Shown: one piece after another, positions 1-64,000 of the stretch | Layout of the letters: every line of letters begins with the position of its first letter | Position numbering within the stretch: position 1 is the first letter of the stretch | Source of the DNA: Vanrija pseudolonga | Taxonomy: Eukaryota; Basidiomycota; Tremellomycetes; Trichosporonales; Trichosporonaceae | Assembly (NCBI RefSeq): GCF_020906515.1 | Contig: NC_085851.1 | Span: 248,001 to 312,000, forward strand | Direction of reading: 5' to 3' | Length of the DNA: 64,000 nt | The notes under the pieces: model-generated | What the model was told of the DNA's origin: nothing | The model's database searches: none | The model's input: the letters and a program-made list of their open reading frames with translations, nothing else | Program-made: the position numbers and the translations under genes

Positions 1-203
1 ACCTGTACGAGAACAGGGTCTACGTCACGATGGTCCTTATCCTCATTTTCGCGTAAGTCGCGTGTTACTTCTCGTTGAACAGTTGCTAACACCCCACAGC
101 GAAGTCATTGTACGTTGTGTTCGCTGCGCCAACCCGATAACAACTAACCCCGCAGGGTCTGTACGGCCTTATCGTCGCGATCATCATGAACACCCTCACC
201 TAA
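1..203 (+). CDS. V-ATPase proteolipid subunit (c or c'), C-terminal end, partial
   Basis: Only the last 35 residues are in the window; the gene starts to the left. They form the fourth transmembrane helix of a vacuolar H+-ATPase proteolipid, which builds the membrane rotor ring that carries protons into vacuole and Golgi. The spliced protein contains ILIFAEVIGLYGLIVAI, the signature of the c/c' subunits, with the proton-carrying glutamate in FAEVIG. Two introns interrupt this short stretch (53-99 and 110-155). They leave a 10-nt internal exon at 100-109, which encodes that glutamate and the next two residues. Frame is kept only if the microexon is included. The C-terminus ends MNTLT. I cannot tell Vma3 from Vma11 with so little sequence. 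The next gene is convergent, on the minus strand. Confidence 0.9.
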
Positions 204-390
204 GCGCGCCGCGGCGCGCAACAACTTCTTCAGCCCTGCTGACCCCGCCGTGGAACGGCCTCATAAATCGTAGAACTCAACATGCAGCGGATCCCATCCA
301 GCGCACAGGTTACATCTAATCCAGCGCGCAGGCTAGAACATGTACATACAACAGAATGATTTACAGGGAACCTCTCTCCTCCACTGCCCC

Positions 391-1826
391 TTACTGGGCG
401 CCCACATCAGCCAGCGAGAAGACGCCACGCATCGCCTCATCGGTCTGATCGATCGCCATGCCGCTCGCGTCGTCGAGCGACTTGTGCCCAACCATGTCGA
501 CGCCAACGACGTCAAGCAGCGACTGGCCGTCCTGGTACGGCCAGTCGTAGTGCTCGCCGTTCTCGTGAGCGGAGCGAACGACGGCCGCGGCGACCTGCTC
601 GCCAAGCGCGACCTCTGAAGCGGTAGCGAGGGCAGCGGCAGCACTCGACTCGGCGTCGTCGGCGAGACCGTCGTGCAGATGGGCGTGGAGGTGCTCTGCC
701 GCGGCGACGGCGTCGTGCTCGCCCGACTCTTGCTCCACCGCTTCCAGCCTCGCCCTCTCCTCGAGCATCCTAATCTTCTCTTGCACCCCCGCGCGGTTCT
801 TCTTGAGACGCATCTCTCGAACGAGCCCGAGCTCCGGGTACTTGCGAGGCCGGCCCCTCTTGCGCTTGATGCCGAGTGCCCGCTCCTCCTTTCTTCTCTC
901 AAACTCTGCCAGCTCCTCGGCGGAGCGGACCTTTGGCGGGCGGCCCTTGGGTCGGCGTGGAGGCGGTGCCTGGACCTCGGGTGGCGGCGCCCCAGGTTTG
1001 GGCTTGTTCTTCGAGCCCTTTGGCCGTCCGCGGCCCCGCTTGACTGGCAGTGACGAGTCTGGAACATCGCTGGGTGGCCCGTGAACATGAGTGTGTGGAG
1101 GGACGATCGGGAGATGCGCCGTGTGTGCCGCGGCCTCTGGCCCGAGTGGTGGCAGGATGAGGTTGTGGTTGTTTGGGGACTGGGGGAAGTTGGTATTGAA
1201 GATCGCGCCGTAGTTGCCAAAGTTGCCATGGGCAAAGTCTTCGAGGGTCGACTGGAGAGTATGCTGCAGCCTCTCTCTGTCGAGGCGCTCGCGCTCCTCG
1301 GTGTCGCCTGGCCCTAGGCTGGGGTGATGGGACTGAGGAGTTAGACACCGTTCCTGTGCTTCTAACTCACCTGTTGTGCGTTTGTCAAACTGTTGACAAT
1401 CTCACGCAGTGCCGGGTCAATGCCGTCGTCGTCGAGGGGGATATGGTTGGGGTCCGCGTCCTGCTGAACGTCGTGGACGTCGACCTCGACACCGGGGTCA
1501 AAGCTCTCAGGCTCCGGGTCCTCTGCCTCCGCTTCCGGCTCGGCTTCTGGCAGCCCCGCGGCATGGATGCTACCCCCGAGGTCGATGTCATCCTGCTCGA
1601 TGCGTCCCCGCTGGACATTGTGCACCACCTGCTCGATGGCGAAGAGCGCCGGGTCGATCGGTGTTGGAGCTGTTGCCGATGACGACGAGGTGGCGAGTGC
1701 AAAGAGTGCGGGGTCTAGTTCTGGCTGGGTCGTGATAGCTGCTGATGCCATGTGCAAGTGGTGTTGGGTCGCGTCGTCTTGCTGCTGTTGCTGTTGTTGT
1801 TGTGGGTCGTCAGACTTGTGCGTCAT
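391..1826 (-). CDS. AT-hook DNA-binding protein with poly-Q N-terminus
   Basis: A probable chromatin or transcription protein of about 465 residues. One 38-nt intron (1333-1370; GTGAGT donor, CTAAC branch site) is placed where the acceptor keeps phase. A nearer AG at 1319 would break the frame. The N-terminus has an eight-glutamine run, then repeated DPALFA boxes and an acidic region. The middle holds three AT-hooks that bind the minor groove of AT-rich DNA: KRGRGRPKGSK, RRPKGRPPK and KRKRGRPRKYPE, spread over about 80 residues. A Lys/Arg/Glu-rich, probably helical segment follows, then an Ala-rich acidic tail. I do not recognise a named family beyond the AT-hooks. Nuclear localisation is inferred from the basic hooks. 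Confidence 0.8.
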
Positions 1827-2178
1827 TGTGGACGCGTCGAGTGGAGGTTGGCCTCTCTAGATGGGAGAAAAGGAGAGAACAAGCAGCAAGAAAATCAGGC
1901 AGGGCGAAGTGTGTTTGGTGTGGTAGGGCTGGGTGGGAACAGGCTGGGGATTAGCCATTAGAATTGGTCCCGCTAATAGTAGGGGTAGTTGGTCCATTAG
2001 GATGGCATTAGGGGCATTACAATTGTCTAGGCCCGCGACACGTGCTGCCCGCCTTCATCGCGGCCTCCCGCCTATCGCGTGTCCCACCCACTGTACCACT
2101 GTTGCGGCGTTGCGACCACCCACCACAACATCAGACTCTTTGTTTCCATCCACAATCCTCCACAACAACCATCCAACC

Positions 2179-4464
2179 ATGCCCCCTCGCCCAAGACGCT
2201 CACAAGGCGCAGCACAAAACTCGCCAGCCAAAAGGTCACGCGCTCCCCGCAAGTCGGCAGTCAAGGATGAGCCCGACACGCCCGACCCGGAGCTGCATGA
2301 CGATGGCGACGACGATGCGGTAGGAGAGGACGCCGAAGACGATGACGATGAGGAAGAGCCGGCTCCCAAACCCGGCCCATCACGCAGCCGGTCACGCGCC
2401 AAACCGCGGAGCTCAAACGCGAAGCGCACCCCGAAACGCGCCAAGACGGAGGAGGAGGCGACCGAGGACGATGATGACGAGGAGGTCGTGTCAGCTGGAC
2501 GCCGCCGCTCGGGCAAGCAGGTCAGCTACAAGGAGATCCCTGCTGGCGCCGACGACAAGGACGAGGAGTCGGACGGTGACGACGATGATGACGATGAAGG
2601 TGGGTGGATGCCGCGCTCAGTGTGTGATGGCTGCTGACAGATGAACAGAGGAAGAGGAGAAGCCGGTCAAGGCGACGCCGGCGCGTCGGAACAACCGCCG
2701 CGCCAAGGAGGACAAGGACGACAAGCCGTACAAGAGGGAGCCTGGAACTGGTGGACGCGGCGGCTTCAGCGTCAAGGGCGCTGCGGCTGCCGCTGCGCGC
2801 GCGCGATGGGACAAGGTCCGTCGTGAGAAGGCCGAGAGGGGTGAGGACAGCGACGAAGCCGTCGCGCGTCGCCGTACCAATGCGCCGATTAAGAAGGACC
2901 CTCGTGGTGCGCTGGAGAACGTTATCAGTGAGTTGCGGTGGGCGTTGACGCGTGGGAACCCATAGCTGACGTGGGTAGATGGCCAAAAGTACACGATCAA
3001 GAACGCCGAATATGTTGCTGGCGACGACGAGCTCATCATCCCCGACGACCCCAAGGGTGACACCAAGGTCGACGCTGAGGGCCGACTGCTTGGCGGTCGC
3101 GAGTACAAGCTCGTGACGTTCACCTCTGCCACGCGCAAGAACAAGGAGCGTGTGTACGCGCTCACCATTGACGCGGCGCGCGCGTGTGGATACACCGACT
3201 CGCTGGCGTTCCTCCGTCGCTGCCCTCAGATTGTCAAGCTCTCGTGCGACCCCGATGAGAGGCAAATGCTCATCGACATTGGACGTATCACGGGCAACCT
3301 CAAGCACCGCATGGTGACCATGGTTGCCATGCGCAACGTTTTCAAACTCATGGGCGCGAGGCTGGTCAAGGGTGAGTCACCATCAGCATCGCCGTTGTCT
3401 GTGCTTTTGCTGATGGAACAGGTGGCAAATGGGTCGACGACGACTACAACGAGGAGCAGGCCCTGATTGACTGTGGAACCAATGGGTGGACACCACACTC
3501 TGAGGTCCTGGACGAGGAGCTCGCCGTCAACCAGTACCCTTCGGCTGGTGGACCTGGTCGACCGCCAGCCAACGCTGGCTTCCTCGCGGACGGTGTCGCT
3601 GCCAAGTCTGCGTTGACGCCATTCTACACTGTCGGCGGCCCCACAACACACTTTGGTGGGACTGGCGCCGACCCCTGGTCTGATACGGTGCACGGCCGTC
3701 GCGGCAAGTTGCGCGGCCTGGGTGTCACCGAAGAAGACTGGATGCTTCGCACGGCCGAGGAATCGCGCCGCATTGACGAGACGCTACGCGGGTACCGGGA
3801 TGAGCGGATCGAGGTGCTGTCTGGACAGGACACGCGCGGCTGGGTGCACTACAGCGAAGAGTTTTCGTCTGGGGCTATCAAGCCCGAGGTGGACGAGCAC
3901 AAGCACCCTCTGGCCAACGAGCTCACCTTCGACACTGGCAGTGAGCCACTAACGCCGGCTCCGCCTGAGCCTGCGGCTCCGGCCGCCGACAACAAGCCTG
4001 AGGCGTCAGAGGACAAGCCAGTGGTCGACAAGGTGCCTGGTGGCAAGATTGTCGTCGAGCGCGAGTCTGAGACGCGGGATGGGCGGCCCAAGAAGAGCAA
4101 GTGGCAGCCCGGTGTGGTGCGCGCGGCGTACGAGGTGAGTTTGTGTGTGTGTAGGGCGCTGACTCGACAGCCGCACACCCAATTGCCGCATGTTCCTCTG
4201 CGGACACAGCCATCCTCGGCCGAGATCAAGCGCGTGTCGCATCTCCCTCTCGTTGGACTCAACGGCTCGGCGCGATACGTCAAGGCGCCAGGCATTGCGT
4301 CCGTCGAGTTTGTGTACACGTCGGGATCGGAAGATGCCGGCACGCCAGCGTGGCTGACGTTTGGCGACGCCATCCAAGGCGCCGACGCGATCAAGAAGCG
4401 CAAGGCTCTGATCGCCGAGGCCGAGGAGTGGGAGCGCGTGTCGCGCGCCAAGAGACGGGCGTAG
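2179..4464 (+). CDS. RSC7: RSC chromatin-remodelling complex subunit Rsc7/Swp82 family
   Basis: A subunit of the SWI/SNF-type remodeller RSC, about 699 residues in five exons (introns 2600-2648, 2928-2978, 3372-3421, 4135-4170). The first 200 residues are disordered, with alternating acidic runs and basic S/R/K stretches. The conserved Rsc7/Swp82 core follows: NGQKYTIKNAEYV, then a DDPKGDTKVDAEGRLLGGRE motif, then a Phe/Arg-rich stretch ending KLMGARLVKGG. A later block contains PHTQLPHVPLRTQPS, which is also typical of the family. The second intron set is clear; for the first, the acceptor at 2648 is preferred because it keeps an open acidic/basic frame. The last intron is 36 nt and in frame without a stop, so retention would only insert 12 residues. 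Start chosen at the first ATG of the open frame. Confidence 0.9.
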
Positions 4465-4569
4465 CTGGGCCGAGCTAGGCCGCTACTCTTGTCACTAGCT
4501 AATAGTTGATAGGCATAGGAGCAGATGCATACAACGTTGTACCTCTTGTGCGCTTGTTTCTCTCCCTCT

Positions 4570-5460
4570 CTACCTGCCCTGGAACTGGGGCTTGCGCTTC
4601 TCTGCGAACGCACGGAGACCCTCGTTGCGGTCCTCGGACGAAAGCAGAGGCTCGTACGCCGCGCGCTCGTACTTGAGGCCGTCCTTGATGTCGAGGTATG
4701 GTGCGGCCTTGATCGCGCGCTTGGCGGCGCGAAGCGAAAGCGGAGCGGAAGTAAGGATCTGGGTGGAGAGGTCGATGGCGGCGTCGAATGCCGTGGCGCC
4801 GTCCTTTGCGACGGCGTTGAGCAGACCCAGGCGCTCGGCCTCGTCAACAGCCACACGGCGGCCAGTGTAGATCAGCTCGAGGGACTTGGCGACGCCGACG
4901 AGCTTGGTAAGGCGCTGGGTTCCACCGGCGCCAGGGATGATGCCGAGCTTGGTCTCGGGGAGGACGAACGCCGTCTTGGCCTCGCCCGTCCGGAGGTCGG
5001 CGCCGAGGGCGAGTTCGGTGCCTCCGCCCAGTGCGGGGCCCGGCACGGCCGCGATGGTGGGGATGCCCAGCGCCTCGAGGTCCGAGACCATGTCGTTCAG
5101 GTTGTTGAGGAACGCCTCGACCTCGGACGGGGTCATGCCCTTGCGCTCGCGCAGGTCGGCGCCGGCGCAGAACACGCTCGAGGTGGAGTGGACGATCGTG
5201 ATGCGCGCCTGGTCGTCGGCGGCGATACGGTCCAGGGCCGCGCGCATCTCGTGCACCATCTGCACCGAGAGGGCGTTGCGCGCCTCGGGCCGGTCGAGGA
5301 CGAGCACGTTGACGCCGAACAGGTCGAGGTCGGCGTGCGCCTTGCCGACGAGCGCCGACGCGGGCTCGAGGCGCGCATGCGGCTTGGCGGCGATGCTGAA
5401 CGCGCGCTTGGGGGCGGCGGCGGTGCGGAGGAGCGTGCGGGCCAGTGTTGGGCGGGTCAT
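4570..5460 (-). CDS. Mitochondrial enoyl-CoA hydratase/isomerase (AUH-like)
   Basis: A single-exon, 296-residue crotonase-fold enzyme. The N-terminus ([19 protein letters not shown]) is rich in Arg/Ala/Thr and lacks acids, as expected for a mitochondrial presequence. The CoA-binding and oxyanion motif [10 protein letters not shown] is present, as are both catalytic-type glutamates, in [10 protein letters not shown] and in [16 protein letters not shown]. This two-glutamate pattern fits hydratases. The sequence most resembles 3-methylglutaconyl-CoA hydratase (AUH, leucine breakdown), but short-chain enoyl-CoA hydratase is possible. It lies back to back with the ubiquitin-L40 gene across a 580-bp spacer. 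No introns, unusual for this neighbourhood. Confidence 0.93.
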
Positions 5461-7281
<1,821 letters not shown>

Positions 7282-8387
7282 ATGGCAGACGACCTCGAGC
7301 AAGACCTGCGGCACATCCACTGGTGTGTAGCTTGCTCACGGGTAGACGTCAGCTAACACTGCCCCAGGTCATGGCCCGAGGCCATCGCGGCCAACCCTGC
7401 ACGCTCGCTCGCGACGCCGGACCTGGCGTGCGTAGAGCTACCCAAGCGGATGATGAGCTGACGCCGCAGGATGGACTACTTTGCCTTCTCGCCCTTCTGG
7501 GACTCAAAGAGCAACAACAACGTGCTGCGGACACAACGACGGATCGAGAACCCGACGTACGGGCACGCCGAGGAGAAGGTGTACGTGGGGCTGAACACCA
7601 CCTCTGCCGCTCGCGCTCACACCACCACCGCAGCGAACTAACGGCCTTCCGCACCGGCTTCGAATACATCGTCGCGCACGCGCGCGCGCCCGACGTCTTC
7701 GTCATCCACCGACGCGATGTGCTTCCCGACGGCGGGCGGGGGCCAGTCACGCACGCGTACTTCATCCTCCAGGACAAGGTGTACATGTCGCCGAACCTGC
7801 ACGACATTGCCGCGACACGGCTGCGCAACGCGACATATCTCCTCAGCACGACGTTCTCGGCCTTGTCTGCCGCCAAGCCGGCGGCCAACCCGCGCGCGAC
7901 GACGCAGTGGCGCGCGCTGCCGCCGGGAGGGAAAGACAAGGAGAAGGACAAGGGCAAGGAAGCCGACAAGGAGCGCAGGGACAGCGTCGCGGAGAGGAGG
8001 GATAGTGTCGCGACGGGTACGCCTTCTGCAGAGGCAACCGCGCCAGCACCAGCAGTGGAGGAGAAGGAGGCCGCGCCAGACTGGCACCTGTTCCACGCGC
8101 TGTCGGCGACGCGGGCGAGCCTGGCCGAGCTCGACCGGCTCGCAGCAAGCCCAGAAGCCAAGGCGGACGCCGAGGCCGAGTCGCGCGCGTTCGACGCGCT
8201 CGCGCAGGCTGCTATCGGGCGCGCACCCGCGCCCGCACATGCACATGCACAGGCAGGGACGACGCCGCGCCCGCCTCAGCCGTTTGGCACGCCGGCGCCG
8301 TTCACCCCCGCCGCGGACGGGTTCCGGCCCCTAAGGCCACAGTCCAACTTTGCGCCGAGCCTCGCGGCCGACTCGCCGGCAGTGTAG
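7282..8387 (+). CDS. MED6: Mediator complex subunit 6
   Basis: A head-module subunit of Mediator, which couples activators to RNA polymerase II in the nucleus. The spliced protein has 321 residues in four exons (introns 7323-7367, 7428-7469, 7581-7633). The conserved N-terminal domain is clear: SWPEAIA, MDYFAFSPFWDSKSNNNVL, then ELTAFRTGFEYIV, PDVFVIHRRD and HAYFILQDKVYMSPN. That domain occupies roughly residues 10-165. After it comes a Lys/Glu/Asp-rich linker containing a duplicated RRDSVA element, and a Pro/Ala-rich tail. The third intron's donor at 7581 (GTACGT) was chosen over the GTGTAC two bases earlier because it keeps the frame. The C-terminal half is low-complexity and probably disordered. 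Confidence 0.93.
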
Positions 8388-9823
8388 ATTGTTGTAGTAT
8401 GCATGGTGGGGTGGATTAGCGAGTTGGATGCGATGCGAGGGGAGGGGAGGGGGGGAGAAAGAGGCAGGTCAGTCTGGAGCAGGCAGCCACGACCCCCGTG
8501 CCACTTGCATGAATGGGCGCCACGCCATGCCCACCCACAGAAGTGACACAAGTGACACACACCGAGCCACACTCGGTCACCGACCCATGCACATGACCAC
8601 AACCAAAACATATGACAAAGGTGCCAGGTGAACACCGAGCTCGCGCTGGGCAGGCACTGGTGCTGAGTGAGATGCTGCGGTGTTGTGTGAGACGATTGCT
8701 GACCGAGGAAGTCACCGAGTTGATAAGGTCTTGAGACCGCCGCCGCTCGGCGCCGGGGAGTTGACAGGTCGGGGGCTTTGGCTGGGGAGGGGTGTGAGTC
8801 GATTCGGGGAGGGAGGGAGTGCAGTGCGTGTGGCTCGTTCTTCCAGTTCTCGCGGTTCGCAGAGTTGGTGCCTTGTGTAGGAGTGTGGTGGTTGTGTTGT
8901 GGTGATTGTGTGGTCGGGTGGTCGCCCTCTCACTCCTCCTCCAGCTCCATAGACTCGAATTGGAGACCTATTCATGGATTCAGTATCTTTCTGGTGATTG
9001 GGAACGGCTGGCCATATACAGCACGGTGCATACACTGCCTGTCGTGGCAGATCATGGTGTCTACTGTGAACACAGCTCGACGACATAACCACAGCCATCA
9101 TGGGCTCGGACTCGCGTCGTCACATTCTTCCTTCCATCTCTTTCACTGTGTAAGAAGGATACAACTAAGAGGTGAGAGGGTGAGAAATGGGGAAGCAGTA
9201 ACAAGTAAGGCGTTCTGTTGCCTCGATAGGGTGTCCGTTGTAGATGCTGCGTCGTCGAAGTGACGGTGGTGACGGTACCACGCTTCCACTCACTAGCTTG
9301 TGTCCTGGCCCTGCTGTTTATACTCCTAGATACTCAATAGTAGACTTTCGGGCGCGTACTCGCAGCACATGTGCTCGGATTGTGCTCGGATGTTGGAACT
9401 TGACTGTAAGACCGAGAGATGCGATGTCTGCCACTGTGGCAGGTATGAGGTCGCCTCTGCGTACGGGTTCCTTCTTGTACATGGTGATGTTAGTTGCCTG
9501 TTGCTCTATTTTGGCTGCTTGTAGAGTACCTTTTTGCATTCTGTACTCAGACTGGAGAGGACCATGAGGCCAACTCTGCTCGAAGTGGCACTACCGCCCA
9601 CTCCCACCTCAAGCCTCTCTCGGCTCACAGTAGTCCACGCGCCAAGGAAACTACCTCCCCACCGCCATCGTGCCTCCCACTCAACATTGTAGTGATCTAC
9701 TGCATGCCCTCTCAATTATAAAAATACAGTAGCAGGAGTCTAAGGAGAGTCTAAGCGTGGTGTGGCTATAGGGGTGTGGAGTTGGGTTGGGTTGTGGCAC
9801 GTCATGCGCCCGTGGCGCTGCGC
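8388..9823. other. Intergenic, convergent 3' ends of MED6 and the MFS gene
   Basis: About 1.4 kb without a supportable gene. Base composition from about 8900 to 9750 is visibly lower in GC than flanking genes. A 73-codon minus-strand frame at 9318-9539 is open but shows no recognisable motif. No tRNA or snRNA was seen. Confidence 0.5.
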
Positions 9824-11603
9824 TTAAGCCGAGGGCAGCGAGCCAGCCTCCTTCTGGGCAAACTTCTCCTCAAGCTCGGCGATACGCTCGCGCGTGAGCT
9901 GGTGCTCCTCGAGGGCGCCAGTGGGCTCGGTGTAGAAGATGGCGTAGACGACGGCGAGCAAGCCAAAGGCGGCAAACTCGAACCAGAACGAGCGCGCGTT
10001 GTGCTTCCAGTCGGCGAGGGCGGTGCCCTCAAGGCCGGCCTGGACGCCGAGGGCAATGGCACCGCCGATCTGCGCGAGCACCTGGGTCCAGGCACCAGCG
10101 ACGCCGCCCATCTCGGGAGGGCAGAAGGCGATGAGGTTGATGCCCGAGGCCATGAAGACGGAGATGGCGCCGACCGAGCCGAGGACGAACGCGGGGAAGC
10201 AGTACTTCCAGTAGTTCATGCCGCTGCCGCCGTCCGAGTAGTACATGAGGACCTCGGCAACCATGACGAGCACGCTGCCAACGGGGATGGTGATGCGGGG
10301 CGTGTTGATGATGGCGGGGACGGCCTGGACGAGGCCGCCGACGATGAGCGCGGCGATACCCTGGGGGAGGGCGGCAGCGGCGACGTGGAGCGGGCGCCAG
10401 CCGAAGGCGACCTGCCAGTAGGTGGCGTAGAGCAGCTGGCTAGTGGCCCAGAAGGAGAAGGGGAGGAGGGTGACGAGCGACGCGACCTTCATGTTCTTGA
10501 TCTTCCACACGGTGGCGGGGAGGACGGCGGAGCGCGGGTGGATCCTGGCCTCGAAGACGAAGAAGCCGACGCCGAGGAAGATGGAGATGACGAACGGCGC
10601 GATGAACGACGCCTTGCCCCAGCCGTCGATGGGGCCCTGGGTCAGGCCGAGGATGAAGCACAGGAGCGCGCCCGACATGAGCACGACGCCGACGAGGTCG
10701 AGGCGCTTCCAGCGCGGGCCGTCGGCCGGGTCGTAGTCGGCCTTGGTGGCGGGGAGGACGAACACGGTGATGACGGAGAAGACGAGGCAGATGATGCCCA
10801 TGAGGCGGAAGAACCAGTGGTAGGATGCGAGCATGGTCAGGCCGGCGAGGACGCTGGGGGCGAGCGTCAGCGAGCCGGACATACGCAATGTGTCACGACG
10901 CTACTCACAGACCGAGGACGTTGCCCAGCGCACCGGCGATACCGAGCAGAGCGAGCTTCTTGGGCTGCTCGACCGGGTCGGGGAACATGTGCACGGCGAG
11001 GTGGTATCCCGAGGGGATAGTCAGCGCGCCCATGATGCCGCCGAGGCCGCGGACGATGAGGAAGCCGTACTTGTTGTGCGTGACGAACGACTGCACGATG
11101 CTCATGATGCCGAGGCCGACGAAGCCGACCTCGAAGACGAGGTGCGCAGGGAACAGGTCGGACAGGCGGCCCGCGAAGAGGAGGAACGAGGCGAATGTGA
11201 GCGAGTAGGCCGTGATGATCTGGCAAAAAACGTAAGCCACATGCCACATGTCACTTATCGATGGCGCTAGCGCTAGCGTACCCACCCAAACAATCTGCGA
11301 CACCTCAAGCTTGATGTCAAAGGCGATCTGCGCGCCGGCGATACCGACACCCGAGACGTTACACACGTCGACGAAGGACGCGACGGCGAAGATGAACAGC
11401 AGGAGGTGCTTGCGGCTCTGGCCGAGCTGCGAGAGCGGGTGGGGCGCGTGCGCGCCAGCGGCGTGGGCGACCTCGGCTTCAGGCGCGGCAGTGGCATCCT
11501 TCTCGCTCGTGGTGGTGGTGGCAGCGGCCGTTGGCTCGCGGATCGAGCTCGCGGGCGACTTGGCGGGCGTGTTGGCCTGCGCGGCTAGGGTAGTAGACGA
11601 CAT
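9824..11603 (-). CDS. Major facilitator superfamily multidrug transporter, 14 TM (DHA2-like)
   Basis: A plasma-membrane proton antiporter-type protein of 552 residues in three exons. The cytosolic N-terminus is Ala/Thr-rich (about 70 residues). The first helix (LLLFIFAVASFVDVCN) is followed by ITAYSLTFASFLLFAGRLSDLFPA, the loop 2-3 signature of MFS drug transporters. About fourteen hydrophobic segments can be counted, as in the 14-spanner DHA2 group. Substrate is unknown. The introns are 11220-11285 (66 nt) and 10854-10908 (55 nt). The 66-nt intron is a multiple of three without a stop. I call it an intron because its removal restores a normal first loop (WIITAYSLTF) and the flanks fit splice consensus. 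The C-terminus ends in an acidic/basic helix. An upstream palindrome is listed separately. Confidence 0.9.
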
Positions 11604-12270
11604 TGTGCAGGCGGGGCAGCGGGGGCGATATGATAACACCGCTGCATCTTGCCTCGCCTCACAGCCTTATGTAGCGAGCTGCCTCGCATAAACGTGCATG
11701 GTGGCACCACCTCGGCGCCGCTGCCGCTACAAATTTCGTTATCGCTGACCTCGCTGACGCGGTGTGTACCCGCCTCGGGCTGATTTTCGCCGAGCCGCAT
11801 AGTCAGACGCGATATGGGGCCAGGCGAGGCAGGCCAGCCAAGAGGTCACGTCTTGGCGCGCCCTGTTCCGACCGTGTTGCCGTTGCCGCACGACGCGTAG
11901 CGACGGCTCCGGCGCATCGAAGCTTGCCTCCTGCTCTGCATGCCCGGGCAGAACAAGTCGCCCGGGCATGCGCTCTGGCGATTGGGCATGTGCCCTCGGT
12001 GCGTCGGGCCATCGGGCGCTGATGTCCTGAGATCCCTTTGGCGCGGCGAGGCTTCACCGCTCCGCCCCCGGCCAGATCACTTTTCGCGCCGCCACAACCG
12101 AGCTGCATGACACACTTTCCGAGCGCAGTGCCACCCCGCCTCGCGGTCACGCCCTCGCTTCCCACCGCGCCTCGGGCTCCTCGGGCTCCGACGGAATGTA
12201 TGTAAACAATGCCCCCACTAGAACGAGTCACCACACATGATGCATAATTGTAGGCTGGCTGGCTGGCAGG
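11604..12270. other. Intergenic: MFS promoter and WBP11 3' flank
   Basis: No gene supported. It contains a strong inverted repeat (separate entry), several CGGGC-type elements, and a GGCT tetranucleotide run next to the WBP11 stop codon. Confidence 0.55.
11938..11971. repeat. Perfect 12-bp inverted repeat, 10-nt spacer
   Basis: Arms GCATGCCCGGGC and GCCCGGGCATGC are exact reverse complements around a 10-nt loop. It sits about 335 bp upstream of the MFS start codon and 300 bp past the WBP11 stop. It could be a dimeric transcription-factor site, a cruciform, or a hairpin in the WBP11 3'UTR; the sequence alone does not decide. Confidence 0.8.
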
Positions 12271-13840
12271 CTACTCTAGCCCCTCCAAGAACCGCTCGTA
12301 ATCATCCTCGGCCTCGGTGCCGGTGACACCTGCCGACGCCGCGTGTCCACCCGCACCGACGCGTCCACCTCCACCCCTCGGCGTCGGCGCAACCCCCACC
12401 GCCTGCAGCTTACCCAACAGACCTGGGCCCGAGTCGGAAGTACGCTTCACGACGTCACCATCCGCATCTACAACCCCGGCACCGGGCGTGGCATTGACGC
12501 TGGGCACCCCGGGAGCGCGGCGCTTGACCCCGCGTGGAACAAAGACCGTCGTCTCCTTCCGCAGGTCACGCAGCTGCGGTGCTGCGGATATAGTGGCGGC
12601 TTTGGCGTTGCCTGCACTGGCCGCTGCACTGGTGTTGCTCGCTTGACTTGGTGCTGGTGCGGTGGGCGGTGCGCCACTAGATGACGACCCAGGCGGGCTC
12701 GTTGCTGTGCTCTTTGTTGTCGAAGTAGCGATCACCGAGGCGGAAGTAGCAGTGCCAGGCTTGGCAGGCAGCGAGGCGGGGGGAGCAGGGAGCCTGCTGG
12801 GGCCGGCACCCGCCCCGTTCTGCGGCCGCCGCTGCGGCGGCGTGGGGGCGTCCATCAAGTGGCCCCAGCCGACACCTGGCGCTGTCACGGGGGTGAATGC
12901 TGGGCGAGGGGGGCGTGCGAATGGCGGTACGGGGAATGGCGGTGCACCGAATGGCGGCGCGCCAAATGGTGGTGGCGGTCCTCCAAACGGTGCCGCAGCA
13001 GGCGGGCCACCCGGTGGCAGTCGTGGCGGGGGCGGGCCCTCAGGCAATGGGATGTCGTCCGAGTCGTCACTGTCTGCGTCTGACTCCTCGCCTGGCCTGG
13101 GACCTTCAGGCATGACAATGTCGCTATCACTGTCCTCCTCATCTTCGTCGTCGCTGCTCTCGTCGCTCGAGGGCAAGTCGTCTGTCATCAGCATTCCCCT
13201 TCCTCCCAAGCACCCACCTCGCTCCTTGTACGGCATGCCTGGCGGGGGCACGCCAAACGGGTTATACGTCGCATGGTAGTACGCGCTGCGTTTGGGGTCG
13301 CGCAGCGTCCCGTCCGGGTGGTAGAGATGCGCGCGCGGGTCGACCGCGGGGGTGCTGGATTCCGCGTCCGCCTCGTCCTCTGGCCGGCGCCAGGTGCCCG
13401 GGCGGTCGCCGCCGCGCCGCTCGGTATTGTACACCCTGTCTGCGGCATCGGGGTGCGCCTTGACGTACTTGTCCTTGAGCTTGGAGACGTACTTGAGCTC
13501 CGACTCGAGCGAAGTCAGCCGCGCCTTCTGCTCGTCGTTGAGGCTGCTCGCCGCCTTGAGCGACTTGATCTCGCCCTCGAGGTCTGGTGGGTCAGCTAGA
13601 GGAGGACTTCAGTACCCACCTCGCGTATCCCGCTTCACCGTCTTCTCGTCGCGCTTCTTCTTGCGCTCATCCTTGTTCTGCGAGCGTGAGCGACGTCACA
13701 ACAACACGAGGCTCGGTGTGAGGTACCTTTTTGATCTCCTTGGCGCGCTGGGCCTTGCCTGCAGGTGTCAGTGCTGTCTCCACATCCTATCCTCAGCACT
13801 TACGGAACGCGTCTGCGGGGTTTGCGCTCTTCTTGGCCAT
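12271..13840 (-). CDS. WBP11: WBP11-type pre-mRNA splicing factor (WW-domain-binding protein 11)
   Basis: A nuclear, proline-rich spliceosome-associated protein of 479 residues. The conserved N-terminus is split over three tiny exons: MAKKSANPADAFRKAQRAKE, then IKK, then NKDERKKKRDEKTVKRDTR. Introns are 13759-13803, 13678-13726 and 13584-13619. A helical DLEGEIKSLK...KYVSKLKDKY segment follows, then a long acidic-Ser region (SSDESSDDEDEEDSDSD). Then come PPPP and PPG runs of the kind that bind WW domains. Near the C-terminus LRDLRKETTVFVPRGVKRR matches the family's second conserved box. The short early exons are typical of this gene neighbourhood. The PFG/PPFG repeats (about residues 250-290) are internally duplicated. 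Confidence 0.92.
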
Positions 13841-14099
13841 TGTGAGCGCGTTGAGCAATGTAACAGTCGTCTCGAGAGCCCTCTTGCTCGTCCTTGTCAA
13901 CATTGGGCTACCTGCCGGTGGAGGAAGCCTTCCTTGGTACCAGCGTTATTCCGCCCACCCCCTTAACCACCCCTCCAGCCAACGCCGCACCCCCTCGGCA
14001 TCGTCATCGTGAGCGGTGCAGCAGCCACGCTCTTCGTCGTCGTCGACACCTGCATCTCACCTCTTTCTCACATCCCATCACCTACCCGTCGTCGCCGCA

Positions 14100-14781
14100 A
14101 TGTCAAACGAGTACGCGTTCCGCAAGATCGACATCGACGCCCTCGAGGAGGAGGTCCTCCTCCCCTCCGACCTCGTCGACCCCGACCCGCGCGGACCTGA
14201 TGGCGCGCTCGCCGACGCTCGGGCGCGGTCCCAGGAGACACGCAACTTTGTGTCCAAGTGAGTGGGGCTGGGGTGCATGCTGCATGTCCTCCGGGACTGG
14301 GACCGATCGACTCAAGTGCTAGCTCGGGCGTGATGCTGACGGCTGGCCCAGGGGCGACATAGCCGGCGCGCTCGCGACCATCCTCACCGACCCTCCCTAC
14401 GGCGACGGCGTCGACGAGGCCAAGGTGAGCTTACGCCTCCGCACAGTAGCTCACACCCAGGACCTCACGACGTCCGCCGTCACCCTCATCCTCAACTCGA
14501 CCCGTGCGGCTGACATCCCCGCGGCGCTCAAGGGTCTCGACCAGGAGCAGCAGGCCCGTCTGATGGCATACCTGTACAAGGTTGGTAGTTGGGCGCTTAT
14601 CTGGCTGACGTGCAGGGAATGGGCGCGCTCAACACCAACACGGACGTTGCCGGCTCCGTTCTGCTCACATGGCACGAGAAGGTGGGTGATCAAGGCTGCA
14701 CAAGCGCTGACCCGCCAGTTGACAGAGATTGCCGGCGTCGGCGCCATTGTCCGCGTCATGACCGACCGCCGCACCCTCTAA
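14100..14781 (+). CDS. ARPC5: Arp2/3 complex subunit 5 (p16-Arc)
   Basis: The smallest subunit of the actin-nucleating Arp2/3 complex, which builds branched actin at endocytic patches. The spliced product is 159 residues, normal for the family. It has the FRKIDIDALEEE start, a helical core with DIPAALKGLDQEQQARLMAYLYKG, and the hallmark LLTWHEKLTEIAGVGAIVRV near the C-terminus. Five exons are separated by introns at 14258-14351, 14425-14460 (36 nt), 14581-14615 (35 nt, GTTGGT donor) and 14682-14718. All exon phases close. The start is the first ATG in frame, preceded by GCCGCA. Divergent spacing from WBP11 is about 260 bp, so the two likely share a promoter. Confidence 0.95.
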
Positions 14782-15042
14782 TAAACCCCATCCATCATTT
14801 GCGTACGGGTATGCATCATCCGTTGTAGTCTAGCTGGTGGCGCGCTACCCCGCGCGCCTTGTCACTCGTCGTTCGCCTGTCACTCGCCGTCCACCAAGTT
14901 ACTAACCACGCCGTCGCAGACGGCCGTCAAAACATGCACTGTGCCCACGGGCCTATCACTAGGACACTCTATGCCAGCTTGTGTCTACAGCTGACGGCTA
15001 GCTGGGCTCGAGCGAGGTGCTTCACGAGACAATAGCCTCGGA

Positions 15043-16115
15043 TTACTTCTTGCCGCCGCCGTAGCGGGTCTTGCGGCCAAGGTCGAAGGGGATGTACCTG
15101 TACTTGATCATGTGCCTGGGTTGTCAGTGGGTGGACTACGACCCATATGTGGTACCCACTGGATCTGGCGGCGCATGGTGAGAGCAAAGAGAATACAGAA
15201 GTAGACGAGAAGGATGGGCCAGTACACGGGCACGTCGGTGGCACGGGTGATGGTGCACAACAGGGCAATGACAGTCGCCTTGGTGGCTGAGTACCAGAAC
15301 TTGAACTCTGAGGTGGGTTAGATGGGAATCAAGGCTGGCAGTAGCTGGACCCACCAGGAAGACGGCGGATGAAGGGACGGAACTCCTCGTCCTCGCCATT
15401 GGAGAAGCCGCCAAACAGGCCCTTGAGGCCGCTCTGGGGACGACCAGAGTCACCTCCGGGGAGACCAGGCGCGCCTTCCTCTACGTCGTCGGCGGCAAGG
15501 TCTGCCTGGTGGTTGGGGTCAAACCTAGGCTGGAGGAAAGCAAGGAAGAGGTTGAGGATGTAGATGGCGAGGGCGTCTGAGGCTTATCAGTGGCTGCGAC
15601 GCGCGCCTCGTCTGCCGCACAATACCTACACATGACAATGTACCATCCCTGGCGCGCGACAACGCTCAGCGAGAACAGGATGAAGAGCGTGCCGGTCACG
15701 AGCCAGCGCTCGAGGACGTGCGGCGTGGAGCGGTCGAGCAAGCCCTGGAAGCGGCGCGCGTAGATGTTTGTGTTTTCGCGGATCGCGTCGACGACATTCT
15801 TGTCCTCTGGGAGGCCGCCGCGGATGCCGGCGCCCGAGCCGGGGATGTAGTTTGCCGACGTGGCCATGCTGTGGGGCTGCATGCCCGCCAGCCCCGAGCG
15901 CACGGTGAACCCGGCGCCTGGTCCTGCTGCTGGGGCTGGGGGGGCAGCCTGTCCAGGAAGCGGGGGCGGTGGGACTGGCGACGAGCCGCTGGGGGAAGAC
16001 GAGTGGCCGGCGCCGGGGGGCGGGTAGGGCGACACGTTGGGGTATGTCTGGGCGGTCGGGGCCTGTGGGGTGGTTAGTAGGGATGCCCGCAGGAGGGTGT
16101 TGTACTCACGCTCAT
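15043..16115 (-). CDS. RER1: Rer1 family ER-retention receptor with long Pro-rich N-terminus
   Basis: A Golgi membrane protein that returns escaped ER membrane proteins and unassembled subunits in COPI vesicles. The Rer1 core is plain: [64 protein letters not shown] and, at the end, [15 protein letters not shown]. Four hydrophobic segments are visible. The model has 293 residues in five exons (introns 16063-16109, 15577-15629, 15308-15354, 15116-15159). Rer1 is usually about 190 residues; the extra length is a disordered Pro/Ala/Gly/Ser leader of roughly 90 residues. The first coding exon holds only ATG AGC. The core could also be translated from a downstream Met, so the leader is the less certain part. 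Confidence 0.92.
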
Positions 16116-16732
16116 GGTTGTTGTTGAATGATTTGGAGCAAAGGCAAGAGATATGCCTTGATAATTGTCGTGGCGGATGGCGGCAGAGACACGTTGATGG
16201 GTGGGCTGGCTGGCTGGGCTGGCTGGGCGCTGGGCGGCTGGCTGCCTGGCTGGCGGCGGGCGGCGGCGCGTGGTCTGTGCACTCAATTCAAAGCGGACGA
16301 CGACGCGACAGTGGTGGTAACAATGACGACGGACTTGCTGGCAAACTCCATTTCAAAGGAAGATCTCTAGTGATAACGAAATTGTGTTTACACGTGTCAT
16401 TTTTTCAATTCCAGCACCCAAGAGTTTACGTTGTCTGGTCCATCACTCACTCCGGGGTTGTTGTGCTTGCTGCCTGCCAGTTGGGCGGGTCAACCAACAT
16501 GAGCAACCCGCACCTCCCTCCTCGACAACAACCCCATCACACCTCTCATCATCATCAGTCAACCACAACCACACTGCACTTCAGACCTACTTCCTACGCA
16601 TTGCATACATCACACACGGCACATACACACCCCCACTCGCTTCATTCTCCTACCCACAACCTACCACTTCCCTAGTTACACCAACAACCCTTCACTCCCT
16701 TCCCGAAACCAAACAACAGAGCCCCACCGGTC
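16116..16732. promoter_or_regulatory. Divergent RER1 / APC3 promoter region
   Basis: The spacer between divergent starts. It carries an uneven (GGCT)n microsatellite at about 16203-16255 near RER1, and CA/TC-rich pyrimidine tracts up to the APC3 ATG. No ORF in it is convincing. Confidence 0.55.
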
Positions 16733-19264
16733 ATGGCACCTCGGCCAACAAGTCCACACCTCGCCCACAGGCTCCGCACGCTGGCATTGACCTCACCAAT
16801 ACAGACAGCAGTGTTCTACGCGCGCCTATATGCTGCGCTCTTCCCACCAACAGATGCAGAGCACGACAGCCTGCACGTCCTCAGCCTGTGCCTCCTCGCG
16901 GCGGGACAGCCGTACCCCGCGCTCCATCTTGTCCGCGACCTAGCCGACACTGACGAGCCGCCACAAGAACATGACGAGGATATGCTGCGCCCCGCAAAAC
17001 GCCCTGGTTGCTATGGTTGTGCAGTCATCGTTGCCAAGTGCTGTAGCAAACTTGGCAGGTTCAGCGAGGGCGAGCAGGTGCTCGAGCGGGCTATCCGGAG
17101 AAGCGTCCCCATGAGTAGGTCGAGTGGAAAGGGGAAGGGTGTGATCGAGTAGCTCGCCGACTGACAACATTACAGCCCTTCCAACCCCCACACCATCCGA
17201 GACGGCTGCCACTGCATCCCTCCTCCTCGCGAGCCTCTCCCACAAGGGCAAGGCCCCCGCCCTTGCTGTAGAGCAGTACACACGCGCGCTGGCCGAGGAC
17301 CCGTGGCTATGGGAGGCCTTTACCGGACTGTGCGACATTGGTACGTGCGACACTGTTGACACGATCACTAACTTTCTTTTAGGTGCGGCGCCAACACGAG
17401 ACCTTGTTTTCCCCGACCCTCCAAGTGTAGCCCGGTCCTCATCACAGCGCACGTCCCGTCTACCAACACTGTCACCCAACCCAATGCCGCGAAGCTCGGC
17501 ATCAGAAGTGCCCAACTTTTTGAGCCGCCGGCAGATGAGCCCACTGGCATTGTCAGCCGCACCATCGACATCGTTGTTTACTCCAGAGGTGACGACGGCG
17601 ACTGCCGCGGCCGCACCTCGGCTGGGCATGATGGGCAACCCCGGTGCTGCGTGGGAGTAAGTTGTGTAGTCTAGACCCTGCTGATCGCCAGCACTTCGCT
17701 ATCAATGATTGCCGACACGACGTTCCCCACGATTGCCGACGCGCAGAGCGGACCAAGTATCGCGACAAGACGACCGCTGCCAAACCTCATTTCATCATTC
17801 ATTCCCTCTGCATCGTCCATGATCCCGGCAGCGCTGCGATCGACACCCAACCCTCCGGGAGAATTACCATCCAAACCACCGGCCATGAAGAGACCGCGCG
17901 GAGACAGAGTCGTTCGCAAGCCAGCAGAGACGCCGGTCGGTGGGCCAATGACCACCGAGTCGCGGCTCAACGGCCGCGATCTCAAGATGATGGAGACAAA
18001 CGGGGGCGACAAGATTCTCGAGCCGCCGGTCCGTCGCAGCTCTCGCCTCAACTCTACCTCCAAGAGCACAAGGGTGGGTGAGGAGAAGCCTGCTCAGCTG
18101 ACGCCAGATTGCACGCGAGAAGCGTTCGGCTCGATCACAGTCCGTGGCATCGTCGGGGTCGGGACACACCGAAGTAACATCGCCTACTACCGAGGCCCAG
18201 ATCCATGCAGCAGTCGACGACTGGCTTCGGGATATTGTTCGCCGATGCGGACGTGCATACCGAGCGCTGGGGCTGTACCAGTGTCACGAGGCGCTGAGTG
18301 AACTCGACGGACTGCCCCTCGAGCTGCAGCACTCGCCATGGGCTCTCGACATTGCCGCACGGTGCATGTACGAGCTGTCGGACTACACCAAGGTGCGTGT
18401 TGTCGTCTGACTTTTGCTGATCATCAGGCACAACGCGCATTCAAGTCGCTGATTGAGGCCGATCCCTACCGCCTCGAGTCGATGGAGCTCTACTCGACGC
18501 TACTCTGGCACATGAACGACCAAGCAGCGCTGTCACACCTGTCGCAGGTGCTCGTGTCCATTGACCGGGAAGCACCACAGCCGTGGATCGCAGCCGGCAA
18601 CTGTTTCTCGTTACAGCGGGACCACGACGAGGCAATGCGGTGCTTCCGACGTGCGACACAACTGGATCCCGGGTGCGCGTATGCGTGGACCCTGTGCGGG
18701 TTTGAGGCGGCAGAGATGGAAGAGTACGACCGAGCCATTGCGTTCTACCGTACTGCTATCAGAGCCGATGCCCGCCACTACAACGCATGGTACCACATGG
18801 GGTCCGTGTACCTCAAGATGGGCAAGATCCGACACGCCGAGCACCATCTGCGCCGCGCAGCCGAGATCAACCCGTCCAGCCCGGTCTTGCTTCTTTGCAT
18901 CGGAGAGGTGCTCGAGCAAAGCGACAACCTGCCAGGCGCATTGGCCATCTACGAGCAGGCGACGAGGCTCAAGGTGGAGTCAACCATGGCCATGGTCGAG
19001 TACAAGCGGATTCGTGTGCTGGTTGCACTTGGTCGCATTGCAGAGGCCATTGCTGCGCTGCAGCCCCTGGCTCGAGTGGCACCCGACGAAGCCAACATTC
19101 AGTTCCTACTCGGCAAGTGCTACCTCCGCACCGGACGCAACGCCGAAGCAATGGTGGCGTTCACGTCGGCCCGGGAACTGCAACCCAAGTTGGACGGTGC
19201 GATCAAGGTGGTCATTGCTGCGCGGGGCGAGGACGTCGCCGACGGCGATGACGAGGGGATGTGA
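16733..19264 (+). CDS. CDC27: Anaphase-promoting complex subunit 3 (Cdc27), TPR protein
   Basis: A scaffold subunit of the APC/C ubiquitin ligase that binds the Cdc20/Cdh1 IR tail and drives mitotic exit. The model has 774 residues in six exons (introns 17115-17175, 17341-17382, 17657-17691, 18074-18107, 18393-18427); every phase closes. Residues 1-180 form N-terminal TPR-like helices (FYARLYAALFP, LSLCLLAAGQPYPALHLV, CCSKLGRFSEGEQVLERAI). The middle 250 residues are Ser/Pro/Arg-rich and probably a phosphorylated loop. The C-terminal half is a run of TPRs: PWIAAGNCFSLQRDHDEAM, YAWTLCGFEAAEMEEYDRAI, YNAWYHMGSVYLKMGKIRHA and ANIQFLLGKCYLRTGRNAEA. The order and loop position fit APC3 better than other TPR subunits of the complex. 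An acidic tail closes the protein. Confidence 0.93.
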
Positions 19265-19657
19265 TGTTGATGGCAGGGTTGAGGGTTGTAGAGCGGCAGC
19301 CAGCGCTGCGCTAGTAAAGATGCATGCGCGTCTTGTGTAGGGGTGGGGGGTGTCAGGCCGCGGGGTTGTGGTGCCAAAGTGGGCACGTTGGCAGGGCACT
19401 GATCGATGTGTGACTATGAGTACGTTCTCGACACCTCAAGCTTGTCCTCGGCCTCGTTTGTGGTCGACATCGTCATCTTGCTGGCGAGCACGCAGTCACA
19501 CGAGCTCACCATTGCGATGGTGAGCGGCGAGCTCCACCATTTCGTCAATACGCCGACAGGTTTCAACAGCCGCGGCAATGAGGCGGGGTCACACCAAGCC
19601 CACGGGGTAAGGACAGGCGATGGCCGCGTCGCGGAGGTGGCTATCTTTGGCTGTACC

Positions 19658-19771
19658 CCCACACCGGCAGCGATACCCGGGCAGGCGGAGACGCATTCCG
19701 CCGCGCAGGCTGGCGAAGCGAGCACGCGACTGAGAGAGGTCCGTCCCACACCGGCAGGCATACCCGGGCAG
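19658..19771 (+). repeat. Two near-identical 27-bp direct repeats
   Basis: CCCACACCGGCAG-(CG/GC)-ATACCCGGGCAG occurs at 19658-19684 and 19745-19771, differing only by a swapped CG dinucleotide. The copies are 87 bp apart start to start. Function unknown; each carries a CCCGGGC core like that of the palindrome at 11938. Confidence 0.75.
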
Positions 19772-19932
19772 AGTCGGCGCCACGCCACGACGCCGCGCTA
19801 CGCTACGCAGACACGCGACTGGAGCATGGCGCGACGCGGCACGGCTACGCAGGTGGGGTATGTGGGATCTGGGACGCGCGAGACGTGTGCCGTGTGCCGC
19901 TGTCGCGAGTCGGCTACGTGTCGCCTGCTTCC

Positions 19933-20026
19933 GCGAGTCAGGTGTGGCGGCGAGACCGTGTGCCGCGAGTCACGTCACGCGGTCAGACAGTGAGTCAGGT
20001 GTCGCGGTGAGACGTGTGCCGTGAGT
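19933..20026 (+). repeat. Imperfect ~38-bp direct repeats
   Basis: A unit of the form G(C/T)GAGTCAGGTGT followed by GCGG(C/T)GAGAC and GTGTGCCG(C/T)GAGT occurs at 19933-19970 and 19990-20026, about 87% identical by eye. Shorter relatives (GAGACGTGTGCCG and CGCGAGTC) occur just upstream near 19877-19915. This looks like a decaying tandem array. Confidence 0.7.
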
Positions 20027-21852
20027 TAGTTTAAAGTGGTCCGTAGTCGCGAGCGAGTGAGCGCGAGGGCCTGGCTCGCGGCGACGCGGTACGACGTCCG
20101 GGAGTGGTCGCTGGCTGGCTGCCACGGCCGACAGACAACAGTTGTCGTGTCGGCGTTGGTCTAGTTCCAGCTTCGTGGCTGACGATCTTTGGTGGGCTCT
20201 TTCGGCGAGGTGGGCAGGCGGGCAGGCAGGGCAGATGAGCTAGAGTGGGCTCTGTAGTAGTGGGTGTGGGTGGATTAAGCCCCACTCGCCGCGGCGTGCA
20301 GGCCGCTGCGCTCTACGCCCGCGAGATTACTCGGTCCACCAATGACTGTTACACCCATGACTCATACGAGCGACTGACTGACTCGTGTCGCTCGCCCTCT
20401 CGCTCGCTCTCTCGCTCGCACAATTAATCATGCCCGCACTCGCGGAAACGTGCGGCAGCATGCATTCAACGGGCATCTGAGACGAGACGACGAGGGTAGC
20501 CTTGCCCAGTGTGCGCGAACCTGGGACCGTTAAACTGTGGCCAGTGGCCAGCAAGGCCAGTCACCAGGCCCAGGACTAAGTACCTTGTTTTTTTTTTCCG
20601 CTGGAATCGTTCCCAGGGGACCCTGGAGTGGGGAAGGGCGCGCGGTTGGCAGAAGCTCGGCCTGACTTGTTTCTTGCTCGGCTCAACCATGGGGCCACTG
20701 GCTGGCTGCCACCCTCCTCCCGAAGAGTACCGCCCAGGCGACGATCAGCGGGAGCGGTGGTGGCTTGTGCGCATGCGGTACTCGGTTCTGTGGCTTACAG
20801 CCCTTGACGGTAGTGGACGGCTCGGTGTTGAGCGAGCATTCCGCTCGTTTGGGTTTCCACGGCGAATGCATGTTGACTCAGTGACCAGCGGAAGGCGTTG
20901 CTGCTGAGATCTCGTTGTCTCACTGTGCGACCGACCCGACCAGCGCCTGCTGCGCAAGAAAGAAGCGAGGCATGCTAGTAGAGAGAGACGAACCGAACGG
21001 AAAGGCATGGTCCGTGTCTTACGGGACAGAGAGAGCGAGCAACACGTCTTCGCCGAGGCAGGGGCCGGCCGAGGCGAGCCCGGCCGGGGGGCATGCCTCG
21101 GCTCGGGCAGCGAGTGTCGCCAGCCAGCCAGCGAGCCAGGGCAGTTCCAATAAATCGAAACAGTGGGATCTGTGTACCGTGTGCTTCTTCGTGGCCGGCG
21201 GCAGCTGCAAGCGAGCGGGCAGGCGAGCGAGATCCGACCGGACCGAGCAGCAGGGCAAGGGCAGTGCACGCACGCAGCGACCACCTCGGCCACAAAACTC
21301 TACTCTGCTCACTCGGCCTCAGGGCACGCTGGCGCGGCTTTCCGGCCGCAGAGTTTATGGGATCTTCGTCGGTGCCATTCAGGGTTTGGGCTCAAGTAAA
21401 GGTAAATCGACTCCCACTGTCACAGACGACGACAACTGGGCCCATTGATACATAACCGCGGCTGGTGGGGACAACAACGCAGCCACACTCGCACGCACGC
21501 ACGCAAGTAGCACGTCGACACATCAATCGTACGCACGCAGACCCATACAGTAGCGACGGCGCCTGCTCGTGGTGGTGGTATATAACATCCCGATACCCCG
21601 CCCAACACCCCCCCACACGCACTCTGAAGCTTGCGCCGCACACGCACCACACAGACAACATCCCGATCACTTGTCTATCGGCCGCCGGATCCGCCGCCGC
21701 CGCCAACCCTTCCGCCCACCGGCCAGCCCGACTCCACCAAGCCAAGCCTTGGCGATAATTTCTGGCCGAGGCAGCATAAATACACCACCACGGCCGTGCA
21801 TCTTCTTCTTCTTCCTCGCCAACACCCACACCACACCCACAGCCCAAGCACC

Positions 21853-22224
21853 ATGACCGTTTCTCGACGCCCAAACCCGCTCGCAGCGGCGCGCACCCGC
21901 TCCAGCGCGGGCCCGTACTCGTCCCACGCAGTGCACTTCACCGTGCCCAAGCTGCCGATGCCGACGCCGCCGTCGCTCCTCAAGCGCCAGGCGAGCCTCA
22001 GCAACGGCGGCGCGCTCTCGCCCACCACCCTGCCTCCCGTCCCCGTGTCGCGCTCGCACCCCAACTCGCCCGTGTCCCGCTTCGCGCCCCTCTCGCCCGC
22101 CAGCTCGCGCGCGTCCTCGGTGCCCGCCGAGACGCCGAGCCCCGCCACCACCCCCACCACGCCGGGCGAGACGGTCAAGCAGCTCGACTTTGCCCTCGCC
22201 CAGGTCGCGCAGAGCGTCCCCTAG
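21853..22224 (+). CDS. Small disordered Ser/Pro-rich protein, unknown function
   Basis: A 123-codon frame beginning ATGACC in good context (AGCACC before ATG), with a TATAAATA-like box about 80 bp upstream. The protein is Ser/Pro/Thr/Ala-rich with many SP and TP dipeptides (RFAPLSPASSRASSVP), suggesting phosphorylation, and ends in an amphipathic helix ETVKQLDFALAQVAQ. No family recognised. Just past the stop the sequence stays open in two other frames (to about 22375 and 22540) with protein-like composition (LEKDIFQLNTHSRDFFGPVE). The true gene may therefore be longer through splicing I could not place, or the copy may be damaged. Confidence 0.5.
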   Translation: MTVSRRPNPLAAARTRSSAGPYSSHAVHFTVPKLPMPTPPSLLKRQASLSNGGALSPTTLPPVPVSRSHPNSPVSRFAPLSPASSRASSVPAETPSPATTPTTPGETVKQLDFALAQVAQSVP

Positions 22225-24193
22225 AAGTCTCGAGAAGGACATCTTCCAACTGAACACGCACTCCCGCGATTTCTTCGGACCGGTCGAGTTTCGGCCGCCA
22301 CCGTGCTGCTCGCGATGCCCACCCACCTGGCACGGACGGCCTCGGCCACACTGCTTTTGCCGAGCTGCTCGCTAATCTGCCTGGTCTCGTCGTGGCGACG
22401 ACGCACGCGCAACCAAGAGCTGCGTCTCTCGGACTCGACGCCTATCGCGGCTGCAGCACATGGCATGCACGACAACTGCCCGCGCATCTGCCCATGCCCG
22501 GCCAGTCGTGCCACGCATCTCTCGGCGCTCTCGGCGCCGCGTGATGTCCCCACCAGCTCGCGCAGCACATCCCACGGCTCGCGCCACGGGCGCTATCTAG
22601 ATTGTAGATAAATGCATTGTTTCCGAACGAACTAGTGGCTGAGACAGCGACGAATACTACTGACCACGCGTGCCGCCAAGACGCCGCCGCGCGCCTCATG
22701 CCCCGCTCGCACCCCGCGACCGGCGCACCGGCTGCGCGGCGCCGCGGGCAAGTGTCAGAGGGCGAAGCGAACAACGTGCTGAGGATGTGTGCTGATGCAA
22801 CCATGGAACAGTAGTGGAATGTCGGGTAATATGGATGGAATGTTCACCCCAGACGACGATAAGCTTAGTCGAAGGCGAGTGGCGCCTGGCGCCGTCGTCC
22901 GTGCGACAAAGCTGACGACCGACGCCTTACGCCGCTCGCTCTACCGGCCGGCCGGGCCGCCTACGACTCTCGCCCCCCGGCGAGAGTGCTATGCCCGATT
23001 GTCCGTGGCATTGTCGTTGCCTTTGACATGTGCTCTGAGATGAGATGCATGTGGCGGATCTTTGAGATTGAAGCACATGCCTTTGAGATGCACAAACAAA
23101 TTGTTTGAGATGCCACAACGGCCGTAGCGTGCCGATCGGATTGGCATGTGTGTAAGTGCACGGATTTAGCAGCACGGATTTAGCTCTCAGGGCGGGGCGT
23201 GGCAGCAGCTAGCTGTAGGCATAAGTCCCCACCGGAGCGTTGCTGCTACTCGACTGTTTCTCCAGCTGAGTGCTGGCGCTGCAGCATAACGGAATGTCCG
23301 CATCGGCGCCGCGCGGTAGTAGCTAGCTGGCTACCCTCGCGCTGCTCACCTGACCCAGTTGAGCCGCATGTCAAGCGGCACTAACGGTTAACCGAGTTGA
23401 ATGCGGCGACGAATGCCTTTGAGCGGGTGCGGCGGCTTACGGCTTGCGGCGGAGGTGGCAGCCTCTGGTCGTACGGCTTCAAGGTTGCGGCTGGCTGGTT
23501 TAGTGGGTGAGGCGAGTGGGTGAGTGGGGGAGGTAGCCTCAGCCTCAGCCTCCAGCACGATGCCCGCTGCTGTGGGGTCCAGACTCTGGCAAAAAGGCCG
23601 CCAGATGGGAGGCAGGAGGGAGAGTGTCCAGGAGTTGTGTTTGAGCTATGAGAACGAAGCGACCCACCTCGGTGCTGCCGCTGTTGCCGCTGCCGCTGCC
23701 GCTTCTGCTGTCGCCCTGGTCGTCGCCCTCTGTCGACCCAGCACAGTGGTATCAAGCTGCCGCTTCATGTTCAGGGTTTTGCTGGATTCTTGCCGCGAGG
23801 GGCAAAGGCAGCGCGGATCCGCCGACCCGATCCACGTGGATCTGCCTCCGCGAGGTTCCAGTAGCACCTTGTGGCACTGGCCATCCTCTGCTCTCGGGCG
23901 CTTTGTGGTGTTTGCTAGCAAGTGCCTGAATGACGTCGTATCGCCCATCACTCACCCGAACAACCCCGCGCCTGCCACGACCCTCGACCACCCTCGACCT
24001 CGTTCTCGTTCCCAGACGGTAACCATCCCATCCCCCATCGCGACACGGCACAACCCAATCACACCCCATCGCATCCTCCCGTCCCCTCCGTCCCCCCCAT
24101 CACTATATCTCTTGTCGTCGCTACCACTCTCTCTACCTCCTCTACTCTCACTCTCATCCACAACACACACATTCACACACACACCCTCACACC
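22225..24193. other. Gene-poor region, Hsp104 upstream
   Basis: No supported gene over 2 kb. It contains a cluster of TTTGAGAT-like octamers (about 23013-23125), a CACGGATTTAGC tandem pair at about 23158-23184, and a CTG/CCG-rich trinucleotide tract at about 23674-23712. The last 180 bp before the Hsp104 ATG are C/T/A-rich (CACACA, CTCTCT), as at many starts here. I looked for GAAnnTTC heat-shock elements and saw no convincing array. Confidence 0.5.
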
Positions 24194-27136
24194 ATGGACA
24201 ACTTCACAGACAAGTCGTCCGAGGCCATCAAGGCCTCGTTTGAAAAGGCAGAGGAGATGGGCAACTCGCAAGGTGAGCAGGAGCAGCGTTGCCGGCCGGA
24301 GCGTAGTAGCTAACCCCCCACAGTCCATCCCCTGCACCTCACACTCGTCCTCTGGGATGAGTCGACCGCGGCCGAGACTTCTGGCCAGCCAACACTGCTC
24401 CGGGAAGCGATCGAGAAGGTCGGCGGACAGGTCCAGGTCTTCAACCGTCAGCTGTTGTCAAGGCTCAACAAGCTCCCCGTCGTCGAGCCCGCACCCTCCC
24501 CTCCCCTCCCCCTCACAAACTCGTACCACGCCGTCCTCAAGGAGGCCCAGAAGCTCCAGAAGGACAATGGCGACCAGTTTGTAGCCATCGACCACCTCCT
24601 CCTCGCCCTCATCCACACCGACCACTCCGAGCTCAAGGACATTCTCAAGGCCGCCAACGTCAAGCCAAAGGACCTCGAGGACGAGATCAAGCGCAAGCGT
24701 GGCTCGCGCAAGGCCGACTCGCGCGGCGCCGAGGACCAGTTCGAGTCGCTCAAGAAGTACTGCGTCGACTACACCGAGCTCGCGGCCGAGGGCAAGCTCG
24801 ACCCCGTCATTGGCCGTGACAACGAGATCCGCAGAGTCATCCGCGTCCTCGCCCGTCGCACAAAGGGTAACCCCGTCCTCATCGGTGAGCCCGGTGTCGG
24901 TAAGACGGCCATCGTCGAGGGCCTCGCACAGCGTATCGTCGACCGCGACGTCCCCGCCTCCCTCATCTCCCGCCTCCTCTCCCTCGACATGGGTGCCCTC
25001 ATGGCCGGCGCAAAGTACAAGGGCGAGTACGAGGAGCGAATCAAGGCCGTCCTGTCCGAAGTCGAGAAGTCTGGCGACGAGGGAACGCAGATCATCTTGT
25101 TCATCGACGAGATGCATCTCATCATGGTAAGCATTATCAGGTGTATCTCGTCACTTAACAGGACGTTTGGAACGAGAAAACTCGTTGAAAGACGTAGAGG
25201 AAGATGTTGGGTGGTGGTACTGAAAAGTGCCACACTCAACTTCTCTCCAAGTTTTCATTCCATCCGTCCTCTTTTGAGACGTTCTACTGGTGCTAGAAAC
25301 AGACGCTGACACTCACAGGCCGGCAAGGACTCGTCCGGTGGCATGGACGCCGCCAACCTCCTCAAGCCGATGCTCGCCCGTGGCAAGCTCAAGGTCATTG
25401 GTGCCACTACCCTAAACGAGTACCGCGAGAACATTGAGAAGGACTCTGCCTTTGAGCGTCGATTCGCCCAGGTCATTGTCGAGGAGCCCTCAGTCCCCGA
25501 CACTGTCGCCATCATGCGTGGTATCCGTGAAAAGTACGAGACCCACCACGGTGTCCGTGTCATGGACTCGGCACTCGTCCTCGCCGCCCAGCTCGCCAAG
25601 CAGTACCTTACTTCTCGCCGACTCCCCGACTCGGCCATCGACCTTCTCGACGAGGCCGCCTCGGCCGTCAAGGTTGCCCGCGAGACCCGCCCCGAGGCCA
25701 TCGACGACCTCGAGCGCAAGAAGCTCGGCCTCGAGGTCGAGATCCACGCCCTCGAGCGTGAGAAGGACGACGCGTCCAAGGAGCGTCTGGAGAAGGCCAA
25801 GAAGGCCATTGCCGACATCCAGGACTCGCTCGGCCCCCTCAAGCGCGAGTACGAGAACGACAAGCGCCTCGGTGACCAGATCCACGAGGTCCGCCGCAAG
25901 ATTGACGAGCTGCGCGCCAAGGCCGACGACGCTGAGCGTCGCTACGACCTCGCCACGGCCGCCGACATCCGTTACCAGGCCATTCCCCAGCGTGAGGCCA
26001 AGCTCAAGGAGCTCGAGGCCAAGGAGGCCGAGAAGGGCGCGTACATGAAGGAGGTCACCCCCGAGATGATCGCCGAAGTCGTCGCCAAGTGGACCGGTGT
26101 CCCCACCCAGAGTCTTGTCGAGACCGAGAAGACCAAGCTGCTGCGTCTCGAGAAGCTCCTCAGCAAGAAGGTCATCGGCCAGCCCGAGGCTGTCAAGGCT
26201 GTCGCCAACGCCATCCGTCTCAGCCGTTCGGGTCTCTCCAACGCCAACCGCCCCATCGCGTCCTTCCTGCTTGTCGGTCCCTCGGGTACCGGTAAGACGC
26301 TCCTGGCCAAGACGCTCGCCAAGGTCATGTTCAACTCGGAGGACGCCATGGTCCGTATCGACGCTTCCGAGTACTCTGAGCGCCACTCGATCTCGCGTCT
26401 GATTGGTGCCGGCCCCGGTTACATTGGCCACGAGTCTGGTGGCCAGCTCACCGAGGCTGTCCGTCGCAAGCCCTACTCGCTCATCCTCATCGACGAGATT
26501 GAGAAGGCTGCCCGCGAGTTCCACCAGCTCTTCCTCCAGGTGCTCGACGACGGTCGTCTTACCGACGGCAAAGGACGTGTGGTCGACTTCCGCAACACCA
26601 TCATCATGATGACCTCCAACACTGGTTCCGTCTACCTCAACGAGAACCCCAGCGAGGGTCCTGTCAAGCCCGAGGTGCGCGAAAAGGTCATGGGTGCCAT
26701 CCAGGCCACGTTCCCTCCCGAGTTCATCAACCGTATCGACGAGATCATCCTCTACCGCTCGCTCAGCCGCCACGACATGCGCCGCATCGTCAATGTCCGT
26801 CTGCAGGAGGTGCAGGAACGTCTCGAGGCGAACAACAAGAAGATCAAGCTGGCTGCCGACGATTCGGCGCAGGAGTGGCTCGCCAACGCAGGCTACTCGC
26901 CCTCGTATGGTGCCCGCCCGCTCGCGCGTCTCATCCAGTCCGACATCCTCAACCCACTCTCCAAGCTCATCCTCCAGGCGCGCATCCGCGACGGAGAGAC
27001 GGCCAACGTCACGACCGACCACGTCAAGAACCGTCTGGTTGTTGTTCCCAACCACGACGCCGACGTCACCGAGCCAGACGACGAGGACTCGGACCTCGAC
27101 GACGGCATGGACGTCGAGGTCGAGGAGGTCGATTAG
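24194..27136 (+). CDS. HSP104: Hsp104/ClpB AAA+ disaggregase
   Basis: A hexameric ATP-driven chaperone that threads aggregated proteins through its pore with Hsp70/Hsp40 help. The model has 899 residues, normal length, in three exons (introns 24273-24323 and 25127-25318). The N-domain comes first. NBD1 has Walker A GEPGVGKT (214-221), pore loop KYKGEY and Walker B ILFIDEMH. The coiled-coil middle domain ([20 protein letters not shown]) is next. NBD2 has GPSGTGKT (614-621), pore loop [15 protein letters not shown] and an Arg-finger region. The tail is very acidic ([19 protein letters not shown]), like the co-chaperone-docking end of yeast Hsp104. The second intron is unusually long at 192 nt and holds a small hairpin. 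The start has a good CACC context. Confidence 0.98.
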
Positions 27137-27677
27137 GACAACTCCGGTAGGCGGGGTACAAAAAGGTCCAAGGAGGCCGCGACAACGCCACAAAAGGGCT
27201 CCTCTACTCAATCACCATCACAACAAGCAAAGCGCAACAGGAAGAAGTAGCAGTTGGACGGAGGACGAGGACGAGATGGCGGACACGACGGACGTAACTC
27301 TTTGGGGATGTAACTCATAGATTCGCGCATGAAACGCGCATGCATATTTATTCGTTGGCAGCGGCGTGTGTTTCGAGACGAGGCCAGGCCTCCTTCATTG
27401 TCAGTTACTTAAAGGTCAGAGTGGAGTGGGGTCGCATTGTACTAGGGAAGTTGTTTAGTAGTGAGTGTTGTTATGCGGTAGCGAGTGGTCAGGTGGTTGG
27501 CGAGGTGGTCATATCGGGCCAACTGGGCTCAAGCCCTGTGGCATGCAGTCGAGTCTGCGACCCCACCCCCTTCGTTCATTCTCATCCATCATAGCTATAA
27601 CGTGCCAAACGCGCGCGCTGCGCGCAGCATTAGGTGGTAGATAGGTGTATGAGTCTAGGTAGGGAGGACAGAGGCCC
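27137..27677. other. Intergenic, convergent 3' ends of Hsp104 and the MBOAT gene
   Basis: No gene supported. A low-GC patch near 27300-27480 is likely 3'UTR. Confidence 0.6.
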
Positions 27678-29680
27678 CTAATCGTCCTTGGGCTTGGGGG
27701 TGCCTGCTCGTGGCGTCTCGACGCCCTCGAGGAAGTCGTCGATGAGGCCGGCGTCGAAGGGCACACCGCCCTTGGTCTTTGACTGGAGGTCGTGGCGGAC
27801 CCACTCGAGGTCGGCGTCGTTCGAGTCGTCCTCCTCGGTGGGATGTGTGGCGTTGGCGCTCGCGTCCTCCTGGGCGATAGGCGACGGAGGGGACAGGGTG
27901 ACCTCGGGCACTTGGAGCGGGACCTTGGACTTGGGGACACGAGGAGGGATGCCCTTGCGCAGCCAGCGGCGGCCACCGAGCTGGAAGAAGCCAATGGCGA
28001 CAGCAATAATGATGTGCGAGTACCAGTACATTCTGGACCAGGCGGTGATGCAGTAGTCGGCGCGGAGGAGGAGGAAGGCCGACGCGACATAGTTGAGGTT
28101 GATCTGCACCATGACCCAGCCGACGACGTCGTACGTGCGCTTGGCGAGGTTGGGGAACGGCCAGCGGGGCATCGAGTTGGGCTTGGCCGCGCCCTCTGAG
28201 CCGAGGGGAAGGAAGTAGGGGCGGACGTAGCGCCTAAGCTGTCTGCCGAGCGACGAGAGGAGGCCAGCGGTGACAAAGGCGACTGGTGGGTTAGCGAATC
28301 AGCCGAGCCCTCAACCCACGGTAGTAGCCAGGGTCGACGCCGTGCCAGAAGGCCGAGGTCACAAACGTCGCCATGCTCTGCACCGATCCGGGCTTCTTGC
28401 CCTTGGGCGTAAGACGCTTGTAGACCTGGTCGCGGAGCCAGACGTTGGTGCGGCAGTTCCAGCTGTCGAACAGCACCTTGAAGCTCTCGGCCGTCTCAAT
28501 CGACAGAATGTTGATGTTGCGGACACGGTTCCACAGCGTACGTCCAGTCTTGGGGTCGTAGCCGTTGAAGCCGATGCCGGTGAGGATACACGCGCCCTCG
28601 GACAGGCTCCACACGGCATAGTACTTGGTGCGCGCGACAAAGCCGGCAAACTGCACAAAGCCGAACCGGGTCGACAGAGTCCACGTGTACCACGTAGGCT
28701 CGAGGATGCGCGAGTACGCTCCACGCGCGCCGAGGACGGCGAAGATGGCGAGGAAGGCAAGGCCGATAACGAGGTGGAGGTACGCGACGCGCCTGCGGCC
28801 GTGCGGCGTGCGGCCCTTGAAGCGCTTGGTGTGGGTCGGGTCGGCGTCGGGGACGGGCGCGTCGTAGATGGTCTTGGTGATGAGCGCGTTGTACGTCGCG
28901 TAGTCGAACGACGGGCCGACGAGAACTGAGGGGAAGAAGAAGCTGCAAAGTGAGTGTGCGAGCTGGGTGCGAAGCGGCGAGCCGAGCCCCGACTCACCAG
29001 TATCCAAGGAAGGGCAGCGGGCCAGGCAGCTGCGTCAGGCGCGTCGCCTTCTGTCCCTCGTCGAGGTCCTGTTCGTCAGCTCGGAATCTATGCAGCTGTG
29101 CCTCACCTCGATCTTCTGCCGGCCGTCATGGACGTTCCACGCGAACGTGGTGAGCTTCATCACGAGCACCATCTGGGAGCCCGAGATCTCAATGGTGCTC
29201 GTGGGGATCGAGTTGAGGGTGCGGTAGATGTGGCTGGGGTGAGCAGGCGACTGACTGGGCACTTACATGACGGTGAGGTGGCCCATTGTGAGGCTGAGGA
29301 GCGTCAGCACCACTCTTGACCCACCCGCCCCCACGCCCGCGCCACTCACACAAACACGATCCACGGCATGTGCTTGCTCCGCACGCTGGCCACCACGACA
29401 TAGGTCACGGCGCTCGAGATGAGCAGGTGGAGGTACCCGCGCCCGAGGCCCAAGAAGGGCCAGAGGAAGAAGGTGGACACGACAAGGGAGAAGAGGTGGG
29501 CGAGGTTGGGTCGCGACGCCGGCAGGCGCACGAATATCGACGCGAGGGGGAACGACACCAGCATTGAGAAGATGAGCTGGGGCAAGGTCAGTGGGGGTTG
29601 AGGCCGTCGCCCACCTTGCACTGGTCGGCCGGGGCGCCGGCCGCCTCGGACACGCGGTCGAACAATGCGTCCCAGAGCAT
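27678..29680 (-). CDS. ALE1: MBOAT lysophospholipid acyltransferase (ALE1 type)
   Basis: An ER membrane enzyme that re-acylates lysophospholipids in the Lands cycle. The model has 581 residues in seven exons (introns 29577-29614, 29294-29349, 29234-29266, 29069-29106, 28943-28997, 28283-28319), and all phases close. Multiple hydrophobic helices are seen. The MBOAT active-site histidine lies in WHGVDPGYY (His about 373). The asparagine motif FDSWNCRTNVWLRD lies about 40 residues before it. FPSVLVGPSFDY and PGPLPFLGYC are also family features. The tail is acidic and Ser/Pro-rich, without a clear KKXX signal. The intron at 29234-29266 is only 33 nt and follows a 27-nt exon. Yeast Ale1 is slightly longer; cholesterol-type MBOATs lack this motif order. 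Confidence 0.94.
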
Positions 29681-30209
29681 CGTTGAGAGTGGGGCGTGTG
29701 TGGCAAGAGAGGAAGAGTGTCAAGTTGAGAGACGGCGCGGCGAGGAAAAGGTGCGATGGAGATGTGACGTCTGGCGCCGTGCCTTGGTCGTGGTGGTGTC
29801 GCCGCCGCCGCCCAATGCTGCCCCACTCTCTTGTCAGCGTCACGCTGATGCAATGCATTCTGCATGATTTCTACCTGCTAGCGTGCAGCTGATCGTCCCA
29901 TGTCGCATTGCATACTCTGGCCCCATGCATGAGGTGTGGTGCATGCAAACAAGGCTAGAGGGCTCAATCGACTGTTCGTCTCCAGCCGACGTGTTTTCGC
30001 CTCTTGTCGCGTCTGTGGGGCCGAATTTCGGGCCATCCCATCCAAACCGCACGTTGCTTGTCACTCGCCGCTGCGCTGCTCAACTTTGGACCTCCACCGG
30101 CCAGCCCAGCCAGCCAGCCAGCGGAAATTGCCACTGCGAGACGGTCACCTTGCTCAGCCAAGACTCTCGACTTGACCTCAACTCAACTCGACTACACCCA
30201 CCACACGCA
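29681..30209. promoter_or_regulatory. Divergent promoter of the MBOAT and KAE1 genes
   Basis: A spacer between divergent starts, with a CCAGCCAGCCAGC microsatellite at about 30100-30121 and no supported ORF. Confidence 0.55.
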
Positions 30210-31626
30210 ATGACCACAGCATCAAGCTCACGACCACGGCCAAAGGTTTCGCCGCTGACCAAGCCAAGTAAGCCGCCCCACACCCCTCTTCCTACAGCGC
30301 AGCACCAGCTGACCCGCTCCCCCTCCCCCGCCCGCAGCCCGCCGCCTCCTCTGCCTCGGCATCGAAGGCTCAGCAAACAAGCTCGGCGCAGGCGTCATCT
30401 CGCACTCGCCCGGCGAGTCAGCAACACTCGTGACCGTTCTCAGTAACGTGCGGCACACGTACATCACGCCGCCGGGCGAGGGCTTCCTCCCCTCGGACAC
30501 GGCGCGGCACCACCGCGAGTGGGTCACGCGCGTGCTGCGCGAGGCGGTCAAGAAGGCGGGCGTGCGGATGCAGGACTTGGACGTGATTGCCTTTACGAAG
30601 GGTGCGTTGGCATCACCTTGCAAGCAGACAGAGCTGACGCACGCTAGGCCCAGGCATGGGCACACCGCTCCAGGTCGGCGCGCTCGTCTCGCGCACCCTC
30701 TCGCTCTTGTACGACATCCCCCTCGTCGGCGTCAACCACTGTGTCGGGCGTGAGTCGCCCTCCCCAGTTCCCCAGCTGACCGCAGACATCGAGATGGGCC
30801 GGCACATCACGTCGTCGTCCAACCCCATCGTGCTGTACGTGTCCGGCGGCAACACGCAGGTCATCGCGTATAGCCAGCAGCGGTACCGTATCTTTGGGGA
30901 GACGCTCGACATTGCCATTGGCAACTGTTTGGACCGCTTCGCGAGGGTTATTCAGCTGAGAAATGACCCGAGTCCGGGGTACAATATCGAGCAGGAGGCG
31001 AAGAAGTGAGCGAGCGGGCGTGGGGCCAACAGACGCAGATTGCGAGCTGCGCGACGGAGACGACAGACCGCTGACACCCGCCCCAGAGGCTCCCGCCTCG
31101 TCCCCCTCCCATACGGCACAAAGGGCATGGACGTGACGCTCGCAGGCATCCTGACCGCCGTCGAGGCGTACACCCAGGACAAGCGGTACCGCTCGTGGGA
31201 CCAGCTCGACAGCCTGTCCCCCGACGACGACGTGATCACGCCGCACGACCTCTGCTTCAGCCTGCAGGAGACGACGTTTGCCATGCTCGTCGAGATCACG
31301 GAGCGGGCCATGGCGCACGTCGGCGCGTCGGACGTGCTTATCGTCGGCGGCGTCGGGTGTAACCTCCGCCTGCAGGACATGATGGGCATCATGGCGTCTG
31401 AGCGCGGCGGGCGTGTCTTTGCGACCGACGAGAGCTTCTGTATCGACAACGGCATCATGATTGCCCAGGCTGGCCTGCTGGCCTATCGCATGGGCCAGGT
31501 TACGCCGCTCGAGAAGACGAGCGTGACGCAGAGGTGGGTAGACAGGCTTGCTTGGGGAGGGGCTGTTGACTCACACGCGCACACAGGTTCCGCACCGACG
31601 CCGTCAACGTTACCTGGAGGGCATAG
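30210..31626 (+). CDS. KAE1: tRNA N6-adenosine threonylcarbamoyltransferase (Kae1/OSGEP)
   Basis: The catalytic subunit of the KEOPS complex, which makes t6A37 on ANN-decoding tRNAs. The model has 376 residues in six exons (introns 30268-30337, 30602-30647, 30750-30785, 31006-31086, 31534-31586). The ASKHA fold starts at [17 protein letters not shown]. The metal-binding pair sits in NHCVGHIEMGR (His 138 and His 142). [13 protein letters not shown] and [18 protein letters not shown] form the nucleotide pocket. [18 protein letters not shown] and [14 protein letters not shown] are the C-terminal motifs. It ends [14 protein letters not shown], as in other fungal Kae1. The intron cutting the HCVGH codon was placed by this motif. 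About 20 extra basic residues precede the domain. No mitochondrial signal is evident, so this is the cytosolic/nuclear paralog rather than Qri7. Confidence 0.96.
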
Positions 31627-31788
31627 GCCACCCACCACCGCCACCACCACCTTTGGCATACACTGTGCATGCATGACACGACGTGCTATTACAGAAAGAC
31701 TAGGATACAGGTTGGCAACGCAGACATAATAGTATAGGGCCGGCGGTCGGCCAGCCGGCCCAGAGTAAATACAGACAGAGTCAGGAGA

Positions 31789-34700
31789 CTAGAATCCGAT
31801 CTCTGCGACCGTCAGCTATGGTTACACTCTCAGGCCAACTCACTTTTAAAGATGAGGTCGAGACTGGCCAGAGATACAGGTTTTACTAGACTGTGGGTGT
31901 CAGCAGGGCTGCCATCGCTGTACACCACCAGCCGACTCACTATCCATCAACACCACTGGCAAACGCCTGGCGCTTGTCGTCCGAGGTGGCAAGGCCAGTC
32001 AGAGCAAAAATTTTGGTACGGTGAGACGGCGAGCGCGACGGCTTCGCATGTCTGCGGGCCGATTCGATGCGGCGGATCTGCTGCGTCGCTTCGTACCCGT
32101 TCATCACGGGCATGGTAATATCCATCAGGACGACGCTGGCGGCGTTAGCAAGCCGCACGACCTGTATTACTCACTCCCAGTGGCTGGCCGGCGTCTTCTC
32201 AAACAGATCGACACCGGCAGCACCGTTGATCGCCTCGGCATACTCGAACCCGTGCTTCTTGAGGAAAGCAGCGAGGACACGCCGGTTGATGGCATTGTCC
32301 TCGACCACCATGACGCGCGCGGGGCGAGGGCGTCGGTTGATGAGCACGTCAGCGGGGATGGTCGCCGCCTTGAGCATTGCGCCGCCGTCAGCGAGTGAGA
32401 TGGTCGACATGGTTGATGTCGGCGACGACGGTGATGACGAAATCGGTGGTTCTTCTTCTGGCGTCGGGCGGCCACTTCCGCTGTTGCCGTGGTAAGAGAC
32501 ACCTCGCGGCGGGAATGAAGGTCGCTCGGCGTTAGCCCGATCACGACTGTCGTCCGAGCGTCGGCGATGGAGGTAGCTTGATGAGCGCCGCCGGCCGGAC
32601 CCGTTGATCACAGTGTCCGTCGACATGGTGCTGTCGCTCGACATTTCGCGGTGCGGCGGGCTAGGACGAGCCGTCGGCATGTAATTCTCGCTATCCGACG
32701 AATCGATTCTGATCGTTTCCATCGTCCCAGCGATCGTCTTGAGATCGCGGTGGCTCTCCAGCCACTTGACTGCCTTGTCGAGCTCTGCAATAAAGGCAGT
32801 CGGTCCCACCGGCTTGGGCATTGTACGTGTGTACGTATCATGTCGGTCGGTACCGGGTTCACGGCTAAACGTCTTGATTTCGTTTGTGACGCCGGCGACA
32901 TCATTGACGAAGAGAATGTCGGCAGAGTTGACATCGCCGATGACTTTAAAGCCACGGTTCGCCGCATAGTTGCCAAGCACCTCGATGCTGAGCTGATGAC
33001 CAGTATGGCGGGGATCATAACCTGAGAAAGCAATCGTGTAGCCCTGTCCAAACCAACTGGCGGCACCGTCCTCGTCCTCGTCCTCTTCGTCGGCTACCTC
33101 GACTTCGAACGTGACACGGATCTGGGTGCCGACGCCTTCGGCAGACCACACCTCGAGGTCGCCATTCACGGCGTCGGAGCGCACAATGCTGTTGACGATT
33201 GAGAGACCCAAACCGGTACCGGGCTGGAGCGGGTTCTCCTGCGCAAACGGGTGGAAAAGCTGGTCCTTGAGGAAGTCTTTGCCAATGCCCTTTCCGGTGT
33301 CGACCACGGAAAGCTCAACTGGGAACCGCTTGGCGCCAGGCGAGTGCTGGCCCTCCCTCAGAATGACCTGGACGTATCCTTCTTTTGTAAACTTGAGCGA
33401 GTTGCCGTAGAGGTTCATGAGTATTCTTCGCAGGCCACCAGATTCGCACACGACGTTCCAGCCCTTGGCGCGCAAGCCAATGTCGATGACTGTTTCAACA
33501 CCCGAGAGGTTGCGACTGATGTTGACACGTTGGTCGTACGGTAATAGTGATAGCGGTGGCGGGGCATAGAAGCTGCCGAGATCCGAGTCGCCAACCTGCA
33601 TCGCGCGGGCGCGCTGTCCCATCCAGCAGCTCTCCACAGTCTGCTCAATAACCTTGGCAAGGTTGACTGTTGAAAACTTGATCTGGCGAGTGGTAGCACC
33701 GTTCTTTGTGGCACCAGACAGCTTTGTAAAGTCGAGGACATGGTTGACCGTCTCGATCAGCTGCATGCCGCAGGTGGCGACGGTGGCCAAGTATGCTTGC
33801 TGGTCGTGGTCGAGCGGCGTGTCCTTGAGCAACTCGGCGGCGGCCAGGATACCATGTAGCGGTGTTCGCAACTCGTGGCTGACCGATGAGATGAGAACGC
33901 TCTTGGACCGGTCGGCGAGCACCATGCGGCGGCGGAGGACTGCCGACAGGATGATGACACCAATGGCGCGGAGGAACTGAAGTTCGTATCCTTCGAGGAA
34001 CTGCTTGCCCTTGTCCAGCGTGTACGCGCAGATCAACGCAAATGGTTGACCGTCCATGCCAAACACTGGGACGACCATTGCGTACTTCAGCGCCGACGAG
34101 AACATGTACCGGATCCATGTTGGCACCACGTTTTCAAAGATTTTGCCGTCGCGGTTGTTGCACAAGAAGTCGGACAACCTCTCGTGCTCAAACGCAGTGA
34201 GAGGGCGCGTGGGCGGCGTGGAAGGCGCAGAGGCGAGTACAGGGAACGCAGAGATCGGTCCGAATGTGTCGGATTGCTCCAGAACCGCTGCGTCTGCGCC
34301 CGGGGCATAGGGGTTGGCGCGGTAGATGAACTTTTTCCTGTCGCCACTAGAGACGGTGATGCGCTCGAGCTGGCTAATGTCGAGAATGGTACACCCATCG
34401 AGCTCGAGGGTTGTGCGGACGAGCTTGGCGGCACGGCTGTAGACCTGGTCCATGCGGCTCGCAGCTTCAAAGTTTGCGCCGACAAACTTGTCGTCAATCT
34501 CGAGACATTCACGCGTAAACTTCTCCATCGACGTCTGAATCTTGTCGCGGGTGGCGAGTTGGAGCTGAGCGAGTTAGCGCTACTGCAGCGGGATCGCTGC
34601 CACATACCTTGTCACGCCAAAGCTCCATCTCGCGCATTACGACGGCTGCAAACTCCTTCAGAATGTGCCTCGACCGCGGGGTAAATTCCTTCCGTGGCTT

Positions 34701-36749
34701 GTCGTCCAGGATGCAGAGGGTTCCGAGGTTGTAGCCATCAGATGTACGCAACGGTGCGCCAGCGTAGAACCGGACATGCGGCTCTTCCAGAACATGTGGG
34801 TTGTTTACGAATCGCCAGTCAGTGTCCGTGTCTAGTACGACGAACGGCTCGGGACTGTTGTTGAGAATCGCGTGTGCCGACATTGTCTGGTTTCTTGCTC
34901 GCTCGGGGCGGGCAAAGGCGGTCTGTGACTTGAGCCACTGCGTATCCGAGTCGATAAAGTTGAGGAGCACGAGTCGGGTGTTGAACACGAGCTTGGCCAT
35001 GTGGACAATGCGGTCAAAGTTGGGGTCACCAGCCGAGTGCCAGATGTTGTAAGAGTATAGGGCCTTGAGGCGCTCCTTTTCGTTTGGCGGCTCCATGGCC
35101 GGCAAGAAGCCGTACTGATAGTAGAATGCGCCGAGCTCGCTGGGGTGGACTACGGTAGGGATAAGGTTCTCACCAGGATCCGAGTGGACTGGGGTAACAC
35201 CTGTCGAGCGGCGCGGGGGCACAGAGCTGAAGTAGTCGTCTGCAGAGTCAATGACCCCACTCCCCAGCCTGCTCTGAACGCGGGGCTTGGTGCCCCGGCT
35301 TAGATCAAAGCTAGTGCGGGATGGCCCTTCATTGAATGGTGTACCCATGGGGCTCGCCTCGTAGTGGGACATGTCATTGAGCAAGTGATTGCTCGACCCA
35401 GACCCACTGGCAGCGAGGGACAAGCTCCGGCTGATGGCATAGCCCCCCTGCACCGAACCATTGGGGCTGTCGCTTGTCGAACCAATTGGCGGGGTGCCCA
35501 CAAAGTACGATAAAGGGTCGACCAGCTCTCGTTCCGGGCTGGGCGCTCCCAGTGGCGAGAACATTGCCTCTGGAATTGTCGATGAAGCCATGCGAACCGT
35601 GGCGGCCGCGACAGCATACCCCGGGGGAAACTCGAGCTTCTCGGGTTCTGGTCGGGGGCGCGATGGGAGGTTCTCGAGCTCCATGGCCTTTTGTCTTCCA
35701 GCCATGGAGGCCGCCATTGACAGCGGCTGAGTAGGCTGCGGGACGCCGAGGGGCACAACCGGCCGCGCGACTGCAGGACCATGTGTCAGTGGCGGAGGGG
35801 AGAGCGGCGAGGCCGACGACCCATCCGTAGCCGAGGACGGGGCCGACTTCCAAGGGGGGCGACGAGGCGCCTTCTTGCTGTCCTCGGATGTGGGACGAGA
35901 CAAGGGCATGGACGCTGAGCTGGATAGTGGCGCGCTCGACTGTTGCGTGACCGTCGTCCCCACAGTGATCGTCGCCGTCGTCTCGTGCGGGTCCGGAATG
36001 TTGGGTATCCGCACAGGATCGAACCGACCAGCAGCATACGCGACGCCAAACGCCTCCCAGTTCACCTTGCGCAACCGTTCCGTGTCCTCGTCTCCGTTCA
36101 TGTCAATGGCGACGCTGCGCGGGTGTGTCGTCGAGCTAAACGAACCCGAGCGCTCCGACAAGACGGGGCGCGGGGGGCCTACTGGCCTGGGGTCGGCCAG
36201 CGCCTGAAGGCCATCGTAGCTGTCGAGCTCGTCGAGCTTCTGGGCCACGGGGGAAGCCTTGCGCGATCCCGCCGACAGCGACGCTGGCTGGCTCGGCGCT
36301 GTTTTTGGGCGGCCCCGCGACGTGCGACGAACGGGGACCGGTATGGGCGATGTGGGCACGCTTGTTGCCGAGGGCGCGAGGACCGGCGGGCGGGACAACG
36401 GCGACAGAGGTGCCGATGTAGTGTACGACATGCGTAAAGAGGCCGCGCTGCCGCTCCCGACAGAGAGTCGTTCGGGATCTGTGAACGATGACCAACCTGG
36501 TGCTGGCGCTGCCGGGAGTTTGATGGGGCGCGGTGGAGGAGCTCGGCGCTCCTTTTCGTCTTCGGCAGGGAGGTTGACATGGTTTACATTTGGGTCAGTG
36601 TGGAGACGGCGCAGAAAAGCGGCGCCTCCGGGAGGACGGTTGGGCGTGGGTTCGGCCGGCGGCGTGGGTACTGATGGTGGTGTTGAATCTGATGGGGAGA
36701 GCTCTGGCGGCCGCATGAGGGGCGGCGAGATGTTGGCACCGATTCCCAT
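31789..36749 (-). CDS. Hybrid histidine kinase with two GAF-type domains and receiver
   Basis: A two-component sensor of 1595 residues, cytosolic by the absence of TM helices. The first 530 residues are disordered Ser/Pro-rich sequence. A GAF domain follows (about 535-714; FYAGAPLRTSDGYNLGTLCI), then a second GAF-like unit (about 740-925). The H-box is SSVSHELRTPLHG (phospho-His about 944). ATPase boxes are N (RRILMNLYGNSLKFT), G1 (VDTGKGIG) and G2 (GTGLGLSIV). The receiver runs from VMVVEDNAINRR to VVLMDITMPVMNG (phospho-Asp about 1516) and YLVKPVSL (Lys about 1579). Introns are 34565-34607, 32136-32174, 31891-31940 and 31803-31843. The last coding exon is just 14 nt. The start (CACCATGG) is chosen over upstream in-frame codons by context. 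Its input signal and HHK group are not evident. Confidence 0.92.
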
Positions 36750-38461
36750 GGTGATGTGTGGGTGGGCGGGAGTCGGTGTGTGGGTTGTGGTCAATGTTGT
36801 TGTCGTCGCGAAGTCAGGGGGTGTCGGAGGCTGGCTGGCTGTTGGTGACTTGGGGAGGTGGTGGGTCGAGGTTTTGAGATGACTTTGTAGCAGCGGCGCG
36901 AGGGACGACACCGCACGCCACGACGCCGTCCGTGTCTGTCGCTGCTCTGCGCCGCTGAGGTCACCAGTGGCGTGTGCGTGGGTGGGGGGGAGGTGCAACG
37001 GGCCGTGCGGCGTGGGTGGTTGGGTGAGTGGGTGACGAAGAGTGGACAAAGAGAGTGACAAAGAGGAAGGAAGGAGGAAGGTGGAATGGAATGGCGCGGG
37101 GGCAAGGTGTGAGTCTGGAGTGGGTGTGGTGTGGATGCCGCGGGCGTGCGGCGAGTTTGGTCAGAACTGGGCTGGCTGGGCCGCCATCGGTCACTTACTT
37201 GGCCTAATGCCGTTCCTCGACCCTCCTCTACGACATTGTCCTATTCGTGACAAGTGTTCAGCGCAAAGCGGCTCCTGCCGCCATGCGGCCGGGGCTGTTA
37301 CTGCTGCTGCCTGCTGCATGATGCACACTCCCACGACCCACTGCTGCAGTTGCACAGTTGGGAGCATGTTGTTCCCAGCAGGGAGGGTCTTCAGAGCTGT
37401 CCGTCGGTGTAACCCCAGGCCTGGGCCACAAACAGGTGCCAGGCGGCAACTCTCTCAGGCAAGACTGCTGGCAATCTTCAACTCAACTCGCCTCGCCTCG
37501 CGGCCGCCGACGCGAGCTCGCTTCGGTAGACCCCCATTCGCGAGGCATGCACAACCAGCCAGCAGTCTGTCGGGTCGGGCCCACAATGACACAATGGCGC
37601 CTCGCTCTTGGGCACATGTCAGGCCACGCTCCGTCCGTGGCGTCGAGCTTGATGCACACACCCTTCTTTTGCCAGACTAGAGCATACACATGCCCCCATC
37701 CGCTGCTAGCCTGTGCGTGCCGACTCGGCACCGCCGCCGTGTGTTGGAACCCATCCAAGCAGCTGCAGCAGTGGGTTCCTGGTCGCCCCGCCAAGGTAGA
37801 CAGCCCGGCGGTTCCCGTGGGGGATGATTTAGTCTCACAACCGCTCCACAACTTTTCGGCGCAGCTAAAGATAGGCTCGGCCTGTCGGATCTCGGACCCC
37901 TCATGTCCGTTGCTGCGGGCAGCGGCAGCGAGGCAGGAGCAGCAAGACGACGCAGTCGACGAGAAGCACATGGTGCAGAGTCTCGGCGCTCACCCCGACC
38001 ATGCCATGCATCACTGCGACCTCGACGCTTGCCAGCAGCTCCGTTGGTGACTGCCTGCCTCGAAACTGGTTTTGCCTCGGCTGCGCCAGACAGCCGGCTC
38101 GCGGCCTCTCGAGGCTCAGCAGCCAAGCGAACAAACACGCGACAACGACGTCACAGGGGCCGCTGGCGCAGGGACAATGCGGAATGTCAGTCGGTAGTCC
38201 AGGCAGGCACTTCGAGATGTGCGGCTGCAATGCAGCCAGCCAGCCAGCACGCAGACCGTCCTGCATTGGCTCTCCCGCACCAGCCGCCCACGCAAACACC
38301 CCCCATGTGGCAGCAGCATGGGGAGGAGCCGTTAAACCGGATCACGCCTAGTGGTTCGGCACACCGAGAGGCACAAACGCACAAACGCTGCTGGCCGGGA
38401 CTTGCTGCTAATGATCACTCACTGATCTGATGCCTACATTGCGTGTGTACTTGCGTCGCTA
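36750..38461. other. Long upstream region of the histidine-kinase gene
   Basis: About 1.7 kb without a supported gene. Several open frames exist (for example plus 37358-38050) but their composition is Cys/Trp/Gln-rich and motif-free, and they overlap open frames on the other strand. A CAGCCAGCCAGC run lies near 38230. It probably holds a long 5'UTR or promoter plus the 3' flank of the next gene. Confidence 0.5.
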
Positions 38462-39877
38462 CTACTTCTGCACGCCCCACTCGGGCCCAAACATAAAGTT
38501 GGACGCGACGGCCCGCTCGTCAAGCAGCATGCGCGCCGACTCGTCGCCCGAAACTGGCAGGCGCAAGCTCGCGCCACTGCCGCCGGGCAACGGCACAGTG
38601 TCGGGCAGCAGCCCGGCCTGCTTGAGCGCCGTCGCCTGGTCCCACCATATGTGCTCGTGGTACAGCCTATCCCCGCGAATGTTGACCACGGCGATCATGG
38701 GGATCTCGAGCTCTTTGTTGGTCGGGGGCACGCCAGGCAGCAGCCAGTCGATCTGGCGGTCGTGCGTGCAGCTGAAGATGAACTCGTCCACGACGCGGTC
38801 GGCGCCCACCGTGCGCGATACGGACGTGAGGGTTGTTGATTCGGGGTTGCTGCGGGGGTGTCAGCGGGTGGCATCGGGAATCGGCCAACTACCAGCACAC
38901 TCACTTGAAGATGAAGTGGTCGCGGTAGAACTCGAACAGTTTCTCGCGCCCCACGCCGCCCGTGATAGTCGGGACGTGGTTGACGTATGGTTCGGCCTTG
39001 GCCGTCAGTCAGCGTGACTCGCTCCACCGTCCGACCGACACGCTCAACCCACCACCATCGTCCCCATCGTCTTGGCGACGCTGCGCTCCTCAAACTCAAA
39101 GTACGTGTGCTCCTCCCAAATCACCTCGAGGTCAAAGTACGGACCGCCGAGCTGCTCGCGCAGGAACACGAGCGAACGGGTATGCGCGACGCCCGCGTCG
39201 AGGGGTGCGTACGCGCCCGGCCCTGCTGCGGGCACCACAAAGTACGGCGAAGTCGCCTTGTACTGGTACACTGTTGCGCCGGAGGGCGCGGGCTTGAGGT
39301 AGAAGCTGTCGCGGCGCGCCTTGCCTGCCGTCGCGGTGTGCGCGTGGACTATCGTCGGCACGTTGGCCGACGAGGGCACGGCGCCGTGAGAGATGAGCGC
39401 GACGACGGTCGGCTGGGCTGGTATGGCGGCGGACACTGCCTCGAGCGCCTGGGGGTCGTACACTGGGCGCGCGGGGGCGTCAGCTTGTTTCCAGTGCAGA
39501 GATCAGGCAAAGTCACTGTACCCACCTAGCACGGCATACTTTCCCTCCACGTCCACGGCCTCGCATGAATCCAGCGCGGCGAGCGCGACGGCCAGCGCCT
39601 CCGTGACGTCGGTTCTAGCAGTGAGGTTTACGCCGACGACACCGAACCCCTCCTCTGCCCACTTCTGCACCGGGTCGGGATCGAGCGGCTTCTCGCTGCC
39701 TTCCTTGGCGTTCATCGCGATACGCGGCGGGAGGAAGACGACGAGGCCCGGGCCGCGGCCGGCACGGGTGAGCGGCGGCTGGAGGCTCAGCCCGTGCAGT
39801 GCGAGCTCTTCGCGCGGCGCCGAGGGCAACGGCACGGGCTGCTCGGACGCCGAGGTGGGGTCATATGCTGTCGCCAT
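38462..39877 (-). CDS. Dienelactone-hydrolase-like domain fused to SnoaL/NTF2-like domain
   Basis: A predicted 413-residue cytosolic protein in four exons (introns 39463-39525, 38997-39052, 38850-38904). The N-terminal two-thirds resemble alpha/beta-hydrolases of the dienelactone hydrolase group: GPGLVVFLPPRIAMN, a KWAEEGFGVVGVNLT strand and PTVVALISHGAVP. The usual catalytic Cys/Ser nucleophile elbow (GxCxG) is not seen; the matching strand reads KYAVLVYDPQ, so the hydrolase part may be inactive. The C-terminal third is a SnoaL/NTF2-like cone (EPYVNHVPTITGG, REKLFEFYRDHFIF, DRVVDEFIFSCTHD, IPMIAVVNIRGDRLYHEHIWWDQ). This arrangement is known in fungal proteins labelled carboxymethylenebutenolidase-like, with no settled substrate. 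No export signal. Confidence 0.82.
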
Positions 39878-40322
39878 GATGGTGATGGTGCGATGTTGAG
39901 ACGGGGGGGCGCGGCGCCTCGTGATCTTGATACTGCGAGCGAGCCGCTCAGTGCCGCCGGTGTGGGGGAAGGGGGGAGGGAGATCGGATGACCTCCATCA
40001 GGACGCCACTCGACTTGTCCCTTGGCATGACAACTGGGCCTACGACCCCACCGACCGTCGTTCATGCATGGGGTGCAACGGTGCCCTCAGTATCCACCAT
40101 GTACTACGCACCATTCCTTTAGAGGCCACTTGTATGCATGTCTCGTTGTGCCCTCTAGCTGTTGTCTCGTCGGACGGGCTAGGCAGAGTCACAGCAATCG
40201 TGCGCGGCACGTGCCGCTCTCTGACGTTGAAAGGGGGCGTCGGGGCGCCGGGGGAGAACCATCGGCGCCGACATTCATCGACGAGGAACAGACACCCCAC
40301 CGCACCTTGCCTCGTCGCCACC
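39878..40322. promoter_or_regulatory. Divergent promoter region
   Basis: A 445-bp spacer between divergent starts. No gene and no clear TATA box; it ends in a strong CGCCACC start context for the next gene. Confidence 0.5.
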
Positions 40323-40814
40323 ATGTTCCAAGGCTACATCGGCGCGTACGGTGCGCTCGGCGCGCCAGACCGCCCGACACGGCGCACGGCAGCCAGCGCG
40401 TCGCCGCCGCCGCCGCCGGCAGCGCGCGCGACCAGCCCCTCGTCACTCCCACCACCGGGGACCACGTCGCCAAAGGGCCCCTCTGCGACTGGTATTATTT
40501 CTGGATCGACGCGCGCGAGCGCGAGCTCGAGCGTGCACGCTTCTGGTTCTGCGGCTGCTGCTGCGGCGGCGGCGGCGGTGGCGAAGCGTGCCCAGAGCCC
40601 TCAGAGCCCACCACGCACTTCGCTTGATAAAGATCCTCACCACCACCAACACCAACAACGCCCACCTCACCCTCGTACCCCCTCCCACGCCCACCTTCCT
40701 GCCATCCGTACCGGAGACCTTTCACGACAGAGCTCGACGCGCAGCGCCATGCGGCGGAGTAGCGACGGCGACATTGCTGCTGCGGCCGGGATTGATAAGG
40801 AGGATATCCAGTGA
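40323..40814 (+). CDS. Ala/Ser/Pro-rich protein, reading frame uncertain
   Basis: From an ATG in near-ideal context (CGCCACCATG) a 163-residue frame runs MFQGYIGAYGALGAPDRP, then poly-Pro, poly-Ala and His/Gln-rich stretches. It ends with a Ser/Arg segment (SRQSSTRSAMRRSSDGD) and DKEDIQ. A GTGAGT donor overlaps its stop codon and a CAG acceptor lies at about 40851, so the protein may continue. The +2 frame over about 40440-40627 is also open. It has stronger third-position GC and a more protein-like sequence (GPLCDWYYFWIDARERELER, then a CGCCC-glycine tail). Either frame could be the real product; transcript evidence is needed to choose. No family recognised. Confidence 0.45.
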   Translation: MFQGYIGAYGALGAPDRPTRRTAASASPPPPPAARATSPSSLPPPGTTSPKGPSATGIISGSTRASASSSVHASGSAAAAAAAAAVAKRAQSPQSPPRTSLDKDPHHHQHQQRPPHPRTPSHAHLPAIRTGDLSRQSSTRSAMRRSSDGDIAAAAGIDKEDIQ

Positions 40815-41128
40815 GTGTGTGTGTGCTTTTGGGGTGTTGGTTTCCAGCGTGGGCGGCGTGAACCGTGTCTCCCTCCCTCCCTTGCTTAGTCTTATACCCC
40901 TCCATCCTCTGCCCTCATTCCCTAGGCGAGGCGAGCGTAACGGTCCACTGGCCACTGGCGTCCTGCTTGTCTTATCGACCGAGCCTCTCAGCCAGTCACA
41001 TACCCGCGGCGGATGACACCCGCCATGGTTGCGGCATGGGCCGGTGGTAGCCGAGTTACTAGAGTCCTTCTCGGCGATGGGTGTAACGCTGCTCTGTGCA
41101 TCACTCTCTCTCTTCATTCACCGTTGCG

Positions 41129-42389
41129 ATGGGCACGTCGACGACGACAACGACGACGAGCGCACCCCCAACGCCGAGCGTGCCGCCCTCGCCCGTGCGG
41201 CGGATGAGCGCGCCGTGGGCGTCGCGCCGGCCAGCGCAGCCAGCGGCGCTGGCAATGACGCCGCGCAGCGTGTCGTCCCCTCCGCGCTCGCCGACCCTCT
41301 TCGGTTTTGGCCGCCCGCGCAGCGTGACCTCCCCTCCGAGGTCGCCACCCGTGCCCCCCTCGTCGATGAACAGCCCGCCCACGCTGGCAATGACGCCGGT
41401 CGCGAGCCCGCCGGTGCAGCCTCTGCGGCGTGCCAGCGTTGGCAGCCCACCCGTGCTCGCCCTCCGCAGGGACAGCGAGCCACCCCCTCTGCATCTGCAG
41501 CTGCGCGTCAGCACCAGCCCGCCCGGCACGCCGGCAGCGAGTGCGAGCGCAAGCGCACCCCGCAGTGTGTCGAGCCCTACCCCCGCCGCATCGTCGTCCC
41601 CAGCCACGCCGCCCATCGATCCCGCTGCTGCCGCCGCTGAGCAGGAACTGACCCGCAACAGCCCGCTCCAGGGGGAGATTGAGCGCCTCTCGGCCCTATG
41701 TGACCAGCATGAGCTCAAGTTTCGCTCGTTACGAGTGAGTAGCGAGGAGCCCTACCGTGCTGACAGTAGACGTCGTTCGAGCACCGCGTGTTCTCCGAGT
41801 TCCCGAATGTGCTCAAGACGTTTTCCGAGCTCGACCAGCGCGCCGACGTGAGTGCGGGATTTTGCCGCAACGCACTGACCACCACGCCGCAGCGCATTAC
41901 TGCCGACCTCAACATCTCGATCAACAAGTCTGAGCCCGTGTTCCACACGCGCATCGACCTGCTCCTCGACGACCGCAAGGCGGACCTCGAGACGCTGCGT
42001 AGCAGAACCTCGCCATGGCGCGCGATCGTGCAGGAGGCCCTCGAGGACCTCCAGAGCAGAGGGCTACATGAGCGGATTGAGCGCATCAAGGGCGCCGGTG
42101 AGGAGCGCAACGACGGCGACATGCTGTCGATTCTCGAGCGATACTCGGAACACATTGAGAACGAGCTCCGCCAGCAGATTGCGGTCCTCCGGGCCCAGCT
42201 CGCCGAGCAGCGCTACAAGAGAAGTCTGAGGTTGAGGTGTGAGTGGGCGTGGCGGCAAGTGGCTCGCCTGGCGCTGACAAGGCCGCAGTCTCCATTGCTT
42301 TCTTCGGCATCTTCTTCGCCCTGTTGTTCGCGCTGTGGCTCAACCACAGGTTCAGCAGCTACCCCCGGCGCAAGGTGGCGGCGGAGTGA
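41129..42389 (+). CDS. Coiled-coil, C-terminally membrane-anchored protein, unknown function
   Basis: A 376-residue protein in four exons (introns 41735-41769, 41848-41892, 42239-42288) with consistent phases. Residues 1-180 are Ser/Pro/Ala-rich with repeated SPPRSP and RSVSSP units. From about 190 the protein is helical: EIERLSALCDQHELKFRSLR, FSEFPNVLKTFSELDQRADR, then a long amphipathic stretch to QQIAVLRAQLAEQRYKRS. One hydrophobic segment (SIAFFGIFFALLFALWL) lies 18 residues from the end, followed by basic HRFSSYPRRK. This is a tail-anchor-like layout with the N-terminus in the cytosol, perhaps at ER or nuclear envelope. I do not recognise the family. The last donor (T|GTGAGT) was chosen because it brings the hydrophobic segment into frame. 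Confidence 0.75.
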
Positions 42390-42999
42390 GCGAGGGAAGG
42401 AGCCACAACCCAAGACGAGCGTCGATGGGAGCCAGCGAGCTTGGTCACGACGCACAGACGCAAGCAGATATAATCATACACCGGGCTCATTGAGGCCACA
42501 CAGACTTGTAGATGTTTGTACATGTTGCATGGTAGAGCATAGATTGTGCCAGGGGGGTGGTGTGGCGCGTGGCAGTATCATGGCCGAGAGCCAACTCCCT
42601 CCCCACACCTCCTCCCAACCTCCTGCCCAGCTGTCACGACCACACTATCACCTCCTGTGTACCGTCCGGCCCCCGCGCCCCCGAGCCGGCCCTCCGCATT
42701 GACACGGCGCCGCCGATACAGCCCACGCCCTCCGCAGCCCCGTAGCCCTCGTTGGCGCTTAGAGCGAAGCGGTGCGTGTGTGTGGAATTTCCCACCGCGG
42801 CACACTGCGCCCGAGCGTACGCCCAGCCGTCTACCGGCTACCGCTTCCTAGCACCGCACGTACTACAGGCGGAAGCGTGCGCATCGAGTGCGAGCGTGCG
42901 TCGAGCGCCATGAACCTGCCTGCGTATATGAAGCACACACGCTCGGCCGTCACCCTGTCCATCACCTCGCCACCTCGCCACCTCGCCACCGCACACAAA
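42390..42999. other. Intergenic, promoter of first cysteine-rich peptide gene
   Basis: No gene. A TATA-like GCGTATATGAAG lies about 75 bp before the next ATG, and (CACCTCGC)n repeats lie just upstream of it, at about 42962-42989. Confidence 0.6.
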
Positions 43000-43317
43000 A
43001 TGAAGCTCCTCGCCCTCCTCTCTCTCTTCACGCTCGCTATCACCTTGCCGACCGACCAACTCGAACGCGACGCCTCGGTCGCCGACGAGCCCGTGCACCT
43101 CGTCGCGAGACGCGGCGCCGTCGACCTCGACCCCCACCCCGCCCTTCTGGCGCGCGGCTGCCTCCTCCCCTCGGCGTGTGGCCGCCTCTGGGGCCCAGTA
43201 CCGTGCGAGGCGTACTGCCAGCCATTCGGGTACCACTACGCCCTGACTTCCACTGCGGGGTGCGCGGCTGGGCAGAGTAGGTGCTGCTGCACTTATCCGC
43301 CGCGGCAGGCCAAGTGA
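43000..43317 (+). CDS. Secreted cysteine-rich prepropeptide 1 (defensin-like pattern)
   Basis: A 105-residue precursor. MKLLALLSLFTLAITLPTD is a signal peptide. A pro-segment with LERD and two possible processing sites (VARRG, and LLARG directly before the first Cys) leads to a compact Cys-rich domain. Cysteine spacing is C-x5-C-x8-C-x3-C-x14-C-x6-CCC. Eight cysteines would give four disulfides. The C-x3-C followed by C-x-C (inside CCC) is the arrangement of CS-alpha-beta defensin folds. Two genes nearby encode the same pattern with different sequence between the cysteines. A single exon, ending YPPRQAK. Function is unknown: antimicrobial peptide, effector or signalling peptide are options. 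Confidence 0.8.
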   Translation: MKLLALLSLFTLAITLPTDQLERDASVADEPVHLVARRGAVDLDPHPALLARGCLLPSACGRLWGPVPCEAYCQPFGYHYALTSTAGCAAGQSRCCCTYPPRQAK

Positions 43318-43640
43318 GAATCTGTAGGAGACTTGGTGTGTTATGGACGCTTGAGGGCGAGGAGGGAGCGTGGGCTGTAGTTGTCAAGAGGGCGATGTAT
43401 CTGTGGCGATCTCGATGTAGCATGCCGACTCGCGGCGTTGGCAACGGGGCACTCGGTAGGTTGATCGGGGTGTCAGGTAGATCTGGGTCGTGGCACTGGT
43501 GGCCAATAAGCCAACTTCCGTGACCAACGTAATCATGCTCCATACGCCACACGGCACCCAGTATCCGCACTGCATCACACTAGACTGGAAGAAGGCTCTT
43601 CCCTTGTGATGGCGGAGGCTGCATCGGTCTAGTGGAACAC
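43318..43640. other. Intergenic between convergent peptide genes
   Basis: A short convergent 3' flank; nothing recognised. Confidence 0.6.
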
Positions 43641-43922
43641 CTACAAGCGGCCGCCACCACAGCAGCAGCGCTTCTGGGTCCACGGGCACTTCCACGAGCT
43701 CATAAAGTCGAATTTACGGCCGTGGGCGTTGCGGCACCACTTCTTGCAGTCTCCCCACCAGCTGCAGCTACTGGCGTAGTAGCAAACCGGCTCGCGCGCG
43801 GCCAGCGCGTGCTCATCGCCGATGGTGTTGGCGCGGTCCTCCAGCTGAGCGGGCTTCGTGTCGGCCGGGGCCGCGATCGTGCTTGCGGCGACGAGGAGCA
43901 AGGTGACGATGGCGAGCTTCAT
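43641..43922 (-). CDS. Secreted cysteine-rich prepropeptide 2
   Basis: A 93-residue precursor related to its neighbours. The signal peptide is MKLAIVTLLLVAASTIAA. The pro-segment has QLEDR, matching LERD and LESR in the other two copies. A monobasic LAAREPV site precedes the first Cys. The mature part has C-x5-C-x5-C-x3-C-x15-C-x6-CCC and shares FMSS and KRCCC with copy 3. It is rich in Trp and Lys/Arg, so a cationic mature peptide is likely. A TATA-like CATAAGAG lies about 90 bp upstream. The start is the Met of the signal peptide; the frame is open further upstream but without signal character. Confidence 0.82.
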   Translation of the reverse strand: MKLAIVTLLLVAASTIAAPADTKPAQLEDRANTIGDEHALAAREPVCYYASSCSWWGDCKKWCRNAHGRKFDFMSSWKCPWTQKRCCCGGGRL

Positions 43923-44615
43923 GGTTGGTTGGGTAGGCTGGTGTCGTTGCAGGCGTGGCTTTGGGGTGGGTGCTTCAGGTCGGTGGGAGTTGGAGGAGCC
44001 TTTTCGCACAGCTCTTATGTCTGCGTCGTAGTGAGGAGGACATCGTCGCCAGTGGGTGTACTGCGCATACGTGACGAACGGTAGGCGACCGGAGAGACAC
44101 TCCGCCTCCCATGTTCGCACTTCTGTGGTCAAAGGTCACACTGCCAAGAAGCCCCCTGGATCCTAGACCTCAGTGGCCAGCACGTCTCCATCACATTGGC
44201 ACGCCGAAGGGCATCAGAGGTGTTGGTAGCGGCCTCGTCCACTGGCCGTCAGGATAAGCCCACGCCAAGACAACCCACTTGCCCGCCTGCTGTCAGAAAT
44301 GGGGTCCGGCACTCCATTGTGACAACTTTATCTTTCGGTGCACTACCGTTTCAGTGCCATTCGGGACGCAGGAACTAGGACCTCCAACTACTCTGTACCT
44401 TGACACCTGCAGACGCCAGGCACATGTTTCATCTGGCGAGGAGTGGCATTGCTTTCGTGAGGCGGCCACAGTGGCAAATGAGAGACAGTGGTACGTGTCG
44501 TCGGCTCGCGCCATGCTTTCTTTGCGGCTGTACTCCCGACCACGCTTGCCCGAACAGGCTCTCCACACCAGACTGCCTCACATCACTTTACTCCCTTGCT
44601 TATCTACACGGGGAG
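43923..44615. other. Intergenic, upstream of peptide gene 2
   Basis: The promoter of the minus-strand peptide gene 2. It includes one copy of a ~120-bp duplicated segment (separate entry). No ORF supported. Confidence 0.55.
44253..44372 (+). repeat. Duplicated upstream segment, copy A (partner at 45414-45536)
   Basis: The motif GATAAG-CCAAG-CAACCCACTTG-CCGCCTGC-GTCAGA and about 70 following bases (including TGTGAC, CGTTTCA and TCGGGAC blocks) recur in the same order and orientation at 45414-45536. The copies lie about 330 and 520 bp upstream of peptide genes 2 and 3, which transcribe leftward. This supports tandem duplication of a whole gene-plus-promoter unit. Confidence 0.7.
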
Positions 44616-44891
44616 TTACTTGCAGCAGCAGCGCTTCTTGCCAAGGTTGCAGTTCGACGAGCTCATGAACCCCGCGAACTCGCGCCGTTGGTCGCGGCAG
44701 AAGTCCTTGCAGCTATATGATACCCACAGGACACCAAAGTATCCACACGAGCTAGAGTGCAGACAAGCCGCGCGGGTGTCCAGCTCGTGGGTCGTGTCGG
44801 TGCGGCTCTCGAGGTCTGCGGGACCCGTTTCGGTCGGGGCCGCAATCGCGCTGGCGGCGAGGATGAGGGCGGTGGCGAGGGCGAACTTCAT
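44616..44891 (-). CDS. Secreted cysteine-rich prepropeptide 3
   Basis: A 91-residue precursor. The signal peptide is MKFALATALILAASAIAA; an in-frame upstream Met (44906) is less likely because it would displace the signal start. The pro-segment carries DLESR and a LDTRAA site two residues before the first Cys. The mature pattern is C-x5-C-x11-C-x3-C-x15-C-x6-CCC, ending KKRCCCK. A good TATA element (GCATATAAAG on the coding strand, about 44977-44986) lies 90 bp upstream. Closest relative is copy 2, which has the same orientation and a similar promoter block. Confidence 0.82.
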   Translation of the reverse strand: MKFALATALILAASAIAAPTETGPADLESRTDTTHELDTRAACLHSSSCGYFGVLWVSYSCKDFCRDQRREFAGFMSSSNCNLGKKRCCCK

Positions 44892-46101
44892 GGCAGCGTT
44901 GAGCATAGCCTTGCTTTGTCTGTGGTGTTGTGACTTGTGATCTGGAGGCTGTCTGGGCTTGTAGCTGGTCCGGAGACTTTATATGCAGCTCGGTGGGGAG
45001 CATTGGGGGTAGCACACGCGCACGGCATGTACGCTGTCGAGGAAGTTGTGTGCAGCCCGACTCCATGCCTCACCTCACGCTTGGAGGACCAACTGATTCG
45101 TGGTGTATATTTACTGCGCTAAGAGACCCACTCGTCCGTCCAGATTGCACTTGTCTCCCCGTTGATGGCAATCAAGACATAGGATTGCGCACGAGGTTAC
45201 ATACATGGGCCCGAAGGTGAGTGCGGGCGTAGCAAGACGAGCAGCTTCGAGGTTGCTGCCACCATGTAGTGGTGGTGACTCTGACGTCAGAGGGCTGTGG
45301 CGATGTGCTTCAACCGAGGTCACGGGAAGTGTGCCCGCCCACATCGCGTTGTGACACCGATGGATATCTACGCGCCTCTGGGAGACCTGGCCTCATCCGC
45401 GTAGACGGACTGCGGATAAGGCTCATGCCAAGCCAACCCACTTGTCCGCCTGCCGTCAGACCTTACGAACCGATTCAAATGTGACGCTTCTTACAATGAC
45501 TTGCAGCGTTTCACAGTTCCAGCGACAATCGGGACGGAAAGCTTAAACCCAATGAGCGTTCCATCTGATTCACATGTCCGTTTCTTTCACGCCGGGGCCG
45601 GGGCCCGTGTCACATCGCCTTGCACGATCCCGAAGTCACAGCTCCTCGAACGAGTCGTGGCAGCGGGCGTGAGGTTGTTCTGTTGCGCATATCACTCACT
45701 CCTGCAGGTATGAAGCGATCCTACACCGTCCACTCGGCTGTGCAGGTTGGACGGCGGGTGACGGCCTGTCTCCCGCACCCCATGGGAATGTCGGTGAAGG
45801 TATGGGGGAGTGTTTCGTCATGCCCGCCGATCTGCCATACAAAGTGGCACTTGTGAAGACAGCGGCGGCAGCGCTCTCCTTGGGCTCGTCCTGTCCACAT
45901 GGGAAGAGGATCGCCAGACCATGCTGGACTGTATCGCTGCCCCCTCCGACCCGCCGGGTTCCGGGGTCCCCGGTGTGGCGACCACGTGTTTCCAAACATA
46001 GCTTCGTGATGCGCGTGATGCGCTGCCTCAGAAGCGCGGCGGCTCCAGCTCGTCATCCCGACACGCACGGCACCAAGCACACTTCCGCCATTCAACGCGA
46101 C
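44892..46101. other. Intergenic between peptide cluster and F-box-like array
   Basis: 1.2 kb without a supported gene. It contains copy B of the duplicated promoter block (45414-45536). No fourth CCC-type peptide was found on either strand here, although copy B could mark the edge of a lost unit. Confidence 0.55.
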
Positions 46102-47052
46102 ATGACCGCTGGGATAGACGTCGGGAGCTACCCCCACCTCTTGGACCTCATCCTGGCCTACGCGCCGACCGACACCCTCCTAGGCTGGCGCGCGACCTGC
46201 CGTGCGGTGCGGGAGAAGGCCGACGCGCTCCTCTTCCGGCACATCATCTTGGGCGTAACACAGGAAGGGTACACTCCGCTCTCACTATCTGGTCACCGGT
46301 TGCCTCTCCCGCCAGGCAGTGATACGGACACTCCCCTCGCACATACGACGACCATCGACGCGGGGACGGACGCAGTCCTCCGGACTCAGCTCGAGCCGGA
46401 CCCGAGCGTCCTCCCGACCTTGTCTCACACTCTCCCAAACCTGCGCACGGTGCGCGTGAACGGCACGACGCGCCTCCCCGACCATGCGGCGCCGACGATC
46501 AACCCGTGGCCTTTGACCCTGCACTGCCTGGTTCTCTTCCCCCATGCCGAGCCCGTCGCCCGGTCGAGCTGGGAGACCCACGAGTTCCGGGACTGGGTCG
46601 GGGCGGATTCCGTCGCGCGGATCGTCGAGCACTACCGCTTTGGTGAGGGAGAGATCTGGGCCGGCCGGCGCTTGTTCATGCGGCACAAGTGGGGGCGCGA
46701 GGAGACGGTCATCATGGTCTCGAGCGAGGAGGCGACGACAGACTGGAGTGCTCCCGCCCTTGCGGTGCTCAAAGAGCTCGCATACCGCGCCCGCAGCGCC
46801 ATTACGCGCACGACAGACGGGTCGCTGACCGTCGTCGACCTCAACGCTCCCAGCGGCAGCACCGACGCAGTCATCGACCAGGTCTTGGCGGAGGTCGAAG
46901 ACGCCGTTCAAAACCACTTATGGCGGTCCTCCAGGCCCAGGCCGAACACCTTCGCGCCCATCGTTCGCGCCAAGCTGCGTTTGCTATCCCGCGAACAGTA
47001 CATCTCACAGGTTGGGATGGCGCAGTTTCTGCTCGAGACGACGGAAGAATAG
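46102..47052 (+). CDS. F-box-like array member 1
   Basis: A 316-residue, single-exon protein, first of the array. An N-terminal F-box-like helix set (YPHLLDLILAYAPTDTLLGW, then RATCRAVREKADALLFRHII) would bind Skp1 and make this a substrate receptor of an SCF ubiquitin ligase; that role is inferred. The rest has alternating beta-type segments (LRTVRVNGTTRL, LTVVDLNAP) and the family's C-terminal box, here LSREQYISQVGMAQFLLETT. The gene is closer to member 2 than to the others (shared EEA/EQ-FLLET ending). The start is the ATG nearest the F-box; the frame is open 300 nt further upstream without similarity to other members. Confidence 0.72.
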   Translation: MTAGIDVGSYPHLLDLILAYAPTDTLLGWRATCRAVREKADALLFRHIILGVTQEGYTPLSLSGHRLPLPPGSDTDTPLAHTTTIDAGTDAVLRTQLEPDPSVLPTLSHTLPNLRTVRVNGTTRLPDHAAPTINPWPLTLHCLVLFPHAEPVARSSWETHEFRDWVGADSVARIVEHYRFGEGEIWAGRRLFMRHKWGREETVIMVSSEEATTDWSAPALAVLKELAYRARSAITRTTDGSLTVVDLNAPSGSTDAVIDQVLAEVEDAVQNHLWRSSRPRPNTFAPIVRAKLRLLSREQYISQVGMAQFLLETTEE

Positions 47053-47157
47053 AAGCAGCCATGTGGCACAATAGCTTCGGCGCACCAGCCGTCCCCCGGC
47101 CCATTGTTCTCCTTCACAACTTCTCTCTCGCTCTCTCTCTTCACACCACAGCACACC

Positions 47158-48192
47158 ATGCCCATCGACGCGGAAGGCCACCCGCACATCATCGACCAGA
47201 TCCTGCTCCACGCGCCGCGGGCGACGCTCCTCCGCTTCCGGGGCACGAGCAAGGCGTTCCACAAACGCATCGACGCGCTCTTCCTGCCCCATGTCATCGT
47301 GCGGATCGGCCCACACCTCGACGTGCCAATTTTCGACTCGTACCTGCTAGGCAGGCTGCCCCTCCTACCGGCGCGGAAGCTCCACTACGACGCCGACCCC
47401 GTAGCCCACTATGCCGCGCACTACTGCGACCACGGCACGCGGCTGGAGCACATCACCACCGTCGACGCGCGCGTCGTCGCCATCCCCAACTTTGCCCTGC
47501 AGGAGTGGGAGGGCAAGCGGCATCCCCTGGCACGTGCGCAGGCCGTCTTCTCCAACGTTGCCACGGTGCGCGTGCACGGTCGGCGCGGCCCGCGCCCCGC
47601 AAGCAACATCCCCGTCGTGGAGCCCACACCCGGGAGGCCCCAAACGCTGATCGTGTTCGACAACGAGCCCGCCGCCGACTCGTACGGGCGGATGGACGCG
47701 CGGTTCTGGGGCTTTGTCGACATGTCGCAGGTGAACAAGCTCACCAAGCGCGTGCGGTGGGACACGGTTCCGTTGCAATGGGACAGGATGACACCCGATC
47801 TCGCCCTCCCCGCCGGCCTCTGGCCCAAACAGGACGTGGTCATCTTCGTGCAGTTCGACGCCGCGCCTATCCCGAGGATCACGTGGAGCCCGTACGCGCT
47901 GCGCGCTGCCGCCGCGATCGTCAGAAAGCACACTGCGGAGAAGCTGTACAACTTTCCCCGGGGCGTGCCCCGTCCGCAGTGGACGCTGGTCGACCTCGAC
48001 GCTGTGGGGGACATCAGCGACGCCGACGCACTGGAGCGTGTGTGGCTCGACAACCACGAGTGTCCCGACTACCGGGGGCAGGTGACGGCGCAGATCGAGG
48101 AGGCTGTCCGCCCCAGGCTGTCCCTTCTCACGCGCGATCAGTACGCCGCGCGCGTCGGCGCCGAGCAGTTCAAGCTCGAGACCGAGGAGTAG
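47158..48192 (+). CDS. F-box-like array member 2
   Basis: A 344-residue single-exon protein. The F-box-like start is HPHIIDQILLHAPRATLLRF followed by RGTSKAFHKRIDALFLPHVI. The central part contains ATVRVHGRRGPRP, TLIVFDNEP and DVVIFVQF, matching the VVFG and VIVLS strands of other members. It ends LTRDQYAARVGAEQFKLETEE, the same C-terminal box as member 1. The ATG follows a TCTCTCTC pyrimidine tract typical of starts here, only 105 bp after member 1's stop. The pair most likely arose by tandem duplication. Confidence 0.75.
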   Translation: MPIDAEGHPHIIDQILLHAPRATLLRFRGTSKAFHKRIDALFLPHVIVRIGPHLDVPIFDSYLLGRLPLLPARKLHYDADPVAHYAAHYCDHGTRLEHITTVDARVVAIPNFALQEWEGKRHPLARAQAVFSNVATVRVHGRRGPRPASNIPVVEPTPGRPQTLIVFDNEPAADSYGRMDARFWGFVDMSQVNKLTKRVRWDTVPLQWDRMTPDLALPAGLWPKQDVVIFVQFDAAPIPRITWSPYALRAAAAIVRKHTAEKLYNFPRGVPRPQWTLVDLDAVGDISDADALERVWLDNHECPDYRGQVTAQIEEAVRPRLSLLTRDQYAARVGAEQFKLETEE

Positions 48193-48224
48193 TAGTCTGT
48201 GTAATGGATGCCATAGTCTATGCT

Positions 48225-48867
48225 CTACGCCTGCGCCTGGAGATACGTCTTGAGCTTCTCGAGCGCGCGGTACCTGTGCGAGATCTTGTTCTTGTCCTCG
48301 GCCCGCATCTCAGCGTACGTGAGTCCGTTGCTCTCGACGGGCTGGAACGTCGGGTCCCAGCCGAAGCCGGGCCCTCCGCGCGCCGGCACAATGTTGCCCT
48401 CTGTCCTGCCCTCGAAGAGGATGGGCTCGGATCCAGGGCCGGCAGAGTACGCAAACGTGCAGAGCGCGGTCGCCTTGGTGTTGTTGAACCCAACGAGCAT
48501 CTTGTTGAGGCCTGGTGTGTGAGCTCGACACAAGAGCTTCTCCACCCACCATCGTGGCCGACAGCACCCATAAAGTCCTTGATGTAGGGCCCCGGCAGCC
48601 CGTTGAGCGCGTCAAAGCACAGCGCCGTGTCCTCGGTCACGCATGGCCCGCCAATCTTCTCGGCGGCAGCCTTGACCTTGGCGATGGCGACCTCCTGCGT
48701 CGTGCCCTGCAGCTCGGGCACGTCGACCGACTGCGACGTGCAGCTGATGCCGCTGTCGCCCGCCTGGAGGATCTGCTGCACCTCGCGCAGCTTGTTGGCG
48801 TTGCCCGTGACGAAGACTGGCGTCAGCGGGAGGGGCTGGCGCAGGGCTCACCGAAGGACTTGGTCAT
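48225..48867 (-). CDS. HAM1: Inosine triphosphate pyrophosphatase (ITPA/HAM1)
   Basis: Hydrolyses ITP, dITP and XTP to monophosphates, cleaning the nucleotide pool. The spliced protein is 189 residues, normal length, in three exons (introns 48817-48851 and 48512-48549). Motifs: [16 protein letters not shown] at the N-terminus, [20 protein letters not shown] around the catalytic Asp, [20 protein letters not shown], and [14 protein letters not shown] with the SHR element. The first coding exon is 16 nt. It is the only protein gene on the minus strand inside the F-box-like array, and overlaps none of it. The 3' end is 33 bp from member 2's stop, so the two are tightly convergent. Confidence 0.95.
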
Positions 48868-49042
48868 TGTGTCGTTGCTTCAGAAGGAGGGGAGGATGTC
48901 ACCAAGCGAAGATAAGCTGTTGCGGTTGCGGACATTGACCGAGTCAAAATATCAGGATCGGCACGTGGAGACATCTGACGTCAGGGGATGGGCCATCACA
49001 ATACAAAAAGCAGAAATAGAAAAACTGAAGTTGCCTTCAATC

Positions 49043-49128
49043 AGGCCACGACGGGGATCGAACCCGCAATCTCATGATTACAACCGTCTTAATCGTAGTC
49101 ATACGCCTTGCCATTGGGCCACGCGACC
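49043..49128 (-). tRNA. tRNA-Arg(ACG), with 14-nt intron
   Basis: The minus strand reads GGTCGCGTGGCCCAATGG... and folds as a cloverleaf. The 7-bp acceptor stem has two G-U pairs. The D arm is GCC/GGC, the anticodon stem TATGA/TCATG, and the T arm GCGGG-TTCGATC-CCCGT. The loop C-T-ACG-A is followed by a 14-nt intron (TTAAGACGGTTGTA) at the canonical position after base 37. It closely resembles fungal tRNA-Arg(ACG) in the GTGGCCCAATGG and CTACGA parts. ACG becomes ICG and reads CGU/CGC/CGA. It lies between the HAM1 gene and a truncated F-box-like remnant. Confidence 0.88.
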
Positions 49129-49177
49129 GATGTTATGTGAGCTTCTCGGTCATACTTGAGCGAACGACCGCCAGGGC

Positions 49178-49633
49178 GTGGCCTGCTGGGATACCGACAT
49201 GTTCTCGTCTTTGTGGTGTCGCAAGCCGCTCATACCGAGAGCGCCTTGCATGCCGAGACCGCTCGTGACCCAGCTGTACACCTTGCTCAAATCAGCCTCG
49301 TCAGCCGACTTCCCGCTGTCAGAAATCATCTGTGTCGACTTGGCCGCCGCTCTGTGGCGCAAGAACTCGCAGATCCCGGCATCTCCGGAGGGGCCCGCAA
49401 TCACAACGCTGCTTGATCTCCTCAGAGTCTCTGTCTGGTCTCCCCCAGAGTGGGATGACCACACAGTAGGCTTGTCGATCGCCTCCGGCCTCACGTATAT
49501 CAAAAGCCTGATTGAGACCCAACGCATCTCCTATCCCTCACTCCAAGCCTACAAGGACACACTGACCGACGAGGAGATCCGAATCGAGCTACAGCCCTCA
49601 CGCGCGATGCTCACGCAGTTGGAGGACGCCTGA
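49178..49633 (+). pseudogene. F-box-like array remnant 3 (C-terminal part only)
   Basis: About 130 residues align with the C-terminal third of member 5: IICVDLAAALWRKNSQI against IVCVDFEAALQRKYTQF, and YKDTLTDEEIRIELQPSR against YKATLTDEQIRLELQPSR. The F-box and central strands are missing. The break lies just downstream of the tRNA-Arg gene. The remaining frame is open, so loss was by truncation rather than slow decay. Probably not functional. Confidence 0.7.
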
Positions 49634-49909
49634 GAGCCGTGACCACCACCTCGTCCTCGCCATCAACCACATAGGATCTATACCATGACGATGTATGCAG
49701 AAGCATGTCGCCCTCGCGTGACGTCGAGCAGTCTGCAGCTGAACGATGCCGAGGAATCTGGAGCACCGCGCAGGGTGTCGTGGCGCCCATGCCGTCATTG
49801 GCGCGTCGTCCCCTCCCTGACCGCCAGGCCGCCCGAAACGCCTCAATCAGTGCGTCATACCCTCAGATCGTCTTGTGTCATCTCTCCATCTCTCAGCTCG
49901 CAGGTCGTA

Positions 49910-50362
49910 CGCAACAGTAACCCAGCCGCAGCTTACCGCACACCAGGCGGCATCGACTGCCCTCGGGCGCTGGACAAACCCTCAAGCGCTTCCCTCGCCA
50001 GCGCCGACGCGCCAGCCGCCGTCTGGCTCGACCACACTGGGTTCCCTCAGGTGGTTGAGCACATCGTGTCCTTCTGCTCCGACTTCAAGACGCTCCTCAG
50101 CATCGCGTGCAGTAGCCGGATCGCAGCCTCGTTGACGAGGCTGTGGGTCACTTGAGACAGCCATCTCCACATCAAGAGCTTGGTACTACGAGGATGGGCT
50201 GATCTCATTCCCTTCGCTCAAGGAGTACAGGGACACCTCACGGCTGAGGAGGTCCGAGCCAAGCTTCAGCAGTCACGCATGATGCTGAAGCAGTTGGAGG
50301 AGACCGAGGTAGCCGCGTGCCCTGCCATGTCCTGCAGTACTCCATGCGGTTGCTCTGGATAG
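49910..50362 (+). pseudogene. F-box-like array remnant 4 (internally deleted)
   Basis: The first half encodes the F-box part (VWLDHTGFPQVVEHIVSFCS, DFKTLLSIACSSRIAASL), close to member 5's WLDYSAFPDIVDNIMASC. After a stop at about 50155 the sequence jumps to the family's C-terminal end in another frame (TAEEVRAKLQQSRMMLKQLE). The central 250 or so residues are absent. A deletion between the two ends is the simplest reading. Confidence 0.7.
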
Positions 50363-50579
50363 GCGAGTAGGCTGCTAAAGGGCCATGCACATGAAGTTGG
50401 GGCACCACACGCGTGGTGAGTATTGGTGACGCAGTGACTGGTGGCGACGCACTGGCCCGCGGGCGCCCGCCAACACTCTGGGCCCAACACGTCACCCACC
50501 CCACTCATTTCTCACTCTTGATTCTTCCTTCCACTCAACCCACTCAACACACTCACACAACCCCTCCACTCAAGCTACA

Positions 50580-51893
50580 ATGACCGTTCCCGAGCTAGGC
50601 GACGCCTCGTCCACTCAACCAGCGGGCCAGTCCTCGCCGCCGCTCACTACTCGTGCGGACACCCACACCGACGCCGACGCCGAAGCAAGCCCCACCCGCA
50701 ATGCCGGCACCGACCACACTCCCACCCAGCTCGCGCGGTGGCTCGACTACAGCGCCTTCCCCGACATCGTTGACAACATCATGGCCTCCTGCACCGATCA
50801 CAAGACGCTGCTCAACATCCGCGCATGCAGTCGCCGCATGCGTGCCATTGCGGACGGTGTTCTTCTCCAGCACGTCTTTATCGAGCACCTCTGGGTGGGG
50901 GAAGATGCCGAGATCACTAGTTTCAAGTCTCTCGACATGTTCGGTCGTCGTATCGCCTCGATGCCCCAATATTATCGCGGCGACTTCAGCGCTCTCGAGG
51001 GTTATGATGAGGTGTCGAACGAGGCGACGAAGAGAATGAATGAACGCACTCGAAAAGTCCGTGTTCTCGACCACACTGTTGTCGCCGACAGCAATTGGGG
51101 CGAGCATCCGCTCTACAGCTTCACCCCGGACCTGGTCCGCCTCTACGTGAAGCCCGATTCCGATCTTCATCGGACCTCCCGCGACTATGAATCCGACTTT
51201 CCGTGGTGTTTGGTCACCGCCCCGTCCATTGTCGTGTTTGGATCCATCCAGCTCCCAATTCCAAACGAGTAGCGCATCGCCTACAACAGCGGCCGAGTGT
51301 TCGAAGTTCCCAAGTGCTCAGGAAAGATCGTCCTCCACTTCAACAGCAAAACCTGGGACGCACACAGTATTCCCACAGATGACCTTCCCTACTACTTCTG
51401 GGGTACCGAGACGATTCTCGTGGTGGTACTGTCCGATGCCGCAAAATCCGCCGATGACTCGGAGCAACAAATCGAACTGGACGGCTGGATTTGCCTCATC
51501 CAATATCTCCACTGCCTTTTCAAGTCTGCACGGAACGCCAAGTTTCTTGCCTCCAGTATCGTCTGTGTCGACTTTGAGGCCGCCCTTCAGCGCAAATACA
51601 CCCAGTTTCCTCCCGCCGGCGCCACCGCAGCTTCTGGGCAAGCGCCTCCTCTCCTGGAGCTCCTGAGCCCGTCGGCCTGGCCTAACTCGGGCTCAGAAGT
51701 CGCCAATGAGTGCACGCCCGAGGAGCTCGAGTTCGAGCTCCCTTCGGCCCTCTCATACCTCAAGAGCCTAGTCCAGGAAGGTATACTCGCGTGCCCTTTG
51801 CTGGAAGCCTACAAGGCGACGCTCACCGACGAGCAGATCCGCCTGGAGCTGCAGCCGTCGCGTATGATGCTCAAGCAGCTTGAGGAGGCCTAG
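50580..51893 (+). pseudogene. F-box-like array member 5, interrupted by one in-frame TAG
   Basis: An otherwise intact member of about 437 codons. The N-terminal 60 residues are Thr/Ala/Pro-rich. The F-box-like part is YSAFPDIVDNIMASCTDHKT, then LLNIRACSRRMRAIADGVLL. The centre has IVVFGSIQLPIPNE, then TAG at 51270-51272, then in the same frame KCSGKIVLHFNS, ILVVVLSDA and IVCVDFEAALQRKY, with the C-terminal box TLTDEQIRLELQPSRMMLKQ. The stop falls between two conserved strands. It may be a recent nonsense allele, a readthrough site, or a 21-nt mini-intron (GTAGCG...AACAG, in phase but shorter than any other intron here). A recent pseudogene is the default. Confidence 0.65.
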
Positions 51894-52193
51894 GTGGCCA
51901 TGTGGCCACCTGAATCGCCCGTGTCACCCGCACATCAATCCCCATAGCTGTGCCCTCGATGATGTCCATAGTTAGAATGCAGCTCATGACGAGAACACAG
52001 CCATGCTCGAGTTGCACAATGTCAAACACTGTGGGGCCCCGTGTGGCGCACGGACCACCTCCACCTCCATTTCGCCCACTCGACTCACTTCTGGCGCCCT
52101 TTCATTCAACATCCATTCACTCTCTCATTCACACACCTCGACAACGACAGGTCACATCACCAGCACCAGACAACGCCCAAGAGTGCTGCTGCC

Positions 52194-53354
52194 ATGACCT
52201 CTCAAGGCGGCTCAACGCCATCGGGCCTCCTCTTCGACAGCACTGCATTCCCCCACCTCCTCGACAAGGTCGTCCAACACTCCGAGCGCAGCCTGCTCCA
52301 CGCCTTCCGCGGGACGTGCAAGAGGCTCAAGGACATGGCAGACTCTATCCTTGGGCACCACATCATCCTTCAAGAGATCGAGAAGGACCCACAGTGGCCC
52401 GATGCCCACTGCTTTCTGCTCGTCGACTCGCAAGGCAGCCGACTCGCGCAACTGCAGGGGTGCATTGCCCTCCAGAAGTGGTCGAGCAACGACGCCCAAG
52501 GCGAGCCGCAGTCGGTGCCGTTCGATATGCCGCTGGCGACAGTGCGCACATTCGAGTATGCCGACGACTACATCTGGCCCTTGGGCATCCTCCGCACCCT
52601 ACCGTGTCCCAACTTGCGCACCATGCGGGTCTATCACAACTACAGGCAGGGGAGCGCACTTTGGCCCGTTTGCACAGTCCAGCCTTCCGTCAACCTCATC
52701 GTGGTCTTTGGAAGCATCAGCCCGGCCATGCCGTTCCCACTGGGCTCCTTCAGCTCCAGCGTGCAATCGTTGAAACTGGTTGTTCACCCCTGGCCCGACT
52801 CGTTCGAGACTCGTGGTCAGCCTCTACCACAGGCGGCGTACGTGTGGCCGATTGACACTACACTCGTCATTGTCCTCTCGCGCCTCATCGACGCGACTCC
52901 AGACGATCATCACCGCACCCAGAGCCGGTTCTACAACATCCTCGCCCAGCTTCGGGAGCTCATCCGAGCCGCGCACAAGGGCACCAAGCCGCCCACCTCC
53001 ATCACCGTCGTCGACTTTGAGGAGGCACTGCAGTCTCTCTTCGACACGAACCTCATCCTACAGCTCGACCCATCGCCATCCCAGCCCCCCACTATCGAAC
53101 AGCTCCTTGACCCGGAGTTCTGGGGTCTCGACACAAGTGAAATGTTGGATGAAGACGACAACGAGACCCCGGAGGGCTCGTTCCCCCGTTCGCTGAGCCA
53201 CCTGTCCAACCTGTATCGCAGCGGCGGCTTCAACATCGCCTCGGCTGAGGATTATTGTGCTTCTCTTGGCAGTGGGGCCCAAGCCGAGCTTGAGTTGACC
53301 CCCAACCCGCTGTTCCAGAGCCATATGAAGGAGCCGGGGAGTTACAGCATGTGA
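52194..53354 (+). CDS. F-box-like array member 6
   Basis: A 386-residue single-exon protein. F-box-like start: STAFPHLLDKVVQHSERSLL, then HAFRGTCKRLKDMADSILGH. The central strands are LRTMRVYHNYRQ, LIVVFGSISPAMPFPLG, TLVIVLSRLID and PTSITVVDFEEALQSLF. The C-terminal box is diverged (EDYCASLGSGAQAELELTPN). The LRxMRVxH-type strand recurring through the family hints at degenerate leucine-rich repeats after the F-box, the usual substrate-binding part of F-box proteins. Intact, with a good C-rich start context. Confidence 0.78.
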   Translation: MTSQGGSTPSGLLFDSTAFPHLLDKVVQHSERSLLHAFRGTCKRLKDMADSILGHHIILQEIEKDPQWPDAHCFLLVDSQGSRLAQLQGCIALQKWSSNDAQGEPQSVPFDMPLATVRTFEYADDYIWPLGILRTLPCPNLRTMRVYHNYRQGSALWPVCTVQPSVNLIVVFGSISPAMPFPLGSFSSSVQSLKLVVHPWPDSFETRGQPLPQAAYVWPIDTTLVIVLSRLIDATPDDHHRTQSRFYNILAQLRELIRAAHKGTKPPTSITVVDFEEALQSLFDTNLILQLDPSPSQPPTIEQLLDPEFWGLDTSEMLDEDDNETPEGSFPRSLSHLSNLYRSGGFNIASAEDYCASLGSGAQAELELTPNPLFQSHMKEPGSYSM

Positions 53355-53861
53355 GGCACACATGTACGTAGAGGCACGATGCATGGTCTATAAGACCAAT
53401 GAGAGCGACTGAACTCACATTGATGGATAAACCCTTCCAACTCCTGGGCAGTACGTTCATTTACCCTCCAGCCTCCCAAAAGGAAGGTGTCAAAAGCGGG
53501 TGGTGTCACTGGCAGCAGAGTTGACGAGGACAAAAGCCGCCACTCCTTGAGTGCCAGCCACCGAGGCTTCGCACCCCGGCCGGCGCACCTCCGCCGCAGG
53601 CCACAGTGCAATGAGCACAACTAAGGCTGCCATGTGACATGACGTGTGAGTGCGAGTGCAGCGTGCATGTTGACTGACGACAGGCGGCGCGCGGTGCGAG
53701 TTGCGAGGCGCGAGCCACGAGGCGCGAGACGCACACGGCTGGCCCCACCCACCATATATCTTCTCGCGGCCAACATTTCTCCTTCTCTCTCTCTCTCATC
53801 ATCACTCACCCAACTTTCACCACCTCACCCTCCTTCACAAACTTCAACACCAACACTCACC
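53355..53861. promoter_or_regulatory. Promoter region of array member 7
   Basis: A TATA element (CCATATATCT) lies about 110 bp before the next ATG, followed by a TCTCTCTCTC pyrimidine tract at the likely transcription start. Confidence 0.55.
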
Positions 53862-55382
53862 ATGGCTGACAACGCTGGTGCTGCACCCGGCGCTGGGGAG
53901 ACTCGCGACCCCAACCCGCACGGCTACCCGCCTATCCTCGACAAGATTCTCTATCACGGCCACCCCCAGATGTTCGGTCATTTCTCCGGCGCCAACCACG
54001 CTTTCTTCCCGGTCACCCAGCACAACCCGTACCACTACCTCGTGTTCATGCACAACAAGGACGACGATTCCCCCGGCTACACGGTCCTCAAGGTCAAGGG
54101 CATGCGTCGCAAGCCGATGCGTCTTCCCATGCCTGACTCGCGTATCATCATCCCCAAATACGAGAAGGAGGGCATCGAGGACTACCGCACGAAGAAGGTT
54201 CCCAAGCCCAACTATGCCATTCACTTCCTCATCACGGCTTTCAAGAGCACCCGCATAGTCGACTTCCGCTCGGACAACCGCGCGGTCGAGCACCTTTCGG
54301 CCGCCATGGGCCCCCTCGACCTCGTGCGCATCCACCACCGCACCGACGGCGAGCCTGGCGACCCCAGTGTGGCCATCAAGACTGGGTTCGAGGCCGACAC
54401 CATTGTCGTCTTCGGCACCCTCACGCCCCCCGTTCCCGTGCGTAACGACGGCAGCAAGTGGTCCACTCCCGGGCATCGCAAGATCGTTCTCTGCCCCCTG
54501 TTTGACACGTTCTACAAGGGCCACGGCCACATCGACCGCATCGAGTACCATGCGGCCCCGAACAGCCAGCTCGTCATTGTGCTCTACCACTGCATGCGCT
54601 TCACCGCGGACGAGGTGCACAAGGTGAAGCACCGTTTCGTCTGCCTCCTCAAGTCAATCAACACCACCCTTGCAGCTGCTACGTCGGCCCAGTACCCCCC
54701 TTCCTCGATCAAGATTGTCGACCTCCGAGAGCTGCTCGTGGGTATCCACATGTGTTACCTTGGCACCAGCCGGACGACGACCGAGAGTCTTGGGATGGAA
54801 GGTCTTCTCAATGCCAACAACTGGGTCAAGGGCATCCTCCCGACCACCCCAGCCGAAGGCGAAGGCGACGGCGACGGCGACAGCGACGAGGAAAACGATG
54901 ACCACGACCACCTGCCGACCTACTCCCACCGCCACGATCGCCCTCCGATCTACACCGAGGAGCCGGAGGAGGACCCTCACCCCGAGCAGTGCTGCTGTGA
55001 TAGCCTCCCCGGCCTTCGCTCTGCCATCCGCAAGCTCTCCACCCTGGTCAAGGACAACCCCATCGAGATCGTCGAGTGCGACAAGTACTTCGTTTCCAAC
55101 CTCCCCATCAAGGAAGACCAACTCCTTCGTCTCCAGTTCAAGGCCAACAATGCGCTCATCCCCGACAGTCTTCCGCGCTGCCGTCGTCATGATCAGCATG
55201 AGGCCCACGAGTGCTCGTTTTCGGACTCGGACTCGAGCTCGGACTCGAACTCTGACTCGGAGTCGGACGGTCCTGACACCAAGACCGACACCGATAAGAG
55301 CCCGAGAAGAAGAACGAGAAGGAGTAGTGCGGCCGTCCCATCACTGCCTGATCACGTTCGATCCAAGACCAAGCTTCAGTAG
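53862..55382 (+). CDS. F-box-like array member 7 (acidic-tailed, diverged F-box)
   Basis: A 506-residue single-exon protein, longest of the array. The F-box-like segment is shortened (YPPILDKILYHGHPQMFGHF). The centre has the common strands: DLVRIHHRTDGEP, TIVVFGTLTPPVPVRND, KIVLCPLFDTF, LVIVLYHCMRF and SIKIVDLRELLVG. An insert rich in Asp/Glu/His (GDGDGDSDEENDDHDH) precedes the C-terminal box. A Ser-Asp tail (DSDSSSDSNSDSESD) and a basic RRRTRRSS end are unique to this copy. The basic end might act as a nuclear signal; that is inference. Confidence 0.75.
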   Translation: MADNAGAAPGAGETRDPNPHGYPPILDKILYHGHPQMFGHFSGANHAFFPVTQHNPYHYLVFMHNKDDDSPGYTVLKVKGMRRKPMRLPMPDSRIIIPKYEKEGIEDYRTKKVPKPNYAIHFLITAFKSTRIVDFRSDNRAVEHLSAAMGPLDLVRIHHRTDGEPGDPSVAIKTGFEADTIVVFGTLTPPVPVRNDGSKWSTPGHRKIVLCPLFDTFYKGHGHIDRIEYHAAPNSQLVIVLYHCMRFTADEVHKVKHRFVCLLKSINTTLAAATSAQYPPSSIKIVDLRELLVGIHMCYLGTSRTTTESLGMEGLLNANNWVKGILPTTPAEGEGDGDGDSDEENDDHDHLPTYSHRHDRPPIYTEEPEEDPHPEQCCCDSLPGLRSAIRKLSTLVKDNPIEIVECDKYFVSNLPIKEDQLLRLQFKANNALIPDSLPRCRRHDQHEAHECSFSDSDSSSDSNSDSESDGPDTKTDTDKSPRRRTRRSSAAVPSLPDHVRSKTKLQ

Positions 55383-55539
55383 TTTCAAGTTTCATTTCAG
55401 ATGCATCATCTCTTCACATCAAGCGGTGGAACGAAACGGCCTGGGCATATGAGTGGCAATACATGTACGCTGACTTTTAGGTGCTCGTGGCTGCACATGG
55501 TGGGGAGGAGGCATTGGCGGCTCAGGCGGGATTCAAAAG

Positions 55540-55600
55540 AGGCGATCACACAACTCGACTTTTCCGAACGCCCACTGTTTCACAATCATGGCGGCGACCT
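55540..55600 (+). repeat. Duplicated promoter and start region (partner at about 57284-57355)
   Basis: AAAAGAGGCGATCA, CAACTC, a TTTTC block, CGCCCA-TGT, TCAC and CATGGCG occur in the same order before this start codon and before array member 8 about 1.75 kb downstream. Identity is high over about 70 bp and then fades inside the coding sequence. Confidence 0.8.
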
Positions 55601-57070
55601 CGCTCACCAGTCCTGGCCTCCTCCCTCGCGGCCCCGCCACCTACTCACACCACGGTACAGTCCAGAAGATTGACAAGAGCTGCCACCATAACACCCTATC
55701 ACCCGAAGTCACACATCGCGGAGCTGTGCACAAGCGTTCTTGGGTTGTGCTTGCCAGCCCGACAGCGCAAGAAGGACGTTTCAAACGCGAAGGTAGGTAG
55801 TAGCGTCACCCCCACTCTTCTCTTTCCCCACCGCGGCGGCCGTTGCTACCACCACAGCTCCTGACACGACGGCTGACCCATACAGAGGCGGCCATCACCT
55901 ACGCCATGGGCATGGTGCTCGGCATCTGCTGCGTCGTGTGCAAGCGCAAGGGTCAGGTGTGCATGATCCCCTGGCCCTGACGCGCCGGCAAAGGAGACGG
56001 CTACCTCCACTCGTGTCGTGGTTGCAGCGGGCCCTTACACGACGGCTGTTTGTATGACAAAGGCCCCGCCAAAAACCTTGTCAAAGTGGGCAGGGAGGGC
56101 AACATCGACGTCGACAGGCTGATCACTCGCCAGTGGTCGGACGACAAGGCGCTGGGGCACCAGGGCAAGACCACCATCCTCACGCCGACTGGCGTGCGCA
56201 AATTGTGCCGCCTTTACAGGAGGAGGAGGCAGAGAAGAAGAAGCAGGAGAAGAAGGCCAGCGGCGCCAAGGAGGACCCCTCGGTGATTATATTTTCCTAC
56301 TCGCCACATTCCCCGCCTCAGTCTATACCCCTGAACCTGGCTTACGTGTCGAAGAGGTTCCTCAGCAGGATCATCAAGTACGACGGGACCGTCGCGTCGG
56401 TCTCGCCTTTCCTCGACGCCTTCAACATCTTGCTGCACATTGAGCTGTGCGGCCCACCGCAGACTATGGCTCACTTTTACGCCGCCGCGCCCCCCGACTA
56501 CCCCGCTGAGCTCATTTTCAAGCAGCGCGCCCGCGCCATTGACAACGAGTACCGCCAGGTGGTGGACAGCGAGCTCGAAGCCATCTTCGAATACGTGACG
56601 TCTCCTGCATCGGGAGGGGAGGACGAGGACGAGGGTGAAGGTGAGAGACGGGACTTTGATCCTGGACCGGTCTACTCCGTGCTCTCCAGGATCACCCACT
56701 TCGCGGAGGGCCTCTTCCGACATCACCTAGGCAACCTCACCGCCGAGGCGGAAAGCCGCATCGATGCGGCCCGCGAGGCGCGCGACGGCGCGCTCGATGG
56801 GCTGGCGGCGGAGGCGGAGGGCGCCGCCCTGACGCTCAAGCGCAAGCTTGACAATGTAAGTCGTCGCATCATGATGTGGTCTATGCTGACATTCAGGCAA
56901 ACAAGCGCAAGCGCACAACTCGTGCCGCCGCGGCCGGCGACGACGACGAAGACGACGAAGACGAAGACGAGGGCACAGCCGGCCTGTCCTCCGGTGTCGC
57001 CGACTCCTGTGTGGCGGTGTACATACTAAAGATGTACGACGTGATTTTGTTATGGGGTTGGGCCGATTAG
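55588..57070 (+). pseudogene. Zinc-motif protein gene, apparently interrupted
   Basis: Not an F-box-like gene, though it starts from an array-type promoter. Exon 1 (55588-55792) and a clean intron (55793-55885) lead into EAAITYAMGMVLGICCVVCK, then C-x6-C, IPWP and a TGA at 55978-55980. The same frame then continues with SCRGCSGPLHDGCL. Ignoring the TGA gives C-x2-C-x6-C...C-x2-C-x7-C, a cysteine layout seen in many basidiomycete zinc-binding proteins of unknown role. A later frame (about 56221-56855) encodes a helical part (FKQRARAIDNEYRQVVDSEL) spliced at 56856-56896 to a KRKRTTR and acidic end. The link between the frames could not be resolved. Probably a decaying gene; a short 99-residue product remains possible. 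Confidence 0.5.
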
Positions 57071-57343
57071 GCGCCCTTTTCGTCCGGCCCAACCGGCCCT
57101 ACATACTGTACTATGTTTCTCTAGAGTGCGTCGTTTTCATAGCACACGAGAACCAGCACGTACTGGGAATTGTGATGCACCTGTATGTATGTATGCGAAT
57201 GGCATAGTATGGTCGCGTTCTGAGAGCACATGGCTGTGTGGTGACGAGGCCGGCGAGCGGCGAGGAAGGACCGCAGATCGGTGGTTTAAAAGAGGCGATC
57301 ATCCAACTCAAGTTTTCAAACCGCCCATTGTCTCACCAACACC

Positions 57344-58687
57344 ATGGCGACCACTACCTTCCCTGCTCCCCTCCTCGCCGGTGGCCACACCGCCATCAAC
57401 TACTCCTCGCACCCCTACCTCGTTGAGAAGATCGTGTCGTACTGCGACCGCGACACCCTCCTCGCGTGGCGTCGCGCGTCGCGCACCTTCCTCGACCAGG
57501 TCGACCGCCAGCTCTACACCCACCTCACCATTATGAAGGTTGAGCAGGCCTCGCCACATGCAGCCATCTCGATCTTCGAGTACCAGGACGACGAGTGCCG
57601 CCGCCTTCCAATCCTCGACAACACCGTTGCCCTCGTCGACACCAACAATGAGGATGTGAAGAACAACACGGTCCGCCTCCCGCCTGACAACCGCCATGAA
57701 GCCCAGCTCTTCGCCGCTCTCGACCATGCCCGCGTGGTCGACTACCACAGCAAGTGGAAGGACGTTGGCACGCTTGCCGCCAGCTTCCGCAAGCTCGAGG
57801 CCGTTCGCATTCACCATATCCAGACGGATTGCCCGGGGGCCACGCCCGGGTCAGGGTTCCCCTTCTGCGCCTTCCGCGCCTCAACCGTGATCGTCTTTGG
57901 GTCGCTGGTCCTCCCGCTTCCTGCTTGTTTCATCCCTGGTTACCATAAACCGAAGCAACCTGGCAAGATTGTCCTCCACCCCGGGCCGTACAGCTTTCAA
58001 ATCTGCGTTGGCGGCCACGACATGAAGAACCTGTACCTTTGGGACCACCCGACCGACCTCGTTATTATCGTGAGCTCGTTCTGCACCTCTTACAAAGGGG
58101 ACGATTGGATGCCAGGCTGGGGGTGCTTCCTCAACACTCTGTTCGGCACCCTGCTCGCCGCCCTGTACGGCCCTCACCACCCCAAGAAGATTGTGCTTGT
58201 CGACTTCCTCCTCGCGCTGCAACTGCGTCATGCTCGCGAGTTTGGCATTTGTATCAACACCGTCGAACGCCTGGGTTTCAAGATCCTCAACCCCAAGTAT
58301 TGGTTCGCGAGCTACTGGGCGGTGCAGGACGACGCACACGTCTCCCACACCCACGCATGCTCGAGTGACAAGAATGAGAACGATTGGGCGGGTATGGGGT
58401 CCGATGGCAAGAACACGGTCATCAGTTGCGAAAACTTCCAGGACACAGACATGGGGCACGCTGGCCCTTCAAACGAGTTCGATTCGATTACTCTGGAGGA
58501 CGAGGACGACGGCTCCGAGCCCGGCAAGGCCATCCGCTCGGCCCTCCGCTCGCTTGCGGTTGTGTGCAAGCGGTCCAAGAACATCGAATTCGCAACCCGC
58601 AACCAGTACAAAGCTACCCTCACCGAGGAGGAGGCTGCGACCGAGTTTGATCCCAACCCCGAGCTCATCAAGATGGGTTGTTGTTGA
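57344..58687 (+). CDS. F-box-like array member 8
   Basis: A 447-residue single-exon protein, intact. F-box-like start: SHPYLVEKIVSYCDRDTLLA, then WRRASRTFLDQVDRQLYTHL. Then come a LPILDNTVALVD strand, ARVVDYHSKWKDV, LEAVRIHHIQTD, TVIVFGSLVLPLPACF, GKIVLHPGPYSFQ, LVIIVSSFC and KIVLVDFLLALQLRH. A variable acidic/Ser insert follows. The C-terminal box is NQYKATLTEEEAATEFDPNP. The TATA-like TTTAAAAGAGG sits 62 bp before the ATG, in the block shared with the gene at 55588. A good reference copy for the family consensus. Confidence 0.8.
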   Translation: MATTTFPAPLLAGGHTAINYSSHPYLVEKIVSYCDRDTLLAWRRASRTFLDQVDRQLYTHLTIMKVEQASPHAAISIFEYQDDECRRLPILDNTVALVDTNNEDVKNNTVRLPPDNRHEAQLFAALDHARVVDYHSKWKDVGTLAASFRKLEAVRIHHIQTDCPGATPGSGFPFCAFRASTVIVFGSLVLPLPACFIPGYHKPKQPGKIVLHPGPYSFQICVGGHDMKNLYLWDHPTDLVIIVSSFCTSYKGDDWMPGWGCFLNTLFGTLLAALYGPHHPKKIVLVDFLLALQLRHAREFGICINTVERLGFKILNPKYWFASYWAVQDDAHVSHTHACSSDKNENDWAGMGSDGKNTVISCENFQDTDMGHAGPSNEFDSITLEDEDDGSEPGKAIRSALRSLAVVCKRSKNIEFATRNQYKATLTEEEAATEFDPNPELIKMGCC

Positions 58688-59440
58688 GCCATTGACACTC
58701 AGGCGTCATGCAGCACCCCGACGTCGGCACCGCGGATACCATGTATCCACCATCCATGACCCACACCCCTGATACCAACTGTGAATGCATGCTGTGTGAG
58801 CCCGTGTGAGCGTGCATGACGCGCCGTCGGTCCTGTATCAATTACAAGGTGCGTTGAACGTGACAGTGGCGGGGGCATTATTCGATAATTTTCCATTATT
58901 TCTGGCCACCCCTGACAGTTTGCCACACTGCCACCTCCATCAGCACCCACTCTCGACTCTCCACGGAACTTGTTCGTTCCACTGCCACTCACAGCCGGGG
59001 AGAGCGCGACTCAATGGCAACAACTACACATGTGGGAGTGCGGAATTCAAGCGCCTGTCGCGCCGGTCCGGTCTCTACACACACACATAGCCCACTGGAG
59101 CCGCACCCTCCGCACCAGTGAGGTCGACGCGCCAATCGACTGGTGGACTAGTGTGTGTGGCATGCCGGCGGCACGCCTCCACCTTGGTGATGCTGCATGC
59201 CAGGCTTCTCTGTGGTCCGAGTGCCCCAGCGGACGCGGAGAGTGCATTGCTCCCCGAATCTCGCCAGTAGCAGCACCTAATGTGGGTGGCAAATGATGCC
59301 AGTGTGTGTGCGGTGATGGCGGGATCAAATGTGGTGGGTGGGTCGGGGCGAGGAAGACGACAACTCTGATGTTTACTTATTCTCTCGCCGCTCACTCTCA
59401 CTCTTACTCTCTCACTCTATCTCTCTCTCCATCACTCTAC
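58688..59440. other. Intergenic within the array
   Basis: 750 bp without a supported gene. The stretch just before the next start is a CTCTCT/CACTC pyrimidine tract like those before members 2 and 7. Confidence 0.55.
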
Positions 59441-60722
59441 ATGCCCTCCCTCTCCCAGTTCTTACGCAAGATGACCTGCACCCACGCCGACCCCCACGTC
59501 GCGGACGCTACCACCACCAACAGCGAGAAGACGGCGCAGCCGGCCATGTTCATTGACGCCGAGTACTTCCCGTAAGTTGGCCGACACGCCACCCGCACTG
59601 GCACCAGCTCACACCTGCAGCACCATCATGGGCAACATCCTCGACGCGTGCGACCGCCCGACGCTCATCCACCTCCGCAGCGTCAACAAGAAGATGAAAA
59701 GCGTGAGCGACAGCCACCTCTTCCACCACGTCATGGTCAACGACGTGACGGTCGAGCACAAGGGCAAGCTGTCCAAGGAGATGCGCGTCTTTGAGATTGT
59801 CGATGGCGAGGAGCGCCGCCTCCCCGTTCTCGCCAACTGTCGCGTCAAGGTCGGCCGGGACGGCATCGTCGGCGTCGGCGACACGTTCCACAAGCAGGAG
59901 GTCATTGCCAAGACGCTTGCCCACGTCCGCATCCTCGACGTCAACACGGCGACGCACTACGTCGAGAAGCTCGCGCCCTTCTTCCCCAACCTCGACATTG
60001 TCCGCATCCACCACGCCAACACGTGTCACAACCAGAACGCGTACCCCACCACGCACTTTTACGCGCCCACGGTCGTCGTCTACGGCTCGCTCCTCGCCCC
60101 CATCCCGTTCCAGCACATCCGCGATCGTGACGACAGCCGCCCCACCAAGCCCGGCAAGGTCGTCGTCATGCCCATCCCGGAGCGCTACGCGTGCGAGGGG
60201 CACGACATTGACAGCTTTACTCTCTTCCAGTGGAGCGACAAGGCCGACTTTGTCATTGTGCTCTCAGCGCTCGGCTCCCTCAGCACCGGTATCATTTTCC
60301 GACCCATTGGATGCGGTAGTACCTTCAAGTGCTTCCTCGACACTCTCCGCCTCTCGCTCCGTAGCGCCATCAACTCTGACATCCCTCCAACCTCAATCAC
60401 GGTCGTGGGACTCGAGGATGTTCTCACCATGCGTTACTTCATTTGCATGGACGCCAAGAACCTGACTGCTAAGAAGTTGTCGCTCAGTCAGCTGCTCATG
60501 CCAGCTCTGTACTGGCCCCAGTTCTCCGACGACGCCGAGGACAACGCGGGTCACCACGCCATTTTCGCCGAGCTCGGAGGCTTCATTGCCGACGGCAAGG
60601 TCAAGGCACTCTCGCTGTCACAGTACGAGGACACGCTCACCGAGGACGAGTTCCTACTTGGTTCACACCCCAACCTCAAGCTCCTGATGGATGTTTGCGC
60701 GTGCCGCGAGCCGGGCGCGTAG
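59441..60722 (+). CDS. F-box-like array member 9 (one intron)
   Basis: A 410-residue protein in two exons. The intron at 59572-59620 splits the F-box-like helix. The splice joins FIDAEYFP to TIMGNILDACDRPTLIHLRS, giving a normal start for the family. It continues VNKKMKSVSDSHLFHHVMV, AHVRILDVNTAT, LDIVRIHHANTC, TVVVYGSLLAPIPFQ, KVVVMPIPERYAC, FVIVLSALGS and SITVVGLEDVLTMRY. The C-terminal box is SQYEDTLTEDEFLLGSHPN. The start could be ATG 59441 or 59471. It is the only array member with a clear intron; the intronless copies keep the same boundary sequence, so intron loss or gain happened inside the family. Confidence 0.8.
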
Positions 60723-61166
60723 TTGCGCCCGGTGTCATTGCCTGCTTGTCCCTGCAGCCCCCGCTTATAGAATCTCCATTGGCAGCAGAACCACCACTCC
60801 AATGCATTAGATGACATGGTACTTTGTTGAGGAGTCCACTTGCGCGTCATGCATGAGCACTGGTTGAATTGAGGAAATGGCGTCGCAGACATTGTTGACC
60901 GTTGGGCCAACCTGGATTTCGCCGCTCGACGTCATGCCGATCCGTCAACACCACCCATCCACTCACCCACCTACCAACACGATGTTATACATTGCCCATT
61001 GTCCATTCACCCTTCCATTACATCCTCCCAGTCGCCATCTCAACAGCCACAGTGAGCACAGACACTATCCACCGTCCGCCCACCACTAACCGCGCCCAAA
61101 CCAAGCAGGACAACACCACCTTCCTCGTCGTGACACCTGGCCCGGCCCACGCAAGCCACCCTCACA
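60723..61166. other. Intergenic within the array
   Basis: 444 bp; no gene. A TTATACATT element lies about 180 bp before the next ATG. Confidence 0.5.
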
Positions 61167-62307
61167 ATGGCCAGCAACAACGCCGCCCCCCTCGCACCCA
61201 GAGTGACCATCGACCACCTCTACTTCCCCGAGATCATGGACGCCATCTTCACCGCCGCCGATACTGGCGCCCTCGTCGCTCTCCGCGGTGCGAGTCGCGA
61301 GTTCCGCGACCGCGTCGACCCGCAACTCTTTGCACACATTCGAGTCTCGTCCCTCAAGGAAGACCCACCGTCGTTGGTCAACTGGCGTACGCTCGTCTTG
61401 TACGGCAACAATGGCGACAAGCTGCCTGTGCCGCCAGTGCGAGAGGTCAACCCGTGGCCCCATCGCTTTTGGAAGGAGCATCCGATCGTGCCGCCTGCAC
61501 AGCGGTTCCGTCATTTCGAGCCTCGTCAAGGTCGTGGACGTGGAACCTTCCTTCGAAGGCATCTGCAGCCTCGGCCTCCCGCAACTTGAGTACTTTCGCA
61601 TCCACAATGCCGGTCACGAAGGCATTCAGAGCTGCCCAAGCACCCAGCGCTTGGTGTTGTTCGCCCACCAATTTCCGTCATTGTTGCATCACATGTGCCG
61701 TCCTCCGGATGGCTCCAACGAGGGATCCAGCTCCACCCCTCCAGTTCCTCCCAAGGTCGTTATCCACCTTCTCCCGGGAAGCTTTCAGGATCCGCCTCAC
61801 CCACAAATGATACACGGCCCGCTGTGGAAGGAAGTGAAAGAGCTCGTCATCATCATTTCGCCTGACTTCTGCCGATTGACGCACACGCAAGCTGTGTGGT
61901 GCGTTTGGTGGAACTTCAGCATCCGGCTCGCAGAGGTTCTACAGATGGTGCGCATCAAGTCAAATCCAGAGCAGACCGTGATCTGCGTCGGTCTGGCCGA
62001 GGCGTTTCTGCGCACAGCTCAAGGCCTCGCGGCAGCCCTTGGTACACCCTCGAGCGAGCTGCCTGAAGTCGAGGACGTCCTGCTACCCGAGTTCTGGCTT
62101 GGCTACTCCTGCACGCCCGCTCAGCAGGCACGCGACCGGACCCACCTGGCAGGCATCATCGAGACACTTGGCCGCTTCAAGGTTGTCTGCAAGACACTCG
62201 ATCAGTACAAGGCGACTCTCACACCCGCCCAAGAAGCAGCCGAGCTCGTGCCGAACCGCTCTATCCTCAAGGTGCTTCAAGGCCGTCCAGGCGGTGCTGG
62301 AAGCTAG
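61167..62307 (+). pseudogene. F-box-like array member 10, frameshifted
   Basis: The first frame encodes the F-box-like part (YFPEIMDAIFTAADTGALVA, LRGASREFRDRVDPQLFAHI) and LPVPPVREVNPWPHRFWKEH. Similarity then continues in another frame from about 61510: SSLVKVVDVEPSF, LEYFRIHNAGHEG, LVLFAHQFPSLLHHM, KVVIHLLPGSFQ, LVIIISPDF, VICVGLAEAFLRTA and QYKATLTPAQEAAELVPNRS. A one-base loss in about 61490-61520 explains this. No intron of normal size fits there. Everything else is intact, so this is a young pseudogene or a sequence error. Confidence 0.72.
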
Positions 62308-62708
62308 ACCTTCATCACCGAGCTTCAGGGGCTTTTCGGTTCAGACAGCACCACACGCCACCCATCCCTGCTAGCACAATGGGTGTGAGCAGATATAAAG
62401 GGCATTCATGAATGCCAAATGAACTTCACCTCATTGTGCCCTTGGAGAGGGGTATCGGCCTGCATCATCACTAACAATGCTCTATCACCGCCTGCTGACA
62501 CTGCTTGCAAGTGGCTATTGTGCTCTTACTATCGCTCGCTCCTGGCACACGCTCGCACCTTCATTTACATCACATCATTGACCACAGACACCCCATCACC
62601 GCTGTTGACAGCGTCCAAGCCCATCGAGTCCAAGTGTACATATATGTCGTATCGACCTGCCATCTCGCCACTCGCCGCACCAACTGGTTCTCATAGCTAT
62701 CGGCCATC
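62308..62708. promoter_or_regulatory. Promoter region of array member 11
   Basis: Contains TATA-like ACATATATGTCG about 70 bp before the next ATG. No ORF supported. Confidence 0.5.
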
Positions 62709-64000
62709 ATGGCATCTAGCTCGGTAACTGGAGATGCTTCCCCACCGCCCATCAAGTCACGCCTCGATCCGAGCTCCTTCCCCGAGATCATCGACGAGAT
62801 CATCAAGCATGCCGACCGCGAAACCCGCCTCGCCGTCCGCGCATCAAGCCAGGCGTGTCGTGACCGCGTCGACGCCAAGCTCCTCAAGCACGTCATAGTT
62901 GACAACAAATTCATCAACAAAGGAGTGTACGCCATACGCATCCTAGACCGGGAAGACATAAGGCTACCCCTGATTCCCTGGAAGAGCGTCGACGGTCAGG
63001 CTCAATCTGACACCGACGCCCAATTGTGGCAGCGGAGCCTTGATGAAGCCCGCCGATTAAAGCATATCAACATCGTCGACTGCTCCAACAGGTTCCTGTG
63101 GCCCGAGAGCATCTGCTTTCGGGAGGTCAGGTATACCCGTCTCCACTATATCTACGAGATACATCCGCCCCGATCGGTGCGCAACACGAGTCTCCCCTTA
63201 GCGGACCGACTCGTGATATTCGGTCTTTACGTGCCCAAGCGGCTGCCCCCGATGCATTCCGCGCCAAAGGGGGCCGACGGGGCCAAGGGCGAAGGGAGGT
63301 TCACGATCCTATGGATGGTCACTGTGAACCTCGTCAAACCTCACTTTATTTGGCAAGACCGCCAGAACAATTTACCCTTCCACTCCCATCACGCTCCACG
63401 GCCGGCACGGGAAGCTGCCGCTGCTGCCCTTCAGGCGCCGCCCCGAGAGGGGTGACGCCACCGGCCAGCCGTCACCTATCGCCCGGTGGAGCGCGAACGC
63501 GCCCCAGCTCAAGCACGTCAAGGTCATCGACGCGTCTAACTCGTTCCAGTGGCCCACGGATATCTACTTGCCAAGCCTCAAGTACACGCGCTTGCACCAC
63601 ACGGAGCGCACGAACCAACCAGCGGCTGAGAGCCTCGTCTTCTTTGTCCGGCTGTTTCCTGCGCATCTCCCGAGGATGTACTCGACCGGCGCGAACAACA
63701 TTGTGACGTACACTTCCCCTCGCAAGGTCGTTGTGCGCCTTCTTCCGGGTAGCTTCTGCTCCTCCTCGCGTGACCTTGGCGACTTCCACCCCAGGTGGTC
63801 GCAAGTCAAGCACCTCGTCGTCATCGCCCCCACCGGCTTCGGTGAATTCCCTGGTGGCTGGAAGGGCTTCAACCAGCAGCTCCACCAGCTTTTGGAGATG
63901 ATGAGCAGCAGCCTCGACGGACCCAAGAGCGTGACGTGCGTAGGACTTGCCGAAGCCTTTCTCCGCATTGCTCGCCACTCCGTGAAGGACAACCTCGACC
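62709..64000 (+). pseudogene. F-box-like array member 11, chimeric/partly duplicated, runs off the window
   Basis: It starts intact: SSFPEIIDEIIKHADRETRL, AVRASSQACRDRVDAKLLKH, IRLPLIPWKSVDG, LKHINIVDCSNRFLWPESIC, VRYTRLHYIYE and LVIFGLYVPKRLPPMH. After about 63310 this frame loses similarity and ends at 63455. From about 63375, in another frame, the central part recurs: LPLLPFRRRPERGD, LKHVKVIDASNSFQWPTDIY, LKYTRLHHTERT, LVFFVRLFPAHLPRMYS. It then goes on to KVVVRLLPGSF, LVVIAPTGFG and VTCVGLAEAFLRIARHS up to the edge. So the middle third is present twice, as expected from unequal crossing-over between two neighbouring paralogs. The right end lies outside the window. Confidence 0.68.

Follow-up and report, generated by a model that had tools for sequence, protein, structure and literature searches.

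Three prepropeptide genes in the window

The window analysed here is a 64-kb stretch (C3:248001-312000) of chromosome 3 (C3, 4,264,791 bases) in the 24.87 Mb genome of Vanrija pseudolonga, a basidiomycete of the order Trichosporonales. Translation of the window gives three open, intron-free reading frames of prepropeptide type, which we call A, B and C (Table 1). In-frame ATG codons at 42910 and 44906 would lengthen A by 30 and C by 5 amino acids, respectively. Each precursor begins with a hydrophobic leader, taken as a signal peptide on the basis of a Kyte-Doolittle hydrophobicity test alone, and continues with an acidic pro-segment (net charge from residue 19 to the first cysteine of -3 in A, -3 in B and -4 in C) that contains LER, LEDR or LESR. 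The predicted mature peptides carry eight cysteines and a net charge, from the first cysteine on, of +3 (A), +7 (B) and +5 (C).

Table 1. Positions of the peptide genes and other features; coordinates are those of the window unless a chromosome (C2 or C3) is given, and mature peptides are predicted from putative cleavage sites
Feature	Position	Strand	Description
Gene A	43000..43317	+	105 aa prepropeptide, stop included; ORF and translation
Mature A	43156..43314	+	Predicted start after Arg52; G-C-x5-C-x8-C-x3-C-x14-C-x6-CCC and 8-residue tail
Gene B	43641..43922	-	93 aa prepropeptide, stop included; ORF and translation
Mature B	43644..43793	-	Predicted start after Arg43; EPV-C-x5-C-x5-C-x3-C-x15-C-x6-CCC and GGGRL
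Gene C	44616..44891	-	91 aa prepropeptide, stop included; ORF and translation, paralogue matches
Mature C	44619..44771	-	Predicted start after Arg40; AA-C-x5-C-x11-C-x3-C-x15-C-x6-CCC-K
A, B, C	43000-44891 (on C3)	+, -, -	Three genes
g1-g8	C3:233949-240036	+ (all)	Eight genes about 50 kb upstream of A, B and C, same chromosome
h1-h4	C2:3377493-3379794	- (all)	Four genes
i1, i2	C2:1616298-1617263	+	Two genes
Hsp104/ClpB-like ORF	25310-27133	+	AAA_2, AAA_lid_9 and ClpB_D2-small domains
Two adjacent ORFs	32174-37160	-	GAF in one, HisKA and HATPase in the other; the two may be exons of a single hybrid histidine kinase
Two adjacent ORFs	45802-48192	+	416 and 344 aa, mutually alike by eye, F-box-type look; no Pfam match at 0.01
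tRNA-Arg (acg)	49043-49128	-	ARAGORN prediction

An earlier note on this DNA had described the three genes as a cluster of prepropeptides with a signal peptide, an LE(D/S)R-type pro-segment and the code C-x5-C-x(5-11)-C-x3-C-x(14-15)-C-x6-CCC. The reading frames, their coordinates, the layout and the code all agree with the translation, where the spacings before the CCC triplet are [5,8,3,14,6] in A, [5,5,3,15,6] in B and [5,11,3,15,6] in C. Some details need correction. The arginine placed just before the first cysteine in fact lies two, four and three positions ahead of it (ARG-C, AREPV-C and TRAA-C), and the genes are not a simple tandem family, with A on the forward strand and B and C on the reverse. 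Within the window, the motifs KRCCC and FMSS, said to be kept, are common to B and C, while A has SRCCC and LTST.

The exact cysteine code occurs three times in the six frames of the window and never in 200 dinucleotide-preserving shuffles, and a looser version likewise gives three matches in the window and none in the shuffles. The looser code was absent from six 10-kb stretches without arrays, located nearby or beside the chromosome 2 (C2) array. Third-position GC content (GC3) is 0.85 in A, 0.88 in B and 0.82 in C, and these values, together with matches to paralogues and outside relatives, support the three genes as coding.

A family at four genomic sites and its relatives

Protein searches of the genome, together with scans of fetched stretches, show that the three genes of the window belong to a larger family, with 17 or more members spread over four sites (Table 1). 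This number is a lower bound because the genome search scores the best candidates only; it leaves out genome matches on chromosomes C1, C4, C6 (L015 and L018) and C7 (L011 and a second). One of these, L015 (C6:1790233-1790499, reverse strand), is a cysteine-rich, secreted-looking ORF of 88 aa with a family-like leader, no CCC end and a GC3 of 0.94. The full code, C-x(5-6)-C-x(4-14)-C-x3-C-x(11-16)-C-x(5-11)-CCC, is present in 15 of the 17 genes, and the remaining two, g6 and i2, are without the second and fifth cysteines (C2 and C5 in the numbering C1 to C8). The sites are linked by single-protein matches, between B and C (49% identity, E 2.2e-14), A and g8 (44% identity, E 5.4e-15), B and g7 (E 6.5e-11), g1 and h3 (E 8.2e-5), and C and i1 (E 6.2e-4), the weaker of which also lean on the common cysteine code. 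Among the 11 chromosome-3 members, nine have a charge of +3 or more, with g4 neutral and g6 at +1, and ten have a negative pro-segment. L-x-x-R ends the pro-segment in many members (LEKR in h1). That this gene family is real we regard as practically certain.

In public annotation, adjacent members of the family are merged into single gene models (in L004, C3:236000-245999, at 540-2974, and in L016): P0001 combines the greater part of g6, minus its CCC end, with g7, and P0008 a piece of g4 with g5. The g6 type (L004 1822-2169; P0007 and P0009) has a new CxxC ahead of the Cx3C. A TATA-like box lies upstream of five of the 11 chromosome-3 genes, a count that comes without a control set and is not used as evidence.

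Three profile searches against 5.8 billion proteins returned 10, 7 and 4 proteins, 15 of them distinct: six from V. pseudolonga (one being B itself), two from V. albida and seven further outside relatives. A and C were not among the database proteins returned, and no genus other than Vanrija was named in these searches, which require shared 5-residue words and which distant relatives can therefore escape. The two V. albida relatives, Q8F55_002499 and Q8F55_002522, are of the g6 and B/C types and lie 23 gene numbers apart, probably on a shared contig; the distance between g6 and B in V. pseudolonga is 54 kb. Some of the outside relatives also appear to pair by contig, namely P0004 with P0007 (g8 and g6 types), P0005 with P0012 (A and B/C types) and P0010 with P0013 (g5 and g4 types). 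The spacing in V. albida and these pairs suggest that the gene arrangement is older than the split of these species.

Rapid divergence of the peptides, as proposed in the earlier note, is borne out between paralogues and not for every member between species. In all 28 pairs among eight sequences (six paralogues, P0006 and P0012), similarity is higher in the leader than over the mature non-cysteine residues. B and P0012 share 25/43 residues of the leader and pro-segment and 9/34 mature non-cysteine residues, B and P0006 share 27/42 and 13/33, and C gives a similar result; P0012 and P0006 are about equally near B and C. By the NG86 method, dN/dS is ∼0.6-1.0 over four paralogue pairs, and for the B-C pair it is 0.39/0.39 in the leader and 0.62/0.95 in the mature part. 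These comparisons show fast change of the mature parts between paralogues at the level of sequence; we claim no positive selection, since dN is not above dS. A, g4, g5, g6, g8 and i1, by contrast, keep 71-98% of their mature residues relative to their nearest outside relatives: A matches P0005 at 39/44 positions, g8, g5, g4 and i1 keep 40/46, 35/46, 35/49 and 41/42, and g6 is identical to two relatives at 44/47 and 41/47. We considered whether a conserved leader with a changing payload was peculiar to B and C, and rejected this because the same pattern in 28/28 pairs makes it general between paralogues. A reading of B and C as a fast pair requires P0006 and P0012 to be the orthologues of this pair, and they may be paralogues.

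Predicted fold and disulfide pairing

The earlier note had likened the cysteine pattern to that of CS-alpha-beta peptides and suggested structure prediction as a check. AlphaFold2 models of mature A (pLDDT 85.2, pTM 0.58; helix 14-24, strands 27-32 and 41-46) and mature B (pLDDT 81.8, pTM 0.54; helix 16-24, strands 26-32 and 41-49) both put the C-x3-C on a helix and the CCC triplet on the final strand of the hairpin that follows; most of the alignment is common to the two models. Foldseek searches with these models returned no significant structure. The weak matches include several plant defensins, a scorpion toxin and LURE1.2, and model A is matched equally well by defensins and by the APP copper-binding domain. 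No Pfam family came above the cut-off, and sub-threshold matches were mostly to defensin or scorpion-toxin models (AtDEF-like with B, E 0.02), while an NCBIfam search gave nothing useful. Against solved structures, the B sequence gave chance matches only (best E 1.8), and alignment profiles reached E 0.9 and 0.18 at best; long neurotoxins (E 0.76 and weaker) and a scorpion neurotoxin (E 3.1) from the second of these profile searches were judged to be chance. The framework C..Cx3C..C..CxC is present, through C2, C3, C4, C5, C6 and C8, in 22 of 27 sequences, A, B and C included, and the other five are without C2 and C5. From the moderate-confidence models and these weak matches, we consider a CS-alpha-beta fold, or a close variant of it, probable rather than proven.

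A pairing of the cysteines can be proposed from their pattern of loss. Neither C2 nor C5 is present in g6, i2, P0007 and P0009, and no sequence lacks just one of the two; counted by gene (P0016 is the annotated form of i2), 22 of 26 have both and four, in two lineages, have neither. A C2-C5 bond is the simplest reading of this co-absence. In the canonical framework, the remaining bonds are C3-C6 and C4-C8 (PMC5234102), which would leave C1 to pair with C7, the middle cysteine of the triplet. We infer the pairing C2-C5, C3-C6, C4-C8 and C1-C7 on these grounds. The glycine of the gamma-core, two residues before C5, is present in 0/22 full-code sequences; the GXC motif has been described as general, not universal (PMC5116183).

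Known systems, alternative readings and significance

The CCC code itself is not new. The group 2 defensin-like (DEFL) motif, CX{3,21}CX{2,12}CX{3,4}CX{3,15}CX{4,23}CCC, has been published for plants, from wheat and Leymus, and the CCC type is also said to occur in fungi, the evidence being a single Fusarium oxysporum protein, EXK23984.1 (PMC6329339). This broad pattern fits 18 of the 27 sequences tested, including A, B and C, and of those it misses, four differ by loop length only and five are without C2 and C5. The Vanrija peptides resemble group 2 DEFLs in the eight-cysteine CCC code and in being secreted, the comparison with EXK23984.1 and the wheat peptides being one of cysteine pattern. 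They differ in charge, since the predicted mature peptides of the four wheat members are neutral (PMC6329339) whereas nine of 11 computed here are at +3 or above, and in their acidic pro-segment (which goes unmentioned in the group 2 section of PMC6329339), their arrays and their occurrence in a basidiomycete yeast.

Defensin-like peptides are also known from basidiomycete yeasts, as Malassezia has members of family fDEF2 (PMC4165938), and the fungal fDEF families include Malassezia maglosin and masysin (PMC4165938; PMC5234102). These families share with the Vanrija peptides a signal peptide, the C...Cx3C...C...CxC core and gene duplication (PMC4165938; PMC5234102), and in part an acidic, basic-ended pro-segment, intron-free genes and a basidiomycete yeast host. 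As the fDEF families are described, the canonical framework has six cysteines, and the Vanrija peptides are set apart by two more, one of them inside C-x-C. In macins such as hydramacin, a fourth bond joins an extra N-terminal cysteine to one near the last strand, as the putative C1-C7 bond would here, but the macin partner (array C7) precedes the C-x-C pair while the Vanrija partner would be its middle residue (PMC5116183). In the ten-position reference array of the same paper, the extra Vanrija cysteine would fall between positions 8 and 9 (PMC5116183).

By layout, we take the closest tested case to be cylindracin/PRI3 of Cyclocybe, which has 95 aa, a signal peptide, an acidic pro-segment ending in L-E-G-R before Ala, and a basic eight-cysteine domain (PMC11532979). 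The 59-residue domain following ...LEGR is inhibitory to moulds and causes membrane damage, although native cylindracin did not seem to be cleaved and there was no inhibition of yeasts or bacteria (PMC11532979). The peptide differs in being Gly-rich and made in the mushroom cap (PMC11532979), and the comparison made here is one of layout.

We lean towards microbial antagonism as the main role of the family, because a leader, an acidic pro-segment, a basic residue and a basic disulfide-rich peptide together make up the layout of silenced antimicrobial precursors. The hydrophobic leader would direct the precursor into the secretory pathway, where the acidic pro-segment with its basic end would keep the basic peptide quiet until cut off, presumably by an Arg-directed protease, Kex2-like or otherwise. 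The freed peptide of ∼45-60 residues would form four disulfides around a CS-alpha-beta core. In this core the C3-x3-C4 helix would be tied to C6 and C8 on the final strand and C2 would pair with C5, the most likely partner of C1 being C7, the central residue of CCC. The mostly cationic peptides may then act on rival microbes by binding a component of their envelope, with inhibition or permeabilisation as the outcome, and different arrays may cover different targets. As a whole, this account of A, B and C as secreted, pro-segment-silenced defensin-like peptides for antagonism stands at roughly even odds in our judgement. Counting against antagonism are the missing gamma-core Gly, one neutral paralogue and another at +1, and the suggestion that most Zymoseptoria members have lost antimicrobial function (PMC5234102).

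Some of these observations weigh in favour of secreted peptides with other functions. The CS-alpha-beta scaffold also serves toxins and inhibitors, and the family could comprise protease inhibitors, metal or surface binders, or defences against nematodes or arthropods, a reading we find unlikely. It fits the glycine missing in 22/22 and the charges of g4 and g6, while the usual antimicrobial-precursor layout, with nine of 11 chromosome-3 members at +3 or more and ten of 11 pro-segments negative, argues against it. Plant defensin-like ligands such as LURE bind a receptor, and Vanrija peptides directed at receptors on other Vanrija cells, in mating, density sensing or kin recognition, would explain leaders more alike than mature parts in 28/28 pairs (for B against P0012 and P0006 as above) and the weak LURE1.2 match. 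Antimicrobial arsenals would be expected to show the same pattern, however, relatives differ little in A, g6 and i1, and no receptor gene was identified nearby among eight window ORFs scanned, which together leave signalling improbable.

A further alternative is that the cysteine spacing is shared with CS-alpha-beta peptides by convergence, on a different disulfide fold. The structural and sequence matches are all weak and the copper-binding domain fits model A as well as defensins do, but in both models (from mostly shared alignments) the helix coincides with C-x3-C and the hairpin with CCC, and the sub-threshold Pfam matches lean to the models for defensins and scorpion toxins. We hold convergence to be unlikely. 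Chance ORFs or dead genes would account for the lack of database proteins for A and C in three profile searches and for the fused annotation of some neighbours; against them stand zero matches in 200 shuffles, GC3 of 0.82-0.88, conservation in relatives and 17 open paralogous ORFs, and this explanation is scarcely credible.

A more speculative extension of the antagonism account, which we put forward as doubtful, concerns the extra bond. The middle cysteine of the CCC would face the opposite side of the strand and bond to the N-terminal C1, bracing both faces of the sheet. Parallel arrays might then be built on an extra-stable scaffold, some fixed (A, g6 and i1) and B and C diversifying against competitors, and the loss of C2-C5 as a unit in the g6 and i2 types would indicate that the scaffold tolerates bond swapping.

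What is new is a multi-array CCC-type family in a Trichosporonales yeast. The earlier note held a CCC-ending family in a yeast to be undescribed, a claim weakened by the published plant and Fusarium motif and by the reported Malassezia defensin-like peptides. Among the matches listed, open-licence papers (mainly their titles and abstract openings) were not found to describe a CCC-type family in Vanrija or Trichosporonales, and in a term search "defensin" and "Vanrija" were absent from the main text of a 2025 review on yeast-derived antifungal compounds (PMC12715866). As to membership of an already characterised peptide family, A, B and C match the published group 2 spacing, while no Pfam family takes them in above its cut-off. 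We draw no link to the Cryptococcus humicola fungicide, which is a cellobiose lipid.

If confirmed, these results would add a Trichosporonales yeast to the sources of CCC-type DEFLs, for which we found reports from plants and a single Fusarium only. The 17 natural variants of one scaffold, among them conserved, divergent and bond-swapped forms, would allow the role of an extra cysteine inside C-x-C to be tested, and would offer short, stable candidates for antimicrobial screening. To a group already noted for its glycolipid fungicide, they would also add antagonism by peptides.
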